DNA from: an uncultured Atopobiaceae bacterium
GTDB taxonomy: Bacteria > Actinomycetota > Coriobacteriia > Coriobacteriales > Atopobiaceae
Direction: 5' to 3'
Assembly: GCA_934792625.1 (NCBI GenBank)
Contig: CAKVON010000004.1
Coordinates: 1-64,000, forward strand
DNA: 64,000 nucleotides
The notes below the pieces were generated by a model. That model did not search any database. It saw nothing but the letters and a program-made list of their open reading frames with translations, and was not told where the DNA came from. Position numbers and translations under genes: made by a program. Below, one piece after another: positions 1 to 64,000 of this stretch. Numbering within the stretch: position 1 is the stretch's first letter; every line of letters starts with the position of its first letter.

Positions 1-76
1 TGTCCTCGCCGCCCTCTCGGGCGGCAGTATCCGGTTCTCAGGGTTCGCCCCGCCGCCCGGCTCGGCCGCGCGGCAA
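1..76 (-). ncRNA. 5' part of a structured RNA gene, possibly RNase P RNA (partial)
   Basis: A strong minus-strand promoter lies just upstream, and the presumed transcript begins with very GC-rich sequence and no start codon. It contains CGAGCCGGGCGGC, then a perfect hairpin (7-bp stem GCCGCCC/GGGCGGC at 8-14 and 19-25, 4-nt loop), then GGCGAGGACA at the window edge. A GC-rich P1 strand, a P3-like hairpin and a GAGGA-type sequence resemble the 5' end of actinobacterial RNase P RNA as I recall it, where GAGGAAAGUCC follows P3. The conserved core is cut off, so another structured RNA or a leader cannot be excluded. Confidence 0.4.
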
Positions 77-82
77 GAAAGT

Positions 83-111
83 AATATACGCACCAGCAAA
101 GGAGAATGCAA
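83..111 (-). promoter_or_regulatory. sigma-70 type promoter for the leftward RNA
   Basis: Reading the minus strand, TTGCAT (106-111) and TATATT (83-88) are separated by exactly 17 bases. This is among the best vegetative promoter matches in the window and shares both hexamers with the rpmB promoter. Transcription would start near 76 and run leftward out of the window. Confidence 0.65.
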
Positions 112-159
112 GGAGTTCGTAGGGTTCATTTTCCACTTCACTTCTCCTCCACAACCAAA

Positions 160-196
160 GAGGGGACCTCTACGAGTCTTCTCGCGGGGTCCCCTC
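160..196 (-). terminator. terminator of the MFS transporter gene
   Basis: Perfect 9-bp inverted repeat GAGGGGACC (160-168) / GGTCCCCTC (188-196) with a 19-nt loop, followed on the minus strand by TTTGGTT. It lies 24 bases after the transporter stop codon. Confidence 0.6.
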
Positions 197-220
197 GCTT
201 GAAAACGATTGGTCGCCTCG

Positions 221-1483
221 TTAGGCAGCCTCACCAGCGCGCATTCCCTGAAGCTTGAGCAACATCACCAAGCCGATGACAAGTAGAACGCCGATGGACA
301 GGACACCGAGGCTCGCATTGCCAGTAAGCGTGGTAACAACACTTACGAGGAAAGTGCCCATAACGGAGGCATAACGACCAAAGATGTCGAAGAAGCCGTA
401 GTACTCGTTCGAGTGCTCCTTGGGAACGAGCTTCCCGAAGTAGCTGCGAGAAAGGGCCTGGATGCCACCCTGGAACAGACCGACGAGGATTGCCAGAATC
501 CAGAACTCGAGGGCGGTCTGCAGGAAGAAGGCCGCGAACAGTACGATTCCACAGTAGGCGATAACGGCGACGATGATCATGCGGAGCGTTCCGAACTTGC
601 CCGAGAGCTTCCCGTAGGCAATGGCCGACGGGAAGGCGACGAACTGCGTGACGAGAAGGGCGAGCACGAGCTGCGTTGAGTCGATGCCCAACGCCGCGCC
701 ATAGCTGGTCGCCATCGAGATGACGGTGTGGACGCCGTCGATGTAGAAGAAGAACGCGACCATATATATAAGGATGGTCTTGTTGCGCGCAATCGAGCGC
801 ATGGTAGTGATAAGGCCGCGGAACGTGTCACCCGCAATGGAAGCGAGGGTCTGACCCTGCGCACGCTCTTTACCAAAACGCTGCTTATAGGTCTTGATGA
901 GGGGCAGCGTGAAGGCAAGCCACCAAATGCCTGTGATGACAAACGACAGGCGGGTGCAGAGCATGGTGTCAAGGCCAAGGCTCGGACCGCCCATGATGAG
1001 CGCGATGCAAAGGATGAACGGAACGGTGGAGCCAATGTATCCCCAGGCATAACCAGCAGAGCTGACGCCATCCATACGCTCGTCCGAGGTGACGTCGCAA
1101 AGCATTGCGTCATAAAACGTCATCGACGAGTTAAGCCCGACCGTGCACAGCACGTAGACGATAAGAAACGCAAGGGCGCTCATGGGGATGGCTTGCGCAA
1201 AGCACAGGACCAGGCCCGTCAGGAAGAAGCCCAGGAAGAACTTGATCTTGTTGCCCGCATAGTCTGCCAAAGAGCCCAGGATGGGCATGAGCAGCGCCAC
1301 GACAAGGCTTGCGACCGTCTGGGCATTGGCCCAGGCGCTCACAAGCTCAGCGGCAGAGGAACCAGTGTTGAGCGCATTAAAGTAAATGGGGACGATCGAG
1401 GTCTGGAGAAGAACGAGCGCCGAGTTGCCGACGTCATACATGATCCAGTTGCGCTCGAGGTTGGTATAGCCCTGCTTGGCCAT
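221..1483 (-). CDS. MFS transporter, UMF1 / Atg22-like family
   Basis: The 420-residue integral membrane protein has about 12 hydrophobic segments and the family's opening NxxRNWIMYDVGNSA (here LERNWIMYDVGNSA), with acidic loops between helices. UMF1 members resemble yeast vacuolar effluxer Atg22 and are predicted solute exporters; the substrate is unknown. The ATG at 1483 is chosen because AAAGGAGG sits just upstream; the longer open frame to 1540 starts with residues unlike the family. The gene is monocistronic, with its own terminator downstream and a divergent phospholipase-like gene upstream. Function beyond transport cannot be read from the sequence. Confidence 0.85.
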   Translation of the reverse strand: MAKQGYTNLERNWIMYDVGNSALVLLQTSIVPIYFNALNTGSSAAELVSAWANAQTVASLVVALLMPILGSLADYAGNKIKFFLGFFLTGLVLCFAQAIPMSALAFLIVYVLCTVGLNSSMTFYDAMLCDVTSDERMDGVSSAGYAWGYIGSTVPFILCIALIMGGPSLGLDTMLCTRLSFVITGIWWLAFTLPLIKTYKQRFGKERAQGQTLASIAGDTFRGLITTMRSIARNKTILIYMVAFFFYIDGVHTVISMATSYGAALGIDSTQLVLALLVTQFVAFPSAIAYGKLSGKFGTLRMIIVAVIAYCGIVLFAAFFLQTALEFWILAILVGLFQGGIQALSRSYFGKLVPKEHSNEYYGFFDIFGRYASVMGTFLVSVVTTLTGNASLGVLSIGVLLVIGLVMLLKLQGMRAGEAA

Positions 1484-1696
1484 GTGGCCTCCTTTGATAT
1501 GCCTAACCCGAAAGAAGCGCAGGCAAACCGTCAACGGCAAACAATGCTAGACCACAGCCAAAGCGCTTCCGTAAGGACAGGGTAACCGATGGGCAAAGCA
1601 GAGTGACCACGAGCTTTCGCAAGCGGCGTCCCTGGGGTACATATATGACGTTTGAGATGCCCAAGCGGCCAATAATCGACATAGACGGAGGCAGAC

Positions 1697-2647
1697 ATGC
1701 CCGCACTTATCACCCACCACCTGTTTGGAGAGGAGTCGGCAAAACTCCTACCGGACGGCCTCGTAGGCAGCGAGGAGGAACTTCTCGCCTTCTTGCTTGG
1801 AAACCAAGGGCCCGATCCCTTCTTCTTCAGGGTCCTCGGGACACCCTCTGGCGTAAGGGGCGCCCTGCAGCTCGGTCACAGGATGCACAACGAGCGCATG
1901 ACCCGCGCGTTCCAAGCCCTGAGGGAGAGTGTGGGCAGGCTGCCCGAGCACGACCGCGGAATCGGAAGGGCATTTGCCCTGGGAATGCTTTCGCACTATG
2001 CCCTCGACAGGGTGGCGCATCCATTCGTATACGCGCAGCAGTATGAGCTTGTCGAGAAGGGCGACGGGCTCGAGGACGCAGGCAGTGCCGTCCATGCACT
2101 GATCGAAACCGACATCGATGTCTGGATGCTCGAGCGTAAGCGCGGACTCAGCGTGGAGGAGTGTGCGCCCGCCGACGAGCTTGCCCGCACCAAGAGGATC
2201 GAGCGTGTTGCCGGAGCGATGACGAGCGCCGTCGCGTGGCAGGCGTTTGGGATAGACCTCCCCGCAACCGAATACGCGGGTGCAATAAAGAACATGGAGA
2301 TGGTGTATCGGACGATCGAACCAGCGGGCTCCGTGGGAGCCCGCACCATCGGGGCGATCGAGCGATTGGCAAAGCCCCACTCACAGGTGCAAGCCCTCGC
2401 GCACCCGACGCAAGTGCCCAAGCCCTGCGCCTCGGCAAACGAGGGACAACGCAAGTGGACCTCCCCATTTGACGGCAAACGCTCAAACGAGGACTTCTCG
2501 CAAGTGTTCAATCGTGCGCTGAACGGATGGACCCCACTCGCCCAGGCATTTACCTACGGCGGGCGCGGACTTGAGGATGCCATTGGGCACCTGAACTACT
2601 CTGGGCGCAAGCTCGATCAAGAAGAGAATTGCGACTTCGAGGACTGA
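1697..2647 (+). CDS. zinc-dependent phospholipase C family protein
   Basis: This 316-residue protein carries the spaced His/Asp pattern of the zinc-dependent phospholipase C domain: H7-H8 near the N-terminus, GNQGPDPF (D40), H61/H64, SHYALDRVAHPF (H100, D104, H108) and HALIETDID (H133, E137, D141). Family members bind three zinc ions and some cleave phospholipid head groups. Genome-encoded Clostridia/Coriobacteria versions are mostly uncharacterised. No signal peptide is visible, so an intracellular role or non-classical export is possible. The ATG at 1697 has GGAGG 7 bases upstream. It is transcribed alone and divergently from the MFS gene, and ends at a strong terminator. Confidence 0.8.
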   Translation: MPALITHHLFGEESAKLLPDGLVGSEEELLAFLLGNQGPDPFFFRVLGTPSGVRGALQLGHRMHNERMTRAFQALRESVGRLPEHDRGIGRAFALGMLSHYALDRVAHPFVYAQQYELVEKGDGLEDAGSAVHALIETDIDVWMLERKRGLSVEECAPADELARTKRIERVAGAMTSAVAWQAFGIDLPATEYAGAIKNMEMVYRTIEPAGSVGARTIGAIERLAKPHSQVQALAHPTQVPKPCASANEGQRKWTSPFDGKRSNEDFSQVFNRALNGWTPLAQAFTYGGRGLEDAIGHLNYSGRKLDQEENCDFED

Positions 2648-2653
2648 TGCCAC

Positions 2654-2680
2654 GGGGCGGTACTCAGAGAGTGCCGCCCC
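2654..2680 (+). terminator. Rho-independent terminator of the phospholipase-like gene
   Basis: A 10-bp stem GGGGCGGTAC / GTGCCGCCCC with one wobble and a 7-nt loop is followed by ACTTCTTG. It begins 7 bases after the stop codon. Between 2681 and 2860 I see no gene or clear signal. Confidence 0.75.
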
Positions 2681-2860
2681 ACTTCTTGAATTGCGCGTCG
2701 CACGACAGCCGTCCCTCAGCGACGTGGCCTCCGACACGGTCCGGATGCGCTTCAGCGACGGCTCCTGACGCGCCCGCCGCGCCGCATTTTATGCATTTCG
2801 CTGCCCTCAACTTTTGGTTGATGTGGCAAGATGTGGAAATCGGCCCCGACGCACGAAAAC

Positions 2861-2888
2861 GCCCCACCAACGTTTCCGCTGGTGGGGC
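2861..2888 (-). terminator. terminator of tRNA-Asn
   Basis: Perfect 9-bp stem GCCCCACCA / TGGTGGGGC, 10-nt loop, followed on the minus strand by GTTTTCG. It starts 10 bases past the encoded CCA of the tRNA. Confidence 0.8.
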
Positions 2889-2898
2889 CGCTATTTTC

Positions 2899-2973
2899 TG
2901 GCTCCCCGGGTAGGGCTCGAACCTACGACACACTGATTAACAGTCAGTTGCGCTACCACTGCGCCACCGGGGA
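2899..2973 (-). tRNA. tRNA-Asn (GTT)
   Basis: The minus strand folds as a complete cloverleaf: acceptor TCCCCGG/CCGGGGA, discriminator G, CCA encoded at 2899-2901, D-arm GCGCAGTGGTAGCGC, anticodon stem ACTGACTGTTAATCAGT with anticodon GTT, and T-arm GTAGGTTCGAGCCCTAC. A promoter lies at 3004-3031 and a terminator at 2861-2888, so it can be an independent unit. Confidence 0.97.
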
Positions 2974-3003
2974 ATTTCTCTGTGCCCGTGAGCACAAGAA
3001 GAT

Positions 3004-3031
3004 AGTATACAGGACTGACAATCTAACGCAA
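3004..3031 (-). promoter_or_regulatory. promoter of tRNA-Asn
   Basis: TTGCGT (minus strand, 3026-3031), 16-base spacer, TATACT (3004-3009). The start would fall about 24 bases upstream of the mature tRNA end. The 3032-3101 stretch up to rpoD is AT-rich with a small ATTTGA/TCAAAT inverted repeat but no convincing terminator. Confidence 0.7.
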
Positions 3032-3101
3032 GCGACAATTTGAGCATTTTTCAAATCAAATCGTCAATTAGCGAGAAGAGCTATCTGACCTGCAGGTTTA
3101 T

Positions 3102-4466
3102 CTACTCGCCCATGTAGTCCTTGAGCTTGCTGGAGCGGCTCGGGTGGCGAAGCTTGGCCAAGGTCTTGCTCTCGATCTGACGGATGCGCTCGCGCGTGAC
3201 ACCAAACTCGCGTCCCACCTCCTCGAGCGTGCGAGGGTGACCGTCCTCGAGACCAAAACGCAACTTGATGACCTTACGCTCACGATCGGCGAGTCCGTCG
3301 AGAACCTGGTCGAGCTGCTCGTGGAGCATGGAGTCACTCGCTGCCTCAGGAGGAGCAACTGCCTGGGAGTCCTCGATGAAGTCGCCGAGCTGGGAGTCCT
3401 CCTCCTCGCCGATGGGCGTCTCCAGGGAAACGGGCTCCTGGCTGATCTTCTGGATCTCGCGGACGCGCTCAGCGGTCATGCCCATCTCGGCACCGATCTC
3501 CTCGGGGGTCGGGTCGCGACCGAGGTCCTGAAGGAGCTGACGCTGGACGCGCACAAGCTTGTTGATGGTCTCGACCATGTGGACCGGGATTCTGATGGTA
3601 CGGGCCTGGTCGGCGATTGCGCGAGTGATGGCCTGACGAATCCACCAGGTGGCATAGGTCGAGAACTTGAAGCCCTTGGTGTAGTCGAACTTCTCGACGG
3701 CACGGATGAGGCCGAGGTTGCCCTCCTGAATCAGATCGAGGAACAGCATGCCACGACCGACGTAACGCTTTGCGATGGAGACGACCAGACGGAGGTTGGC
3801 CGAGATGAGGGCCTGCTTGGCCTCGAGGCCAACCTGCTCGACACGGTTGAGGCGACGAAGCTCGACGCGAGTGAGCTCGAGCTCTCCCCTCTCGTGGGCC
3901 TCGAGCTTCTGGGTGGCCTCGGTTCCCGCCTCGATCTTCATGGCGAGGTGAACCTCTTCGGCAGCGGTGAGGAGGTCAACCTTGCCGATCTCCTTGAGGT
4001 ACATGCGAACGGGGTCGCCCGTTAGCATGACGGTGGAGGTATCGACGCGCTTGCGGGCACGACCGCGGGTGGAGCGCTTGGCCGAGGCCTTGGGCTTGGG
4101 GGCCGAGCGCAGGACCTCGTCGGCAACTCGGGCCTCGGAGACGTCGCGGCGACGGGACTCATCGTCGGAATCGTGGTCGTCATCGGAATCGGAGAAGTCC
4201 TTCTCGTCATCATCAGAGCCAATGGCACCCATGAGCTCGGGAGAAAGGTCGCCCTCACCCTCGGTGACGACATCGATGCCCTTGGCACGAATGGCATCGT
4301 AGACATCGGAGAGCTCGTCTCCGTCCACGTCAACCTCACGCAGGGCGACCTGAATGTCGTCCTCGCTGACGCTACCCGATGCGGAGGCCTTGCCCACCAG
4401 CTGCTCGACAACCTGAGCGAGCTCGTCGGGAAGCTTGACGTCGGCGTTCTTCTTCTTGGCTGCCAC
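3102..4466 (-). CDS. rpoD: primary sigma factor RpoD/SigA
   Basis: This 454-residue sigma-70 factor directs RNA polymerase to housekeeping promoters. It has a region 1.1-like N-terminus (1-80), a low-complexity acidic then basic linker (84-140), region 1.2 (from [11 protein letters not shown], 151), regions 2.1-2.4 with the RpoD box [19 protein letters not shown] (about 260-278), region 3, and region 4 with a helix-turn-helix ending in [11 protein letters not shown]. The GTG at 4466 is chosen because AAGGAAA lies 7 bases upstream; the open frame continues to a TTG at 4508 without support. It is the last gene of the rimP-to-rpoD run, 75 bases after dnaG, the classical macromolecular-synthesis pairing. 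Confidence 0.97.
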
Positions 4467-4541
4467 TTGTTTCCTTTCGACGCATGAACTGCAATATTGT
4501 ACCCGCAATTCGCGTTTCTACACGAGGTGCACTTATATGGC

Positions 4542-6482
4542 CTACTGGGAAGTCGCAACCTCCTGCAAGATGCTGCGACTGAGCTCGTTGATGCGTCGCT
4601 GCAGCTCGGTTGCCTCACAGAAAAGACCCTCGGCCTCCTGTGGCGAGAGGCTTCCCTGCAGCCTTGCCTTAATCTGACGGACGGTCCTCTTGCACGAGAA
4701 GAGCTCGACCTGGTCCAACAGGAAGCGAACCTTCTTCGACAGGTCCACGGAATCCTGCGAGGCAAGCCTTCCGCCAGAAAGGATCATCGGGGCATCAGGG
4801 ACGACCGACTCGGCAGCCTCGACCGCGACGCGAGGGGCGCATCCGGGCTCCGTGGCCAAGATTGCCCAGGCAATGGCTTCGTGACGGGCATCGCTCCAGC
4901 TAAACGACCCAATTCTGTCGGCCGAACCCCTCACGGAGTCGGGGTTTTGCGCCATGAGGGCCAAAAGCTCCCGTTCAACCGTCGACTGCCTACGCTCGTC
5001 GATGGAGAGAAGGGCGTCATCCGGTTGGCGCAGGACGAAGTCAGAGATTCCCTGGCCTGCGACGGACGCATCATAGAAGGGCTCCGCCGCAACGTCCCCG
5101 TACCCGTCGATGGGAGGTTCGTCATCACGCGGGGCCGGCGCCGGGGCGCCCACGGCCGCACGCATGCCATCGCGATCGGAGGCATCGGGCTCGGCATGTC
5201 TTATGGGAGCCTCTCGAATCCGACGGCGCGTCTCGCCAACGTCGGTCCCAAGGCTGTCCGCAAGTCGCGTCGCATAGCCGTCCAACAGGACGGAATTCTT
5301 GAGGGGCGCCAAGAGTCCCGCCATGTCGTCGAGAGCTCGAATCCTCTGCCCGGGAACGGACAGGTCGTAGGCGGAGAGGCGCTTCTCGAAGACGAAGTCG
5401 ATCAGGGGACGCGAGGCGTCCAGCTGGGGCTGCATGGCGTCGGACCCCTTTGCAGCAAGGAACTCCGCGGGGTCCATATTGTCCGGAAGCACAACGCAGC
5501 GCAGGTCAGCCTCGGTATCGGCGAGATATTGGACGGCGCGCTCCGCCGCCTTCTGTCCCGCCGCGTCGCCGTCAAACATGCACACTATGGTCTTGGCGAA
5601 GCGCGAGAGCGTCTTTACGTGATCTGCAGAGAAGGACGTGCCGAGCGCGGCGACCGCGTTGGAGTAGCCCGCCTCATGCATTGAGATGACGTCCGTGTAG
5701 CCCTCGCAGACAACGGCGACGCCGCGAGCCGCGATCGTCTCCTTCGCGTAGTCGAAGGCGAACATGTGCTTCGACTTGTGGAAGACGGTCGTCTCCTTGG
5801 TGTTGAGGTACTTGGGCTTCGCGTCGGTGAGCACGCGCCCGCCGAACGCGATGCAGCGCCCCGCCTCATCGTGGATCGGAAACATCACGCGATCGTAGAA
5901 GCGATCCTGCAGGCGACCGCCACGATCGACGGCAAGATCGCATGCGAGCATCTCGGCGCGCGTGAAGCCCTTCTGCGACAGGTGCGAGACAAGCTGCCCA
6001 CGACCGGGCGCAAAGCCCAAGTTCCAGCGCTTGCAGACCGCGGAGCCAAAGCCTCGCCCCCCAAGGTACGCACGCCCGGACTGGGGGCCGTCGCCACGAC
6101 CCCGAAGAAGCATCATGGAGTAGAACGACTGTGCTTCGGTGAGGCATTCCACCAGCCTGTTGCGACGCGGACCCTTGCCCGCAGCACCACGCTCCTCGAC
6201 GAGCTCGATGCCCGCTCGGTCGGCGAGGTAGCGAATGGCATCCGGAAACTCGAGCCCTTCCCGGCGCATGACGTAGTTGAACACGTCACCGCCTTCGCCA
6301 CAGCCGAAGCAGTGCCACAGGCCCGTGGAGGGATTGACCTTGAACGAAGGGCTCTTATCGTGATGGAAGGGGCAGCATCCCCAGAACTCGGAGCCACGCC
6401 GCCTGAGCATGACCGTCTCGGAGACGAGCGACACGAAGTCTGTCTGCTGACGCACCCGTTCCTTGTCCTCGTCCGTGATCAT
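4542..6482 (-). CDS. dnaG: DNA primase DnaG
   Basis: This 646-residue primase makes RNA primers at replication forks. The N-terminal CHC2 zinc finger has ligands C37, H40, C58 and C61. The central TOPRIM fold shows VVCEGYTDVISMHEAG and the metal-binding MFDGDAAGQKAAERA. The less conserved C-terminal part should bind the DnaB helicase. The ATG overlaps the ribF stop by 4 bases (ATGA), with GGAGG 7 bases upstream. Length matches the usual 600-650 residues. Confidence 0.97.
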   Translation of the reverse strand: MITDEDKERVRQQTDFVSLVSETVMLRRRGSEFWGCCPFHHDKSPSFKVNPSTGLWHCFGCGEGGDVFNYVMRREGLEFPDAIRYLADRAGIELVEERGAAGKGPRRNRLVECLTEAQSFYSMMLLRGRGDGPQSGRAYLGGRGFGSAVCKRWNLGFAPGRGQLVSHLSQKGFTRAEMLACDLAVDRGGRLQDRFYDRVMFPIHDEAGRCIAFGGRVLTDAKPKYLNTKETTVFHKSKHMFAFDYAKETIAARGVAVVCEGYTDVISMHEAGYSNAVAALGTSFSADHVKTLSRFAKTIVCMFDGDAAGQKAAERAVQYLADTEADLRCVVLPDNMDPAEFLAAKGSDAMQPQLDASRPLIDFVFEKRLSAYDLSVPGQRIRALDDMAGLLAPLKNSVLLDGYATRLADSLGTDVGETRRRIREAPIRHAEPDASDRDGMRAAVGAPAPAPRDDEPPIDGYGDVAAEPFYDASVAGQGISDFVLRQPDDALLSIDERRQSTVERELLALMAQNPDSVRGSADRIGSFSWSDARHEAIAWAILATEPGCAPRVAVEAAESVVPDAPMILSGGRLASQDSVDLSKKVRFLLDQVELFSCKRTVRQIKARLQGSLSPQEAEGLFCEATELQRRINELSRSILQEVATSQ

Positions 6483-7453
6483 GCGCAGACCTCCACTCGC
6501 GCCCTTCCGACGTTATTAGCCACCCAGTCTATGTTCCCCAGGACGGTGCGTTCGAGCTCCTCGATATTGGAGAACGCGCGGGACGGCCTGAGAAACTCGA
6601 GGAATACCACCTCGACGACGGAGTCGTACAGGTCCCCCTCGAATCCCAGGAGGTTTCCCTCGAGGAAAGCGCCGCGCGATGCCGAGAAGGTCGGCGGGGC
6701 GCCGACGTTGACCGCCGCAGGCCAGGCCTCGTTGCCACGAACGACGAGTGCGGCATAGACGCCGTCGGCGGGCATGCAGGACCGCGCGTCGCACTCGACG
6801 TTGGCGGTGGGAAACCCGAAGGAGGTCCCCTCGCCACGACCGTGCACGACACGACCGCGCACGAAGTGGCACCTGCCAAGCAGGCTCGCCGCCCCCCGTA
6901 CGTCACACGTGCCGAGAAGGACGCGGATTCGCGTCGCGGAGACGGGCGAGCCGCCATGCCTGACGAGCTCGTGACCGATTACCTTGAAGCCAAGCTCCTG
7001 GCCAAGGGCCGCCAGGCGCTCCACATCCCCCTCGCCGTCGCGACCAAGACGGAAGTCTCTTCCGACGTGGATGGAGCGCAGGTGCCCCAAACGGCCAAGG
7101 TATTGAGTGACAAACTCCCGATACCCGGTTTGCATGACGGAATCGTCAAAGCGAACGGTCGCAACCTCATCAACGCCGAGTGCAGACAACGCACGGACCC
7201 GGTCGTCAGCCGACAGGAGCCTAGGCTGCCCCACGCCAAGCACCTCGGAGGGGTCGGGGTCGAAGGTCACGGCAACACAGCCTGCCCCGCGGGCATGGGC
7301 ATCCTCCACGCAGGCGCGAACCAGCGCACGATGCCCAAGATGGACGCCATCGAACGCGCCGACACAGACACAGACGTCGCGATTGCGATCGAAAGAGGCA
7401 TCCGCATCATATGAGACGACACGAATGGACCCAAGCCCATTGGAGCCTCGCAC
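6479..7453 (-). CDS. ribF: bifunctional riboflavin kinase / FAD synthetase
   Basis: RibF converts riboflavin to FMN and then FAD. The N-terminal adenylyltransferase domain has GAFDGVHLGHRAL and, further on, SATRIR. The C-terminal kinase domain has TSFGFPTANV and AAVNVGAPPTF. The frame stays open far upstream inside truB without RibF-like sequence. The GTG at 7453 gives 324 residues with about 30 before the nucleotide motif, close to the family length. An earlier TTG at 7555 overlapping the truB stop is the alternative, so the start is uncertain. It sits between truB and dnaG in the operon. Confidence 0.93.
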   Translation of the reverse strand: MRGSNGLGSIRVVSYDADASFDRNRDVCVCVGAFDGVHLGHRALVRACVEDAHARGAGCVAVTFDPDPSEVLGVGQPRLLSADDRVRALSALGVDEVATVRFDDSVMQTGYREFVTQYLGRLGHLRSIHVGRDFRLGRDGEGDVERLAALGQELGFKVIGHELVRHGGSPVSATRIRVLLGTCDVRGAASLLGRCHFVRGRVVHGRGEGTSFGFPTANVECDARSCMPADGVYAALVVRGNEAWPAAVNVGAPPTFSASRGAFLEGNLLGFEGDLYDSVVEVVFLEFLRPSRAFSNIEELERTVLGNIDWVANNVGRARVEVCA

Positions 7454-7551
7454 GCAAGGCGCGTCCGCCAAAACGGCTGCCGAGGCCAGCGCGGAGGCTC
7501 TGGCGGAATTCAGCGGGAATCGGAAGGGGCCGTCCGCGGCGCCGCCCGCAA

Positions 7552-8493
7552 TCAAAGGCGAACCCCCGCGACCCCCGACGGGAAGTTGACCGAGCACCTG
7601 AGCCTGTTGCGAGTTACCTCCCACACGCCGAGCAGAAGGCCATCGGCCACCAAGCTCACACGCTGCCCATCGGTCGGGATGGAACCATCGGAGAGCCTTC
7701 CCGCCGCGATGGTACGACCGCAGGCCACCGAAGCGAGCTCTTCGGCTGTCAGGCGTCGAACCGGCAGGCCAAGGCCATACGCGGGATCGAGACAGCGGTC
7801 TGTGACGAGCTGGGCGCCCTTCTCGGCAAGCTCGTCGAGGGTGACGCAGTCGTCGATGGCGACGAGCCCGCTCGCGGTACGCCGGAGGCCGCAAAGGTGC
7901 GCTGCCGTGCCGAGGCTGCGGCCGAGGTCACGGGCAATGCTACGCACGTAACAACCCTTGGATACGTGGAGCGAGCACTCCCAGGTGATGGGGTCACACG
8001 AGGCCACTTCCACGAGCGAGGCATCGATGATTCGAACGCGGCGGGGCTCGAGCTCGAAGTCCTCGCCGTCACGAGCGCGCTGGTACGAGCGGACACCGTT
8101 GACGGAGATGGCGCTGAACGCAGGCGGAACCTGGTCGACCTCGCCAACGAGAGAGGCAACGACGACCTGCGCGACCTCGGGTTGCGCAAGACGGTCGGGC
8201 ACGAGAGCCTCGCGCGTCACCTCGCCCTCGGCATCGTCGGTATTGGTCTCGGAGCCAAACTCGACCAGCGCGTCATAACGCTTGTCGTCTGCCGTCATGA
8301 GGCCCATGAGCCTGGTGCCCTGGCCGATTCCAACAACCATTGCGCCGGAGGCGTCGGGGTCGAGGGTGCCGGCATGGCCGACGCGACGCTCCCCGAGCGC
8401 TCGCCTCACCCTATTGACTACGTCATGGCTGGTCATGCCGAGGGGCTTGTCGACGGCAATGACGGCATTGATGCCGGAGGTTCCACGCCTCAT
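7552..8493 (-). CDS. truB: tRNA pseudouridine(55) synthase TruB
   Basis: This 313-residue enzyme makes pseudouridine 55 in the T-loop of tRNAs. It starts with the typical GINAVIAVDKPLGMTSHDVV, and the catalytic aspartate lies in VGHAGTLDPDASG. Motif II (RYDALVEFG) and a C-terminal extension follow. The ATG at 8493 is taken because GAAGGGA lies upstream and family similarity begins there. It is 25 bases downstream of nrnA in the same transcript. Confidence 0.96.
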   Translation of the reverse strand: MRRGTSGINAVIAVDKPLGMTSHDVVNRVRRALGERRVGHAGTLDPDASGAMVVGIGQGTRLMGLMTADDKRYDALVEFGSETNTDDAEGEVTREALVPDRLAQPEVAQVVVASLVGEVDQVPPAFSAISVNGVRSYQRARDGEDFELEPRRVRIIDASLVEVASCDPITWECSLHVSKGCYVRSIARDLGRSLGTAAHLCGLRRTASGLVAIDDCVTLDELAEKGAQLVTDRCLDPAYGLGLPVRRLTAEELASVACGRTIAAGRLSDGSIPTDGQRVSLVADGLLLGVWEVTRNRLRCSVNFPSGVAGVRL

Positions 8494-8518
8494 GTCGTAC
8501 CAGTCCCTTCGTGAATCG

Positions 8519-9544
8519 TTAGTCGATATCGATAAGTGCGTGCAGCTTGGGCAGCGCGAGGGAGAGTACCTCGTCCACGGTGCCCTTGGCGGTGAATCCC
8601 GCGGCGGCCTTATGGCCTCCGCCCCCAAGCTCACGGGCGACGCCCGAGATGTCCCAATCAGCCTTGGACCTGAGGTTGCCGCGAACCGAACCGTCGGCAG
8701 CCTCCTTAAGGAAGAGCGCCACCTCAGAGCCCTCGACGCTTCTGACCACGTCGATGAGGCCATCGCACTCGTCGGGATGGGCCCCCGTCCGCTCGAGGTC
8801 GGCACGCGTGGCATAGCTATACGCGATTCGACCATGGTCGAAGGTCGCGATTCTGCCCATCACGATGGCCTTGAGGTGAAGAAACTCAACCCTGAAGCTC
8901 TGATACACGTTCAGTGAGATGACCGACGGGTCAGCGCCTGAGTCAACGAGAAGGCTTGCGACCTCGAATGCCTCGGCGTCGGCATTTTGGTACTGGAACC
9001 TACCGGTGTCCGTGACAATGGCGGTGAGCAGGCACATGGCCAGGTCCTCGTCGAGCTCAAGCCCGAGCGAGAGCGCGAACTCGGCGACGATCACGCCAGC
9101 AGCAGCCGCCTCGGGCCTCGAGAGAAACACGTCGCCGACGGGCTCCGAGCTTGGATGGTGGTCGATCACCGCAACATGGGCGGAACGAGCAAGCACCGAC
9201 TGTGCCTCGTTGATGCGAGAGGGGTGCGGGAGGTCAACCATGATGAAGAGGTCGGGACTCTCGTCGTAATCGGCAGCGTTGACGAACGAATCCGCCCCGG
9301 GAAGAAAGGCGTAGAGCCTTGGAACGGGGTCAGGGTCCGCCAGCAGGTTGGTGACGCGCTTGCCGGGCCAAGCCTTGCGAATGATGCTCGCAAGGGCAAG
9401 GCCCGAGCCAAGCGCGTCACCATCGGGATTGGTGTGCGCGCAAACGGCGACGGACGCGGCCCCCTCGATGAGGGCCGCTATCTCGTCGAACTTTTGCGAT
9501 TGGGACGAGAAGGTCTCCACGTCCATTGGTTCGCAAGGCTTCAC
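8519..9544 (-). CDS. nrnA: DHH/DHHA1 phosphoesterase, NrnA-type oligoribonuclease / pAp phosphatase
   Basis: NrnA family enzymes degrade 2-5 nt RNAs and hydrolyse pAp. The DHH domain shows AHTNPDGDALGS, then MVDLPHPS, then the signature VIDHHPSS. The DHHA1 domain has the glycine-rich substrate loop VARELGGGGHKAAAGF near the C-terminus. Of 341 residues, the first six may be dispensable: a GTG at 9544 touches the rbfA stop (TAGTG), and an ATG at 9526 is the alternative. The rbfA-nrnA-truB order is common in Gram-positive genomes. Confidence 0.92.
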   Translation of the reverse strand: MKPCEPMDVETFSSQSQKFDEIAALIEGAASVAVCAHTNPDGDALGSGLALASIIRKAWPGKRVTNLLADPDPVPRLYAFLPGADSFVNAADYDESPDLFIMVDLPHPSRINEAQSVLARSAHVAVIDHHPSSEPVGDVFLSRPEAAAAGVIVAEFALSLGLELDEDLAMCLLTAIVTDTGRFQYQNADAEAFEVASLLVDSGADPSVISLNVYQSFRVEFLHLKAIVMGRIATFDHGRIAYSYATRADLERTGAHPDECDGLIDVVRSVEGSEVALFLKEAADGSVRGNLRSKADWDISGVARELGGGGHKAAAGFTAKGTVDEVLSLALPKLHALIDID

Positions 9545-9957
9545 TACTCGACGCCCCCGTCTTCCTCGCCCTCGACGGGCGAAATGGGGTAACCCTCATC
9601 GTCCTTCTCGACAGCCATGGTCGCGGGAACGTTCTCGAGCGCGATGGCGATGCGCTCGGCCTCGTCGGTCGTGGTGTCGATGGCGAAGGCGATCTCTGGC
9701 GTCACGCGCCAGCCAAGGCTTCTGCCGAGGATGGAGCGGATGCGGCCCTTGGCACGCTGCAGGGCGGCCGAGACAGACTCATAGCGCTCGGGCTCGCAGC
9801 TGACATAGGCACGCATGAACGACTTGTCGACCGAGACCTCGACGCCCGTAAGGGTAACGAGCGCCAGGTCGGGATCGGAGATCTCGAACAGCAGGATGCT
9901 CGCGAGCTTCTCGCGCGCGATCTCGTTGGTACGACGCGACCCCTTGTTCTGCTTCAT
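9544..9957 (-). CDS. rbfA: ribosome-binding factor A
   Basis: This 137-residue KH-fold protein binds the 30S subunit during late 16S maturation and cold adaptation. It shows the family opening RTNEIAREKLASILLFEISDP and the core VTLTGVEVSVDKSFMRAYVS, with an acidic tail (EGEEDGG). The ATG at 9957 has GGGAGGG 6 bases upstream. It follows infB by 11 bases. Confidence 0.95.
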   Translation of the reverse strand: MKQNKGSRRTNEIAREKLASILLFEISDPDLALVTLTGVEVSVDKSFMRAYVSCEPERYESVSAALQRAKGRIRSILGRSLGWRVTPEIAFAIDTTTDEAERIAIALENVPATMAVEKDDEGYPISPVEGEEDGGVE

Positions 9958-9968
9958 CTTGCCCTCCC

Positions 9969-12617
9969 CTACTCGGTGCGGGCGACCTCGATGATCTTGA
10001 AGCCCTCGATCTGGTCGCCGGGGTGGATGTCCTGGTAGTTCTCGAGGCCAATGCCGCACTCGAAGCCGGCCTTGACGCTCTTGACGTCGTCCTTGAAGCG
10101 GCGGAGCGAGCCGATCTTGCCCTCATAGATGACGATGCCGTCGCGCACGAGGCGAACCTGGTCGTCGCGGCCAATCTCGCCCTCGACGACCATGCAGCCG
10201 GCAGCGATGCCGACCTTGGGGACCTTGAAGGTGTCGCGGACCTCGGCGGTGCCGGTAGCGACCTCCTGCTCGGTCGGCTTGAGCATGCCGATGCGGGCCG
10301 CGTCAATCTCCTCGATTGCCTTATAGATGACGCTGTAGGTGCGAATCTCGACGCCATCGCGCTCGGCGGCGGTACGGGCCTTGGCATCCGGGCGGACGCC
10401 GAAGCCGATGATGATGGCGTTAGAGGCGTCGGCCAAAACGACGTCGGTCTCGTTGATCGCACCGACGGCGGAGTGGATAGTGTTGATGCGAACCTCGGAC
10501 TGATCCATCTTGTCCAGCGAGTCCTGAAGGGCCTCGATGGAGCCCTGGACATCGGCCTTGATGATGAGGTTGAGCTCCTTGACGTCGGCGTCGGCCATGG
10601 TGTCGAAGAGGTTCTCGAGCGTTACGTGCTTGACGCGGTTCTGCTCCTCGATGCGGGCCTTGAGGGCACGCTGGTCAGCCAGGTCGCGGGCGTCGCGATC
10701 GTCCTGGAAGACGCGGAACTCGTCGCCGGCCTTGGGCACGGACTGCAGGCCGAGGATCTCGACGGGGTCGGACGGGCCGGCCTCGGTGACGGAGCGGCCC
10801 TTGGGGTCGACCATCGCACGGACACGACCATACGCCATGCCGGCAACCAGGGCATCGCCGACGTGCAGCGTGCCACGGGTGACCAGGACGGTGGCGACCG
10901 AGCCGCGACCCTTGTCGAGCTTTGCCTCGAGGACGTTGCCGGAGGCGAAGGTGTTCGGGTTGCCCTTGAGCTCGAGGACGTCTGCCTGGAGAAGGACCGT
11001 CTCGAGAAGGTCGTCAATACCGATCTTCTTCTTGGCGGAGATGTTCACGAACATGTTCTGGCCACCCCACTCCTCGGGGATGACTCCATACTCGGTAAGC
11101 TCCTGGCGAACCTTGTCGGGGTTGGCGCCTGGCTTGTCGATCTTGTTGACGGCGACGATGATGGGCACGCCTGCGGCCTTCGCGTGGTTGATCGACTCGA
11201 TGGTCTGGGGCATGACGCCGTCGTCAGCGGCGACGATCAGGATGACGATGTCGGTGACCTTGGCACCACGGGCGCGCATGGCGGTGAACGTCTCGTGGCC
11301 CGGGGTGTCGATGAAGGTGATGATGCGGTCGTTAATCTTGACCTGGGAGGCACCGATGGCCTGGGTGATGCCGCCAGCCTCGCCCTCGGCGACGCCGGTG
11401 TGACGGATGGCGTCAAGCAGCGAGGTCTTGCCGTGGTCGACGTGGCCCATGACGGTGACGACCGGGGCGCGCGGCAGCAGGTCGGCGGGGTCATCGTAGA
11501 ACGTGAAGGAGTTCTCCTCCTCCTTGCTCATGACCTTGACCTCACGGCCCAGGTCGTCGGCGACGAGCTCGATGAGGTCGTCAGACATCGACTGGGTGAG
11601 GGTCAGCGGGTTGCCGAGAAGGAACAGGCGCTTGATGATGTCGTTGGCGGGAACGCCGAGAAGCTCGGCGAGCTCGGCGACAGTGGAGCCCTGCGGGACC
11701 TTGACCGTGTCGAGCTGGGACAGGTCCTGGTCGTTGGCGATTGCCTCCTCGATGCGCTGCTGCTCGGCTGCCTCCTCGGCCTGCTTCTGGCGGCGCTCCT
11801 TGCGCTTCTTGCGGCGGCCGGTCGACTCGCGGCTGGCCTCCTCGACGGCGGCACGGGCCTCCTCGAGGACGTGCTCGCGGTTGTACTCCTCCGCGGCACG
11901 AGCCATGCGAGAGTAACGGTCCTCGCTGGACTCCTCGCCGCGACGCGCCTTGTGGCCCTTGCCGCGCTTAGAGCCGGCACCCTCGGCGCGGGCCTGCTCG
12001 CCGGCAACGTCCATGGCCTGGGAGCCGGGCTGCTGCCTGCGGCCACGGCCGGAGGCGTTGTGGCCGCCACGAGAGTTGCCCGACTTGGCCTCGGCCTTCG
12101 CGCTGGCGGCCTCGGCGGCCTGCTGCGCGAGGACCTTCTCCTGCTGGGCGATCTGGTCGAGCAGGCTGGCCATGGAGGGGACGGCCTTGGGGGCGGTGTC
12201 CTTCACGCGGTTGCGCTCGGCCTCCTCGGCGGCAAGGCGCTCGGCCTCGCGGCGCTTCTCCTCCTCGGCACGCTGCTTGGCACGGCGCTCCTCCTCGGCG
12301 GCGCGGCGCTTCTCCTCCTCGGCGCGCTCGGCCTCGCGGCGCTTCTCGGCAGCGATGCGCTCTTCCTCGGCCTTGGCCTTCGCCTCGGCCTCCTCGGCCG
12401 CCTTCTTTTCGGCCTCGGCCTGCTTGGCGGCCTCGATCTCGGCCGCGCGGGCCTCGAGGATCGGGGCGAGCTTCTTCTTGACCATGTTGACGTACGCGTC
12501 CTCGAGAGAGGAGGACGGCGAGGTCGCGGGGATCTTCATGTCCTTGAGGTGACCGAGCATCTCCTTGCTGGTCATGCCATATTCCTTGGCGAGGACACTG
12601 ACTCGGGTCTTTGCCAT
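9969..12617 (-). CDS. infB: translation initiation factor IF-2
   Basis: This 882-residue GTPase delivers fMet-tRNA to the 30S subunit. An IF2_N module (1-55) is followed by a very long Ala/Glu/Lys/Arg-rich segment (about 57-145) and a Gly/Arg/Lys-rich linker, then a second IF2_N module (about 305-355). The G domain has GHVDHGKTSLLDAIR (near 390), DTPGH and NKID, followed by domains II-IV. The long charged N-terminus is typical of high-GC actinobacterial IF-2. The ATG at 12617 has AGGAAGG 9 bases upstream; a GTG two codons earlier is too close to that site. Confidence 0.97.
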   Translation of the reverse strand: MAKTRVSVLAKEYGMTSKEMLGHLKDMKIPATSPSSSLEDAYVNMVKKKLAPILEARAAEIEAAKQAEAEKKAAEEAEAKAKAEEERIAAEKRREAERAEEEKRRAAEEERRAKQRAEEEKRREAERLAAEEAERNRVKDTAPKAVPSMASLLDQIAQQEKVLAQQAAEAASAKAEAKSGNSRGGHNASGRGRRQQPGSQAMDVAGEQARAEGAGSKRGKGHKARRGEESSEDRYSRMARAAEEYNREHVLEEARAAVEEASRESTGRRKKRKERRQKQAEEAAEQQRIEEAIANDQDLSQLDTVKVPQGSTVAELAELLGVPANDIIKRLFLLGNPLTLTQSMSDDLIELVADDLGREVKVMSKEEENSFTFYDDPADLLPRAPVVTVMGHVDHGKTSLLDAIRHTGVAEGEAGGITQAIGASQVKINDRIITFIDTPGHETFTAMRARGAKVTDIVILIVAADDGVMPQTIESINHAKAAGVPIIVAVNKIDKPGANPDKVRQELTEYGVIPEEWGGQNMFVNISAKKKIGIDDLLETVLLQADVLELKGNPNTFASGNVLEAKLDKGRGSVATVLVTRGTLHVGDALVAGMAYGRVRAMVDPKGRSVTEAGPSDPVEILGLQSVPKAGDEFRVFQDDRDARDLADQRALKARIEEQNRVKHVTLENLFDTMADADVKELNLIIKADVQGSIEALQDSLDKMDQSEVRINTIHSAVGAINETDVVLADASNAIIIGFGVRPDAKARTAAERDGVEIRTYSVIYKAIEEIDAARIGMLKPTEQEVATGTAEVRDTFKVPKVGIAAGCMVVEGEIGRDDQVRLVRDGIVIYEGKIGSLRRFKDDVKSVKAGFECGIGLENYQDIHPGDQIEGFKIIEVARTE

Positions 12618-12670
12618 GTGCACTACCTTCCTGAAGTAAGACGACGTTTCCTTGGGTGTTGGCCTATGGC

Positions 12671-13921
12671 CTAGACCAGGGAGTCGGGATCGTCGGAGAC
12701 CTCAACGTCATCGAGCTCGGCCATCTTCTCGTGGACGCCGCAGAACCTGGAGCCGGGACGCGCCATGTTGCGGCAGCGGACGCCATTGGGCGCGACGTAC
12801 TCGCAACGGTACTCGACGTCCTCACCATCCGTCTCCTCGATCGCGGCGGCCTGCGGGATGCTCTTGAGCACGCTGGCGGCAAGCGACTCGGTCTTGATGT
12901 CGATGTGCATGCCGGTGAGTCGGGCGGCGAGGCGGGCGTTCTGGCCCTCCTTGCCGATGGCGAGCGAGAGCTGGTCGTCGGGGACGATGGCAGTCGCGTA
13001 GTTGGGCTCGGGGCCAACCAGGACGCGGTTGACGCGCGCGGGGGACAGGGCGTTGGCAACGCACTTCGCGGGGTCATCGCTCCACAGGACGACGTCGACA
13101 CGCTCGCCACGCAGCTCGCTCACGACGGTACGAACTCGACTGCCCTTGGGGCCGACGCAGGCGCCCACGGGGTCAAGACGGTCATCGAGAGAGGAGACGG
13201 CGACCTTGGAACGCACGCCCGGGTCACGGGCGATGGAGCGAACCTCGACGATGCCGTCGTAGATCTCGGGAACCTCGAGCTCGAAGAGCCTGCGAATGAG
13301 GTCGGGGTGGGTGCGGCTGATCACGATCGAGGGGCGGACGTGCTCGCCGCGAACCGGCTGGTCGGTGTTGGGCTCGCGGACGTCAACGATGATCGCCTTG
13401 ATGCGCTGGTTGTGGGTATAGCGCTCGTTCGCGGGACGCTCGTTGCGCTCGTCGGGGAACCTGCGCTGGTCGAAGTACGGCAGCTCCGCCTCGACGCCCT
13501 CGCGGATCTTGACGATGGTGAAGTCGTTGGTGATCTGCAGGACGGTGCCCGTGATGATGTCGCCGATCCTCTCGGAGAACTCCTCGTAGATCTGCTGGCG
13601 TGCAGCGTTGCGGACGATCTGGTTGATCGTGGACTTGGCGTGCTGGGCAGCAAAGCGACTGGTGTCGGACGGGGTGACGTCGACCTCGTCGAACTCGGTG
13701 TACTCGCCGGTCTCCTCGTCGGGCTCGCCCTTGGGAACGAGCTCGTAGACGTAGATCTTGCCGGTGGCGCGGTCCAAGGTCACCTTGGCGCCGAAGGGCA
13801 GGTGCAGGGTCTTGGCATAGCTCTCGGCCAGCGACTCCTCGAGCCTGTCGAGAAGATAGAGCTGGTCGATGTGCTTCTCCTGGCAAAGCTCCATCAGAGC
13901 TTCCATCATCGTAGAGGCCAT
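12671..13921 (-). CDS. nusA: transcription termination/antitermination factor NusA with a C-terminal Cys/His knuckle
   Basis: This 416-residue NusA has an N-terminal RNA polymerase-binding domain, an S1 domain (from GDIITGTVLQI), KH1 (GACVGPKGSRV) and KH2 (LAIGKEGQNARLAARLTG). After KH2 the chain ends with a compact motif of C373, C383, C394 and H397 followed by an acidic tail, instead of E. coli-type acidic repeats. In many Gram-positives a ylxR gene lies between nusA and infB; here only 53 bases separate them and no ylxR is present. RBS GGGGAG precedes ATG 13921. Confidence 0.95.
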   Translation of the reverse strand: MASTMMEALMELCQEKHIDQLYLLDRLEESLAESYAKTLHLPFGAKVTLDRATGKIYVYELVPKGEPDEETGEYTEFDEVDVTPSDTSRFAAQHAKSTINQIVRNAARQQIYEEFSERIGDIITGTVLQITNDFTIVKIREGVEAELPYFDQRRFPDERNERPANERYTHNQRIKAIIVDVREPNTDQPVRGEHVRPSIVISRTHPDLIRRLFELEVPEIYDGIVEVRSIARDPGVRSKVAVSSLDDRLDPVGACVGPKGSRVRTVVSELRGERVDVVLWSDDPAKCVANALSPARVNRVLVGPEPNYATAIVPDDQLSLAIGKEGQNARLAARLTGMHIDIKTESLAASVLKSIPQAAAIEETDGEDVEYRCEYVAPNGVRCRNMARPGSRFCGVHEKMAELDDVEVSDDPDSLV

Positions 13922-13936
13922 ATGGTCTCCCCTTTC

Positions 13937-14437
13937 CTAGTTACGCTTTCCGGGCTTCGCCGGAGAGTCGAAGTTTGGCTTGATAGTGCAGCGCCTAATC
14001 TGGTCGAGCTCAAACTCGAGGGTCTCGCCATCGCACTCGACGACGACGCGCCCATCGACCAACCCGACGAGCCTGCCCGAGAAGCGCTTGCGTCCCTCGA
14101 CGGCATTGGTCGTGACGCTCACGTCAGAACCCGCGAACCTCTCGTAGTCACGCGGACGGCGCAGCGGCCTGGAGAGGCCAGGCGACGAAACCTCGAGCGT
14201 ATAGGCGCCAGGGAACGGGTCGATGAGGTCAAGCACCTCGCCAATCCACTCGCTTTGCGCCGCCACCTCGTCGAGCGAAATGGTCGGCTGGTCCTCGTCG
14301 GCATGGTCGATGCGGACGCGGACGGTAGGCGCCTTCGTAGCACCGACGACCTCGACGTCGACGACGTCGATGCCATGGTCTGCGCCGACGCGCTCGAGCG
14401 CCTCCACGATCTGGGAGACAAGTCGCTCGCTTGCCAT
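13937..14437 (-). CDS. rimP: ribosome maturation factor RimP
   Basis: This 166-residue protein is needed for 30S assembly. The N-terminal domain has VDVEVVG..PTVRVRID and LEVSSPGLSRPLRRPRDYERFAG, and the C-terminal SH3-like domain has RFSGRLVGLVDGRVVVE. GAAAGGAGG sits just before ATG 14437. It is the first gene of the nusA-infB operon, 15 bases before nusA, and its 5' leader carries a hairpin suited to attenuation. Confidence 0.95.
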   Translation of the reverse strand: MASERLVSQIVEALERVGADHGIDVVDVEVVGATKAPTVRVRIDHADEDQPTISLDEVAAQSEWIGEVLDLIDPFPGAYTLEVSSPGLSRPLRRPRDYERFAGSDVSVTTNAVEGRKRFSGRLVGLVDGRVVVECDGETLEFELDQIRRCTIKPNFDSPAKPGKRN

Positions 14438-14469
14438 GCGGCCTCCTTTCGGTCCCTTACAGAACAAAA

Positions 14470-14499
14470 GGAAGCGGGGCCGACGTGCACCCCACTTCC
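14470..14499 (-). promoter_or_regulatory. leader terminator/attenuator upstream of rimP
   Basis: On the minus strand GGAAGTGGGG pairs with CCCCGCTTCC (10 bp including one U-G pair possible only in minus-strand RNA), with a 10-nt loop, then TTTTGTT. It lies between the promoter at 14527-14555 and the rimP start codon, so it is inside the leader. It may also end transcripts arriving from the PASTA gene. The geometry matches the rimP-leader attenuator known from gammaproteobacteria; a regulatory role here is inferred. Confidence 0.65.
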
Positions 14500-14526
14500 T
14501 TCCATACAAGCTTCATATCAAAGAAC

Positions 14527-14555
14527 ACTATACATACGCCGACGTAATCGTGCAA
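14527..14555 (-). promoter_or_regulatory. promoter of the rimP-nusA-infB...dnaG-rpoD operon
   Basis: TTGCAC (minus strand, 14550-14555), 17-base spacer, TATAGT (14527-14532). The start falls near 14520, giving a leader of about 80 nt before rimP. Confidence 0.75.
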
Positions 14556-14607
14556 GTCGAGTGCGATGCACACGTTTCCTTCAACAACATGCGTGCCGCC
14601 ATTCGCA

Positions 14608-15918
14608 TCAGCCGACGGTGTACGCGGGGACGTCGCCCGCGGGATCCGAGAAGGACGTGAGCCCGCCGTCCTTGTCGAAATGCATGGTGACCTTATGCGT
14701 GTCGGTAGACACGACGTTCTCGTATCCCTTGCCGAGCGGCGACCAATCCCACCTCACCGTCACGGTCGCCGTCACCGTGCCGTCCGTCGAGCCCTTGAGC
14801 GAGTCGATCGATGCGACGGAGCGCGGCAGGTAGGCAAGCTTGGGGTTCACCCCTGCCGGGAGGGCAGTGTTTCCCTTCACGAGATTCTTGTACAGGGCAG
14901 CGTCGCTCACGCCCACGCCACCCTTGGCGCCCGCAATCGCAGCCGTCTTGGACAGGTAAGGACGAATTGCGGCACCAATCGCGGCGCCATTGGACCCGGG
15001 ATTAGATCCGTAGACGACGCCAATGATGCTTTTCGCCGTGCCCTCGATCTTCTTGACATAAGGCTGTGACACGCAGATGGTGACTGTCACGCCCTTCTTG
15101 ATCTCGGTGTTCTCAACGGGATCGCACGAGACGACGGACCACTCTCTCTTGTCGGAGATGACGAAGGACACCTTTACCTTCAGGCCCTCCGCCTTCAAGA
15201 GCTCCTGGGCCTTCTCCTGGTGCTCGCCCACGACCCTGGGAACCCTGCGCTTTCGCGAGACACGAAGCGTAACGGTGTCCTCACTGGTAAGGACGTCGCC
15301 CTTTTTCGCCGTGGCGGACAAGACGACGCCCGACTTACCGTCGTCCGCCTTCTCCTCGACCTCGCAAGGGACACCAATCTCGCCAAGGGCGGAACGCGCC
15401 TCGTCGACAGTCTTGCCCTTGAGGTCGGGCATGCGCCGAGACTTCGAGACGACAATTGTCACCTTGGTGCCAGCCGAGACACGCGCGGTGGCCTCCGGGC
15501 TCTGGGAGAGGACGAACCCCTCGCGCCCGTCAGAAAGCTCCCGCTCGACCTCGGTCTGAAAGCCCCTGTGCTCAAGCGCTGACTGGGCTCGCTCCATATT
15601 CCAGCCAACAACATCGGGGGGAGTCGAGCCTCCCCAAAGCTGAAGCCGCCAGGAGAGAAGTCCCACGCAACAGGCAAACACCGCGACGATGGCAATTGCG
15701 ATTGCGAAACGCCCCGTGCGGCCCTCGCGGGCCTTTGCGGGCGCCTCACGCCCAAAGTCGGACAGGCCCCGCACGCTCTCCCGAGATTGGGCGGCACGAC
15801 GGGCGCCCTCTTCCGTTCCGGGAGAGTCGGAGGCGTTGGCGAGGTTGTTGCCACATTGGGGGCAACGCGCGGGCAGCATACCCTCGCCGAGGTCGAATCC
15901 ACAGTTGGGACACTCCAT
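14608..15918 (-). CDS. zinc-ribbon, single-pass membrane protein with three PASTA domains
   Basis: Of 436 residues, the N-terminal cytoplasmic zinc ribbon has C3, C6, C19 and C22. A charged linker and one transmembrane helix (about 71-90) follow. Outside the cell come three PASTA repeats (about 100-160, 162-228, 231-295) and a C-terminal domain of about 140 residues I do not recognise. PASTA domains bind peptidoglycan fragments and normally sit on Ser/Thr kinases or penicillin-binding proteins. No kinase or transpeptidase domain is present, so signalling, if any, must go through a partner. RBS GAAAGG precedes ATG 15918. It lies after leuS, behind a strong hairpin. Confidence 0.8.
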   Translation of the reverse strand: MECPNCGFDLGEGMLPARCPQCGNNLANASDSPGTEEGARRAAQSRESVRGLSDFGREAPAKAREGRTGRFAIAIAIVAVFACCVGLLSWRLQLWGGSTPPDVVGWNMERAQSALEHRGFQTEVERELSDGREGFVLSQSPEATARVSAGTKVTIVVSKSRRMPDLKGKTVDEARSALGEIGVPCEVEEKADDGKSGVVLSATAKKGDVLTSEDTVTLRVSRKRRVPRVVGEHQEKAQELLKAEGLKVKVSFVISDKREWSVVSCDPVENTEIKKGVTVTICVSQPYVKKIEGTAKSIIGVVYGSNPGSNGAAIGAAIRPYLSKTAAIAGAKGGVGVSDAALYKNLVKGNTALPAGVNPKLAYLPRSVASIDSLKGSTDGTVTATVTVRWDWSPLGKGYENVVSTDTHKVTMHFDKDGGLTSFSDPAGDVPAYTVG

Positions 15919-15936
15919 AGGTGGCCTTTCGAATGA

Positions 15937-15962
15937 GGCCCTCCCCCGGCAGGGGGAGGGCC
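15937..15962 (-). terminator. hairpin after leuS, probable terminator
   Basis: Perfect 11-bp stem GGCCCTCCCCC / GGGGGAGGGCC with a 4-nt loop, 13 bases past the leuS stop. The minus strand then reads TCATTCG, so no uridine run is present; this is a U-less terminator or a processing stem. Confidence 0.5.
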
Positions 15963-15975
15963 TGACGACAGCTTC

Positions 15976-18528
15976 CTACTTGGCGACGATGTTGACAAGC
16001 CTGCCGGGAACGACGATCACCTTGACGACGTTCTTACCCTCAAGCTGGTTGGCGACCACCTTGAGCGCTTCCGCCTGAAGCTCGTCCTTGGTGGCGTCAA
16101 CGGCAACGGCCACGTGAGCGCGCACCTTGCCCATAATCTGGACGGCAATCTCGACGGTGTCGGACTTGGCAAGCTCGGGGTCGAACTCGGGCCAGGGCTC
16201 GTTATAGGCGGAACCCTCGAGATGCAGGGCCTCGTGGAAAAGCTCCTCGGCCCAGTGCGGACAAATGGGCGCGAGGGTGGTGACGATGTCGTGGGCAACG
16301 CGCCAGTCGAGAGCGGCGTCGCGCTCGTCCTGGGGAGTCTCGGCAACGTACTTCATCGCGGCGTTGACCATCTCCATGATGGCCGAGATGGCGGTGTTGA
16401 ACTGCCCGCGATCGAAGTCGTAGGTGCACTTGACCCCCATGCCGTTGAGGGTGCGGAACATCCCTGCGGCGGAAGAGGAGAGCTTCGCGGAGTTGACCTC
16501 GCCCTTCTCGGCGCCCTTGCAAAGCTGCCAGACGACGTTCCACGCGCGCTTGATGAAGCGGTTGGCACCCGCGACGGCCTTCTCGTCCCAGTCGAAGTCC
16601 TTCTCGGGAGGAGCGATGAACAGGATCGCGAGACGCATGGTGTCTGCGCCATAGGGGTCGATGACGCTGGAGGGAGGCACGACATTGCCCTTGGACTTGG
16701 ACATGGTGTCGCCGTTCTCGTCCTTGACCATGCCCTGGCAAAGCAGGTTGGTGAAGGGCTCGTCGGCGTCAATCATGCCGAGGTCGCGAAGGACCTTGGT
16801 CCAGAAGCGGCTATAGAGAAGGTGCAGGATGGCGTGCTCGATGCCGCCGATGTAGTTGTCGACGGGCATCCAGCGGTCGACGGCCTCCTTCGAGAAGGGC
16901 AGCTCCTCGTTGTGGGGATCGCAATAACGGAGGTAGTACCAGCTGGAGCACGTGAAGGTGTCCATGGTGTCCGTGATGCGCTTCGCGGGCTTGCCGCACT
17001 TGGGGCACGTCGTCTCATAGAACGGAGCGTACTCGGCGAGGGTCTCGCCGGCGCCAAGGTCGAGGTTCTCCGGAAGCGTGACCGGAAGCTGGTCATACGG
17101 CACGGGGACGTCGCCGCAGCAGTCGCAGTGGATCATCGGGATGGGGTTGCCCCAGTAGCGCTGGCGGCTGATCAGCCAGTCGCGCAGGCGGAACTGAACC
17201 TTGGCACGACCCAGGCCGCGCTCGGAGAGCCAGCCGAGGATGGCGTCGACGGCCTCGGAGTGCTTGCCGCCCTTGAGGCCGGTGAACTCGCCGGACTGGA
17301 CGAGGAAGCCCTCCGCGACCATGGCACGGTCCCACTCGACGCTCGTGACTCGAAGGTCCTTCTCGTCCTTGAGCTCCTCGTAGAGCGGATCGTCCTTCTC
17401 ACAGATGATTGGGGTGATCTCGAGGTCGTACTTCTTCGCGAAGTCGAAGTCGCGCTGGTCGCCGCAGGGAACGCCCATGACGGCGCCAGTGCCATAGTCC
17501 ATCAGGACGTAGTCGGCGACCCAGATGGGGGCCGGACGTCCGTTGATCGGGTTGATGACATAGCGGCCGGTGAACATGCCGTGCTTCTCGCGCTCGGAGC
17601 CCTGGCGATCGACGGAGGAGACCTTCTCGGTCGCGGACTTGAGCTGCTTGAACGCGTCCTCGTACTCGGTGCCGGCGACGAGTTCGGCGGCAAGCGGGCT
17701 CTCGGGCGGCAGGAGCAGGAAGCTGACGCCGAACAGCGTGTCGGCGCGGGTGGTGAAGACGGTGACCTTGCGGTCGGTTGGCGTCACGCCGTCCTCGGCA
17801 GCGAGGGCGAAGTCGATCTCGGCGCCCTCGGAACGGCCGATCCAGTTGCGCTGCTGGGCCTTGACGTTCTCGGGCCAACCCTCGAGCTTGTCGAGGTCGT
17901 CAAGCAGCTCCTGCGCGTAGTCGGTGATCTTGAGGTACCACTGGGAGAGCTCGCGCTTCTCGGGGACGGTGTCGCAGCGCCAGCACTTGCCATCGACGAC
18001 CTGCTCGTTGGCGAGAACCGTCTGACACTTGGGGCACCAGTTCACCGGAGACGTGGCGCGATAGGCCAGGCCCTTCTCCCACATCTTGAGGAACATCCAC
18101 TGGCCCCACTTGTAGTACTCGGGGTCGCAGGTGTTGAACGTACGGTCGTAGTCATACGAGAAGCCCATGCGTTTCATGGTGCTCACGGCCTGGCCGATGT
18201 TTTTGTGGGTCCACTCGCCCGCCTGGGTGTTGTGCTTGATGGCGGCGTTCTCGGCGGGAAGGCCGAAGGCGTCGAAACCCATGGGGTGCAAAACGTCGAA
18301 TCCGCGCATGCGTGCCTGGCGAGCCATCGCGTCGCCAATGGTGTAATTGCGCGCGTGACCCATGTGCAGGTCACCCGAGGGGTACGGGAACATCTCGAGG
18401 ACGTACTTCTTGGGCTTGGCGGGATCCTCGTCGGTCTTGTAGAGCTGGGTCTCCTCCCACGTGCGCTGCCACTTCGTCTCGATGGCCTGCGCGTCGTAGG
18501 CAGGGATCTCGTTGTTGGATTCGCTCAC
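15976..18528 (-). CDS. leuS: leucyl-tRNA synthetase
   Basis: This class I enzyme charges tRNA-Leu. It has PYPSGDLHMGH with HMGH at 55-58, a CP1 editing domain, DWLISRQRYWGNPIPM, paired CxxC zinc motifs, and TMSKSKGN with MSKSK at 609-613. The C-terminal anticodon-binding domain is intact. The GTG at 18528 is preferred because AAAGGGA lies 6 bases upstream; the ATG at 18534 would be only two bases from it. That gives 850 residues, the normal bacterial length. Confidence 0.96.
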   Translation of the reverse strand: MSESNNEIPAYDAQAIETKWQRTWEETQLYKTDEDPAKPKKYVLEMFPYPSGDLHMGHARNYTIGDAMARQARMRGFDVLHPMGFDAFGLPAENAAIKHNTQAGEWTHKNIGQAVSTMKRMGFSYDYDRTFNTCDPEYYKWGQWMFLKMWEKGLAYRATSPVNWCPKCQTVLANEQVVDGKCWRCDTVPEKRELSQWYLKITDYAQELLDDLDKLEGWPENVKAQQRNWIGRSEGAEIDFALAAEDGVTPTDRKVTVFTTRADTLFGVSFLLLPPESPLAAELVAGTEYEDAFKQLKSATEKVSSVDRQGSEREKHGMFTGRYVINPINGRPAPIWVADYVLMDYGTGAVMGVPCGDQRDFDFAKKYDLEITPIICEKDDPLYEELKDEKDLRVTSVEWDRAMVAEGFLVQSGEFTGLKGGKHSEAVDAILGWLSERGLGRAKVQFRLRDWLISRQRYWGNPIPMIHCDCCGDVPVPYDQLPVTLPENLDLGAGETLAEYAPFYETTCPKCGKPAKRITDTMDTFTCSSWYYLRYCDPHNEELPFSKEAVDRWMPVDNYIGGIEHAILHLLYSRFWTKVLRDLGMIDADEPFTNLLCQGMVKDENGDTMSKSKGNVVPPSSVIDPYGADTMRLAILFIAPPEKDFDWDEKAVAGANRFIKRAWNVVWQLCKGAEKGEVNSAKLSSSAAGMFRTLNGMGVKCTYDFDRGQFNTAISAIMEMVNAAMKYVAETPQDERDAALDWRVAHDIVTTLAPICPHWAEELFHEALHLEGSAYNEPWPEFDPELAKSDTVEIAVQIMGKVRAHVAVAVDATKDELQAEALKVVANQLEGKNVVKVIVVPGRLVNIVAK

Positions 18529-18550
18529 TTGCATTCCCTTTCTCAAGAGT

Positions 18551-18593
18551 CTGCCACCGAACGCCCGCCCATGAGGGGCAGGTGCGGTGGCAG
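18551..18593 (-). promoter_or_regulatory. long leader hairpin between guaB and leuS
   Basis: CTGCCACCG (minus strand) pairs perfectly with CGGTGGCAG, enclosing a second stem CCTGCCC/GGGCGGG, about 16 bp in all. It ends 17 bases before the leuS ribosome-binding site and is followed by ACTCTTGAG rather than a clean U-run. There is no room for a promoter between it and leuS, so it is either the guaB terminator with read-through or a leuS leader element. No T-box sequence is present. Confidence 0.5.
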
Positions 18594-18649
18594 ATGGTCA
18601 AGTCTTTGCTGGTCGCGCGGGTCAATAAGGCCCACGTCAGAGCCCCTTG

Positions 18650-20164
18650 CTAGGAGCGGAAGTTGACGTCGGAGTTGGAGTCCTTGAGCATGACGTCGTG
18701 TGCGCCGCCCTCGACGAGCGACGTGGCGGAGACGAGCGTGATCTTGGCCTTGTCACGAAGCTCGGATAGGTTCAGGGCGCCACAGTTGCACATGGTCGAA
18801 CGCACCTTGGTGAGGGAGTTCTCGACGTTGTCCTTGAGCGGACCCGCGTACGGGACATAGGAGTCGACACCCTCGACGAACGAAAGCTTCTTGGAGCCAC
18901 CGAGGTCGTAGCGGGCCCAGTTACGGGCACGAGCGGAGCCCTCGCCCCAGTACTCCTTGACGTAGGAACCGTTGACGTTAAGCCTGCGCGTGGGCGACTC
19001 GTCGAAGCGGGCGAAGTAACGGCCCAGCATGACGAAGTCGGCACCCATGGCCAGGGCAAGGGTCATGTGGTAGTCGTAGACGATGCCACCGTCGGAGCAG
19101 ACGGGGACGTAGACGCCGGTCTCCTCGTAGTACTCGTCACGAGCACGGCAGACGTCGATGAGAGCGGAGGCCTGACCACGGCCGATGCCCTTCTGCTCAC
19201 GCGTGATGCAGATCGAGCCGCCACCGATGCCGACCTTGACGAAGTCGGCACCGCAGTCGGCGAGGAAGCGGAAGCCCTCGGCATCGACGACATTGCCGGC
19301 GCCAACCTTGACGGAGTCGCCATAGTGCTCGCGAATCCACTCGAGGGTGATCTTCTGCCACTCGGAGAAACCCTCGGAGGAGTCGATGCACAGGACGTCA
19401 GCACCCGCCTCGACGAGCATCGGGACACGCTCGGCGAAGTCGCGGGTGTTGATGCCGGCGCCGACGATGTAGCGCTTGTGCTCGTCGAGCAGCTCGTCCG
19501 GACGCGACTTGTGGGAGTCGTAGTCCTTACGGAAGACGAGGGAGACGAGGTTGCCGTCGTTGTCGACGATGGGCAGGGTGTTGACCTTGTGCTCCCAGAT
19601 GATGTCGTTGGCAACCTTGAGGGAGGTGTCGGGCGTGGCGGTAACGCAGGCACTTGCCGGCGTCATGAAATCGGCGACCTTCTTCTGGCGGTCGTCGCGC
19701 GAGACACGATAGTCGCGGCTGGTGACGATGCCGCAGAACTTGCCGGTGGCAGTGCCGTCCTCGGTGACGGGCATCGTGGTGTGGCCCGTGCGATCGCGCA
19801 TCTCGAGAACGTCCTCGAGCGTCATGTCGGGAGTGAGGGTGGAGTCGGAGACGACGAAGCCCGCCTTGTAGCTCTTGACCTCGCGGACCATGGCAGCCTC
19901 ATCCTCAGGCCTCTGGGAGCCATAAATGAACGAAATGCCGCCCTGCTGGGCAAGGGCGACGGCAAGGCGCGGGCCGGAGACCGCCTGCATGATGGCGGAC
20001 ACCATGGGGATGTTCATGGTGATGGCGGACTCCTCGCCACGCTTGAACTTGACCAGAGGGGTCTTCAGCGTGACGTTGGCGGGGATGTTCTCGGAAGAGG
20101 AATAGCCGGGGACGAGTAGGTACTCAGAGAAGGTGTGGGACTCCCCCTCGAAGAACGTTGCCAT
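18650..20164 (-). CDS. guaB: IMP dehydrogenase (divergent active-site loop)
   Basis: This 504-residue barrel enzyme oxidises IMP to XMP, the first step to GMP. Two CBS-like segments interrupt the barrel (about 95-215). The active-site loop reads [18 protein letters not shown] with catalytic C319, where the usual consensus is GxGSxCxTR followed by GxGxPQ. The flap region contains [16 protein letters not shown]. All key elements are present but the loop differs from standard GuaB, as in a separate IMPDH subtype of some Clostridia (from memory). ATG 20164 has AAGGGAG upstream. The promoter region carries a palindrome. Confidence 0.88.
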
Positions 20165-20198
20165 GAATGAACTCCCTTTGTTAGACGTTTGACCAATA

Positions 20199-20220
20199 CG
20201 CGACGCGACCCAGCGTCGCG
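20199..20220 (-). promoter_or_regulatory. hairpin in the guaB leader
   Basis: Perfect 8-bp stem CGCGACGC / GCGTCGCG with a 6-nt loop, about 20 bases upstream of the guaB ribosome-binding site. It would form near the 5' end of the mRNA; role unknown. Confidence 0.4.
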
Positions 20221-20230
20221 CCGCAAACAA

Positions 20231-20250
20231 TTGCGCTGATTGTAGCGCAA
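20231..20250 (-). promoter_or_regulatory. palindrome over the guaB -10 region, candidate operator
   Basis: TTGCGCT and AGCGCAA form a perfect 7-bp inverted repeat with a 6-bp centre. On the minus strand the centre holds TACAAT, a good -10 hexamer at suitable distance from guaB, but no good -35 is seen. A dimeric repressor bound here would block the promoter. The regulator is unknown. Confidence 0.45.
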
Positions 20251-20254
20251 CCAG

Positions 20255-20279
20255 GGCTTGGTTCCTAGGCGGCCAAGCC
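20255..20279 (-). terminator. hairpin at the end of the glycosyltransferase gene
   Basis: Perfect 7-bp inverted repeat GGCTTGG / CCAAGCC with an 11-nt loop, starting at the stop codon of the glycosyltransferase. The minus strand continues CTGGTTGCG, so a U-run is lacking and termination is only tentative. Confidence 0.35.
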
Positions 20280-21589
20280 TATGCGGTGGGCGTGCTCCCG
20301 TCGCCAGCGGTAACCTGGTCAAAAGTGACCGCCATGGTGTGCTTGGTGGGAACCCACTCGACCTTCTGGAAGAGGGCAGCGACGTTGATGGGGATGTAGC
20401 TCATCATGAAGATGGGGAACGTGAACAGGTTGGCGATGATGCGCTTCTTGTCCTTGGTATGAAAGCGCTTGTACTGCGTGACCGTGGTCAGCACGGCAAG
20501 GGTGAAAAACGTCAGGTAGGTCGTGGTGAGCATTCCGACAATTGAGCCGGTGCACATCGCCAGCTCGGACTGCGTGGCCAAAAAACCATGCGAGAGCGTG
20601 CCGACAACGAGGTAGGTCACGTTGACGAAGAACGACAGAATCGAAAGGATGGTTCCCGGCGCCACGGTCATGAGCATGTCATAGGACGAGAACAGCCCCT
20701 TGCCGATGCCACGGAACAGGTCCTTGCCATACGAGAAGAACACCTGGTAAAAGCCCTTCGACCAACGCATCCTCTGAGTCCAGGACGCCTTGAAGGTGAT
20801 GGGCTGCTCGTCGAAGAACTCGGCCGGGGCATAGCCGATCTTGATTCCGTTGGCTGCACAGAAGGTGGAGAACTGGATGTCCTCCGTCAGGGTGTGGAAG
20901 TCCCAGCCATGCATGCCGCGCACGATGCTGTTGGCAACCATCCAGCCAGAGCCCGAGACCGCACAGCTCGTTCCCGCCATCATACGGGCGTTGTTAAGGA
21001 ACTTCGCCTCGCGAATGAACCACAGGGCATAGGCTGCCGATACCCAGCTCGAATCGAAGTTCTTCGAGTTGCGATAGCTCGTGGACACGAGATAACCCAT
21101 GTCATAGACCTTGTTCATCTCGGTCACGTAGGTGGGCGAGACGATGTTGTCGGCATCAAAGACGAAATAGGCCTCGAACTTGTCGCCGTACTCGTTGAGG
21201 ATGCGGTTGAAGCCATAGTCCATGACCCAACTCTTGCCCTTGCGAGCCAGGTCGTTGCGCTCATAGACGATGGCGCCCGCGCGGCGAGCCTCCTCGGCGG
21301 TGTTGTCGGTGCAGGCGTCGGCGACGACGAACGTCTCGATGAGGTCGGAGGGATAGTCCTGCGCCTTGATGGAGCGCACGAGGTTGCCGATGACCTCCTC
21401 CTCGTTGTGGGCGGCGATGAAAAAGGCGTAGCGGTGCTGCCTCTTCGCCTCGGGAAGCTTGACGTCGCCCTTTCGCAGCACCATGAGGATGAAGATGAAC
21501 TGGTACAGGTAGGCGAACGTGAAGAAGAGGAACATCACGAAGTTGAAGATGACGATGGGCGTGATGCCCGCCAGGTTGAGCTGGAACAC
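20279..21589 (-). CDS. membrane-bound family 2 glycosyltransferase
   Basis: This 436-residue enzyme has an N-terminal membrane helix (about 10-37), a cytosolic GT-A domain and four or more C-terminal membrane helices (from about 305). Motifs fit inverting, probably processive GT2 enzymes: AHNEEE, FDADN, TEDIQ and QRMRW (the Q-x-x-R-W signature). Such enzymes extend a polysaccharide and may move it across the membrane. No partner synthesis or export gene adjoins it, so the product is unknown. The GTG at 21589 has GAGG about 10 bases upstream. It is 54 bases after rluD and probably cotranscribed with ileS-lspA-rluD. Confidence 0.85.
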   Translation of the reverse strand: MFQLNLAGITPIVIFNFVMFLFFTFAYLYQFIFILMVLRKGDVKLPEAKRQHRYAFFIAAHNEEEVIGNLVRSIKAQDYPSDLIETFVVADACTDNTAEEARRAGAIVYERNDLARKGKSWVMDYGFNRILNEYGDKFEAYFVFDADNIVSPTYVTEMNKVYDMGYLVSTSYRNSKNFDSSWVSAAYALWFIREAKFLNNARMMAGTSCAVSGSGWMVANSIVRGMHGWDFHTLTEDIQFSTFCAANGIKIGYAPAEFFDEQPITFKASWTQRMRWSKGFYQVFFSYGKDLFRGIGKGLFSSYDMLMTVAPGTILSILSFFVNVTYLVVGTLSHGFLATQSELAMCTGSIVGMLTTTYLTFFTLAVLTTVTQYKRFHTKDKKRIIANLFTFPIFMMSYIPINVAALFQKVEWVPTKHTMAVTFDQVTAGDGSTPTA

Positions 21590-21643
21590 GAGCGAGGGCC
21601 TCTCATCCGGATCTATGCGGCAGTGCCGCGCAAGCGCGCGAGG

Positions 21644-22663
21644 CTATCGGTCGCGCAGCGCGGGGACGATCTTCTCGCCAGCGGAAGTCCTTCCAAGCGA
21701 GCGTCCATCAAGCGATTCTAGTACATCGAGAAGGTCGTCAGGCAGCCTGTCCGCCAGCTCCACGGTCTCCCCTGTTACGGGATGGTCGAAGCGAATGTGC
21801 CACGAATGCAGGAACTGCCTGGTAAGACCCAAGTTAAGGCGCTCGTCGCCACGCCCATAGAGGGGGTCGCCGACAAGCTGGTGGCCGATGTGGCGCATGT
21901 GAACGCGAATCTGGTGCGTGCGGCCCGTGTAGAGGTGGCACTCGAGAAGCGAGTATCCCTCGTCGCGCCTGCCCGCCTCGAAGCGCTCGAGCGTACGGAA
22001 TGTAGTGATGGCCTCGCGCGCGCCCGGCTCGTCGGAGACCGTCATGCGCAGGCGGTCGCGAGTCGAGCGGGCGATGCCGGTCTCGACGGTGCCCTCGTTG
22101 GCGGCAACGTAGCCCTGAACCAGCGTCACATAGCGCCTGTCAAGGGTACGGAGGCGAATGAGGCCCTGCAAGGCACGCTGGGTCTCGTCATCCTTTGCCG
22201 CAACCATGAGGCCAGAGGTCTCCATGTCGAGCCTGTGGACGATGCCAGGACGGTCCTCGCCCTGGACGGTGCCCAGGTGAGAATAACCGCAGCGCGCGAC
22301 GAGGGCATTGGCCAACGTGTCGTCGACATGCCCTGGCGAAGGATGGCACACAAGGCCCGCCTGCTTGGACAGGACGAGGAGCCACTCGTCCTCGAAGCGG
22401 ACGTCGAGGTCGATGTCGGGATTGGGCCTGAGCACGCCGTCATCCTCTTCGGGAGCGCTCCAGGTGACGCAGATCCTGTCGCCCAGGCAGACTCGCTCGC
22501 TCTTGGAGTCGGCAAGCGTCGAGTTGATGGTGACCAGCCCCTGGTCGACGAGCCTGGCGCAAGCACTGCGCGCGGGAAGGTCGGGCGATGACCCGAGAAA
22601 CGCGTCGAGGCGCATCCCATCGGCGTCGGGACCGACCAGAAGGTCAACGACCCTACTTGCCAT
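21644..22663 (-). CDS. rluD: RluA/RluD-family 23S rRNA pseudouridine synthase
   Basis: Of 339 residues, an N-terminal S4 RNA-binding domain (about 10-75) is followed by the catalytic domain with GIVHRLDMETSGLMV, whose aspartate is catalytic, and TGRTHQIRVHMRHIGHQLVGDPLYG. RluD modifies helix 69 of 23S rRNA; exact targets cannot be told from sequence, and Gram-positive orthologues are often called YlyB. ATG 22663 overlaps the lspA end by 11 bases, implying translational coupling. The lspA-rluD pairing is widely conserved. Confidence 0.92.
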   Translation of the reverse strand: MASRVVDLLVGPDADGMRLDAFLGSSPDLPARSACARLVDQGLVTINSTLADSKSERVCLGDRICVTWSAPEEDDGVLRPNPDIDLDVRFEDEWLLVLSKQAGLVCHPSPGHVDDTLANALVARCGYSHLGTVQGEDRPGIVHRLDMETSGLMVAAKDDETQRALQGLIRLRTLDRRYVTLVQGYVAANEGTVETGIARSTRDRLRMTVSDEPGAREAITTFRTLERFEAGRRDEGYSLLECHLYTGRTHQIRVHMRHIGHQLVGDPLYGRGDERLNLGLTRQFLHSWHIRFDHPVTGETVELADRLPDDLLDVLESLDGRSLGRTSAGEKIVPALRDR

Positions 22664-23162
22664 CGGTGTCACCGCCCTCGGCCTCGTGCCTCCTGTCGTA
22701 GGCGCACCAAGCCACGAATGCGATGACGACGCCGCAGGTAATAAAGCAGTCGGCAACGTTGAAGACCGGGAAGTCGATGAACTCGGTCGCCAGAAAGTCG
22801 GTGACAGACGCCTTGCAGACCCTATCGATGAGGTTGCCGACGCCGCCGCCACACACGCAGGCCAAGCCCAAAACGAGCGACAGCGGCATCTCCGCATCGA
22901 CCCAGACCCATGCGAGCGACGCAAGGGCGACGCCAATCGCGACGAGCGCGAACAGGCCACTCGCACCCTCCCCCATGCTGAAGGCAGCCCCCGGGTTCTC
23001 GACGAGAACGAGCCGCAGGACCCCCGGGACGAACTCCAGGGGCCCCGCGGCCAGCATCTGCCGCATGAGGGACTTGACCATCTGGTCCAGCGCGACGGCC
23101 ACACACGCGACGACGGCGAGGATGGCCACGTTACGGGCGTTTGGACGGGTCTTCGTGGTCAC
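22653..23162 (-). CDS. lspA: lipoprotein signal peptidase II
   Basis: This 169-residue aspartic protease has four membrane helices and removes signal peptides from diacylated prolipoproteins. Catalytic aspartates are D113 (GNLIDR) and D138 (FNVADC); ENPGAAFSMG is also present. The open frame extends to 23363 over ileS, but family similarity starts at the GTG at 23162, which follows the ileS stop by 14 bases with GGGGG upstream. Confidence 0.94.
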   Translation of the reverse strand: MTTKTRPNARNVAILAVVACVAVALDQMVKSLMRQMLAAGPLEFVPGVLRLVLVENPGAAFSMGEGASGLFALVAIGVALASLAWVWVDAEMPLSLVLGLACVCGGGVGNLIDRVCKASVTDFLATEFIDFPVFNVADCFITCGVVIAFVAWCAYDRRHEAEGGDTDGK

Positions 23163-23176
23163 GCGAGCGCTACCCC

Positions 23177-25981
23177 CTACTCGGCAAGCGCGTCGTGGCA
23201 ACGCCCGCACAGGCCGTCGGGGCCGAGCTCGCGCCAGTTCCAGCAGCGCGGGCACTTCTCGCCAGTCGCGGGAAGGACCTCGCAGGAAAGCTCGTCGCCC
23301 TCGGCGACGCACACCGAGGAGCAGACGAGGGGCTCGGCAAGGTCGCAGGCGAACTCGCCACACAGAAGCTCGTGGGTCGCCCTGGGAAGCGTGAGCTCGG
23401 CACGGGTGGCCTGGGTGGTCTTCTCGGTGACGACACCGGAGGCGAGGGCCTCCTCGTAGGCCTTGGTGTAGGCGGCACGGACCTCGAGCAGCTGCTCGTA
23501 CGCGGGCAGGTAGCGCTCGTAGTCAGCAGCGGCAAGCGGGGCCTTGTACCAGTCGAGAAGGGCGGCGTAGGTCTGGCCGTCTCGCATGGAGGCGGGAAGG
23601 TGGCTCATGACCTCGTCGCAGGTGAAGACCAGAATCGGCTGCAGGTCGTGGACGAGCATGGACAGCAGGTGCGCCCAGACCGTCTGGGCGCTGCGACGCT
23701 CGTGGCTGTCGGCGCCGCCGCAGTACATGCGGTCCTTGGTGGCATTGAGGTAGCCGTTGGACAGCTCGGTGATGACGTAGTCGTACAGCGTGCGGTAGAC
23801 GACGTTGAAGCGATAGCCCGCATAGGCCTCGCTCACCTGGTCGTGAACCTGGCACATACGGGCAAGGACCAGCTTGTCGTAGGGCTCGAGCTCGTCAAAC
23901 GGGACCGCGTCGGTCTCGGGGTCGAACTGTCCCTCGATCTCGCCAAGCAGGAAGCGGTAGGTGTTGCGGAAGCGACGGTAGGCCTCGCCGACATGGCCGA
24001 GGATGGCGTCGTCGCAGGGGACGTCGACGGAGGTGTCGACCGAGGCAAGCCACAGGCGAAGCACGTCGGCGCCACGCTCGCCACAGACCTTGTTGGGGTC
24101 GATGACGTTGCCAAGCGACTTCGACATCTTGCGGCCCTGGCCGTCGAGTGTGAAGCCCTGGGAGACGACGGACTTGTACGGGGCCACGCCATAGGCGCCG
24201 ACCGAGGTCATCAGCGAGCTCATGAACCAGCCGCGGTGCTGGTCGGAGCCCTCGAGGTACATGTCGGCCGGGAAGTGCAGGTTGTCACGGTGCTTGCAGA
24301 CCGCGGTGTGGCTGACGCCGGAGTCCCACCAGACGTCAAGGATGTCCTTGTTCGCCTTGAGGTGGTGGCCGCCGCACTTGGGGCAGACACAGGCGTCACC
24401 GAGGTAGCTCGCGGGGTCGTCGGTGAACCAGCAGTCGGAGCCCTTCTCACGGAAGAGCTTGATGACGGCGTCGAGCGTGTCGTCGTTCATGACGGTCTCG
24501 CCGCAGTCGTCGCAGGTGAATGCCGGGATGGGGACGCCCCAGTTGCGCTGGCGCGAGATGCACCAGTCGGGACGGCCCTCGACCATCGAGCCGATGCGCT
24601 TGACCGCGTGGGCGGGATAGAAGTCGACCTTGGAGAGCTCCTCGAGCGCCTTCTCACGCAGACCGGTCTTGTCCATCGAGACGAACCACTGGCTCGTGGC
24701 ACGGAAGATGACTGGGCGCTTGCAGCGCCAGCAGTGTGGGTAGCTGTGGTTGATGTCCTCGTGCAGGATCAGCGTGCCGCGCTCGCGAAGCCACTCGATG
24801 ATCTTGGGGTTGGCCTCGTTGACCTCCATGCCGGACCACGGACCGCCGGTGCCCATGGTGTCGCCCTTGTAGAAGCGACCGTCGTCGTCGACGGGCATGA
24901 CGACGGGAATGCCGAACTTCTGGCCGGCAAGGTAGTCGTCGACGCCGTGGCCGGGGGCGGTGTGGACGATGCCGGTGCCGTCGTCGAGGGTGACGTAGTC
25001 GGCGTAGATGAACTCGCCCTCGACGCCCTGGTCACCGAAGATGGGCTGCTTGTACTTGTTGTGGCACAGCTCGGTGCCGCTCATGCGCCAGGGCTCGCCG
25101 TCCTCGCCACGCACGAGCTCGACGTCCTCGTAGCCGAACTTCGCACAGTCCTTCTCGACAAGTGCCTCGGCCATGATCTCTGCCTGACCGTCGTGGATGA
25201 CGGCGACGTAGTCGGCCTCGGGGTGCAGGATGACGGCGTCGTCGGCGGGAAGCGTCCACGGCGTCGTGGTCCAGATGTCGACCCAAAGCCTGCCGGCCCA
25301 AGCCTCCAGACCCGCGGGCACGGTCGTCATCTCGAAGCGGACGAAGATGGCGGGGCTGACCTCGTCGGAGTACTCGATCTCGGCCTCGGCGAGCGCCGTG
25401 TGGCAGTGCGAGCACCAGTGGACGGGCTTGCGGCCGCGGTAGATGGCGCCATTGTCGAAGATGGCCTTGAAGATCTCGATGTCGGTGGCGTCATAGTCGT
25501 TGACGTAGGTGAGGTAGGGGTTGTCCCACTCGCCGAGAACGCCGAGGCGCTTGAAGCCCTGGCGCTGCGTGTCGACCTGCTCGACGGCCATCTTGCGGCA
25601 CAGCTCGCGAACCTTCTCGGTGGGAAGCTGGTTGAACTTCTCGGTGCCGAGCATCTCCTCGACCTTGTGCTCGATGGGCTGGCCGTGGCAGTCCCAGCCG
25701 GGCACGTACGGCGTCTGGTAGCCGCGCATCGACCAGTAGCGGTTAATGATGTCCTTGGTGATCTTGTTCTGGGCGTGGCCAAGGTGAATCGGGCCGTTGG
25801 CATACGGGGGGCCGTCGTGCAGGACGAACTTGTCGTGCCCCTCGTTCTTCTTGAGCATCTGGCCGTAGACGTCGTTGGCCTCCCACTCGGCGAGCCTCTT
25901 GGGCTCGTTGGCGGCGAGGTTGCCCCTCATGGGGAAGCCCGTCTGGGGCAGGTTCGTCGTCTTCTTGTACTCGTTCGCCAC
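23177..25981 (-). CDS. ileS: isoleucyl-tRNA synthetase
   Basis: This 934-residue class I enzyme has HLGH at 66-69, a CP1 editing domain, WCISRQRNWGVPIP, KMSKS at 618-622 and a C-terminal zinc finger CPRCWNW..CGRCH. Size and motifs fit the standard bacterial IleRS with the C-terminal zinc site. The GTG at 25981 has GGGGG about 10 bases upstream. It is controlled by the isoleucine T-box immediately upstream and leads the ileS-lspA-rluD-glycosyltransferase run. Confidence 0.97.
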   Translation of the reverse strand: MANEYKKTTNLPQTGFPMRGNLAANEPKRLAEWEANDVYGQMLKKNEGHDKFVLHDGPPYANGPIHLGHAQNKITKDIINRYWSMRGYQTPYVPGWDCHGQPIEHKVEEMLGTEKFNQLPTEKVRELCRKMAVEQVDTQRQGFKRLGVLGEWDNPYLTYVNDYDATDIEIFKAIFDNGAIYRGRKPVHWCSHCHTALAEAEIEYSDEVSPAIFVRFEMTTVPAGLEAWAGRLWVDIWTTTPWTLPADDAVILHPEADYVAVIHDGQAEIMAEALVEKDCAKFGYEDVELVRGEDGEPWRMSGTELCHNKYKQPIFGDQGVEGEFIYADYVTLDDGTGIVHTAPGHGVDDYLAGQKFGIPVVMPVDDDGRFYKGDTMGTGGPWSGMEVNEANPKIIEWLRERGTLILHEDINHSYPHCWRCKRPVIFRATSQWFVSMDKTGLREKALEELSKVDFYPAHAVKRIGSMVEGRPDWCISRQRNWGVPIPAFTCDDCGETVMNDDTLDAVIKLFREKGSDCWFTDDPASYLGDACVCPKCGGHHLKANKDILDVWWDSGVSHTAVCKHRDNLHFPADMYLEGSDQHRGWFMSSLMTSVGAYGVAPYKSVVSQGFTLDGQGRKMSKSLGNVIDPNKVCGERGADVLRLWLASVDTSVDVPCDDAILGHVGEAYRRFRNTYRFLLGEIEGQFDPETDAVPFDELEPYDKLVLARMCQVHDQVSEAYAGYRFNVVYRTLYDYVITELSNGYLNATKDRMYCGGADSHERRSAQTVWAHLLSMLVHDLQPILVFTCDEVMSHLPASMRDGQTYAALLDWYKAPLAAADYERYLPAYEQLLEVRAAYTKAYEEALASGVVTEKTTQATRAELTLPRATHELLCGEFACDLAEPLVCSSVCVAEGDELSCEVLPATGEKCPRCWNWRELGPDGLCGRCHDALAE

Positions 25982-26005
25982 TCTCGTGACCCCCTTCCGG
26001 GCACC

Positions 26006-26263
26006 AAAAAAGCGCCCGTCCCTTCTGCTGGGACGAAGCGCTCACGTCACACTTCGCTTTAGACCACCCAGCGTGCGGATACCCGCGTTACTCGGCTGGC
26101 CTGTCACGGCGGCCAACTCCCGTCGACGCCTACTCGCGCTCGCGCGCTTTGGGGTCGCGGCTCCGGGGTGATCTCCCGCCCGGACGCGGCCACGGGATCC
26201 CAGCGCCCCCGCTCTCTGATGACCGCGCTGCCCGAGGGTACCTGTCCCCTTCACAGCCTTTGA
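26006..26263 (-). ncRNA. isoleucine T-box leader of ileS
   Basis: The minus-strand leader has the parts of a T-box. Stem I contains CAGAGAG (26213-26219) and a GGGCGCTGG segment. The specifier loop reads GGGAGATCACC with the Ile codon ATC at 26170-26172. An antiterminator bulge TGGGTGGTCTAAAGCG lies at 26055-26070, whose UGGU can pair with the ACCA end of uncharged tRNA-Ile. A Rho-independent terminator (26011-26042, T-run at 26006-26011) follows. The bulge departs from the AGGGTGGNACCGCG consensus after GGTGG. A -10-like TATCAT at 26271-26276 marks the likely start. Low Ile-tRNA charging should raise ileS expression. The 26264-26494 stretch otherwise holds only promoter-like sequence for fbp. 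Confidence 0.85.
26011..26042 (-). terminator. T-box terminator hairpin before ileS
   Basis: AGCGCTTCGTCCC (minus strand) pairs with GGGACGGGCGCT across a 7-nt loop, with two G-U pairs and one bulge, followed by TTTTTTGG. It is the strongest U-run terminator near this gene and sits 30 bases before the start codon. Confidence 0.85.
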
Positions 26264-26494
26264 CGTTTGGATGATAGCACTCGCGACGCGCAACGACCAG
26301 AATGCCGAGAAGTGCGATTGGGCACGCAGGCGGTCGCCACGCGAACGCTCGCCCCCGATTGGTCTGTCCTTGCCGGGAAGTTTGGCCCACGCCACCGCAC
26401 GGGACGGCCCCAAGGCTATAGAGTTGGCGGCATGTCCGCACGGGGTCTTCTCGCAAGGGTCGGCGACCCCACCTACAGAAGGGATGCGCAGGCG

Positions 26495-28432
26495 ATGCCA
26501 CAGACCGCTACCGAACCGCGCGAACGCCGGCTGAGTTACCTCAGGCTGCTCTCGGATCGCTTTCCCACCTGCCAGGCGGCCTACACCGAGGCCATCAACC
26601 TCAAGGCGATTCTCAACCTCCCCAAGGCGACCGAACACTTCATGAGCGACATCCACGGCGAGTACGAGGCCTTCGCGCACATCCTCAACAACTGCTCCGG
26701 GGTCGTGCGCGAGCTTGTGGACAAGATCTTTGCCGACGAGCTCAGCGACACGGAGCGCGCCGACCTCTGCACGCTCATCTACTACCCCCGCGCAAAGCTC
26801 GCCCGCATCCACAGGGAGGGTCTCGCGAGCGACGCGTGGTACTACGAAAACCTGTTCCGCATCGTCCGCGTAGCCAGGTGGCTGTCCGGCCTCTACACGC
26901 GTTCCAAGGTGCGAAAGGCCATGCCCGTGGCATATGCCTACATCATCGACGAGTTGCTTCGCGCGTCCGGCGTTGGCGAGAAGAGCCGTCACGACTACCA
27001 CGTGCGCATCATCGACTCGATCATCGAGACCGGCTCGGCCGATGACTTCATCGAGTCGCTTGCCTCCCTGGTCAAGCGCCTTGCGGTCGACCGGCTCCAC
27101 ATCGTCGGCGACATCTTCGACCGCGGCCAGCATGCCGACAAGATCCTCGACGAGCTCATGTCCTACCACACGCTCGACTTCCAGTGGGGAAACCACGACA
27201 TCTGTTGGATGGGGGCCGCCGCGGGAAGCGAGGCCTGCGTGGCCTCGGTCGTCCGCAACAACGTCCGCTACGACGCCTACGGCATCCTCGAGAGCGCCTA
27301 CGGCATCTCGCTTCGCGAGCTCGCCCTGTTCGCGGAGCGCACCTACGCCTCAGACGACGTAATCTCCCCCACCGACAAGGCCATCAACGTCATACTCTTC
27401 AAGCTCGAGGGCCAGCTCATCAAGCGCCAGCCCGAGTTCCAGATGGAGGACAGGCTGCTTCTCGACAAGATCGACCTGTCGAGAGGAACGGTGGAGATTG
27501 CGGGGAAGACCCATGAGCTGCGCACGCGGGACCTGCCCACCATCGACCCGGAAGACCCTTATCGGCTGAGCGAGGACGAGCAGAGCGTCATCGATGGCCT
27601 CGTCCGCGCGTTTCGCGACAGCGAGCGGCTGAGCAGGCAGGTCGAGTTCCTCTACGAGCACGGCTCCATGTACCTCGTGAGCAATGGCAACCTCCTGTTC
27701 CACGGCTGCATCCCCCTATATATGTATGGCTCCTTCAGGCCCGTGAGCTGTGCCGGCAGGCACTACGCAGGCAGGGCGTACATGGACTTCTGCGACCGCA
27801 TGGCACGCCGCGCATGGCACGGCCACGACAGAGACGCCCTCGACTGGATGTGGTACCTGTGGTGCGGCAAGTACTCCCCGCTTTCCGGCAGGGTCGTCAA
27901 GACCTTCGAGCGCACGCTAATCGAGGACAAGTCGACCTGGGTCGAGCCCCAGGACGCATACTACGAGCTCACCAACTCGCCCAACGTCTGCAAGCGAATC
28001 CTGGCGGAGTTCGGCCTGGTCGGCGAGCACTGCCACATCATCAACGGGCACACCCCCGTCAAGACCTCCTCCGGCGAAAGCCCGATCAAGGCAGATGGGC
28101 GTCTCCTCGTGATCGACGGCGGCTTCTGCCGTGCCTACCACAAGAAGACTGGCATCGCGGGATTCACGCTCATCTCGGGCACGGACGGCATGCGCATCAA
28201 AGCGCACCGACCGTTCGTGAGCGTCGAGGCCGCCCTCGACGACAACGCCGACATCCGAAGCGACACCGACGCCTTCGAGGTCGAGGACCCTCCCCTCACC
28301 GTCGGGGACACCGACACCGGCGTCGACATCCGCAGGCAGATCTCGGACCTCGAGTCACTTCTCGACGCATACCGCACCGGCATGCTCGCGGAAAGGCCAC
28401 ATATGATGGCGGGGAGTGCCACGCGCGTCTAA
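26495..28432 (+). CDS. fbp: fructose-1,6-bisphosphatase, class III
   Basis: This 645-residue enzyme of the calcineurin-like metallophosphatase fold removes the 1-phosphate from fructose 1,6-bisphosphate in gluconeogenesis. Metal-binding motifs are SDIHGEY (D52), VGDIFDRG (about 207) and GNHD (about 231). Later NGHTPVK and IDGGFCRAYHKKTGIAG are characteristic of the B. subtilis-type enzyme. The ATG at 26495 fits the family length and a -10-like TATAGA at 26416-26421; the earlier ATG at 26432 would leave almost no leader. A second, unrelated FBPase (glpX) lies at 51166-52179. Confidence 0.94.
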   Translation: MPQTATEPRERRLSYLRLLSDRFPTCQAAYTEAINLKAILNLPKATEHFMSDIHGEYEAFAHILNNCSGVVRELVDKIFADELSDTERADLCTLIYYPRAKLARIHREGLASDAWYYENLFRIVRVARWLSGLYTRSKVRKAMPVAYAYIIDELLRASGVGEKSRHDYHVRIIDSIIETGSADDFIESLASLVKRLAVDRLHIVGDIFDRGQHADKILDELMSYHTLDFQWGNHDICWMGAAAGSEACVASVVRNNVRYDAYGILESAYGISLRELALFAERTYASDDVISPTDKAINVILFKLEGQLIKRQPEFQMEDRLLLDKIDLSRGTVEIAGKTHELRTRDLPTIDPEDPYRLSEDEQSVIDGLVRAFRDSERLSRQVEFLYEHGSMYLVSNGNLLFHGCIPLYMYGSFRPVSCAGRHYAGRAYMDFCDRMARRAWHGHDRDALDWMWYLWCGKYSPLSGRVVKTFERTLIEDKSTWVEPQDAYYELTNSPNVCKRILAEFGLVGEHCHIINGHTPVKTSSGESPIKADGRLLVIDGGFCRAYHKKTGIAGFTLISGTDGMRIKAHRPFVSVEAALDDNADIRSDTDAFEVEDPPLTVGDTDTGVDIRRQISDLESLLDAYRTGMLAERPHMMAGSATRV

Positions 28433-28511
28433 AGCGCCGACGGTCGGGTATTAGTGCACAAGGCACCCCCGACAGTGGGATCGCGCGACCCAAGAGAGAG
28501 AGTTTTATCCG

Positions 28512-30434
28512 ATGGAGATGAACAACAAGAAGAAGCGCCAGTCGATGATCTTGTACGCGATCATCGCATGTGCGGTGCTCATGGCCATCAACTCGGTCAT
28601 GGCACCGTACAGAAACGGCACCTCCACCAAGCAGGCGAGCTACAGCGAGTTCGTCACGATGGTGGACAAGGGGAAGGTCAAGAAGGTCGAGCTCGACACC
28701 GGCAGCAGCCAGATCTACTTCGTCACCGGCTCCGGCGAGTCCGAGCAAAAGTGGGTCACCACGCAGTTCCCCGGTGACGACACGCTCGTGCAGAAGCTGC
28801 AGGAGAAGGGCGTCGACTACTCGGCGCAGGTCACCGAGTCGGGAGGCGACAGCTTCCTGCTCGTCTACATGCTGCTCACCTACGTGCTGCCGATCCTCTT
28901 GCTGTTCTTGGGCGGTTGGTTCCTGAACCGTAAGCTCAAGAAGGCCATGGGCGACGACGGCCCCTCGATGACCTTCGGCGGCATGGGCGGAATGGGTGGA
29001 ATGAACGGCATGGGTAAGTCCGGCGCCAAGGTCGTCTCCGGCAAGGAGACCGGCGTCACGTTCAAGGATGTCGCCGGCCAGGACGAGGCCAAGGAGTCGC
29101 TTGCCGAGATCGTCAGCTTCCTCGAGAAGCCCGACCGCTATGCCGCCATCGGCGCCAAGCTGCCCCACGGTGCCCTTCTGGTCGGCCCTCCGGGCACGGG
29201 TAAGACGCTTCTGGCCAAGGCCGTCGCTGGCGAGGCCAAGGTCCCGTTCTTCTCGATCTCGGGTTCCGAGTTCGTCGAGATGTTCGTCGGTCGCGGTGCC
29301 GCAAAGGTCCGCGACCTGTTCAAGCAGGCGAACGAGAAGGCCCCGTGCATCGTCTTCATCGACGAGATCGATACGGTGGGCAAGAAGCGCGACGCGGGCC
29401 TGTCCACCAACGACGAGCGCGAGCAGACCCTCAACCAGCTGCTCACCGAGATGGACGGATTCGACAACCACAAGGGCATCGTCGTGCTCGCGGCCACCAA
29501 CCGTCCCGACTCGCTCGACCCCGCGCTGCTGCGCCCCGGGCGCTTCGACCGTCGCATCCCCGTCGAGCTGCCCGACCTGGCCGGACGCAACGCCATCCTC
29601 AAGCTTCACGCCAACGACGTCCGCATGGAGCCCGGCATCGACCTCGACGTCATCGCCCGCTCCACCCCGGGTGCCTCCGGCGCCGACCTCGCCAACATCA
29701 TCAACGAGGCCGCTCTTCGCGCCGTGCGCATGGGTCGCCAGCGAGTGACCCAGGAGGACGTGCAGGAATCCGTCGAGGTCGTCATCGCGGGTGAGAAGCG
29801 CAAGTCCACCGTGCTCTCCGAGCACGAGAAGCAGGTCGTCGCCTACCACGAGATCGGCCACGCCATCGTGGCAGCGACCCAGAAGGGCTCAGCCCCCGTC
29901 CAGAAGATCACCATCGTTCCCCGCACCTCCGGCGCCCTCGGCTACACCATGCAGGTGGAGGAAGACGAGCACTTCCTCACCACCCGCGAGCAGGCCGAAG
30001 ACAAGATCGCGGTGCTGTGCGGCGGTCGCGCCGCCGAGGAGCTGATCTTCGGGCAGATCACCACTGGCGCCTCCAACGACATCGAGAAGGCCACCGAGCT
30101 TGCCCGCAACATGATCACGCAGTACGGCATGTCCGACGAGTTTGGCATGGTCGCGCTCGGCTCGGTCCGCAACCGCTACCTCAACGACGGAACGACGCTC
30201 AACTGCTCCGAGGGCACCGCCCAGCGCGTCGACGACGCCGTCATCGCCCTGGTGGACAAGGGCCACAAGAACGCATTGGCAACCCTGCAGGCAAACAAGT
30301 TCAAGCTCCACGAGCTTGCTCGCTACCTGCAGAAGAAGGAGACCATCACCGGCGAGGAGTTCATGCGCATCTTCACGCGCGACGACGGCTTCGCCCCCGT
30401 GATGCCCAAGCCGCAGGACGGCTCGACCCGCTAA
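28512..30434 (+). CDS. ftsH: ATP-dependent zinc metalloprotease FtsH
   Basis: This 640-residue membrane AAA protease degrades misassembled membrane and regulatory proteins. Helices are at about 13-30 and 118-140, flanking a small extracytoplasmic domain. The AAA module has Walker A GPPGTGKT (225-232), Walker B FIDEID and the second region of homology [18 protein letters not shown]. The protease has H446-E-I-G-H450 (HExxH) and D523 as probable third zinc ligand. A Gly/Met-rich stretch (about 155-172, [13 protein letters not shown]) joins membrane and AAA parts. AGAGAGAG lies 10 bases before ATG 28512. It ends at a bidirectional terminator. Confidence 0.97.
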
Positions 30435-30456
30435 CGAGCCAACTAACAGCGCCAAC

Positions 30457-30494
30457 AAAGGCGCCTTGCACCATCGTCGGTGCCAGGCGCCTTT
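30457..30494. terminator. bidirectional terminator between ftsH and the SpoU methyltransferase
   Basis: AAAGGCGCCTTGCACC pairs with GGTGCCAGGCGCCTTT across a short loop; both sides carry A/T tails (TTTCTC on plus, TTTGTTGG on minus). It separates two convergent genes and can serve both. Confidence 0.85.
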
Positions 30495-30514
30495 CTCATG
30501 CGCATATACGTCGT

Positions 30515-31336
30515 CTACGAGTCGTGGCGACAAAGCTCCCAGAACGTGACGGCGGATGCCGCGGCCACGTTGAGGGAGTCGACACCGTGCGACATCGGGA
30601 TGCGCACCGTAACGTCGCAACCCTCGATTGCCTGACGCGTGAGGCCATCTCCCTCGGTGCCAAAGAGCATCGCGAGCCTGTCCACGTTCTTAAGGGCAGG
30701 GTCCGAAAGACTCACGGAATCGTCCGAGAGAGCCAGCGCCGCACAAGTAAAACCAGCCTCATGAAGCTGGCTCAGGCTCGCCTCGGGCCAGGGGGCCGCA
30801 AGGTGAGCCCATGGGACCAGGAACACGTTTCCCATCGAGACGCGCACGGAACGACGCGAGAGCGGGTCGGCGCACGTGGGGGCGAGAAGCACCGCATCGA
30901 CGCCGAGGGCTGCCGCCGAGCGGAAGATGGCGCCGACATTCGTCGTGTCGACGATTCCCTCGAGCACGCAAACACGGCGGGCGTCACGAAGAAGATTTGC
31001 CGCATCGGGCTCGGCAGGGCGACGCATGGCCGCCAAGGCCCCACGCGTAACGCGATACCCGGTCAACTCGCTCGCAAGGTCATGCGGCATCACGAACACA
31101 GGGACCTCGTCGGACAGGGTAGAGACGACGTCGCCCATCGACTCGAGCCTACCCTCGTCAAGAAGAAGCGAGATTGGCTCGATGCCGTGCGCAAGGGCCA
31201 CACGAATGGCAATCTCGGACTCAGCCACCAGGACACCGCGCTCGGGGTCGATCTTGTTTCTCAGCTGATGCGACGTGAGCCTGCAGTACACGTCCAGCCT
31301 AGGATCAAACAGCTCGGACACCCGCTCGACACCCAT
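30515..31336 (-). CDS. SpoU/TrmH-family RNA 2'-O-methyltransferase
   Basis: This 273-residue SPOUT enzyme should methylate ribose 2'-O in rRNA or tRNA using S-adenosylmethionine. An N-terminal substrate-binding segment (about 15-105) precedes the trefoil-knot domain with motif 1 NVGAIFRSAAALGVD, motif 2 FGTEGDGLT and motif 3 IPMSHGVDSLNVAAASAV. The target nucleotide cannot be deduced. The ATG at 31336 has AGGGGAG upstream; the longer frame to 31408 overlaps the divergent promoter region. It is a single gene convergent with ftsH. Confidence 0.88.
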   Translation of the reverse strand: MGVERVSELFDPRLDVYCRLTSHQLRNKIDPERGVLVAESEIAIRVALAHGIEPISLLLDEGRLESMGDVVSTLSDEVPVFVMPHDLASELTGYRVTRGALAAMRRPAEPDAANLLRDARRVCVLEGIVDTTNVGAIFRSAAALGVDAVLLAPTCADPLSRRSVRVSMGNVFLVPWAHLAAPWPEASLSQLHEAGFTCAALALSDDSVSLSDPALKNVDRLAMLFGTEGDGLTRQAIEGCDVTVRIPMSHGVDSLNVAAASAVTFWELCRHDS

Positions 31337-31510
31337 CCGATAAACTCCCCTCTTGCCAAACCGCCTCAACCAAGCGCTTAAACGCAGGTGATGCGCATAA
31401 CGAAACACATATGTTATCCCGAGAAGGTTATCATGGGGATTCGGCCGCGACGCACCGCGGCAAACACAAAACGCAGCCCATCACTCACACCAGGATTGGC
31501 AGACGGTCAT

Positions 31511-33109
31511 ATGAAGTTCGGCAAGAAGCAGCACCCCAAGCACGAGGCCCCCAAGAAGGACAGGCGGAACAAGTCGACCCACTCGACCTACGACGTCCCA
31601 GAGGTCGAAGACGTCGACCAGCCCAACATCATTCCCCCGACCTCCACCATCGGACCCCTCGACGACAAGGCGTCTGTCGAGAAGCCCCGTGGCAATGCGC
31701 GCAAAACCGTCCTGAAGGCCCTGGGGATCGTCGCCCTTGTCGCCCTTGCCGCTTACCTCGCCGGCGTCGCGTTCTTCTCGTCCCATTTCTTTCCCAAGAC
31801 GACCCTAGGAAGCCGCGATGTCTCCCTCATGTCCGTAGACGACTTGGCCAAGGACAGCGAGGACACGCTCTCGGGATACGAGGCCCATGTCATCGGAGAC
31901 GGCATCGACGTGACCGTCAAGGGTTCCGACATCGACCTCAAGCTTGACGCGGGCGCCTACGCATCCTCCGCAAAGGAGCAGCAGGTCGCATGGACATGGC
32001 CCACCGAGCTTCTCGCCGACCACAAGGTCACCAGCGAGGTCTCCGCGTCCTGTGACGAGGGCAAGCTCACCGACCAGCTGTCCGAGGCCGTCTCCGCGAT
32101 TAACAAGGAGGGCACCGAGCCGACCGACGCCAAGGTCGCCTTCGACAAGGACAAGGACGCCTTCGTGGTCGCCCCGGAGGTCTACGGAACCCTCATCGAC
32201 GAGCAGTTGATGACCGAGTTCGTCGCCAAGCAGATCGGCCGGCTCGAGGAGACGATCAAGCCCGACGAGACCTGCCTGGTTCAGCCCGGCAAGAAATCTG
32301 ACGACAAGACGTTGGCCGCAGGGGCGGAAAACGCCAACAAGCTCCTGGTCGGCGACATCGATCTCAACTTTAACGGCACCAAGGCCGCGACGGTAGGCAA
32401 CGAGCAGGTCTCCGCCTGGATCAAGATTGACGATGAGGGCAACGCCTCCTTCGACGAGAGCAAGATGAACAAGTGGACCCGCGGCGAGCTCTCCAAGCAA
32501 CTCGACACGGTTGGCACCAAGCGCACATACAAGCGCCCGGACGGCAAGAAGCTCACCGTCTCGGGCGGCAACTACGGCTGGTGCATCGACGGCGCCAAGC
32601 TCTCCTCGATGGTCTGCGAGCAGATCAAGAATGGCTCCAACGAGGCAATCGACATCCCCGCCCTGCAGGAGGCGCAGGCATGGACCGAGAAGGGCGGTCA
32701 GGACTGGGGCGACACCTACATCGACCTCTCCATCACCGAGCAGCACGCGCGCTTCTACAAGAAGGGCAAGCTTGTGTGGGAGTCTGATGTCGTCACCGGC
32801 AACACCGCCGACGGCCACCCCACCCCAGATGGCGTCTACCAGGTCAATGGCAACAAGGGTACCGACCAAACCCTGCTGGGCCTCGACGAGGACAGGGACG
32901 GAAAGCCCGACTACAAGAGCCAGGTCTCCTACTGGATTCCCTTCATCGACAACCTCGTCGCCTTCCACGATGCGAGCTGGCGCGGCGCCTTCGGCGGCGA
33001 CATCTACACCTACGCCGGCTCTCACGGCTGCGTCAACCTTCCCTTCGATAAGGCCAAGCAACTCTACGACCTCTGTGACGTGGGCACGGTCGTGGTAGTC
33101 CACCACTAA
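31511..33109 (+). CDS. membrane-anchored L,D-transpeptidase (YkuD domain)
   Basis: This 532-residue enzyme cross-links peptidoglycan stem peptides or attaches proteins to them. A basic cytoplasmic tail (1-65) precedes one membrane helix (about 67-90). A long extracytoplasmic region containing a PG_binding_4-like domain follows, ending in the YkuD domain with H505 and catalytic C507 in SHGCVNLP. The ATG at 31511 is preferred: codons between 31433 and 31510 (CGG, ACA, AAA, TCA, TTG) are unlike the rest of the gene. An ATG at 31433 with AGAAGG upstream remains possible. A terminator follows at 33146. Confidence 0.92.
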   Translation: MKFGKKQHPKHEAPKKDRRNKSTHSTYDVPEVEDVDQPNIIPPTSTIGPLDDKASVEKPRGNARKTVLKALGIVALVALAAYLAGVAFFSSHFFPKTTLGSRDVSLMSVDDLAKDSEDTLSGYEAHVIGDGIDVTVKGSDIDLKLDAGAYASSAKEQQVAWTWPTELLADHKVTSEVSASCDEGKLTDQLSEAVSAINKEGTEPTDAKVAFDKDKDAFVVAPEVYGTLIDEQLMTEFVAKQIGRLEETIKPDETCLVQPGKKSDDKTLAAGAENANKLLVGDIDLNFNGTKAATVGNEQVSAWIKIDDEGNASFDESKMNKWTRGELSKQLDTVGTKRTYKRPDGKKLTVSGGNYGWCIDGAKLSSMVCEQIKNGSNEAIDIPALQEAQAWTEKGGQDWGDTYIDLSITEQHARFYKKGKLVWESDVVTGNTADGHPTPDGVYQVNGNKGTDQTLLGLDEDRDGKPDYKSQVSYWIPFIDNLVAFHDASWRGAFGGDIYTYAGSHGCVNLPFDKAKQLYDLCDVGTVVVVHH

Positions 33110-33145
33110 CCGTCGGGAAGCACCCGGAAGAGCACGCACGAATCA

Positions 33146-33174
33146 GGGGGTCGTCCGCAATGCGGGCGACCCCC
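33146..33174 (+). terminator. terminator of the L,D-transpeptidase gene
   Basis: GGGGGTCG pairs with CGACCCCC, with an inner CCGCA/TGCGG stem, followed by TTCTCG. It lies 36 bases after the stop and between convergent genes. Confidence 0.75.
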
Positions 33175-33231
33175 TTCTCGAATAAGGCAAGTATGTTCCG
33201 TAACTCGATGGAGAGTCGAACGCAGCCGTGG

Positions 33232-34614
33232 CTAGAAGCGCATCTGGCGCGGGTCGATACCCATGCCCTGCATCATCGAGCGCATGGCGCGCTTGTTGCC
33301 GCGACCGCCCGTGCTCGAGGCCATCGCACGGACCCTGCCCATCATCTTGTTCATCTCGCCCCACTGCTTCATCAGGGCGTTGACCTCCTGAACCGAGCGA
33401 CCCGAGCCCCTGGCAATGCGACGGCGACGCTGGCCGTTGATGATCTTGGGCTTGGCACGCTCCTCCTTCGTCATGGAGTGGATGATCGCCTCGATGCGAG
33501 TGAGGGCGGTGTCATCGATGCCGGCGGCCTTGTTCTGGGAGATGGCACGCTCGACGCCGGGAATCATGGACGCGATCTTTGACAGGCCACCCATCTTGCG
33601 GATCTGTTGCATCTGGGAGAGCATGTCGTCCATCGTGAAGCCCTCGCGCAGCATGCGCTCGGCAGCCGCAGCCTGCTCCTCGGTGGCAGCCTGCTGCGCC
33701 TGCTCGATGATGCCATAGACGTCACCCATGCCAAGAATGCGCTTGGCCATGCGGTCGGGATGGAAGACCTCGAGCGAATCGGGCTTCTCGCCCATAGAGA
33801 CGAACTTGATGGGCTTGCCGGTGACGGCACGGACGGAGAGGGCGCCACCTCCACGGGCATCGCCGTCGAGCTTGGACATGATGACGCCGTCGAAGTCGGT
33901 CCGGTCGGCGAACTCGGAGACGACGTTGACGATGTCCTGGCCGGTCATGGCATCGACGACCATGAGGACCTGGTCGGGCTTGACGGCGGCCTTGATGTCG
34001 ACGGCCTCCTGCATCATCTGCTCGTCGATCTGCAGGCGTCCCGCGGTATCGACGATGACGACGTCGCGCATGTGGTCGACGGCCTCACGAATGGAGGCCT
34101 TGGCAATCTCGACCGGGTGCTGGCCGTCGCCACGGAACACCGGAACGCCGATTTCAGTGCCAAGGGTCTCGAGCTGGTCGGCGGCTGCGGGACGATAGGT
34201 GTCGCAGGCGGCCAGAAGCGGGCTGTGACCCTTCTTCTTCAACAGGTTGGCGAGCTTGACCGCCGCGGTCGTCTTACCCGAACCCTGCAGACCCACGAGC
34301 ATGATGACGTTGGGCGTGCGGTTCTGCATCAGCACGAGCTTGGACTCTGTGGAGCCGAGAAGCTCGGTGAGCTCGTCGAGGACGATGGCGACAACGTTCT
34401 GCGCGGGCGTCAGCGAATCGAGCACCTCGGACGTGAGGCACTTCTCCTTACAGGACGCGACGAACTGCTTTACGACACGGAAGTTGACGTCTGCCTCGAG
34501 AAGGGCCATGCGAATCTCGCGCATCGCGAGGGTGATGTCCTCCTCGGTGAGGCGGCCCTTGCCCCGAAGCTTGTCAAAGGTGTCCTGGAGGCGGTCGGAG
34601 AGGTTGTTGAACAT
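33232..34614 (-). CDS. ffh: signal recognition particle protein Ffh
   Basis: This 460-residue SRP54 GTPase binds signal sequences and 4.5S RNA for cotranslational targeting. It has an N domain (1-85), G domain with GLQGSGKTTAAVKL, DTYRPAAADQL, DTAGRL and TGQD motifs, and a methionine-rich M domain (about 300-450) with the RNA-binding segment RRRRIARGSGRSVQEVN. It starts just after the ftsY stop (3 bases), so SRP and its receptor are coexpressed. AAGGGA lies upstream of ATG 34614. Confidence 0.97.
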   Translation of the reverse strand: MFNNLSDRLQDTFDKLRGKGRLTEEDITLAMREIRMALLEADVNFRVVKQFVASCKEKCLTSEVLDSLTPAQNVVAIVLDELTELLGSTESKLVLMQNRTPNVIMLVGLQGSGKTTAAVKLANLLKKKGHSPLLAACDTYRPAAADQLETLGTEIGVPVFRGDGQHPVEIAKASIREAVDHMRDVVIVDTAGRLQIDEQMMQEAVDIKAAVKPDQVLMVVDAMTGQDIVNVVSEFADRTDFDGVIMSKLDGDARGGGALSVRAVTGKPIKFVSMGEKPDSLEVFHPDRMAKRILGMGDVYGIIEQAQQAATEEQAAAAERMLREGFTMDDMLSQMQQIRKMGGLSKIASMIPGVERAISQNKAAGIDDTALTRIEAIIHSMTKEERAKPKIINGQRRRRIARGSGRSVQEVNALMKQWGEMNKMMGRVRAMASSTGGRGNKRAMRSMMQGMGIDPRQMRF

Positions 34615-34617
34615 CGG

Positions 34618-35523
34618 TTAGATCCCTTCGGTATCGCCCACGAGGGCCTCGCAGAAGGACTCGGCGTCGAAGACCTGCAGGTCCTCGATGCCCTCCCCCA
34701 CGCCGATTCGATAGATGGGCAGGTTGAGCTGGCTGGAGATGGCAACGGCAATGCCGCCCTTGGCGGTGCCGTCGAGCTTGGTGACGATAAGGCCATCGAT
34801 GTCCAGGGAGTCGTTGAACTCCTTCGCCTGCGCGAGGCCGTTCTGACCGGTAGTCGCGTCGATCACGAGAACGACGGTGACGGGCATCGCGGAGCGCTTG
34901 CGGGTGACGTTGACCACCTTGGCAAGCTCGCGCATGAGGTCCGAGGAGGTGTGCAGACGACCCGCGGTGTCGATAAGGACGAGGTCGGTCCCGTTTGCCT
35001 CGGCACGCTCGATGACGTCATAGCAGACGCTCGCGGGGTCGGCACCGCGCTCGCGGGTGACGACCTCGACGTCGGCGCGCTCGCCCCAGACCTGGAGCTG
35101 CTCGATGGCGGCTGCACGGAAGGTGTCCGCACCGCCGATGAGCACGCCGGTGCCCTGCGTGCGGGCACGACCGGCCAGCTTGCCGACCGTGGTGGTCTTG
35201 CCCGCGCCGTTGATGCCGACGAACAGGACGCAGCTCGGGACGTCGTCGAACGGATCGCGCGCGGGCGTGGGGAACACCTGGGCGAGCCTCTTGGCGAGCG
35301 CGCCCTTGAGCTGTTCGGCGGTGCGCAGGTTCTCGCGGGCGGCCTGCTCACGCAAATCGTCGGTCACGTGCATCGCGACCTCGGCGCCCATGTCACCCAT
35401 TACGAGCGTGTCCTCGAGGTCCTCCCAAAAGTCCTCGTCGACCTCGCCGCCCATGTAGAAGATCTCGTTGAGCGCCTCACGAGTGCGCTCGAGGCCTCGC
35501 CTGAGGCTGTCTGTGAATCCCAT
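34618..35523 (-). CDS. ftsY: signal recognition particle receptor FtsY
   Basis: This 301-residue SRP receptor GTPase has an NG domain with GINGAGKTTTVGKL, DTFRAAAIEQL, DTAGRLH and TKLDGTAKGG. It lacks the long acidic A domain of E. coli FtsY and is the compact form common in Gram-positives, with a short amphipathic N-terminus for membrane contact. Its ATG overlaps the smc stop (TAATG), implying translational coupling. Confidence 0.96.
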   Translation of the reverse strand: MGFTDSLRRGLERTREALNEIFYMGGEVDEDFWEDLEDTLVMGDMGAEVAMHVTDDLREQAARENLRTAEQLKGALAKRLAQVFPTPARDPFDDVPSCVLFVGINGAGKTTTVGKLAGRARTQGTGVLIGGADTFRAAAIEQLQVWGERADVEVVTRERGADPASVCYDVIERAEANGTDLVLIDTAGRLHTSSDLMRELAKVVNVTRKRSAMPVTVVLVIDATTGQNGLAQAKEFNDSLDIDGLIVTKLDGTAKGGIAVAISSQLNLPIYRIGVGEGIEDLQVFDAESFCEALVGDTEGI

Positions 35524-38500
35524 TAAGCGTCAACCACCTTTCCGGTTGCACGGTCGAGTCGCTGCGAGACGACGTGGCTCACGCCGTCCGCCTGCATCGA
35601 CACGCCGTAGAGGACGTCGGCCTGCTCCATCGTCCTTCTCTGGTGGGAGATGACGATGAGCTGCGTGGACTGCTTGAGGTGCTCGATGGCACCAAGGAGC
35701 TTGTCGAGGTTGGAGTCGTCGAGCGCGGCCTCAACCTCGTCGAACACGTAGAAGGGCACGGTACGGGTCCTGTAGACGGCGAAGAGCAGTGCCAGGGCCG
35801 TCAGGGACTTCTCGCCACCGGACATGAGCGTCATCTTGGACAGGCGCTTGCCGCGGGGCTGGGCGACGATCTCGATGCCGGTCTCGGCGAGATGGTCGGG
35901 GTCGGTCATCTCGAGGTGGGCCTTGCCACCAGGGAACAGCATCGAGAAGACCTCCTCGAAGTTCGAGTTGACCTTGTCGAAGGTGACCAGGAACTGCCTG
36001 CGCATCTTACGGTCGATGGCGGCGGTAATCTTGACGAGGGCCCTGCGGGCGCTCTCGAGGTCGGCAACCTGCTCACCGATATAATCCGCACGGCGCTTGA
36101 GCTGCTCATACTCGTCCATGGCGACCTGGTTGACGGGGCCGATGTCGGCGAGCTGGCGCTTGAGGCTGGCGACCTCGCGCTCGTCGGCGTCACGGTCGGC
36201 GGGCTCGGGCAGCGCAAGCGCATCCTCGAGCGTGTAGGCTCCGTCGGCGACGATCGCCTGGATCTTTGTCTCGACCTGGACCTCGAGCCTTCCGGCAGCG
36301 ACCTTGACGTCGGCCGTCGAGGCCTGGGCGGCCTCGTAGGCGGACTGGGCATCGGTCACCTGGGCCTTGGCGTCGCCAATCGTCTTCTTGAGGGAGTCGG
36401 AATCGGCCTCGGCGAGGCTCGCGCGGTCGCGCAGGCGCTCCGCCCAGGCGGTGGCGGTCTTTTGGATGGCGTCATATCGCTCGTGGAGCGGGTCGACACG
36501 AAGCCTCAGCACCTCGAGCGAGCGGGAGCTGCGCTCGATGGCGGTGACACGCCCCTCAAGGTCGGACAGGCGAGAAGAGAGCTCGCGGCTGCGGGACTCG
36601 AGGTGGCTGCGACGCTCGCGGGTGGTGACGAACTCGAGCCTGGCCTCGGCGAGCTTGGCCGCCGCCTTGGACTCGGCCTTGGTCTGCTCGGCACGAAGCG
36701 CCTCGAGCTCTGCCACCCTCTCCGAGATGGACGCGACCTTCGCCTTGGCATCCTCGGATGCCCTCAGATGGGCGTCGAGCTTGGGCTTGGCCTCGCGGGC
36801 CTTCTCGCCCGCGGCGGCGCGCCTCTTGGCGACCTGGGCGCGCTCGTTCTCGGCCTGGTTGCGCTGGGCCTCCAGGCGACCGATCTCGGAGGTGACCGAG
36901 GACAACTCGCCACGCAGGCGCGCGAGGTCGCCCTTCGCGCGGTCGGCCTCGTCACGCTCGCCGGACAGGGCCCTGCGGGCCGCCGCCACCTGGGACTGAG
37001 CTTCGGAGAGCGCCCTCTCGATGTCGGGCATCCCGTCCTCCAGCGAGCGGATGCGACGCTTGCGCTCCAGGGCGCCCGTCTCGGCGCCGGCAGGCGTGCC
37101 CACGACGCAGCGCCCGTCGGGCAGAACGGTGGCACCATCGCGGGAGACGAACGTGAGGCCGGGGTTGGCGACATGCGCCTCAACGGCAGAGACGACGTCG
37201 TCCACAAGGGCGACGTCGCCGAGAAGTGCCTCGACCAGGCCGCGGGCGTCCTCGGAAACGTCCAGGTGGTCGACGAGCATGTCGTGGCCCACTGCGCTCG
37301 GACGTCCCGCTCGCGCGGAGCGGGAGACGACGGTCGCCTGGCCGGACTTGCCCGAGGCAGCGACGGCAACGCCGGCAACGGTCGCCTGCGCGTCGGCGTC
37401 GGCAACGACAAGGGCGGAGAGGTCCTCGCCCAGGAGCCGCTCGACAAGCGCCTCGAGCTCGGCGGGCGCCTCGATGAGGTCGCCGAGGCGGCAGCCGATG
37501 AGGGCGCGGGCATTGGGGTCGGAGGCCACGCTCGCCACGAGCGGGCTGGAGGCCTCGACGGAGGAGTCGACGGAGCGCAGGGCCGCGAGGGACGCCTTTG
37601 CCTCGGAGGAGGCCTTGCGAGCCTTGTCCTCGGCAGAGGACGCCTCGTGCAGGTCGCGCTTGCACTGAGAGATGGCCTTTGCCGCGCGCTCGGCGGCAAT
37701 CGAGGCGGACGAGATGCTCTTCTCGGTATCGGCCTTGCGATCGCGACGCTCGGCGAGCGCCTCTTCGCAGGTCGCCACGGTCTCGTCGAGCTGCGTGATG
37801 CGGCTCTCGAACATCGAGTCCTCGACCTCCGCGTTGCTGACCTGCTCCTTGAGGCGCACGTAGGCGAGCGTCTCCTGGTCGCAGGTGCGCTGGGCGGCAC
37901 GCTGGTCGGCGTTGAGCTGGGCGATGGAGCCCTCGGTCTCGCGGAGCGCGTCGCGAGCGGCGACGGCGGCAGGGCCAAGCTCGGCGACGTCAGCGGAGAG
38001 CTGGTCGAACTTGGCCTTGGAGGCATCGAGCTCCGACGTGGCCCGATCGAGCTCGGAGGCCGCCTCGGCACGCTGGCGCTCCAGGGTGGACAGGCTCATC
38101 CGCATCTCGGAGAGCTTGTCGACCATGTTCTTGCCCTTCTCCTCCAGAAGGCGCATATCGGAGTCGATGCGACCGAGGGCATCTTGCATGCGACGGCGCT
38201 GCTCGCCGAGGTCGCCGACGAACAGGCCCTTCTGCTCGAGCATTGACTGGAGCTTCTCGAGCTCGCGCTTCTTCTCGTCCAGGCGATAGCGGGCGAGCTC
38301 GAGTTCGGCGTCGGACTCCTTTCCGCGGGCGGTGAGGTCGTTCCACTCGCGCTGGAGGGCACGCAGGTCGTCGACGGCCAGGGTCGTGGTGAGCTCGGAG
38401 AGCCTGCTGGAGATGTCGTTGGCCCGCTTGGCCTTGTTGACCTGGCGCTCGAGCGGACGAAGCTGACGCGAGATCTCGCGGGAGATGTCCTTGGCGCGAC

Positions 38501-39065
38501 GTAGGTTCTCGTCCATGCTCTTGAGCTTGCGAAGCGAGCGCTCCTTGCGACGGCGGTGCTTGGAGATGCCGGCGGCTTCCTCGATGAGCTCGCGACGCTC
38601 CTCGGGGCGGCTCTGCAGGATGGAGTCGAGCTTGCCCTGCGAGATGATCGAGTGGGTCTCCTTGCCGAGGCCGGAGTCGTGCAGGATGTCCTGAATGTCC
38701 ATCAGGCGGGCGGGTGCGCCGTTGATGAGGTACTCGGACTCACCCGAACGGTACATCCTGCGCGTGACGCCGACCTCGTCGAAGTCGACTGGCAAGGTGT
38801 GGTCGGAGTTGTCGAGCACGAGGGTGACCTCTGCCACGCCGACCGGCTGTCGCGCGGACGAGCCGGAGAAGATGACGTCCTCCATGGCCTGGCCACGCAG
38901 CATGCGCGCGCTCTGCTCGCCCAACACCCAAAGGATCGAGTCCGAGACGTTGGACTTGCCGGAGCCGTTGGGGCCGACGACCACGGTCAGGCCGGGGTCG
39001 AAGACCATGTGGGTCCTGTCCGCGAAGGACTTGAAGCCCTTAAGCGTGAGTGACTTCAGATACAC
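35523..39065 (-). CDS. smc: chromosome segregation protein SMC
   Basis: This 1180-residue condensin ATPase has an N-terminal head with GPNGSGKSN (about 32-40), a first coiled coil (about 170-500), a hinge (about 510-650), a second coiled coil, and a C-terminal head with the ABC signature LMSGGEKSLTALALLFAVY and Walker B FYVFDEVEAALDD. The GTG at 39065 gives the canonical length and MYLKSLTLKGFKSFAD opening; the frame stays open upstream across rnc but is not SMC-like. It lies 4 bases after the rnc stop, the conserved rnc-smc-ftsY order. Confidence 0.97.
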   Translation of the reverse strand: MYLKSLTLKGFKSFADRTHMVFDPGLTVVVGPNGSGKSNVSDSILWVLGEQSARMLRGQAMEDVIFSGSSARQPVGVAEVTLVLDNSDHTLPVDFDEVGVTRRMYRSGESEYLINGAPARLMDIQDILHDSGLGKETHSIISQGKLDSILQSRPEERRELIEEAAGISKHRRRKERSLRKLKSMDENLRRAKDISREISRQLRPLERQVNKAKRANDISSRLSELTTTLAVDDLRALQREWNDLTARGKESDAELELARYRLDEKKRELEKLQSMLEQKGLFVGDLGEQRRRMQDALGRIDSDMRLLEEKGKNMVDKLSEMRMSLSTLERQRAEAASELDRATSELDASKAKFDQLSADVAELGPAAVAARDALRETEGSIAQLNADQRAAQRTCDQETLAYVRLKEQVSNAEVEDSMFESRITQLDETVATCEEALAERRDRKADTEKSISSASIAAERAAKAISQCKRDLHEASSAEDKARKASSEAKASLAALRSVDSSVEASSPLVASVASDPNARALIGCRLGDLIEAPAELEALVERLLGEDLSALVVADADAQATVAGVAVAASGKSGQATVVSRSARAGRPSAVGHDMLVDHLDVSEDARGLVEALLGDVALVDDVVSAVEAHVANPGLTFVSRDGATVLPDGRCVVGTPAGAETGALERKRRIRSLEDGMPDIERALSEAQSQVAAARRALSGERDEADRAKGDLARLRGELSSVTSEIGRLEAQRNQAENERAQVAKRRAAAGEKAREAKPKLDAHLRASEDAKAKVASISERVAELEALRAEQTKAESKAAAKLAEARLEFVTTRERRSHLESRSRELSSRLSDLEGRVTAIERSSRSLEVLRLRVDPLHERYDAIQKTATAWAERLRDRASLAEADSDSLKKTIGDAKAQVTDAQSAYEAAQASTADVKVAAGRLEVQVETKIQAIVADGAYTLEDALALPEPADRDADEREVASLKRQLADIGPVNQVAMDEYEQLKRRADYIGEQVADLESARRALVKITAAIDRKMRRQFLVTFDKVNSNFEEVFSMLFPGGKAHLEMTDPDHLAETGIEIVAQPRGKRLSKMTLMSGGEKSLTALALLFAVYRTRTVPFYVFDEVEAALDDSNLDKLLGAIEHLKQSTQLIVISHQRRTMEQADVLYGVSMQADGVSHVVSQRLDRATGKVVDA

Positions 39066-39069
39066 CTGG

Positions 39070-39789
39070 CTACCCCTTCTTGGCAGCGTTCTTCTCGCCA
39101 GCCGTGAGCACCTCGAGGGCTGCCTCGGCCGCCGCGGTCTCGGCAAGCTTCTTGGAGTGGCCGGACCCCTCGGCGATGCGCTTGCCGTCGAGAAGGACGG
39201 CGCAGGTGAAGGTCGGCATGTGGGCCGGGCCAGACTGGCCGACGAGCTCGTAGGTCGGCGCGCGCTTGACCCTGCGCTGCGTGACCTCCTGCAGGCGGGA
39301 CTTGGCGTTCTCGGAGGTGTGCTCGAGGTCGCGCGAGACGTACGGGCCGAGCGTGCGCACGACGAAGGCGTGGGCCACGTCGAAGCCGGCGTCGAGGTAC
39401 AGCGCGCCCACGACGGACTCGTAGACGTTCTCGAGGGCGGAGTGCATGCCGCGCGCGTCGGTGCCCAACTCGGACTCGCCGAAGGTGATGCACTCGCCGA
39501 GGCCCATGTCCTCGGCCACGCGCGAGAGCATCGCGCCGGAGACCAGCGCGATCTTGATCTTGGTGAGCTGACCCTCGTCCATGTCGGGATAGCGACCGAA
39601 CAGGTCGGTCGCCACCATGGCGCCCAGAATCGAGTCACCCAGAAACTCGAGGCGCTCGTAGGAGCGCGCGACGGGCTGGCCCTCGACCGCCGAGGGGTGC
39701 GTCAGCGCGCTGCGGATGAGGCCCTTGTCGTGGAACTCGTAGCCGAGGATCTTCTCGGCATTGTCGATGCGGGAAAAAGCCAACGACAT
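39070..39789 (-). CDS. rnc: ribonuclease III
   Basis: This 239-residue endonuclease cleaves double-stranded RNA in rRNA maturation and regulation. The catalytic domain has the signature ERLEFLGDSILG and a second acidic site in ENVYESVVGALYLD. The double-stranded RNA-binding domain (about 160-230) ends in SKKLAETAAAEAAL. Its ATG lies 3 bases after the acpP stop. Confidence 0.96.
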   Translation of the reverse strand: MSLAFSRIDNAEKILGYEFHDKGLIRSALTHPSAVEGQPVARSYERLEFLGDSILGAMVATDLFGRYPDMDEGQLTKIKIALVSGAMLSRVAEDMGLGECITFGESELGTDARGMHSALENVYESVVGALYLDAGFDVAHAFVVRTLGPYVSRDLEHTSENAKSRLQEVTQRRVKRAPTYELVGQSGPAHMPTFTCAVLLDGKRIAEGSGHSKKLAETAAAEAALEVLTAGEKNAAKKG

Positions 39790-39792
39790 CGC

Positions 39793-40029
39793 CTACTGGG
39801 CGGCGGCGATGGCATCCACCGCGTCATGGACGGAGCCGATAGAGGCAAGAACGTCGTCGTCGAGGGTGAGGCCGAACTCGTCCTCCAGGGCGGTGACGAG
39901 CTCGAGCTTGTCGAAGGAATCGGCGTTGAGGTCGTCGAAGGTGGTGTCCTCGGTGACGTCGGCGGCCTCGGCATCGAGTGTGTCGCAGACCAGGGCGATG
40001 ATCTTCTCGAGGATGGCAGCGCGGTCCAT
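39793..40029 (-). CDS. acpP: acyl carrier protein
   Basis: This 78-residue acidic four-helix protein carries growing acyl chains on a 4'-phosphopantetheine arm. The attachment serine is S38 in NADSFDKLELV, a variant of the usual DSLDxVEL. GAAAGGAG lies just before ATG 40029. It stands between plsX and rnc, as in many Gram-positive fatty-acid/phospholipid operons. Confidence 0.95.
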   Translation of the reverse strand: MDRAAILEKIIALVCDTLDAEAADVTEDTTFDDLNADSFDKLELVTALEDEFGLTLDDDVLASIGSVHDAVDAIAAAQ

Positions 40030-40060
40030 GTGCGCTCCTTTCGGTAATGACTTCTCATGA

Positions 40061-40088
40061 CGCGGGGTGACCGTATGGCCACCCCGCG
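40061..40088 (-). terminator. hairpin between plsX and acpP
   Basis: Perfect 9-bp stem CGCGGGGTG / CACCCCGCG with a 10-nt loop. No U-run follows on the minus strand (TCATGAG), so it may be an mRNA-stability or partial termination element within the operon. Confidence 0.4.
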
Positions 40089-40119
40089 CATACTCGTTCA
40101 ATTGTACCCGTACGACAGG

Positions 40120-41103
40120 CTACGCGACGTCGTCGGCGATCTTCGCCACGAGGCCGTCGCGAACGAATCGGGCGGTGGTGAGGGTGGCATCCCGCACGTC
40201 GTCGACGCTGGTCGCGCCATGGCCGATGACCACGGGGGCCTTGAGGCCAAGAAGGATCGCGCCGCCGGTGCCACCGGAGGACAGCTCGCTCGCGACCTGC
40301 TTGATGGCAGGCTTGAGCAGGCCCGCACCCAGGGCGAAGCGCTTGGAGGAGGAGGCGGCCTCCTTGATGCGCGCGACGAGGAACTTCGCGGTGCCCTCAA
40401 GCGACTTGAGCGCGACGTTTCCAGTGAAGCCGTCGCACACGATGACGTCGTAGTCGCCCTTGAGCAGGTCACAGCCCTCGCAGTTGCCAACGAAGGTCGG
40501 GCAGGACTCGGCCAGGGCCTCGTGGAACGATACGACGGTCTCGGACCCCTTGGCGTCCTCGGTGCCATTGGAGAGAAGGGCGACGCTCGGCTCGGCGGTG
40601 CCGAAGATCACGCGCGCATAGGCCGACCCCATCTTTGCGAACTGGACGATCATCTCGGGACGGCAGTCGGCGTTGGCGCCGATGTCGAGCACGATGCTCC
40701 TGCGCCCCGACAGGCTCGGGAACGGAAAGGCAATCGCGGGGCGCTTGATGCCGCGAAGCCTGCCCACGTTGAGCGTGGCGGCCGTCAGCACCGCGCCGGT
40801 GGAGCCTGCCGAGAAGAACCCGTCGGCATCGCCATGGCGCACGGCGAGACAGCCCTGGACGATGCTGGAATCGCGCTTGGAGCGCACCGCGTCGGTCGGA
40901 TGCTCCCCCATGCCGATGACCTCGGTGGTCACCAGCGCGCGGGCTCGGTCGTGGGACGCGCAGAACGGGACGACCACGTCCTCGTCACCCGCGACGAGGA
41001 CCGTGAGGTCGGAATCGGCGGCGAGCGCCTGGGCGATTCCCTCGAGCACGACCTCCGGGCGCTCATCTCCGCCCATGGCGTCGACGCATACGGTTGTCGT
41101 CAT
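40120..41103 (-). CDS. plsX: phosphate acyltransferase PlsX
   Basis: This 327-residue enzyme makes acyl-phosphate from acyl-ACP, the first step of phosphatidic acid synthesis with PlsY. It has the N-terminal VCVDAMGGDERPEVVLEGI, GFFSAGSTGAVLTAA, and VCDGFTGNVALKSLEG. The ATG at 41103 has AGAGAGG upstream. It is next to acpP, the source of its substrate carrier, and lies downstream of rpmF across a strong terminator. Confidence 0.95.
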   Translation of the reverse strand: MTTTVCVDAMGGDERPEVVLEGIAQALAADSDLTVLVAGDEDVVVPFCASHDRARALVTTEVIGMGEHPTDAVRSKRDSSIVQGCLAVRHGDADGFFSAGSTGAVLTAATLNVGRLRGIKRPAIAFPFPSLSGRRSIVLDIGANADCRPEMIVQFAKMGSAYARVIFGTAEPSVALLSNGTEDAKGSETVVSFHEALAESCPTFVGNCEGCDLLKGDYDVIVCDGFTGNVALKSLEGTAKFLVARIKEAASSSKRFALGAGLLKPAIKQVASELSSGGTGGAILLGLKAPVVIGHGATSVDDVRDATLTTARFVRDGLVAKIADDVA

Positions 41104-41158
41104 GGCTACCTCTCTTCCCGGCGCCACAGGCGGCGCCACGAGTCTATGCGGCAAAAAA

Positions 41159-41186
41159 GGAGGCCGGCCCAGAAGGGCCGGCCTCC
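41159..41186 (-). terminator. strong Rho-independent terminator after rpmF
   Basis: Perfect 12-bp stem GGAGGCCGGCCC / GGGCCGGCCTCC, 4-nt loop, followed on the minus strand by TTTTTTGCC. It lies between rpmF and plsX. Confidence 0.92.
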
Positions 41187-41208
41187 CGGGCCGAACACGT
41201 TGTCACTT

Positions 41209-41388
41209 CTACTCGGTGACGATGACCTCGCGGTCCTTGTAGAAGCCACAGTTGGGGCACACGTGGTGCGGAAGCTTCACGGCACCGCACTGGGGGCACG
41301 TGGAACGCGCGGGCGCGGCGAGCTTGCTGTTGGCCGAACGGCGAGTGTGCGTAGCGCCGCGACCCTTCTTCTGCTTGGGAACTGCCAT
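41209..41388 (-). CDS. rpmF: 50S ribosomal protein L32 (zinc form)
   Basis: This 59-residue L32 starts AVPKQKKGRGATHTRRS and has four cysteines (C31, C34, C44, C47) forming a zinc ribbon. Of two adjacent ATG codons, the second (41388) has better spacing from AAGGAG. It is transcribed from its own extended -10 promoter at 41449-41457 and ended by a strong terminator. Confidence 0.96.
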   Translation of the reverse strand: MAVPKQKKGRGATHTRRSANSKLAAPARSTCPQCGAVKLPHHVCPNCGFYKDREVIVTE

Positions 41389-41448
41389 CATTGACTCCTT
41401 AACGTCCTTGAAGAAGCGAGCTCGTGCCCGCATCAATCACAAGCGTAG

Positions 41449-41457
41449 ATAGTAGCA
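41449..41457 (-). promoter_or_regulatory. extended -10 promoter of rpmF
   Basis: On the minus strand TG-C-TACTAT (TACTAT at 41449-41454, TG at 41456-41457) is an extended -10 element about 55 bases before rpmF. The -35 region (TGCAAG) is weak, as is usual for extended -10 promoters. Confidence 0.55.
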
Positions 41458-41565
41458 CAGAAATGCCTTGGCTTGCACCCCTGCGCAACAAGGTCTAATT
41501 GTCCACATTTCCAGCGGGTTGTGAAGGGGAAATCCGGTGAAGACACTCGATTTCCCCATACGGAA

Positions 41566-42132
41566 TTACCTGTCGCCCAAATCCAGGTTCTTGAGGGCCG
41601 CAAAGGGACTGTCGTCGAGCGCCTGCTGGGCGCGCTTCTCGGCACATCCGCAATCGCCCTCGTTGAGGTTGGCGCCGCAGGTGGGGCACAGGCCCTTGCA
41701 ATCCTCACTGCACAGGACGACGAAGGGCGTCTCCATGAGAAGGGCGCTGGTCAGGGCCTCGGCCACATCGATCGTGTGGTCGTCGGAGACCAAGGAGTAG
41801 TCGACACCCTCCTCCTCGTCGTCATCCTCCGGCTCGGTCTCGGGCTCGTGGAACAGATAGTACTCGTCGACCTCCCCGGCAACGTCGAACTCGGCGGGCT
41901 CGAGGCAGCGATCGCACTCCCCCACAACGTGGGCACGCAGCATTCCCGTAACCAGGATGCCCTCGCCCGCGTTGGTGAGCACAAGGTCATAGTCCACGCC
42001 ATCAGGCAGGCGGAACTCATGCTCGCCCAGCGTGTAGGAGTCGACGTCGATGTGGTCGGCAAGGCAGGTGGTGTCGCCAGCGAGCTCGAGCGTCTCGTCG
42101 AGCCGGACGATGATAGGCTGAAATGCTCCCAT
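41566..42132 (-). CDS. DUF177 / YceD-family protein
   Basis: This 188-residue protein has the DUF177 core VVGECDRCLEPAEFDVAGEVDEYY, a strongly acidic middle (EPEDDDEEEG), and C-terminal cysteines in CSEDCKGLCPTCGANLNEGDCGC that look zinc-binding. YceD homologues sit next to rpmF and are linked to 23S rRNA accumulation. Its start is 2 bases after the upstream stop (TAGCCATG) with no clear ribosome-binding site, so translation is probably coupled. Confidence 0.9.
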   Translation of the reverse strand: MGAFQPIIVRLDETLELAGDTTCLADHIDVDSYTLGEHEFRLPDGVDYDLVLTNAGEGILVTGMLRAHVVGECDRCLEPAEFDVAGEVDEYYLFHEPETEPEDDDEEEGVDYSLVSDDHTIDVAEALTSALLMETPFVVLCSEDCKGLCPTCGANLNEGDCGCAEKRAQQALDDSPFAALKNLDLGDR

Positions 42133-42134
42133 GG

Positions 42135-42632
42135 CTACCAGGGCACGTTGTTGGTCGTGTTGCGCGGGCCGGAGTTCTCGTCGAGGGTCTGGCGGACGCG
42201 CTCGACGGTGCTCGTGAGCGACTTGAGGTTGTCCTCGAGGTGCGCCAGGACGGACTGCGCGTACTCCTCGGCGTTGTAGCGGGTGTCACGCTCGTACTGC
42301 TGGGCCTGGTCGCGGATGTCATCGGCCTGCGACTGGGCCAGGCGGACGACCTCCTGGTCGCCGGCGAGGATCATGGCCTGCTGCTGGGCATCGGCGACGA
42401 TGGCGTCGGCCTGCTGCTGGGCACGCGCCAGAAGCTCGCCCTGCTCCTTGAGGATGCGACGGGCGTCGGAGAACTCCTGCGGGAAGATTCGGCGAATTTC
42501 GTCGAGAATCTCGTAGACGTCCTGCTGGTCCACGATCTTCTTCTGGCCGCCGCCGGTGAGCGGCGACTTGGCCTCGGTCACGATCTGCTCGAGCTCGTCG
42601 ATCAGGCTCTCAATCTCCTCACCTGGCTGCAT
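42135..42632 (-). CDS. SepIVA/DivIVA-like coiled-coil protein
   Basis: This 165-residue, mostly helical protein has long Gln/Ala/Glu-rich coiled coils (ARAQQQADAIVADAQQQAMILAG, split at about 75-97; then ERDTRYNAEEYAQSVLAHLEDN). Coriobacterial homologues are often labelled 'ATPase', but no nucleotide-binding motif is visible. In mycobacteria the septal DivIVA-like protein SepIVA is encoded beside a DUF177 gene upstream of rnc-smc-ftsY, the same neighbourhood as here. A role in cell division or envelope growth is inferred from that. GAAAGGAG precedes ATG 42632. Confidence 0.7.
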   Translation of the reverse strand: MQPGEEIESLIDELEQIVTEAKSPLTGGGQKKIVDQQDVYEILDEIRRIFPQEFSDARRILKEQGELLARAQQQADAIVADAQQQAMILAGDQEVVRLAQSQADDIRDQAQQYERDTRYNAEEYAQSVLAHLEDNLKSLTSTVERVRQTLDENSGPRNTTNNVPW

Positions 42633-42716
42633 CCGGGTCTCCTTTCGTGAGAGCAATCGCGTAAATGCCGACGGCTCCTAGGCACCGTCGCCACACAAAT
42701 TTCCATTCAACGGTTC

Positions 42717-42744
42717 AGCTTATCAGATTAGCGCATGCCAACAA
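42717..42744 (-). promoter_or_regulatory. promoter of the sepIVA-like/DUF177 genes
   Basis: TTGTTG (minus strand, 42739-42744), 16-base spacer, TAAGCT (42717-42722). A leader hairpin GCGACGG/CCGTCGGC (about 42667-42692) lies between it and the gene. Confidence 0.5.
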
Positions 42745-42798
42745 GGCGTGTGAGCAGCGCCCATCCCATCCACACGGGCGAGAAGTGCGCACCACTCC

Positions 42799-43314
42799 TC
42801 AGCGGAAGCCGTAATGGGCGCGCAGGCGCCTCTCCACACAAGGCGGCACGAGCAAGCCGACGTTTCCGCCAAGGCCCGCCAGCTCGCGGACGACCGAGGA
42901 CGAGACGCAGCCGAGCTCGGGACTCGACATGACGAAGATGCTCTCGATGTCGGGGGCGAGCCTCGCGTTGAGGTCGGCCTGCTGCAGCTCGTACTCGAAG
43001 TCCGTGGTGGCACGCAGGCCCTTGACCACGGCGCCGGCGCCATGCTCGTGGCAGAAGTCGACGAGAAGCCCCGTCAGGGGCAGGACGTCCACGCCCTCCA
43101 CGTCCTTCTCGGCAAGGGCCTCCCGAATCATGTCGACGCGCTCATCCAGGGAAAACGTCGGACCGGTTCCGTTCTTGCCCTGCGAGGCCGCCACCGCGAC
43201 GCTCACGTGCGGGCAGAAGCGGGTCGCACGCTCGATGACGTCAAGGTGGCCCAGGGTCACCGGGTCGAACGTTCCGGGCACGACAACGTGCCTGATGTCG
43301 GTCTGGTTGCCCAT
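42799..43314 (-). CDS. coaD: phosphopantetheine adenylyltransferase
   Basis: This 171-residue enzyme catalyses the penultimate step of coenzyme A synthesis. It has the nucleotidyltransferase motif GTFDPVTLGH (14-23), VKGLRATTDFEYE, and SSSVVREL near the C-terminus. Its ATG directly follows the rsmD stop (TAGATG); rsmD-coaD is a near-universal pair. Confidence 0.96.
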   Translation of the reverse strand: MGNQTDIRHVVVPGTFDPVTLGHLDVIERATRFCPHVSVAVAASQGKNGTGPTFSLDERVDMIREALAEKDVEGVDVLPLTGLLVDFCHEHGAGAVVKGLRATTDFEYELQQADLNARLAPDIESIFVMSSPELGCVSSSVVRELAGLGGNVGLLVPPCVERRLRAHYGFR

Positions 43315-43899
43315 CTAGTCGCGCACCCCCTCGATACGAAGCAGGTCGACGCAGGTCGTGCCGTAACGCTTCTGCTTGACGACGCTCGACCCACACGAGA
43401 GCGACAGCTCGGGACCGCCACTCGAGCGCTCGTAGAGGACGAGGCACCCGTCGGCCAGAAGGCCGGCGGCGGCAAGCGAATCCACGAGGCCCCCGACCTG
43501 ACCCGCGTCGGTCGCGTAGGGAGGGTCGAGCGCCACGACGCCGAAGGGTGCCCCGGGCATGCGGCCGGACGCGGCGAGCCTGAAGGCATCGCCGCAGACG
43601 ACGCGCGCCTGCGAGGATGCGCCCAGACCAGAAACGTTGGCCCTGAGCAGCTGCGCGTTTCGCCTGTCGGAGTCGACCAACGTGGCGGAGCCGGCCCCTC
43701 GCGAGACGAGCTCGAGGCCGATCGCCCCCGAGCCGGCGAAGGCGTCGAGAACGCTGACCCCCGACAGGTCAAGGTCATATGCAGACAGGACCATCGAGGC
43801 CATTGCCTCGCGCACGCGATCGGTCGTCGGGCGCGTCACGTCGCGCCCCGACGGTGCGTCGAAGGGCTTTCCCCTCCACTTGCCACCAACTATCCTCAC
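43315..43899 (-). CDS. rsmD: 16S rRNA (guanine-966 N2) methyltransferase RsmD
   Basis: This 194-residue Rossmann-fold methyltransferase has MRIVGGKWRG at the start, the SAM site VLDAFAGSGAIGLELVSRGA and the catalytic DPPY. The GTG at 43899 overlaps the recG stop by 4 bases (GTGA) with GGAG 5 bases upstream. Confidence 0.94.
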   Translation of the reverse strand: MRIVGGKWRGKPFDAPSGRDVTRPTTDRVREAMASMVLSAYDLDLSGVSVLDAFAGSGAIGLELVSRGAGSATLVDSDRRNAQLLRANVSGLGASSQARVVCGDAFRLAASGRMPGAPFGVVALDPPYATDAGQVGGLVDSLAAAGLLADGCLVLYERSSGGPELSLSCGSSVVKQKRYGTTCVDLLRIEGVRD

Positions 43900-46085
43900 G
43901 AACGCTCCATTTCCTCAAAGTAACCCCCGAACCTACGCCTGATCTCGAAGGCGAGCGGCGCGTACGGGGCAGATTCCAACTCGGGATCGGCCGAGGCGAT
44001 TCCACGCGCGTCATGGAATGCGGCGCGCACGAGGTCGTCGTCGGCGACAAGGTCGACATGGCGAAGGGTTACCCCACCCGACTGCCTATACCCAAGGACC
44101 TCGCCCTCGTGGCGAAGCTCCAGGTCCCTCTGCGCAAGCTCCATCCCGTCGGAGGTGCGCTCGAGCGCGGACAGGCGACGGCGCGCGGGCGTGCCCTTGC
44201 GCGCGGTGGTGCCCAGAAACACCCGCCCCGCATGGCTGCCGCGACCCACTCGACCGCGCAGCTGGTGCAGGGTCGCCAGGCCAAACCGGTCGGCGTCGTG
44301 CACGAGCATGACGGTGGCCTCGGGCACGTCGACACCTACCTCGATGACGGTCGTCGACACCAAGACGTCAATGTCGCCCGCGCGGAACCGTTCCATCACA
44401 CGGTCCTTCTCGACGGCGGGCATGCGACCCGTGAGAAGGCCGATGCGCAGGCCGCGCAGCAGGGATATCTCGAGCTCGCGCGCCACCGAGGTCGCCGAGT
44501 GCGCGGGCCTTCGGCTGCCATGGGCCCCCTCCGGCGCCGCGTCGTCGGGCATGTCGTCGCCCTCGTCCGCGTCGTCGATGAGGGGGCACACGACGTAGGC
44601 GCGCCGCCCCGCGCCCACGGCCTCGCGGATGGCCCCGTAGGCGATGTCGAGGTTCTCGGGTGCCAGTACCTCGGTCGTGACACCCGCCCCGACAACCGGT
44701 CGATGCGCGATGCGCGAGAGCGACATGTCGCCATAGACCGAGAGCGCGAGCGTGCGCGGGATGGGCGTGGCGCTCATCGCGAGAAGGTCGGCGCCAGGGC
44801 CCTTCCTCCTGAGGGCCGCGCGCTGGTCGACGCCAAAGCGGTGCTGCTCGTCGATCACGACCAGAGACAGCCTGCGGAAGCGCACGTCGCTGGAGAGAAG
44901 TGCCGTCGTGCCGAAGGCGACGTCGATGTCGCCCGTGGCAAATGCCGCGGTCGAGTGCGCACGCTCCTCGACGGGGGTCGACCCCACGAGGATGGCCCAA
45001 CGGATGCCCGCACGATCGAGCAGCGGACCGAGCTTCTCGGCATACTGGCGCGCCAGGACCGAGGTAGGGGCCATCATCGCGGCCTGGGTGCCGGTGTCCG
45101 CGACGGCGGCAAGGGCAAAGGCGGCCACGGCGGTCTTTCCGGTGCCGACGTCGCCCAGAAGCAGGCGGTTCATGACCTCCCCCGACGCCATGTCGGAGAA
45201 GATCTCGCGAACCGCCGCGTCCTGCTCGTCAGAAAGCTCGAACGGCATGGCCCGGCGCAGGGCCGCGACATGTGCCCCGGCAACCTCGTGGCGCGTCGGC
45301 GAGATGCCCCGCTGCGAGATGCGCCGCCTGGCGAGAAGGGCCACCTGCAGGCAGAGCAGCTCGTCGTAGGCAAGGCGTCGGCGGGCGCACTCGGCCGAGT
45401 CGGCGTCCGACGGGAAGTGCGCCTCGCGCAGCGCGCGGGCAAGCGTCATGAGGCCGCGCCGCGCGACGAGGCCGGCGGGGAGATAGTCGCAGACGTCCCC
45501 GTGCACCGCAAGCGCACACGACTCGATCCTGCGCATCCACGCCGCCGACAGTCCCTCGCTCAGGCGGTGCACGGGCAGGATGCGCGAGAACGAGGCCGCG
45601 TCGGAGTCGGACGACAGCACCTCGTGGTAGGGCGATGTCATCCTCTTGAAGCCATACGAGAAGCTCACGGTGCCCGAAAGGGCAACGACGTCACCCCTCT
45701 TGACCTGCTCGGCAATCCAGGGCTGCTTGAAGAACACGGCCATGATCACGCCCGTGGCGTCGACCACGGCAAGCTCGACCACGCTCATGCGCGGCTTGGG
45801 CCGCTTGAGGGTCACACGGTCGACGGTGCCCACGACGGTGGCCTCACGACCCACGTCGGCAAGGGCGATGTCGACCCTATGAGAGAAGTCCTGGTAGCGA
45901 TGGGGAATCTCGAGAAGGACGTCGCGAACGCTGCGCAGGCCCATGCGCTCGAGGGCCTCGGCGCGGGCGCCCGAGACATAGCGAAGATGCGACGGATCGT
46001 CGCCAAGCGAGACGGTTCGCTTGGGACGGTCCGCCGCATCCCCGATGCACGGGAGGCAGCCGCTGGGCACGCGGGCGTCCCCCAT
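43896..46085 (-). CDS. recG: ATP-dependent DNA helicase RecG
   Basis: This 729-residue helicase remodels stalled forks and Holliday junctions. An N-terminal wedge/OB region (TVVGTVDRV..) precedes the helicase core with Walker A GDVGTGKTAVA, the DEQH box VIDEQHRFGVDQR, SATPIPRTLAL, and motif VI HQLRGRVGRG. It follows fakA by 3 bases (TAGCCCATG) without an obvious ribosome-binding site. The fakA-recG-rsmD-coaD order is common in Gram-positives. Confidence 0.96.
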   Translation of the reverse strand: MGDARVPSGCLPCIGDAADRPKRTVSLGDDPSHLRYVSGARAEALERMGLRSVRDVLLEIPHRYQDFSHRVDIALADVGREATVVGTVDRVTLKRPKPRMSVVELAVVDATGVIMAVFFKQPWIAEQVKRGDVVALSGTVSFSYGFKRMTSPYHEVLSSDSDAASFSRILPVHRLSEGLSAAWMRRIESCALAVHGDVCDYLPAGLVARRGLMTLARALREAHFPSDADSAECARRRLAYDELLCLQVALLARRRISQRGISPTRHEVAGAHVAALRRAMPFELSDEQDAAVREIFSDMASGEVMNRLLLGDVGTGKTAVAAFALAAVADTGTQAAMMAPTSVLARQYAEKLGPLLDRAGIRWAILVGSTPVEERAHSTAAFATGDIDVAFGTTALLSSDVRFRRLSLVVIDEQHRFGVDQRAALRRKGPGADLLAMSATPIPRTLALSVYGDMSLSRIAHRPVVGAGVTTEVLAPENLDIAYGAIREAVGAGRRAYVVCPLIDDADEGDDMPDDAAPEGAHGSRRPAHSATSVARELEISLLRGLRIGLLTGRMPAVEKDRVMERFRAGDIDVLVSTTVIEVGVDVPEATVMLVHDADRFGLATLHQLRGRVGRGSHAGRVFLGTTARKGTPARRRLSALERTSDGMELAQRDLELRHEGEVLGYRQSGGVTLRHVDLVADDDLVRAAFHDARGIASADPELESAPYAPLAFEIRRRFGGYFEEMERS

Positions 46086-46088
46086 GGG

Positions 46089-47762
46089 CTACTCGATGGA
46101 GAAGATGACGGGATAGAGGGGCTGCTCGCCGCGGTGGGCGTCGACCTCGAGGTCGGGCTGGGCCTGCTCGATGGCGTCGCACAGGGCCTCGAAGGCGTCG
46201 TCGTCGAGGTCGCAGCCGGCCAGGATGGTGAGGGTGTCGCCCTCCTCCTCGTCCTGCATCTTGGAGATGATGTCGAGGGTCACGGCGGTAACGTCGCTGC
46301 CGACCGAGACAATCGCGCCGTCGACGATGCCCATGACGTCGCCGTCGTGGATGGGGGTTCCGTCGGCAGCGGCGGAGTCACGCACCGCGCTGGTGACCTC
46401 ACCGTCGCGAACGTCGGCAAGTGCGTCGGTCATGGCCTGGGCATTGTCCTCGAGCGAGGCGGTGTCGTCGACGACGAACATGGCGGCAAAGGCCTGCGGG
46501 ACGGTCTTGGTGGGAACGACGGCGACCTCGCACTCGTCGCAAGCGGTCGCGGCGGCCTCGGCGGTCATGCGGATGTTGCCGTTGTTGGGAAGGACGATGA
46601 CGCTCTTGGCGTTGACCTTCTCGATGGCCGCCAGGATGTCTGCCGTGGCGGGGTTCATGGTCTGACCACCGGACACGACCACGTCGACGCCGAGGGACTT
46701 GAGGATCTCCGCCTCGCCGGAGCCGGCCGCAACGGCAACGAAGCCGAGGTCCTTACGCTCGCGGACGGGCTCGGAAGCGGCCTCGGCGGCCTTGTCGTCG
46801 GCAATCTTGGCGGTGCGGTCGTGGGCCTCCATGTCCATGTTGTGGATGAAGACCTCGTAGACCTGGCCGTAGCCAAGCATGTACTCGAGGACCTTGTTCG
46901 GCTCGTTGGAGTGGACGTGGACCTTGAAGTCAGGGAACGAGCCGACCACGAGCTCGCAGTCGCCCAGGGTGGCAAGGTGCGCGAGAGCGGCATCCGGGTC
47001 GAAGCCCTCTTCGGCCTTGAAGAGGAACTCGTTGCAGTAGCGGAACTCCGAGCCCTCCCAGTCGTCGTTGAGCTCGATCTGGACCCTGTCGTCGACGTGG
47101 CCCTTGGCCGCCGCGTCGGAGGAGATGGTCGGGTTGAAGTCGACGGTCTCGGAGCCACCGAGGGCGGCGTTGACGAAGGCCTCGAGGAACGTGGCGAAGC
47201 CGTAGGCGCCCGAGTCGACGACTCCGTTCTCCTTGAGGACGGGGAGAAGGTCGGGCGTGCGCGCGACGGACTCGTACGCCTCGACGACGATGGCGGCGAG
47301 CGTCTCGCTGACGCCGAGCCTCTCGATGGCGCAGCGGTCGGCGCGGGCGGAAACGTCGCGGATGACGGTGAGGATCGTGCCCTCGACGGGCTTGCGGACC
47401 GCCTTGAAGGCGACCTTCACGCTGTTGCGGAAGGCGGAGGCGATGTCTGCGGAGGTCACCGGGTCGTGGGCGCCGACGAGTCCCTCAGCCATGCCGCGAA
47501 GAATCTGGCTCGTGATGACGCCGGAGTTGCCGCGGGCTCCCATGAGGGAGCCGTGCGTGATGGCCTTGGCAACGGCCTCCATGTCGGCGTCGGCGGGAAG
47601 GGCCTCGACCTCCTTGACGACCGTGCCAAGGGTGAGCGACATGTTGGTGCCCGTGTCACCATCGGGCACGGGGAATACGTTGAGCTTGTTGATCTCCTCG
47701 GCCTTGTCGGCGACAACCTTTGCCGCGACGGGGAAACAGGCCTTGATGACGGAAGCAATCAT
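46089..47762 (-). CDS. fakA: DAK-domain fatty acid kinase FakA-like protein
   Basis: This 557-residue protein has an N-terminal DhaL/DAK2 kinase domain with VFPVPDGDTGTNMS (about 29-42) and GARGNSGVI, and a C-terminal DAK1/DegV-like region. In S. aureus FakA phosphorylates fatty acids bound to a FakB partner for phospholipid synthesis; no fakB lies in this window. The ATG at 47762 has GAGG about 10 bases upstream; the open frame continues into the Asp23 gene but is not FakA-like there. Confidence 0.88.
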   Translation of the reverse strand: MIASVIKACFPVAAKVVADKAEEINKLNVFPVPDGDTGTNMSLTLGTVVKEVEALPADADMEAVAKAITHGSLMGARGNSGVITSQILRGMAEGLVGAHDPVTSADIASAFRNSVKVAFKAVRKPVEGTILTVIRDVSARADRCAIERLGVSETLAAIVVEAYESVARTPDLLPVLKENGVVDSGAYGFATFLEAFVNAALGGSETVDFNPTISSDAAAKGHVDDRVQIELNDDWEGSEFRYCNEFLFKAEEGFDPDAALAHLATLGDCELVVGSFPDFKVHVHSNEPNKVLEYMLGYGQVYEVFIHNMDMEAHDRTAKIADDKAAEAASEPVRERKDLGFVAVAAGSGEAEILKSLGVDVVVSGGQTMNPATADILAAIEKVNAKSVIVLPNNGNIRMTAEAAATACDECEVAVVPTKTVPQAFAAMFVVDDTASLEDNAQAMTDALADVRDGEVTSAVRDSAAADGTPIHDGDVMGIVDGAIVSVGSDVTAVTLDIISKMQDEEEGDTLTILAGCDLDDDAFEALCDAIEQAQPDLEVDAHRGEQPLYPVIFSIE

Positions 47763-47809
47763 GTGTTGGGTCCTCGATCTGTGATGGTTCGTCTCGTGTA
47801 CGTTGGCTG

Positions 47810-48154
47810 CTAGTGCGTGCGCATGCCCTCGATGTGGACGCGGACGTCGACATCGGAGATCTCGGCGATGCGCTTGAGCAGGAACTGCACGTTGTCGGAA
47901 AGGTTCTTGGAGACGGACGCCATGTTGACGCCCTGCTCGACGATCACGTGCATGTCTACGACGAGGCGGCCTTCCTGCTGGGAGACGTCGATGCCGCGAC
48001 GAAGCCCGTTGAGGGGCAGCAGGCGGGCGACGCCCTCGTTGGCGTCGGTGACGGCCATGCCGACGATGCCGTAGCACTCCATGGCGGCATAACCGGCAAG
48101 GTCGGAGATGCAGTCGTTCGAGACCTTAAGCGTTCCGGGAATGGCGGTGGGCAT
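47810..48154 (-). CDS. Asp23/Gls24-family envelope protein (YloU-like)
   Basis: This 114-residue protein has the family pattern ISDLAGYAAMECYGIVGMA and VDMHVIVEQGVNMASVSKNL. Asp23 proteins form membrane-associated assemblies linked to cell-wall stress, and YloU copies precede fakA (YloV) in many Firmicutes, as here. GGAG precedes ATG 48154. A TATACT -10 hexamer at 48263-48268 is the likely promoter, without a good -35. Confidence 0.9.
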   Translation of the reverse strand: MPTAIPGTLKVSNDCISDLAGYAAMECYGIVGMAVTDANEGVARLLPLNGLRRGIDVSQQEGRLVVDMHVIVEQGVNMASVSKNLSDNVQFLLKRIAEISDVDVRVHIEGMRTH

Positions 48155-48380
48155 GCCTTCTCCTCTCGGTCGGCGCCCGCACAGCCCTCGCTGCGACGCA
48201 CTCGCCATGGAGGGTGGGTGCGCATATTCGGACGCCGTCTTCTCAAACTTGAACAACTTGTTAGTATAGCCGTTGCGGTACCTGCCTTCGCGTGCGCGAG
48301 GGCATGCGAGCATACACAGACCATAAGGGGCCTCGAATAGAACCCTCTTGGATTAATTTGCTCGTAGTTGTGGAGGTACC

Positions 48381-48408
48381 TTGCATGGGAAAATCCCTGT
48401 GCTATATT
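48381..48408 (+). promoter_or_regulatory. promoter of rpmB
   Basis: TTGCAT (48381-48386), 16-base spacer, TATATT (48403-48408), with TG one base before the -10. It is the strongest plus-strand promoter seen in the window. Confidence 0.8.
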
Positions 48409-48465
48409 TATCCAGCTATGTGTCATCGCGTGCGCGAGAGCGCCGCTGCAACGGAGGTTTTAACC

Positions 48466-48654
48466 ATGTCGAAGGTTTGTGAGATCTGCGGTAAGCACGC
48501 TGTCGCCGGTCGTTCGGTCAGCCACTCGCACCGCGTCGTCAACCGCAAGTTCAAGCCCAACATCCAGCACGTCAGCGTTGTCGTCGACGGTCACCGTCAG
48601 AAGATGAACGTCTGCACCACGTGCCTGAAGTCTGGCAAGGTTGCTCGCTCCTAA
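48466..48654 (+). CDS. rpmB: 50S ribosomal protein L28 (zinc form)
   Basis: This 62-residue L28 has MSKVCEICGK and the core RRxxKPN-like NRKFKPNIQHV. C5, C8, C50 and C53 form a zinc site. GGAGG lies 8 bases before ATG 48466. It is monocistronic, with a strong promoter and a T-run terminator. Confidence 0.97.
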   Translation: MSKVCEICGKHAVAGRSVSHSHRVVNRKFKPNIQHVSVVVDGHRQKMNVCTTCLKSGKVARS

Positions 48655-48683
48655 GACGCGATAAGCCTCACATTGAACTTTCT

Positions 48684-48709
48684 GGGTCGCCTTCGGGCGG
48701 CCCTTTTTT
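48684..48709 (+). terminator. Rho-independent terminator of rpmB
   Basis: GGGTCGCC pairs with GGCGGCCC (one G-U) across a short TTCG-type loop, followed by a six-T run. Confidence 0.9.
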
Positions 48710-48734
48710 GTTGACAGACAATGGCCCAGCCGGA

Positions 48735-48767
48735 GCACGAGAAGCGTGCGACGTCAGACGGGGCCAC
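48735..48767 (+). repeat. 33-bp direct repeat, copy A
   Basis: Starts GCACGAGAAGCGTGCG and ends GACGGGGCCAC; 31 of 33 bases are identical to copy B at 49140-49172. The two copies bracket the array of 23-bp repeats. Confidence 0.85.
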
Positions 48768-48788
48768 TACAAGCGGACGGGTGCCTGC

Positions 48789-49131
48789 GCCAAGCAAATG
48801 GGTTTTCTTACAGCCAGGCATCACCGCGCGCCAGGGAAACAGAGTTTCTTACCACCCGACACATCGGCGATATGGGGCTCGCGTACCCACGGATAGCCGC
48901 TGCCGACAAAACCGCAGGTAGATAGACTGGACATCTGTGTCGTCCTAATTGGATTGAGGACTTACCGAGCCGATGGGCCCCGAAAACCGTAAGTAAACCC
49001 ATTTGCGTGGCAGAAGGCTCATCCGGTCTGTAAGAAAACTCGCTTTCCTGGCACGGAGAATCGAGTCGGCGTAAGAAAAGCGGCTTGCCTGGCAAATAGC
49101 AGCGCCCCATACGGAAACCCACTTGTTTGGC
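48789..49131. repeat. array of six imperfect 23-bp repeats with 41-bp period
   Basis: Units are at 48789-48811 and 48830-48852 (plus orientation) and at 48989-49011, 49030-49052, 49071-49093 and 49109-49131 (minus orientation). Each begins GCCA and ends near TTTCTTAC (orientation-corrected), with a more variable middle; the best pair matches 21 of 23. Start-to-start spacing is 41, then 41, 41 and 38. No coding frame follows the period (41 is not a multiple of 3). The region from 48710 to 49226 has no recognisable gene; 48853-48988 shows no clear unit. Confidence 0.85.
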
Positions 49132-49139
49132 ACGGGGAA

Positions 49140-49172
49140 GCACGAGACGCGTGCGATGTCAGACGGGGCCAC
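49140..49172 (+). repeat. 33-bp direct repeat, copy B
   Basis: 31 of 33 bases match copy A (48735-48767). Its last part forms the left arm of the hairpin at 49162-49191. Confidence 0.85.
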
Positions 49173-49191
49173 CCTATCGGACGGCCCCGTC
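49162..49191 (-). terminator. hairpin downstream of thiN, possible terminator
   Basis: Perfect 9-bp stem GACGGGGCC / GGCCCCGTC with a 12-nt loop. It lies 35 bases past the thiamine pyrophosphokinase stop; no U-run follows. Confidence 0.45.
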
Positions 49192-49226
49192 ACACAACAA
49201 CCTATATAACAGTCAACGGCATTCGC

Positions 49227-49949
49227 TCAGTCGCGCAGAAAGACCGCCACCGCACCCGAATGGCATTCGACCTCGTCGCCCTCATGCTCCACGACATTCG
49301 AGACGCCGAGGTCGGACAGGACCGGCATGGCGGCATGATCGAGTTCCCAACGTAGGCCGCGCTCACTCGCAACGGTGTCGGCGGCAATGGCCACGACGGA
49401 GACGGTGCGGCCGACATCGCCCGCGCAGGCCCTCCACACGCGCCTCCCCTCGGGAGCGAGGACATGGCATTCGAAACCATCCTCCACGAGTATGGGATCA
49501 AGGTCGGCATACTCGCACATCGCACCAAACACCCCGAGAAAGTGGTCGGGCCTTCCGCCCGAAGAGCAGGTCAGGAACACCCTGGGCAACCTCGACCCGT
49601 TCGCGAGCACACGCTTCTCGGCACGGTTGGTGGCGTCGAGCTCGCCCTTGGGGTCGCGAAGAAGCCGCAGGGCAAGGCCAAGGTCCGTGTAGTCCTTCTG
49701 CGTGGTGAACGTGCGGACGGCACAGCCCATCCCGTCGAGTCGCGCCAGCGAGGTGGACGACGCGCTGTCCGCGTCCCCCACGAAGTCGTCCGGCGCCACA
49801 CCGGCCGCGATGCAGGCATCCAGGCCGCGATCGACCGCCACCACACGGTCGGCGTCAGACGCGAGCCTGCGGAGAAGTTCCGGCGAGCTCGGTTCGGGCG
49901 AGCCCGCGACGACGAGCACCCGCTCGCGCGGGTGGCACTCCCGCGCCAC
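49227..49949 (-). CDS. thiN: thiamine pyrophosphokinase
   Basis: This 240-residue enzyme forms thiamine diphosphate from thiamine and ATP. It shows VAVDRGLDACIAAGVAPDDFVGDADS (about 37-62, motif DFVGDADS), TQKDYTDLGLAL and SSGGRPDHFLG, the family landmarks. The GTG at 49949 lies 2 bases after the HAD gene stop without a clear ribosome-binding site, suggesting coupling. Confidence 0.9.
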   Translation of the reverse strand: MARECHPRERVLVVAGSPEPSSPELLRRLASDADRVVAVDRGLDACIAAGVAPDDFVGDADSASSTSLARLDGMGCAVRTFTTQKDYTDLGLALRLLRDPKGELDATNRAEKRVLANGSRLPRVFLTCSSGGRPDHFLGVFGAMCEYADLDPILVEDGFECHVLAPEGRRVWRACAGDVGRTVSVVAIAADTVASERGLRWELDHAAMPVLSDLGVSNVVEHEGDEVECHSGAVAVFLRD

Positions 49950-49951
49950 GG

Positions 49952-50623
49952 CTAGTCGAGGCCCTGCAGCAGCGACAGGCTGACGTCGTCGTACTCGTTC
50001 GAGAAGACGCGACTGTGCTCGCGGGCGAACTTCTCGTCACGCCCGTCATGGTCGTTGTGGATGCAGACGTTGGGGAAGCCGGCACGCTCCGAGGTGGTCA
50101 GGCCGAAGGGTGCGTCCTCGAAGACCCAAGTCGTCTCGCGCCGGGTGCCGAGCTTCTCGAGGGCCTGGAAGTAGATCTCGGGCTCCTCCTTGGAGAGGCC
50201 CAGGTCCTCCGCGCTCACGATGCCGACGAAGAAGTCGCGCAGCCCATGGACGCGCAGGCAAAGGTCGACCTCGGAGGCTCCCGTCGACGAGGCGACGATC
50301 ATCGGGATGCCGGCGTCGGCGAGGCTCTGGAGGAACGCGCGCGTGCCGTCGTAGGGCTTGACCGTGTGCTCGTAGCCCTCGCGCACGAGCTGACGCAGCT
50401 CCTCGAAGAGCTCCTCGGCAGTGGCATCGATGCCCAGCTCAAGCCCAAGCTCGCGGCACTCATCGGGAACGCTCAGCGGCTCGCACCTGTCCACCAGGGC
50501 GCAGACGCGCTCGTCCTTGGGAAAGCCGTGCCTATCGAGAAGGTCGTAGAACAGGGTCTCCCACATGGGCATGGAGTCGACGAGGGTGCCGTCGCAGTCG
50601 AAGATTGCTCCGGTGATTGCCAT
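49952..50623 (-). CDS. HAD-superfamily hydrolase (beta-phosphoglucomutase-like)
   Basis: This 223-residue HAD enzyme has motif I FDCDGTLVDS, motif II SST, a conserved lysine (GLSKEEPEIY) and motif III FEDAPFG. A helical cap (about 20-85) places it with beta-phosphoglucomutase and phosphoglycolate phosphatase relatives. Substrate unknown. The frame extends further upstream, but the ATG at 50623 with GGAAAGG upstream fits the motif position. The promoter is at 50697-50725. It is cotranscribed with thiN. Confidence 0.88.
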   Translation of the reverse strand: MAITGAIFDCDGTLVDSMPMWETLFYDLLDRHGFPKDERVCALVDRCEPLSVPDECRELGLELGIDATAEELFEELRQLVREGYEHTVKPYDGTRAFLQSLADAGIPMIVASSTGASEVDLCLRVHGLRDFFVGIVSAEDLGLSKEEPEIYFQALEKLGTRRETTWVFEDAPFGLTTSERAGFPNVCIHNDHDGRDEKFAREHSRVFSNEYDDVSLSLLQGLD

Positions 50624-50696
50624 GGATGCGTACCTTTCCGTCGTGGGCGGGACAGTCGCACGACGGGCGTCGGCGCTGCCGCGATTTGTCCGCCCC

Positions 50697-50725
50697 ATGG
50701 TAAAGCTTACGCTCGGGGCAGACAA
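50697..50725 (-). promoter_or_regulatory. promoter of the HAD-thiN pair
   Basis: TTGTCT (minus strand, 50720-50725), 17-base spacer, TACCAT (50697-50702). It lies back to back with the fmdB-like promoter. Confidence 0.5.
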
Positions 50726-50727
50726 CG

Positions 50728-50756
50728 TGGCACAGGCGCCTGGGTTTGGGTACAGT
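50728..50756 (+). promoter_or_regulatory. promoter of the FmdB-like gene
   Basis: TGGCAC (50728-50733), 17-base spacer, TACAGT (50751-50756), about 57 bases upstream of the start codon. Confidence 0.5.
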
Positions 50757-50820
50757 AAATCCTGCGTGCGCGAACGCGCCGTGACGAAATACGATTGCAC
50801 TTCGAAAGGTATGTTCCAAC

Positions 50821-51057
50821 ATGGCTCGTTATGACTATCGCTGCAACAACTGCTCGCTCACGTTCGAGGTCGAGCACCCCATGACGGCGCACCCCAAGGT
50901 CACCTGCCCCAAGTGCGGCCGCGAGGCGCAGCGCGTCTTCGGCGCCTCGGGCATCGCCTTCAAGGGCACCGGCTTCTACAACACCGACCAGCGCGGCCAC
51001 TCGTCGCACTCCTGCGGCAGTTGCTCCGGCGGCAGTTGCTCCTCGTGCTCCCGCTAG
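50821..51057 (+). CDS. FmdB/CxxC_CxxC-type zinc ribbon protein
   Basis: This 78-residue protein has a zinc ribbon with C8, C11, C29 and C32 (MARYDYRCNNC..CPKC) and an aromatic/Gly segment FKGTGFYNTD typical of the FmdB family. The C-terminal 15 residues are Ser/Gly/Cys repeats with five further cysteines. FmdB was first noted as a regulator of formamidase, but most members have no proven function. GAAAGG lies 11 bases before ATG 50821. It is monocistronic. Confidence 0.88.
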   Translation: MARYDYRCNNCSLTFEVEHPMTAHPKVTCPKCGREAQRVFGASGIAFKGTGFYNTDQRGHSSHSCGSCSGGSCSSCSR

Positions 51058-51098
51058 CAAGAATTCGCGCGGACAGCCACGTCCGACACTGCGAGAAC

Positions 51099-51132
51099 AG
51101 GCCCGCACCCCACCTGGGATGCAGGCCTTTTT
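51099..51132 (+). terminator. terminator after the FmdB-like gene
   Basis: AGGCC-GCA-CCC pairs with GGG-TGC-GGCCT with small bulges, followed by five T. It stands between convergent genes and may also stop glpX transcripts. Confidence 0.75.
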
Positions 51133-51165
51133 CATTGCGAGAAGAACCAGAAGATGTGCTGGCGG

Positions 51166-52179
51166 CTAGAAAATCGAGTCGTGCAGGCCAGGCTCGGAGA
51201 CGTCCGTGCCGAAGCTACCCGAGCGATAGAGGGTCCTCACGAAGGTGGTGGTGTGCTCGACCGAGCTCATTACCAAGGACTCGGTGGTGACGGAACCGTC
51301 ACGGCCACGACGCACGCCGGAGAGCATCTCGCCGTCGGTGATGCCCGTGGCGACGAAATGGATGTCGTTCGTGCGGACGATCTCGTCCATGTTGATGATG
51401 CCGTCGACGTCGAAGTCGCACACGGCCGCAGCCGCGGCGCGCTCGCCCGGCTCGGTGAAGTGGAAGCGGCCCTGGAAGAAGCCGCCGAGCGCCTTGAGGC
51501 CGGCACATGCCAGAACGCCCTCGGGGCCGCCGCCCTCGCCGACCAGCATGTCGACGTCGGTGCCCTCGATGGCGCAGGACAGCGAGGCCTGCACGTCACC
51601 GTCGTAGATGAGGCGGACGCGGGCGCCCGTCTCGCGGACCTCTCGGATCAGGTCCGCATGGCGGGCGCGGTCGAGGATGCAGACGACGACCTCGGACACG
51701 GGCTTGTCCAGGGCGCGCGCGACCGCGGCGACGTTGTGCGCCGCGGGACGGTCGATGCCGACGTCGCAGGGGTCGACGGCGGGGCCGCAGGCAAGCTTGT
51801 ACATGCGCTCGACCGGCGCGTTGAGCAGCGTCTCGCGCGGGGCGAAGGCGATGGCCGAGATCGCGTTGGGCTGGTTGTTGGCGACGAGGTTGGTTCCCTC
51901 GATCGGGTCGACGGCGATGTCGAGCGAGTCGCCACCGCGGCCGACGACCTCGCCGCGACGTAGGATGTCGTGGACGGCACCGGGCTCGCTGCCCTCGATC
52001 CTCTCGCGCTGGCCGAGGACGACGTGGCCGGACATGCTCATGGCACCCAAGCCACGCCTGACCGCCGTCATGGCGTCGGCGTTGGCCGACACCTGGTCGG
52101 CCCGCCCGTTCCATGCCGCGGCTCGGATGGCCGTGGCCTCGCAGACCTTACGGAAGTTCGTGATGAGACTCTGCCTCAC
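51166..52179 (-). CDS. glpX: class II fructose-1,6-bisphosphatase GlpX
   Basis: This 337-residue metal-dependent phosphatase acts on fructose 1,6-bisphosphate (in some species also sedoheptulose 1,7-bisphosphate). Motifs are IAVDPIEGTNLVA, YDGDVQASL, GEGGGPEGVLACAGLKALGG (split near 235-254) and DEIVRTNDIHFVATGITDG. The GTG at 52179 with GGAGG 8 bases upstream gives the family length; ATG codons further up lack ribosome-binding sites. It ends the metK-to-rsmB gene run. It overlaps in function with the class III enzyme at 26495. Confidence 0.93.
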   Translation of the reverse strand: MRQSLITNFRKVCEATAIRAAAWNGRADQVSANADAMTAVRRGLGAMSMSGHVVLGQRERIEGSEPGAVHDILRRGEVVGRGGDSLDIAVDPIEGTNLVANNQPNAISAIAFAPRETLLNAPVERMYKLACGPAVDPCDVGIDRPAAHNVAAVARALDKPVSEVVVCILDRARHADLIREVRETGARVRLIYDGDVQASLSCAIEGTDVDMLVGEGGGPEGVLACAGLKALGGFFQGRFHFTEPGERAAAAAVCDFDVDGIINMDEIVRTNDIHFVATGITDGEMLSGVRRGRDGSVTTESLVMSSVEHTTTFVRTLYRSGSFGTDVSEPGLHDSIF

Positions 52180-52276
52180 TCGGGGTACCTCCAGGGATTC
52201 GCGCGGAATATGACGAAGGTCGCCTGACATGGCGGCGCGACCATACCGCCCCATGCTAGCCGCAAGGGCGCCGGAG

Positions 52277-53731
52277 CTACCCCACCCTCACGAAACGTGC
52301 GCAGAAGTGTCCGTCGAACGAGCCCGCGCGGGGGTGGGAGCGGAACATGCCGCGCTCGTCGACATGGGGGGAGACGAGCTCCAAGACCGACGCGTCCTTC
52401 TCGACGAGGGGAGCCTCGCGCACGTCGGCCAGCTCGAACGCACGGCCCTCGTCCGACGCCAGGAACGAGTCGACCACGCGCACGTCCTCCTCGTCCAGGA
52501 CGGAGCATGTCGAGAAGACCAGCGAGCCCGAGACCCGAACGCGCGCGCTTGCCGCGCGAAGGATCTGCAGCTGGAGCTCGGCAAGCTCGGAGGACGACTC
52601 GCGGCCAAGACCCCAAACGATTTCGGGGTGGCGTCGCATGGTTCCGGTGCCGGTGCATGGCGCATCAACGAACACGAGGTCAAACGCATCGTCGCGAGCG
52701 ATGCCGACAGGCTCGCACGAATCGACGTCCCCAAGCAGGCGGGCGTCGAGGGTCAGGCAGCGGATATGGTCGGCCAGGCCGTGGGCGAGCCTTTCCCGGG
52801 CGACGCCGGACTTGTAGCCGACCGAGTCGACTCCAGTTATGTCGCAGGCGCCACCCTGGCCGATGGCCGCCTCCTCCAAAAGCAACGTCTTGGTTGCCCT
52901 GCCCTGGCCAACCTCGAGGACGCGCGAGGCGGGTGCGGGTGACGCGATGCGCGCGACGAGGCGCGCGGCCATGTCGCTCACGACTACGTCGGCGGACGTG
53001 ACGAGACCGGAGGCAGCGAGGCCGGCGGCGCTCGGCAGAACCCAGGTGCCGGCGAGCGCGGTGGGTCGTGGGTCGAGCCCGGCCGCACGCAACATCACGG
53101 GCACCTCATCTGCGGGGTAAAGGGCGGCGTTGCCCGAGACCCAGACCGGGGCGGGCTCGAGCGCACAGGCGGCCATCTCACAGCAGGCCGGCACACCCAG
53201 GCTGCATGCAAGGTCGCGGGCGAGCCACTCGGGCCAACCCGCAACGAGCGCCAGGTCACAGGCATCGGCCGCGGCATCCTCGACGCGGGCGCGCGCCTCG
53301 GCGACAAGCGGCGCGTCCTTCTCGGCGACACGGCGCAGGACCGCGTTGGCAAGCCCGCAGGCGCGCGGGGCGACGCCACGGACGAGCTCGACCCCCTGGC
53401 TGACCGCGACCGCGCCCGGAGTCCCGAGATACATCAGCTCGAAGGCGGAGACGCGCAGCGCGTCGCGAACGCGCGGCTCGAGCGAGCCGGGCCTTGCAAG
53501 GTACGCCCCCAAGGCGGCGTCGAGCCTGCCCGACGTGGCGACGACGCCGAGCACCAAGCGCTCGGCCAGCCCCTTGTCGCGGGCGTCCAGGCGCGAGAGC
53601 GACTCGGAGCGGCGCATGAGGTCGCGAGCCCGGGCGTCGCGCCTGCGCACCTCGCCGAGGACGCCCAGCGCGGCCACGCGGGCAGCGGACGCCGAGACGC
53701 GTCGCGGGCGGTGCGCTACACGCGAGCCCAA
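52277..53731 (-). CDS. rsmB: 16S rRNA (cytosine-5) methyltransferase RsmB
   Basis: This 484-residue enzyme has an N-terminal NusB-like RNA-binding domain (about 15-140) and a C-terminal SAM methyltransferase. Motif IV is VDAPCTGTGTMRRHPE and motif VI FSTCSVLDEE, whose TC cysteine is the nucleophile in this family. The start is a TTG at 53731 with AAGGA 6 bases upstream, overlapping the fmt end by 16 bases. Its place right after fmt is typical. Confidence 0.93.
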   Translation of the reverse strand: MGSRVAHRPRRVSASAARVAALGVLGEVRRRDARARDLMRRSESLSRLDARDKGLAERLVLGVVATSGRLDAALGAYLARPGSLEPRVRDALRVSAFELMYLGTPGAVAVSQGVELVRGVAPRACGLANAVLRRVAEKDAPLVAEARARVEDAAADACDLALVAGWPEWLARDLACSLGVPACCEMAACALEPAPVWVSGNAALYPADEVPVMLRAAGLDPRPTALAGTWVLPSAAGLAASGLVTSADVVVSDMAARLVARIASPAPASRVLEVGQGRATKTLLLEEAAIGQGGACDITGVDSVGYKSGVARERLAHGLADHIRCLTLDARLLGDVDSCEPVGIARDDAFDLVFVDAPCTGTGTMRRHPEIVWGLGRESSSELAELQLQILRAASARVRVSGSLVFSTCSVLDEEDVRVVDSFLASDEGRAFELADVREAPLVEKDASVLELVSPHVDERGMFRSHPRAGSFDGHFCARFVRVG

Positions 53732-54633
53732 GAGTCATCCTTGCCGGCGATGCCCGCGGCAAACGCCTGCGCCGCCATGGCACGCTTGCCGTCGGGCTTG
53801 ACCTGCTCGAGGCGAAGCGCGCCCTCGGAGCAGCCGAGCCAGATGCGGCCCTTGCGCACGAGCACCCGGGCGCGCTCGACCTCGACGCTCGGGTCGGGCT
53901 CGGCGGCGAGCACTCGCAGGGCGCGGCCGGAGACGACGCAGCGGGACGGCGCGGTGTCTCCGGAGGCCCTGACCAGGCGCGCGTTCTTCTCGGCAGAGAA
54001 ATCGGGGTCGAGAAGGACCTCGTCCTTGCGGATCTTCTTGGCGTAGGTCACGAGCGACTCGTCCTGCTCGACCCACTGTGCCGTACCGTCGGCGATGGTG
54101 GGCAGCGCGGCGGCGAGCTCGTCGGCGCCCAGGCGCGCGAGCTCGTCCAAAAGCTGCGCGCTGGAGAGGCCGGAGCAGTCGACGTCGGCCTGGCGGCAAT
54201 AGGCGCCGGCGTCGAGGTCGTGGACGACGCGCATGATCGAGACGCCGGCACGCTCGTCGCCGGCAAGGATCGCCCTCTGGATGGGGGCGGCACCGCGCCA
54301 GCGCGGCAGGCTCGAGGCATGGACGTTGACGCAGCCCAGGCGCGCCGCGTCGAGAAGGGCGTCGGGAAGCAGGCAGCCGAACGCGGCGACCACGCCCAGG
54401 TCGCACGAGAGCGACCCAATGCGCTCGACCAGGGCGTCGTCGACACGGGAGGCCTCAACGACCTCGAGGCCGAGCTCGAGGGCGCGCGCCTTGACGGGCG
54501 ACGGCTCGAGCTTGCGGCCACGGGAGCGGACGGCGTCCGGGCGCGTGACGACGAGCGTGAGGTCGGTCGTCTCGGCGACGCGCTCGAGCGACGGGACGGC
54601 GAAGTCGGGCGTCCCCATGAAGAAGGTGCGCAA
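53716..54633 (-). CDS. fmt: methionyl-tRNA formyltransferase
   Basis: This 305-residue enzyme formylates initiator Met-tRNA using 10-formyl-THF. It has FFMGTPDFAVPSLERV, RGRKLEPSPVKARAL, NVHASSLPRWRGAAPIQRAI with the catalytic Asn/His, and HDLDAGA. The C-terminal tRNA-binding domain is present. The start is a TTG at 54633 with GGGGAGG 5 bases upstream; the longer open frame across def is not Fmt-like. It is 12 bases after def, whose product removes the formyl group. Confidence 0.95.
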   Translation of the reverse strand: MRTFFMGTPDFAVPSLERVAETTDLTLVVTRPDAVRSRGRKLEPSPVKARALELGLEVVEASRVDDALVERIGSLSCDLGVVAAFGCLLPDALLDAARLGCVNVHASSLPRWRGAAPIQRAILAGDERAGVSIMRVVHDLDAGAYCRQADVDCSGLSSAQLLDELARLGADELAAALPTIADGTAQWVEQDESLVTYAKKIRKDEVLLDPDFSAEKNARLVRASGDTAPSRCVVSGRALRVLAAEPDPSVEVERARVLVRKGRIWLGCSEGALRLEQVKPDGKRAMAAQAFAAGIAGKDDSWARV

Positions 54634-54644
54634 GGTTGCCTCCC

Positions 54645-55184
54645 CTACTCGACCGAGGTCTCGCCCGGGCGGGCGCCGGACTCGAGGGCCTTCTCGTACT
54701 CGGCCATGGCGCGGGCGCGCTTGAGGGGCGGCAGGTGGTCGACCATGGTGGTGCCGTGCAGGTGGTCGATCTCGTGCTGGAGGCACACGCACATCAGGTT
54801 GTGCTCGGCCTCGTACTCCATGAGGTCGCCGTCGAGGTTGCGGGCGTGGACGCGCACGTGGCTCGGGCGCGTGACGCTGACCGAGATGCCGGGAAACGAC
54901 AGGCACCCCTCGTCGAAGGGCTCGGGGTCGCCGTCGGCCTCGATGATGCGGGGGTTGATCAGGACGTAGGGGTTCTTGGGGCCGTCGCCATAGTCGACGT
55001 CGATCACGACGAGCTGCACGAGCTCGCCGACCTGCGGGGCGGCCAGGCCACAGCCGTCGGCGGCGTACATGGTCTCGAGCATGCGCTCGGCAAGCTCGCG
55101 GACCGAGTCGTCGATCTCGTCGATGGGGGCGCACTCCTGCGAGAGGCGCTGGTCGGGCGAAAGCACGATGTCCATGGTGCTCAT
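54645..55184 (-). CDS. def: peptide deformylase
   Basis: This 179-residue metalloenzyme removes N-formyl groups from new proteins. Motif 1 is GCGLAAPQVG (44-53), motif 2 EGCLSFPG with metal ligand C94, motif 3 HEIDH with H137, E138, H141. GGAGAG lies about 10 bases before ATG 55184. The priA-def-fmt-rsmB order is widely conserved. Confidence 0.96.
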   Translation of the reverse strand: MSTMDIVLSPDQRLSQECAPIDEIDDSVRELAERMLETMYAADGCGLAAPQVGELVQLVVIDVDYGDGPKNPYVLINPRIIEADGDPEPFDEGCLSFPGISVSVTRPSHVRVHARNLDGDLMEYEAEHNLMCVCLQHEIDHLHGTTMVDHLPPLKRARAMAEYEKALESGARPGETSVE

Positions 55185-55216
55185 AGGTTCTTCTCTCCAG
55201 TCGTTGTTTCGGACGG

Positions 55217-57535
55217 CTACATGAGGTCGTACGCGTCGATGTCAAGGGCCATGTTACTACCCAGCCTGCCGCCGAAACGGGCGGATACGGCGGCCGCGCA
55301 TTCCGAGAGCAGCGGACCGGGCTCGCTGCCAAGCGGCGCCTTGACCAGGACGTGCCTTCGGAAGCGGTCCTTGACGCGGGCCTTGAGGCACTCGGCGGGT
55401 CCCAGGACGCGCCACCCGTCCAGGCAGGCGACGCGCGAGCGGACCTCGTCGGCCATGGCGCGGCAGACGCGCTCGACACGGGACTCGTCGCGACCCCACA
55501 CGATCACGTTGGCGAGTCGGGCATAGGGCGGGTAGCTGGCCTCCTGCCTGTCCGCGAGCTCGCGGGACAGGAAGACCTCGCGGTCGTGCTCGGCCACGGC
55601 GCGGATCGCCGGGTGGCTCGACCAGTAGGTCTGGACGATGACCTGGCCGGGCCTCTCCCCTCGCCCGGCACGGCCCGCGACCTGCTCCAGAAGGTCGTAG
55701 GTCCTCTCGGCGGCACGGAAGTCGGGCAGCTTGAGGGTCGTGTCGGCGTTGATGACGCCCACCACGGTGACCTCGGGGAAGTCAAGGCCCTTGGCGATCA
55801 TCTGCGTGCCCACGAGCACGGCGCGCTCGGCCGCGTCGAAGCGCTCGAGCAGGCGCTGGTGGGCACCCTTCGCCTTGGTCGTGTCGGCGTCCATGCGCAC
55901 GACGTCGACGCCGTCGGGCAGGAGCACGCGCAGCTCGTCCTCGACGCGCTGCGTGCCCACGCCGAACTGCGCGAGGTAGCGGCTCCCGCAGTTGGGGCAC
56001 TTGGTCGTGGGGTCGGGATAGGCCCTCACCGGCCAGGAGGTCCCGCAGGTGTGGCACATGAGCGAGTGGGTGCGCTCGTGGTAGGTGAGCGCCGTCGAGC
56101 AGTGCGGGCAGCTCGGGACGCATCCGCACTCGCGGCACATGAGGAAGTTGGCGAAGCCGCGGCGGTTGAGCATGAGGACGGCCTTCTCGCCGCGGTCGCA
56201 TGCGTCCAGCAGGGCCTCGCGCAGGGGTGCCGAGAAGATCGAGCGGTTCCCCGAGGCAAACTGCTGGGCCATGTCGACGACGCGGACCGTGGGCAGAAGC
56301 GAGGACCCCGGGCGCTCGGTCATGCGGACGCGAGTCCAGGAGCTGCCCGCGTGGGAGCCGGCGGCGCATCGCCCCAGGCTCTCCAGCGAGGGAGTGGCAG
56401 ACCCCAGCACCAGGGCGCAGCCGCGCTCCCGGGCCATGTGGGCCGCCACCTCGCGGGCGTGGTAGCGCGGCGAGCAGTCCTGCTTGTAGGAGGCCTCGTG
56501 CTCCTCGTCGATGATGATGAGGCCGACATCCGGCACGGGGGCAAACAGGGCGGAACGCGCGCCCACGACGACATGCGCGCGCCCACGACGCAGCAGGTCC
56601 CACTGGTCGAAGCGCTCCCCGTCGGACAGCCGGGAGTGCAGGACCGCGACGTCGTCGCCGAACCTGGAACGGAAGCGGCCGACGGTCTGGGCAGTGAGCG
56701 AGATCTCGGGGACGAGCACGATGGCGCCGCGGCCGCGGGACAGGGCCGCCTCGATCGCGGCGAGGTAGACCTCGGTCTTGCCGGAGCCGGTCACGCCGTC
56801 CACCAAGACGACGTCGCCCGCGGCGGCCTCGCTCGCGCGTGCAATCGCGGCAAGCGCGTCCACCTGGCCACGGGTCAGCTCGCGAGGCTTGGGGGCGGCC
56901 GCCGACGACAGGGACGTGGCGTCGCCAGAGCCGCGAACCTGGCGCCGGGACTCGACGCTCACGACACCCCTCTTGGCAAGGGCGGAGACGGCCGCGGGCG
57001 CGCCGGGGATGATGGCGCCGAGCTCGGACAGGCGCATGCCTCCCGCGGCGAGCGCCTCCAGCACGGCCCTCTGCCTGCTCGCGTTTCGGGCGGGCTCGAA
57101 GTCCGCGGCGGACGCCGAGAGGGCGACCCAGCGCTCGTCGACGGCGCCGGCCGAGTCCGAGACGAGCCTCCAGGGCTCGCCAGGAGCGTCACGGACGACC
57201 TTGACCTTCTGGCCCGGGGCAAGAAACGGCCTCACCGCGTCGGCGACGGGACACGCGTACTCGCGCGCCATCCACATGGCGACACGGGCGGAAACCTCGT
57301 CGAAGGCGGGTTCGGCCAAAACCTGCGAGACGGGCCTGACCCTCGAGGGATCGACGCCCGCGGCCGGCTCCCCCGAGACGGACATGACGTAGCCCACGAC
57401 CTCGCGGCTCCCCAAGGGAACGAGCACGGTCGCGCCAACGGCCACCTCGCCCGCAAGCGAATCGGGCACCAGGTAGTCGAACGCCCCGTCAAGGGCGCGC
57501 GTCGGAATGTCAAGCACGACGCCCACGTACGTCAT
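55217..57535 (-). CDS. priA: primosomal replication restart helicase PriA
   Basis: This 772-residue helicase reloads DnaB at collapsed forks. An N-terminal 3'-DNA-binding domain precedes the core with Walker A GVTGSGKTEVY, DEEH box IIDEEHEASYKQ, and a cysteine-rich zinc insertion (CRECGCVPSCPHC..CHTCGTSWP..CPNCGS). Motif VI lies in LLEQVAGRAGRG. All catalytic motifs are intact, unlike the helicase-dead PriA of some Actinobacteria. The ATG overlaps the upstream stop by 4 bases. Confidence 0.96.
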   Translation of the reverse strand: MTYVGVVLDIPTRALDGAFDYLVPDSLAGEVAVGATVLVPLGSREVVGYVMSVSGEPAAGVDPSRVRPVSQVLAEPAFDEVSARVAMWMAREYACPVADAVRPFLAPGQKVKVVRDAPGEPWRLVSDSAGAVDERWVALSASAADFEPARNASRQRAVLEALAAGGMRLSELGAIIPGAPAAVSALAKRGVVSVESRRQVRGSGDATSLSSAAAPKPRELTRGQVDALAAIARASEAAAGDVVLVDGVTGSGKTEVYLAAIEAALSRGRGAIVLVPEISLTAQTVGRFRSRFGDDVAVLHSRLSDGERFDQWDLLRRGRAHVVVGARSALFAPVPDVGLIIIDEEHEASYKQDCSPRYHAREVAAHMARERGCALVLGSATPSLESLGRCAAGSHAGSSWTRVRMTERPGSSLLPTVRVVDMAQQFASGNRSIFSAPLREALLDACDRGEKAVLMLNRRGFANFLMCRECGCVPSCPHCSTALTYHERTHSLMCHTCGTSWPVRAYPDPTTKCPNCGSRYLAQFGVGTQRVEDELRVLLPDGVDVVRMDADTTKAKGAHQRLLERFDAAERAVLVGTQMIAKGLDFPEVTVVGVINADTTLKLPDFRAAERTYDLLEQVAGRAGRGERPGQVIVQTYWSSHPAIRAVAEHDREVFLSRELADRQEASYPPYARLANVIVWGRDESRVERVCRAMADEVRSRVACLDGWRVLGPAECLKARVKDRFRRHVLVKAPLGSEPGPLLSECAAAVSARFGGRLGSNMALDIDAYDLM

Positions 57536-58137
57536 GTGCAGACCCGACCCCGCGCGGGATCGAAGATGCCCTCGAGCGAGAAGGACCGGGCAGACTCGTC
57601 GAACGAGAAGGCCATGACGGCGCAGTTGGGGAGACGCTCGGGAACGGTCTCGCCAGGCGCAAGCGTCGTGGCGACGAACTGCCTGGAAGCGCTACCGTGC
57701 GAGACGGCGAGAAGCGTCGACACGCCATCGGCGCAGATGTCGGACGCCAGGGCGCGCGTCATGCGATCGCGAACTGCCTCGTCCCCCTCGCCGCCGAAGG
57801 GGACGAGCGCATCGCCCGGGTTCCAGACGTCGCAGGGCAGCTCGTCGAAGGGACCCCCCTCGAACGACCCGTACGCTCGCTCGATGATTCCGGGCTCGGC
57901 TTCGACATTGCCGTCAAACCCCAGGCCGCAGGCGATTATGGCGGCGGTGGACATGGCTCGCCCCAAGGGGGACGAGACCATGCGGTCGGGCACGACGCCG
58001 TGGTCGGAAAGCCACAGGGCGGCATCATGCGCCTGCGCACGACCAAGGGACGTGAGGGGCGAGTCGCACTGCCCCTGCACCGCCCTTCTCACGTTGAACT
58101 CCGTCTGGCCATGTCTGACCAGGTACAGACGTCTCAA
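57532..58137 (-). CDS. histidine phosphatase (phosphoglycerate mutase-like)
   Basis: This 201-residue protein has the phosphohistidine motif LVRHGQTEFN near the N-terminus, SSPLGRAMSTA and the second catalytic histidine in VSHGSASR. Members include cofactor-dependent mutases and small-molecule phosphatases; at this size a phosphatase is likelier than a glycolytic mutase. The TTG at 58137 has GGGGGAG 5 bases upstream. It is coupled to priA by an ATGA overlap and lies 36 bases after metK. Confidence 0.88.
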   Translation of the reverse strand: MRRLYLVRHGQTEFNVRRAVQGQCDSPLTSLGRAQAHDAALWLSDHGVVPDRMVSSPLGRAMSTAAIIACGLGFDGNVEAEPGIIERAYGSFEGGPFDELPCDVWNPGDALVPFGGEGDEAVRDRMTRALASDICADGVSTLLAVSHGSASRQFVATTLAPGETVPERLPNCAVMAFSFDESARSFSLEGIFDPARGRVCT

Positions 58138-58173
58138 ACTCTCCCCCTCCGCCGGTGTGGGTGTTGCCCGGGA

Positions 58174-59436
58174 CTAGGCGCCGAGCTCGGCCACGGCGGC
58201 CTTGAGCTCGTCGGTGCGGTTGGTCGCCTCCCACGTGAAGTCGGCGTCCTCGCGGCCGAAGTGGCCGTACGCGGCGGTCTTCTCGAAGATGGGGCGACGC
58301 AGGTCGAGGTCGCGGATGATGGCGCCGGGACGCAGGTCGAAGACGCGCGAGACCGCCTGCTCGATGACGCGGTCGGAGACCGTGCCCGTACCCTTGGTGT
58401 CGACCAGGACGCTCAGCGGGTGGCTGACGCCGATCGCGTAGGCGAGCTCGACCTCGCACTTGTGGGCCAGCCCCGCGGCAACGACGTTCTTGGCAACCCA
58501 ACGCGCGGCGTACGCGGCGGAACGGTCGACCTTGGTGCAGTCCTTGCCCGAGAAGGCGCCGCCGCCATGACGGCCCATGCCGCCATAGGTGTCGACGATG
58601 ATCTTGCGACCGGTGAGGCCGGTGTCGCCCATGGGGCCGCCGACGACGAAGCGGCCGGTCGGGTTGACGTAGATGTCGGCCTCATCCCACTTGATGCCCT
58701 GGGCGTCGAGCACGGGGGCGATGACGTGCTCGGTGACGTCGCGCTTGATGAGGCCCATGTCGGTAATGGTGGCGTCGTGCTGGGTCGAGACGACGATCGC
58801 GCTGACCTCGACGGGACGGTCGTCCTCGTAGCGGACCGTGACCTGGGTCTTGCCGTCGGGACGCAGGTAGTCGAGCTCGCCGGACTTGCGGACGGCGGCG
58901 AGCCTCTCGCTCATGCGCTGCGCGAGGTAGATGGGCATGGGCATGAGCACGTCGGTCTCGTCGGAGGCGTAGCCGAACATCATGCCCTGGTCGCCGGCAC
59001 CGACCGCGTCGATCGGGTCGGTGGTGCGGCCGGCCTGCGCGTCGAAGGACTCGTCGACGCCCTGGGCGATGTCGGGGCTCTGCTCGTGGATGAGGTTGAG
59101 GACGCCGCAGGTCTCGCAGTCGAAGCCGTACTTCGCGCGGTCGTAGCCGATGCGACGAATGACGTCGCGGGCGATGGTCTGGACGTCGACGTAGGCCTCG
59201 GTGCGAATCTCGCCGGCGACGATGACGGTGCCGGTGGTCACGAACGTCTCACAGGCGCAACGAACGTTCTCGACGCGGGCGGGGGCACCGTTGGGGGCAA
59301 CGTAGCCCGAGGCCTCGAGCTCGGCCTCCTTGGCGAGGATGGCGTCCAGGATGGCGTCGGAGACCTGGTCGCAGATCTTGTCGGGGTGACCCTCGGTCAC
59401 GCTCTCGGACGTGAAGTAGTAGCTGTCGTGTGCCAT
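58174..59436 (-). CDS. metK: S-adenosylmethionine synthetase
   Basis: This 420-residue enzyme makes S-adenosylmethionine from methionine and ATP. It has [32 protein letters not shown], the [20 protein letters not shown]-loop and the conserved DIAQGVDE. The ATG at 59436 has GGAGG upstream. It is controlled by the SAM-I riboswitch immediately upstream, and leads the run to glpX. Confidence 0.97.
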
Positions 59437-59488
59437 GTCGGATTCCTCCAGTCGGGCATGTCGGCCCGCTTAGACTTGGGCCGCTAAG

Positions 59489-59677
59489 AGAAGCGGCCCC
59501 CTGCTTGCGAAGGGGACCGCGTTGCAATGCCGCTTCTTCCCCCGTCTTCCAGACCGCGTGCGGCCTGCCGAGAATTGGCACCGTGCCCCGTTTTAGGGGT
59601 CGGTTGCCGGAGCTTCACAGGGCTCGGTCCCTCAGCTCTTTGCGCCCGCGACAGATCCGCGGGAGCCTCTTGACGAG
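59489..59677 (-). ncRNA. SAM-I (S-box) riboswitch controlling metK
   Basis: Minus-strand leader. P1 is CUCGUC (59672-59677) with GACGGG (59541-59546). P2 is GCUC/GAGC around an extra hairpin CCGCG/CGCGG. The conserved core has GAGGGACCGAGCCC, GAAGCUCCGGCAACC, GGUGCCAAUUC and GGAAGA. The antiterminator strand AAGAAGCGGC (59529-59538) can pair with GCCGCTTCT (59489-59497), which is the 3' side of the terminator. SAM binding stabilises P1, frees the terminator and turns metK off; this mode is established for S-box RNAs and inferred here. The rest of 59437-59752 holds the terminator, the promoter and a short spacer. Confidence 0.95.
59493..59520 (-). terminator. expression-platform terminator of the SAM riboswitch
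   Basis: GCGGTCCCCT pairs with AGGGGGCCGC (one U-G) across an 8-nt loop, followed on the minus strand by TTCTCTT. Confidence 0.85.
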
Positions 59678-59685
59678 CAACGAGA

Positions 59686-59714
59686 ACTCTATTCCCAAAC
59701 GACACGGGTGTAAA
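59686..59714 (-). promoter_or_regulatory. promoter of the metK leader
   Basis: TTTACA (minus strand, 59709-59714), 17-base spacer, TAGAGT (59686-59691). The predicted start is at the first base of the riboswitch P1 stem. Confidence 0.75.
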
Positions 59715-59752
59715 CAGGATTGGGCCCGCGAGGGCCGCGCTCCACGGGATGC

Positions 59753-60424
59753 CTACGAGGCTTGCGACACGTCGTGGGCCCCGGGCACCGCGATGCCGAG
59801 CATCACAAAGCGCGACAGCTGGTCGGCGAACTTCTCGGCATCGATGGGGGCGCCCGACTTGATGAGGTCGATTGCCGCCAGGAAGAACGCGCCGCACATG
59901 CAGTCCGCCGAGAAGTGCAGGTCGATGTCGTCTCGAACGAGGCCCTGCTCACGCGCGATGGAGAGCTGCCGCTCGACCATCGAGAGCAGGTTGTCCAGGC
60001 GCGACTCGATCCTGGGGAGCAGGCTGGCGCCGCCCAGGTCGTGACCGATGGCAAAGACCAGCGTGCCACCCTCGCTCACGCATGCAGCAAACACCTTGCT
60101 CAGGTGCTCGAGAACCTCCGACGGGGAGGAGGACCCCCGCACGGCCTCCTCGAGCTTGGCGACGAAGTCGTCGATGCTCTTGTCGAAGATCTCGGCAAGG
60201 ATCGCGTCGCGGTCCCGGAAGTAGTAGTAGAGCGCGCCCTTTGACATGTCGCAGCGCTCGGCGATCTCGGCCATCTGAAAGTCGACGCCACCGCGCTCGG
60301 ACACGAGTTGCGCCGCAGCCTCGAGGATCCGTGCCCTCGTGCGCACGCTCTTGCGGGTCTTCGACGCCGTCCTGGAGCCTGGTTTTGCCTGTTTGGAAAT
60401 AGCGTCGGCGCCATTATTTGTCAT
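59753..60424 (-). CDS. TetR-family transcriptional repressor
   Basis: This 223-residue protein has an N-terminal helix-turn-helix (about 28-75: ILEAAAQLVSERG..MAEIAERCDMSKGALYYYFRDRDAIL, split) and a helical ligand/dimer domain. The ligand is unknown. It is divergent from the yhgE genes, and a palindrome lies between them at 60450-60464, so it most likely represses itself and the YhgE pair. GAGG lies about 11 bases before ATG 60424. Confidence 0.9.
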   Translation of the reverse strand: MTNNGADAISKQAKPGSRTASKTRKSVRTRARILEAAAQLVSERGGVDFQMAEIAERCDMSKGALYYYFRDRDAILAEIFDKSIDDFVAKLEEAVRGSSSPSEVLEHLSKVFAACVSEGGTLVFAIGHDLGGASLLPRIESRLDNLLSMVERQLSIAREQGLVRDDIDLHFSADCMCGAFFLAAIDLIKSGAPIDAEKFADQLSRFVMLGIAVPGAHDVSQAS

Positions 60425-60449
60425 AAGTTGGTTAACCTCGTTCGGATTT

Positions 60450-60464
60450 TTGACTACGAGTCAA
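60450..60464. promoter_or_regulatory. palindromic operator between tetR and yhgE
   Basis: TTGACTACGAGTCAA is a 6-bp perfect inverted repeat around ACG; the imperfect symmetry continues to 60446-60468. Candidate -10 hexamers lie on its right edge in both directions (TAATAT plus, TATTAT minus), so binding would block both genes. Confidence 0.65.
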
Positions 60465-60528
60465 TAATATCGCAAAAGTCGGGTACCATGAACCCCGAAA
60501 AAGCGAGACCAGAGCCAAGGAGAGACCC

Positions 60529-63213
60529 TTGAAGAAAGCCCTCGAGATCTTCCGCCGCGACATCAGGCGGATACTCGTGAACCCGGTCGCCGTCGTCATC
60601 ATGATCGGCGTCGCCATCATCCCCTCCCTATATGCGTGGTTCAACATCCTCGCTAACTGGGACCCCTACGAGAACACGAGCGACATCAAGATCGCCATCG
60701 TCGACGAGGACCAGGGTGCCCGGATCGATGACTTGGGCGAGACCAACGCCGGCGATATGATCGTCGAACGCCTCAAGGACAACGACCAGCTCGGCTGGAC
60801 CTTCGTCGACAGGCAGGAGGCCCTCGACGGCGTGCGCGAGGGACGCTACTACGCGGCATTCGTGATTCCGTCCGACTTCACCTCCTCGCTCGCCGACGTC
60901 CTCGACGGCGACACCGAGAAGGCGCACATCGCCTACTACGTCAACGAGAAGGTCAACGCCATCGCCCCCAAGGTGACCGACACCGGTGCGACCACCCTCG
61001 AGAACCAGGTGAGCAACGAGTTCGTCAACGTGTGCGGCAAGACCATCTCCGGGAAGCTCAAGGCCGGCGCAGGCGACGCCGCGCAGGGCATCGACAACGC
61101 GACCGCCACCGTGGCCTCCGACCTCAAGTCTGCCGAGAAGGACGTCCGCTCGCTGGCGGGCGGCATGGGCGACCTCGACAAGACCGTCGCAGACGCCCGC
61201 TCGGCGGTCGCAGACGCGCGCAAGACCCTTGCCGGGCTGTCTGGCAAGACCGACAGCCTGGCAAAGACGCTCTCCGACTCCCTCGACTCCCTTGCCACCA
61301 CCAGGAAGGACACCCAATCGCTGGCGGCCGAGATCTCCAGCGCCCTGGGCTCGGGGGCGCGCACCATCGCCGGGATCTCCTCCAAGGCAAACTATGACGT
61401 TGGCAACGCCGCGGGCGACATCGGCTGGGCCCAGGGTAAGCTCGACGCCGCCATCGCACAGCTGCGAGCGGCCAACACGACCGTCCAGGGCCAGATCAAG
61501 ACCCTCTCCGACGCCCGCGACTCGCTCGCCAACCTCCAGATCTCCAACGCGAGCGCCTCGCAGCTGCGCGACCAGGTCGTCGCCAAGCTCGACGCCACCA
61601 TCACTACCCTCCAGTCGCTTGCCGACGACCAGCTCGCCAAGATCGAGGAGCTCCAGTCCCTCTCCAACCAGATCAAGGACGGCGTCTCGAGCGTCAAGAA
61701 CCTCTCCGAGACCGTCAACGACGCCATCCAGGGATCGGTCGACTCGCTGGGCGAGCTGCAGGACGGCTTCGTGTCCGAGACCATGCCGCAGATGTCGTCG
61801 GCCCTCGACTCCTTCGCCGACGTCGGCGGGCAGATCGTGGGAACCGCGAACTCCCTGGCGCCCATGCTGAGCCAGGCGGACGGCTCGCTCGCCCAGCTCG
61901 ACGACGTCCTCGCGAGCAGCGCAACCTCGATCGAGGACGCGGCCGACAAGCTCACGAAGGCCGCCGACAAGGTCGGCTCGCTTGCCACCGACGTCTCGGC
62001 GGTCCAGAGCGCCACGACCTTCGCCGGCCTCAAGGACCTTCTCGACGTCGAGCCCACCAAGGTCGGGGAGTTCATGGGCTCCCCCGTCGAGATGGTCGAC
62101 AAGAACATCTACCCCGTCGCCAACTACGGCTCCGGCGTCACGCCCTTCTACACCAACCTCGCCCTGTGGGTCGGTGGCTTCGTCCTCGTGGCGATCTACA
62201 AGCTCGAGGTCGACGACGAGGGCATCGGCGAGTTCAAGCCGTGGCAGGGCTACGTCGGCCGCTGGCTGCTGCTCAACCTGATCGGCGCGGCACAGGCCCT
62301 CATCTGCTGCGTGGGCGATCTCGCCCTGGGCATCCAGTGCGTGAGCCCCGTCGCCTTCGTGTTCGCGGGCCTGGTCGAGTCGTTCGTCTACGTGAGCTTC
62401 ATCTATGCCATGGCGATCGCGTTCAAGCACATCGGCAAGGCCCTCGCGGTCGTGCTCGTGGTGCTGCAGATCCCGGGCGCCGCGGGCCTGTACCCCATCG
62501 AGATGATGCCCGGCTTCTTCCAGGCACTCCACCCGCTTCTGCCCTTCACCTATGGCATCGCCGCCATGCGCGAGGCCATCGCCGGGTTCTACGGCGGCAA
62601 CTACGCCACCAACATCGCGGTCCTTCTCGTCTATTTGATCCCCGCGGCCCTCATCGGCCTTGGGGCACGCAGGCACCTGCTGAACATCAACGCGCTGTTC
62701 GACCGCAAGCTCGGCGAGACCGACCTCATGATCACCGAGAACGTCGGGATGGACGAGGCCCGCTTCAAGCTCTCGACCATCATCAAGGCACTTGCCGACG
62801 CCCCCGAGTACAAGCGCGCCTTCACCGAGCGCGCGGCGGCATTCGAGCTTGCCTACCCGGTGCTCGTCCGCCGCGGCTTCATGGCGCTGGTCTGGGTGCC
62901 GCTGGTCCTTCTCGCCCTGCTCTTCTTCCTGCCGATGAAGATGCTCATGCTCGTGCTGTGGATCGTCTCGCTCGTCGCGATCTGCACGTTCCTCATCGTC
63001 GTCGAGTACCTGCACAGCCGAGTCGCCGACAAGACCCGCATGGCCGACATGTCGCGCGAGGAGCTCTACGAGCTCCTGGGCAAGGGCGTGCGCGAGGAGT
63101 ACATGGCCTTCGCGCCGCTCGACAAGATGAACCTGTCCGACACCTCGCCGCTGGCCCGATTCGGTCGTGCCAAGCGGGATGACCAGCCCAAGAAGGGAGG
63201 CGACGCGCGATGA
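60529..63213 (+). CDS. YhgE/Pip-family membrane protein (ABC-2 permease-like)
   Basis: This 894-residue protein has an N-terminal membrane helix (about 18-38), a very large extracytoplasmic region (about 40-540) rich in Ala/Asp/Ser/Leu helical repeats, then about six C-terminal helices (from about 545) as in ABC-2 type permeases, including PFTYGIAAMREAIAGFYGG. Pip was described as a phage infection protein in Lactococcus, and YhgE relatives (EsaA-like) are linked to type VII secretion or export. The start is a TTG at 60529 with AAGGAG 7 bases upstream. It overlaps the next yhgE by 4 bases. Confidence 0.88.
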   Translation: MKKALEIFRRDIRRILVNPVAVVIMIGVAIIPSLYAWFNILANWDPYENTSDIKIAIVDEDQGARIDDLGETNAGDMIVERLKDNDQLGWTFVDRQEALDGVREGRYYAAFVIPSDFTSSLADVLDGDTEKAHIAYYVNEKVNAIAPKVTDTGATTLENQVSNEFVNVCGKTISGKLKAGAGDAAQGIDNATATVASDLKSAEKDVRSLAGGMGDLDKTVADARSAVADARKTLAGLSGKTDSLAKTLSDSLDSLATTRKDTQSLAAEISSALGSGARTIAGISSKANYDVGNAAGDIGWAQGKLDAAIAQLRAANTTVQGQIKTLSDARDSLANLQISNASASQLRDQVVAKLDATITTLQSLADDQLAKIEELQSLSNQIKDGVSSVKNLSETVNDAIQGSVDSLGELQDGFVSETMPQMSSALDSFADVGGQIVGTANSLAPMLSQADGSLAQLDDVLASSATSIEDAADKLTKAADKVGSLATDVSAVQSATTFAGLKDLLDVEPTKVGEFMGSPVEMVDKNIYPVANYGSGVTPFYTNLALWVGGFVLVAIYKLEVDDEGIGEFKPWQGYVGRWLLLNLIGAAQALICCVGDLALGIQCVSPVAFVFAGLVESFVYVSFIYAMAIAFKHIGKALAVVLVVLQIPGAAGLYPIEMMPGFFQALHPLLPFTYGIAAMREAIAGFYGGNYATNIAVLLVYLIPAALIGLGARRHLLNINALFDRKLGETDLMITENVGMDEARFKLSTIIKALADAPEYKRAFTERAAAFELAYPVLVRRGFMALVWVPLVLLALLFFLPMKMLMLVLWIVSLVAICTFLIVVEYLHSRVADKTRMADMSREELYELLGKGVREEYMAFAPLDKMNLSDTSPLARFGRAKRDDQPKKGGDAR

Positions 63214-64000
63214 TCCGCAAGATTCTCGACTTCGCGAGGCGCGACGCACGCAACGTCAGGAAGAACGTCATCAGCCTCGTGGTCTGCGTGGGCATCATCG
63301 TGCTGCCCTGCTTCTACGCCTGGTTCAACATCGCGGCGAGCTGGGACCCGTACGGCAACACCAAGAACCTCAAGGTCGCCGTCGCCAACGAGGACGAGGG
63401 CTACTCCAGCGAGCTGATGCCCGTGAGCGTCAACATGGGCGAGCGCATCCAGAGCGACCTGTCCCAAAGCAAGTCGATCGGCTACGTCGTCACCGACAAG
63501 GCCGACGCCGTCGAGGGCGTGCGCAGCGGCAGGTACTATGCCGCGATCGTGTTCCCCAAGCACTTCACGAGCGACATGCTCACGGTGCTGTCGCCCGACG
63601 CCACCAAGCCCCAGGTCGAGTTCTACCAGAACGAGAAGGAGAACTCGATTGCCTCGATCGTGACCGACAAGGCGTCGACCGCCGTCAAGCAGGACGTCGA
63701 GTCCTCCTTTGCCGAGTCGGTGACCAACGTCGGGGCGAGCGTCCTGGACGACCTCGGCAAGTACATGACCGACGACCAGGTCACCGCCTTCGCGGCCAAG
63801 CTCGACGCGGCGATCTCGGGCAACGCCGACTCGCTCACGTCCATGGCCGCCGACGTGAGGGGCTTCTCGACGTCGCTGGGCACGGCACAGACCATGCTCA
63901 CGAGCTCGTCGGGGTCGTTCGACGGCTCGCTGGCGTCCACGCTCGACGCGGCGAACCTGCTGGGCAAGAGCGCCTCGGGCGTCCGCGACCTCGGCAGCGC
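63210..64000 (+). CDS. second YhgE/Pip-family membrane protein (5' part, cut by window end)
   Basis: The visible 263 residues start MIRKILDFARRDARNVRKN, with a membrane helix (about 20-42) and FYAWFNIAASWDPYGNT, closely matching the same region of the preceding protein (LYAWFNILANWDPYENT). A repetitive helical extracytoplasmic region follows. The ATG overlaps the upstream stop (ATGA). The gene continues past the window, so length and C-terminus are unknown. The two genes look like an old tandem duplication acting as a pair. Confidence 0.88.
   Translation, partial: MIRKILDFARRDARNVRKNVISLVVCVGIIVLPCFYAWFNIAASWDPYGNTKNLKVAVANEDEGYSSELMPVSVNMGERIQSDLSQSKSIGYVVTDKADAVEGVRSGRYYAAIVFPKHFTSDMLTVLSPDATKPQVEFYQNEKENSIASIVTDKASTAVKQDVESSFAESVTNVGASVLDDLGKYMTDDQVTAFAAKLDAAISGNADSLTSMAADVRGFSTSLGTAQTMLTSSSGSFDGSLASTLDAANLLGKSASGVRDLGS

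Follow-up and report, generated by a model that had tools for sequence, protein, structure and literature searches.

Six 23-bp units in two opposed blocks between direct repeats in an Atopobiaceae rpmB–thiN gap

The gap, its repeats and its units

The 64-kb window (the whole stretch of DNA that was analyzed, 64,000 nucleotides) contains a 572-bp gap (pos. 48655–49226) between two convergent genes, rpmB on the + strand and thiN on the − strand. The left neighbor, rpmB (48466–48654), encodes ribosomal protein L28 (TIGR00009, 68.8 bits, above cut-off) and is followed by an intrinsic terminator (48684–48703, +) leading into TTTTTT; the right neighbor, thiN (49227–49949), encodes thiamine diphosphokinase (TIGR01378, 93.2 bits, above cut-off). 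By their NCBIfam and Pfam matches, the genes on the left side of the array are recG, yloV, one of the Asp23 family and rpmB, and those on its right side are thiN, a HAD-IA hydrolase gene, an FmdB zinc-ribbon gene and glpX; the recG and glpX matches were strong yet below the NCBI curated cut-offs. The window around the array is a chromosomal housekeeping region. The interior of the gap is without a credible gene, and the two ORFs across the block (111 and 82 aa), used as protein queries, returned one candidate each and none at E ≤10. The G+C content of the array interior was 0.559, compared with 0.537–0.563 in three nearby intergenic stretches; since this is the ordinary intergenic level, nothing marks the array as foreign.

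In 48 distinct ORFs scanned with NCBIfam and Pfam at E 1e-5, domains of recombinases, transposases or resolvases were not detected. The set comprised five ORFs plus 43 of the 45 that had been picked by composition, the other two being a long frame antisense to recG and yloV and a 111-codon frame; rpmB apart, it was confined to frames of at least 70 codons. Among the frames picked by composition, two adjacent ones of 190 and 367 codons (6842–8514, +) had no Pfam match at 1e-5; they overlap minus-strand ORFs and may not be genes.

Near-identical 33-bp direct repeats on the + strand, DR1 (48735–48767), which bears a GCACG/CGTGC stem, and DR2 (49140–49172), lie 405 bp apart and enclose all of the units described below. 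They match at 31 of 33 positions (34 bp when the preceding A is included), and a looser alignment with one gap extends over approximately 47 columns. In 200 Markov-1 controls of the gap, no direct repeat of 33 bp matched better than 23/33, and the earlier statement that such repeats flank the block is borne out. Inverted-repeat and fold analysis revealed a strong GC dyad, or hairpin, GACGGGGCC...GGCCCCGTC, at 49162–49191; DR2 contains the left arm, of which DR1 therefore has a copy, whereas the right arm is present at the right boundary only. The sequence immediately inward of the left repeat, TACAAG, is not an inverted copy of that inside the right one, TTCCCC (read inward); the distance from repeat edge to first unit is 21 bp on the left and 8 bp on the right.

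The sequence-only reading had described six 23-bp units, two in the + and four in the − orientation, in a gene-free rpmB–thiN gap, and their coordinates were confirmed. The left block consists of u1 (48789–48811) and u2 (48830–48852), both on the + strand, and the right block of u3 (48989–49011), u4 (49030–49052), u5 (49071–49093) and u6 (49109–49131), all on the − strand; the CTTAC end of u6 is degenerate. The 136-bp center between the opposed blocks (48853–48988) contains neither a further unit nor an Rfam match. The 23-bp consensus is about GCCARGCAARYGGGTTTTCTTAC, and its GCCA side points outward in all six units.

The six-unit array is real and not a product of chance. A search for GCCA-N11-TTTCTTAC with ≤2 mismatches returned six matches in the window, namely five of the six units (the one at 49109 was missed) and a stray at 26909; shuffled sequences gave a mean of 1.27 matches, and six were reached in 0 of 100. 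With leave-one-out matrices, each unit scored against the other five reached 18.3–35.2 bits, far over the best non-unit position in the window on either strand (10.4–15.1 bits). The mean pairwise identity of the units was 0.739 compared with 0.25 after shuffling, a value reached in 0 of 2000 shuffles, and u1 and u3 were identical at 21 of 23 positions, as had been noted before. No seventh unit was detected in 48600–49300, where nothing beyond frame-shifted or strand-flipped readings of the six scored above 0 bits, and neither the unit nor the repeat pair recurred in the rest of the 64-kb window.

Positions 1–4, 16, 17, 19, 21 and 22 are kept across the units, and A8A9 is present in all six. 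The ends are thus conserved as had been proposed, but the middle, which had been taken as variable, is not wholly free. The unit was also considered as a palindromic dimer site, and this was rejected, as the best dyad was reached by 1149 of 2000 column shuffles.

Spacing, spacers and RNA folding

Unit starts are separated by 41 bp in the left block and by 41, 41 and 38 bp in the right block. At 10.5 bp per turn, a step of 41 bp stops 34 degrees before full phase, and the one of 38 bp is off by 137 degrees. The proposed 41-bp period, and with it the placement of the units on one face of the DNA, therefore held for the three steps between neighbors at that distance, but not for the u5–u6 step, u6 being the last and least conserved unit.

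Of the 18-bp flanks of the units, the inner ones were at background (identity 0.259 compared with 0.269 shuffled; reached by 1299 of 2000), whereas the outer ones were slightly alike (0.337 compared with 0.265; reached by 12 of 2000). Because the u5–u6 step is 38 bp, both the inner and the outer set include one flank in which 3 of the 18 bases belong to a neighboring unit. The slight likeness on the outer side suggests that the true site may reach a few bases past GCCA. Conserved units, drifted spacers and near-helical steps together are the pattern that selection on protein-binding sites would leave, and this suggests, from sequence, that the units are protein-binding sites. The earlier proposal of a protein-binding array thereby gains indirect support.

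One form that such an array could take is a resident one, bound with approximately four-turn phasing by a host protein of nucleoid, segregation or transcription function, the direct repeats being a separate local duplication of the hairpin element. The near-helical 41-bp spacing of conserved units among drifted spacers agrees with this reading, as do the ordinary intergenic G+C and the absence of mobile-element domains among the ORFs scanned. However, the array is located between two convergent 3′ ends and no sigma-70-type promoter match was found in 48200–49300, which makes control of a neighboring promoter unlikely. GC-skew exhibited no sustained switch at the array, no second such site is present in 64 kb, and the direct repeats are left unexplained. 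We regard the resident array as possible, though on the doubtful side; if it is correct, it points to a DNA-binding protein whose site we were unable to assign to a known kind. Opposed polar sites of the replication-terminus type were rejected on weak grounds, namely the GC-skew result.

The opposed blocks could alternatively pair within a structured non-coding RNA, a possibility raised from the pairing of the first and third units. The region folded better than dinucleotide shuffles (z −4.05 on the + strand and −4.41 on the − strand), and 0 of 100 shuffles folded as well on either strand. When the units were kept and only the spacers shuffled, however, the fold was at least as good in 48 of 120 controls on the + strand and 12 of 120 on the − strand, the minimum free energy structures of the two strands paired different units, and only 7 of 18 bases agreed between the spacers that a nested stem would bring face to face. 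Little therefore speaks for the RNA reading by itself. No Rfam family was found over the array at gathering score, and the sole sub-threshold match in the region, Ysr49 (48610–48708), lies beside the array and scored 20.2 bits against a cut-off of 95; the missing promoter match in 48200–49300 also weighs against this reading. A long structured RNA is, in our estimate, very unlikely. In another part of the window, a SAM riboswitch (RF00162) was recognized at 59539–59651 (−; 47.8 bits against a cut-off of 44.4), and an S-adenosylmethionine synthetase gene (58174–59436) sits downstream of it.

Related sequences in other genomes

Searching the GTDB species genomes with a pattern of two adjacent units (22 fixed bases) yielded one match, locus L001 in Lachnospiraceae, with a chance expectation, by our own arithmetic, of ~0.09 matches before allowing for tandem repeats. 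At 3453–3616 this locus contains four copies of a 41-bp repeat, spacers included, which begin at the stop codon of a 460-codon ORF, so that the ORF ends inside the first repeat. Its spacers are repeated too, sharing 11–18 of 18 bases in six pairs, and none of 99 further genomes sampled from that family group had an exact match. For these three reasons we take L001 to be unrelated; it fits the two-unit pattern by chance. In a matrix scan of 32 loci (L001–L032), it was the only one to show three or more sites scoring >8 bits in a stretch of 400 bp, and on the same scale the six window units score 26–34.

L001 nevertheless bears on a further explanation, namely that the array is a decayed ordinary tandem array or another neutral, functionless repeat. 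The tail of a gene was tandemly duplicated to give L001, which likewise has a period of 41 bp, and this indicates that 41 bp as such is not special. In a neutral repeat, however, units and spacers should decay together, whereas here they stand at 74% and 26% (inner spacers), and the spacers of L001 keep 11–18 of 18 bases, unlike those of the array. We consider a neutral origin quite unlikely. Elsewhere in the window, overlapping short tandem repeats were seen at 12221–12444, in the N-terminal part of the IF-2 frame (9969–12623, −).

Six patterns searched against IMG/VR matched 0, 4, 15, 0, 3 and 12 stretches, none of which contained a comparable array, and peptide patterns of thiN and rpmB matched 8 and 25 stretches there, with no confirmed relative among them. 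Neither plasmids nor E. coli gave a match, and the single phage match (45 bp, E 0.4) was taken as chance. Neither an empty site nor a relative was seen in the GTDB species genomes, IMG/VR, plasmids, phages or E. coli. The closest homologues of thiN (the best 120 of 4173 at E ≤0.001) include full-length proteins at 99%, 98%, 89% and 87% identity, and the highest-ranking of these 120 under an organism name, from Parafannyhessea umbonata and from an Atopobiaceae bacterium, are both at 47%. The lineage seems poorly sampled, so that absence from the collections says little. The array was present in one copy in the 64-kb window, the part of the genome that was scanned for dispersed copies, and no published description of it was recognized in the excerpts of the literature searched. 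Neither chance nor RNA structure accounts for it, nor do the known repeat families tested.

Boundaries compared with attachment sites and transposon ends

We favor, tentatively and at somewhat less than an even chance, the reading that the array is an integrated element without genes, or what is left of such an element after collapse, and that its two ends would be arrays of recombinase-binding sites. The opposed blocks lie near both ends with the GCCA side of every unit outward, and the site is in a chromosomal housekeeping gap beyond the rpmB terminator. The combination of conserved units and drifted spacers fits selection for binding and is counted for the integrated element. DR2 moreover runs into a hairpin whose other arm DR1 lacks, as expected if half of a dyad target was duplicated at integration. 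The resident host-protein array comes close behind this reading.

The mechanism we propose for the integrated element is offered with similar reserve. In a site of the tyrosine-integrase type, DR1 and DR2 would form the common core (attL and attR); the original target (attB) would be the hairpin at DR2, and the 23-bp units would act as arm-type or accessory protein sites. Recombination between DR1 and DR2 would excise ~405 bp as a circle, with the core standing between a group of four units and a group of two inverted ones, and the recombinase would have to come from elsewhere. As for the common core that marks integrase attachment sites, a direct repeat matching at 31/33 is present at both boundaries, 405 bp apart; an integrase gene in or near the element was not found among the 48 ORFs scanned in the window. 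It would be very unusual for an element to lack genes altogether and to have only 136 bp between its two end arrays. If the integrated-element reading is true, the locus would show an integrating element pared down to the sites that proteins bind, as a site-specific equivalent of a MITE, and the array would offer a footprint for finding its recombinase. It is a more speculative step, and one we think unlikely to be right, that there is a whole class of gene-free, site-specifically integrating mini-elements of ~400 bp, each made up solely of a core plus 23-bp recombinase sites in two helically phased arrays of opposed orientation, and moved in trans by a Coriobacteriia recombinase.

Prokaryotic MITEs are small, gene-less and intergenic, with terminal inverted repeats. 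The array is likewise small, gene-less and intergenic, but it has no terminal inverted repeat at its boundaries and is single-copy in the 64-kb window. It could still be a miniature transposon of a TnsB-like (Tn7, IS1202-type) DDE transposase, with several transposase sites per end, in which case the direct repeat would be a target duplication of unusual length; the excerpts of the transposon literature consulted contain parallels. Tn7-like ends bear several asymmetric transposase sites with spacing effects at ~10-bp intervals (PMC10201428), and Tn7-like and CAST ends (TnsB sites) thus resemble the array in having multiple asymmetric, helically spaced sites per end; u6 lies 8 bp from the repeat edge, like the first site from the VchCAST tip (PMC10201428). 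In VchCAST, changes of −1 bp or +2 bp abolished transposition, and some larger changes worked with the boundary shifted (PMC10201428). The array differs from these ends in that the left distance is 21 bp rather than ~8, so that TG tips ~8 bp from the first site are not present on both sides, and in that the repeat edges, reading TACAAG and TTCCCC inward, exhibit neither inverted tips nor TG/CA ends; its direct repeat is 33 bp, compared with the short target duplication of Tn7-like elements and CASTs.

A second parallel is provided by the excerpted account of the IS1202 family, in which the transposase of ISAjo2 was modelled on TnsB, the terminal inverted repeats of the ISAjo2 type are 24–26 bp with an additional site, and the related IS1202 group has long target duplications of 16–28 bp (PMC10132070). 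In contrast, the repeat edges here bear no terminal inverted repeat, the units form regular arrays of 2 + 4, no transposase was found in the window, and a duplication of 33–34 bp exceeds the IS1202-group range (PMC10132070). Ends of the IS21 family also carry repeats, typically at least two per end in the portion of the source consulted; IS21-type ends were rejected, as their R1 and R2 are one base pair apart compared with 18 bp between units of the array (PMC11208146). We rate a TnsB-like miniature transposon as unlikely. The unlike edges and the unequal distances (21 and 8 bp) would suit an attL/attR pair better than a DDE transposon, since arm distances may differ whereas DDE tips should match.

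Under the integrated-element reading, the units would correspond to arm-type sites, for which excerpts of two mycobacteriophage papers provide a comparison. The predicted arm-type sites of Clusters J and K1 are 10–11 bp (PMC3706429, PMC3203893), whereas the opposed blocks here consist of 2 and 4 units of 23 bp at a 41-bp period, and a 23-bp arm-type site at such a period had no counterpart in the parts of the attP literature examined. The phages of these two clusters encode an integrase, and none was found in the window; the ends of such a phage, once integrated, are a whole phage genome apart, compared with 136 bp between the blocks of the array. Inverted arms are not the rule in the excerpted descriptions, which counts against the attP reading: L5 and Giles have arm-type sites in direct orientation, and Pixie has five in one orientation and one opposed (PMC3203893). 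On the other hand, in the predicted attP of Cluster J a 44-bp core lies between pairs of arm-type sites (PMC3706429), and that of Cluster K1 has two arm-type pairs flanking the core in mutually inverted orientation (PMC3203893). As a circle, the array would resemble both in having a common core between groups of repeated units, and would resemble K1 also in that the two groups are inverted to each other.
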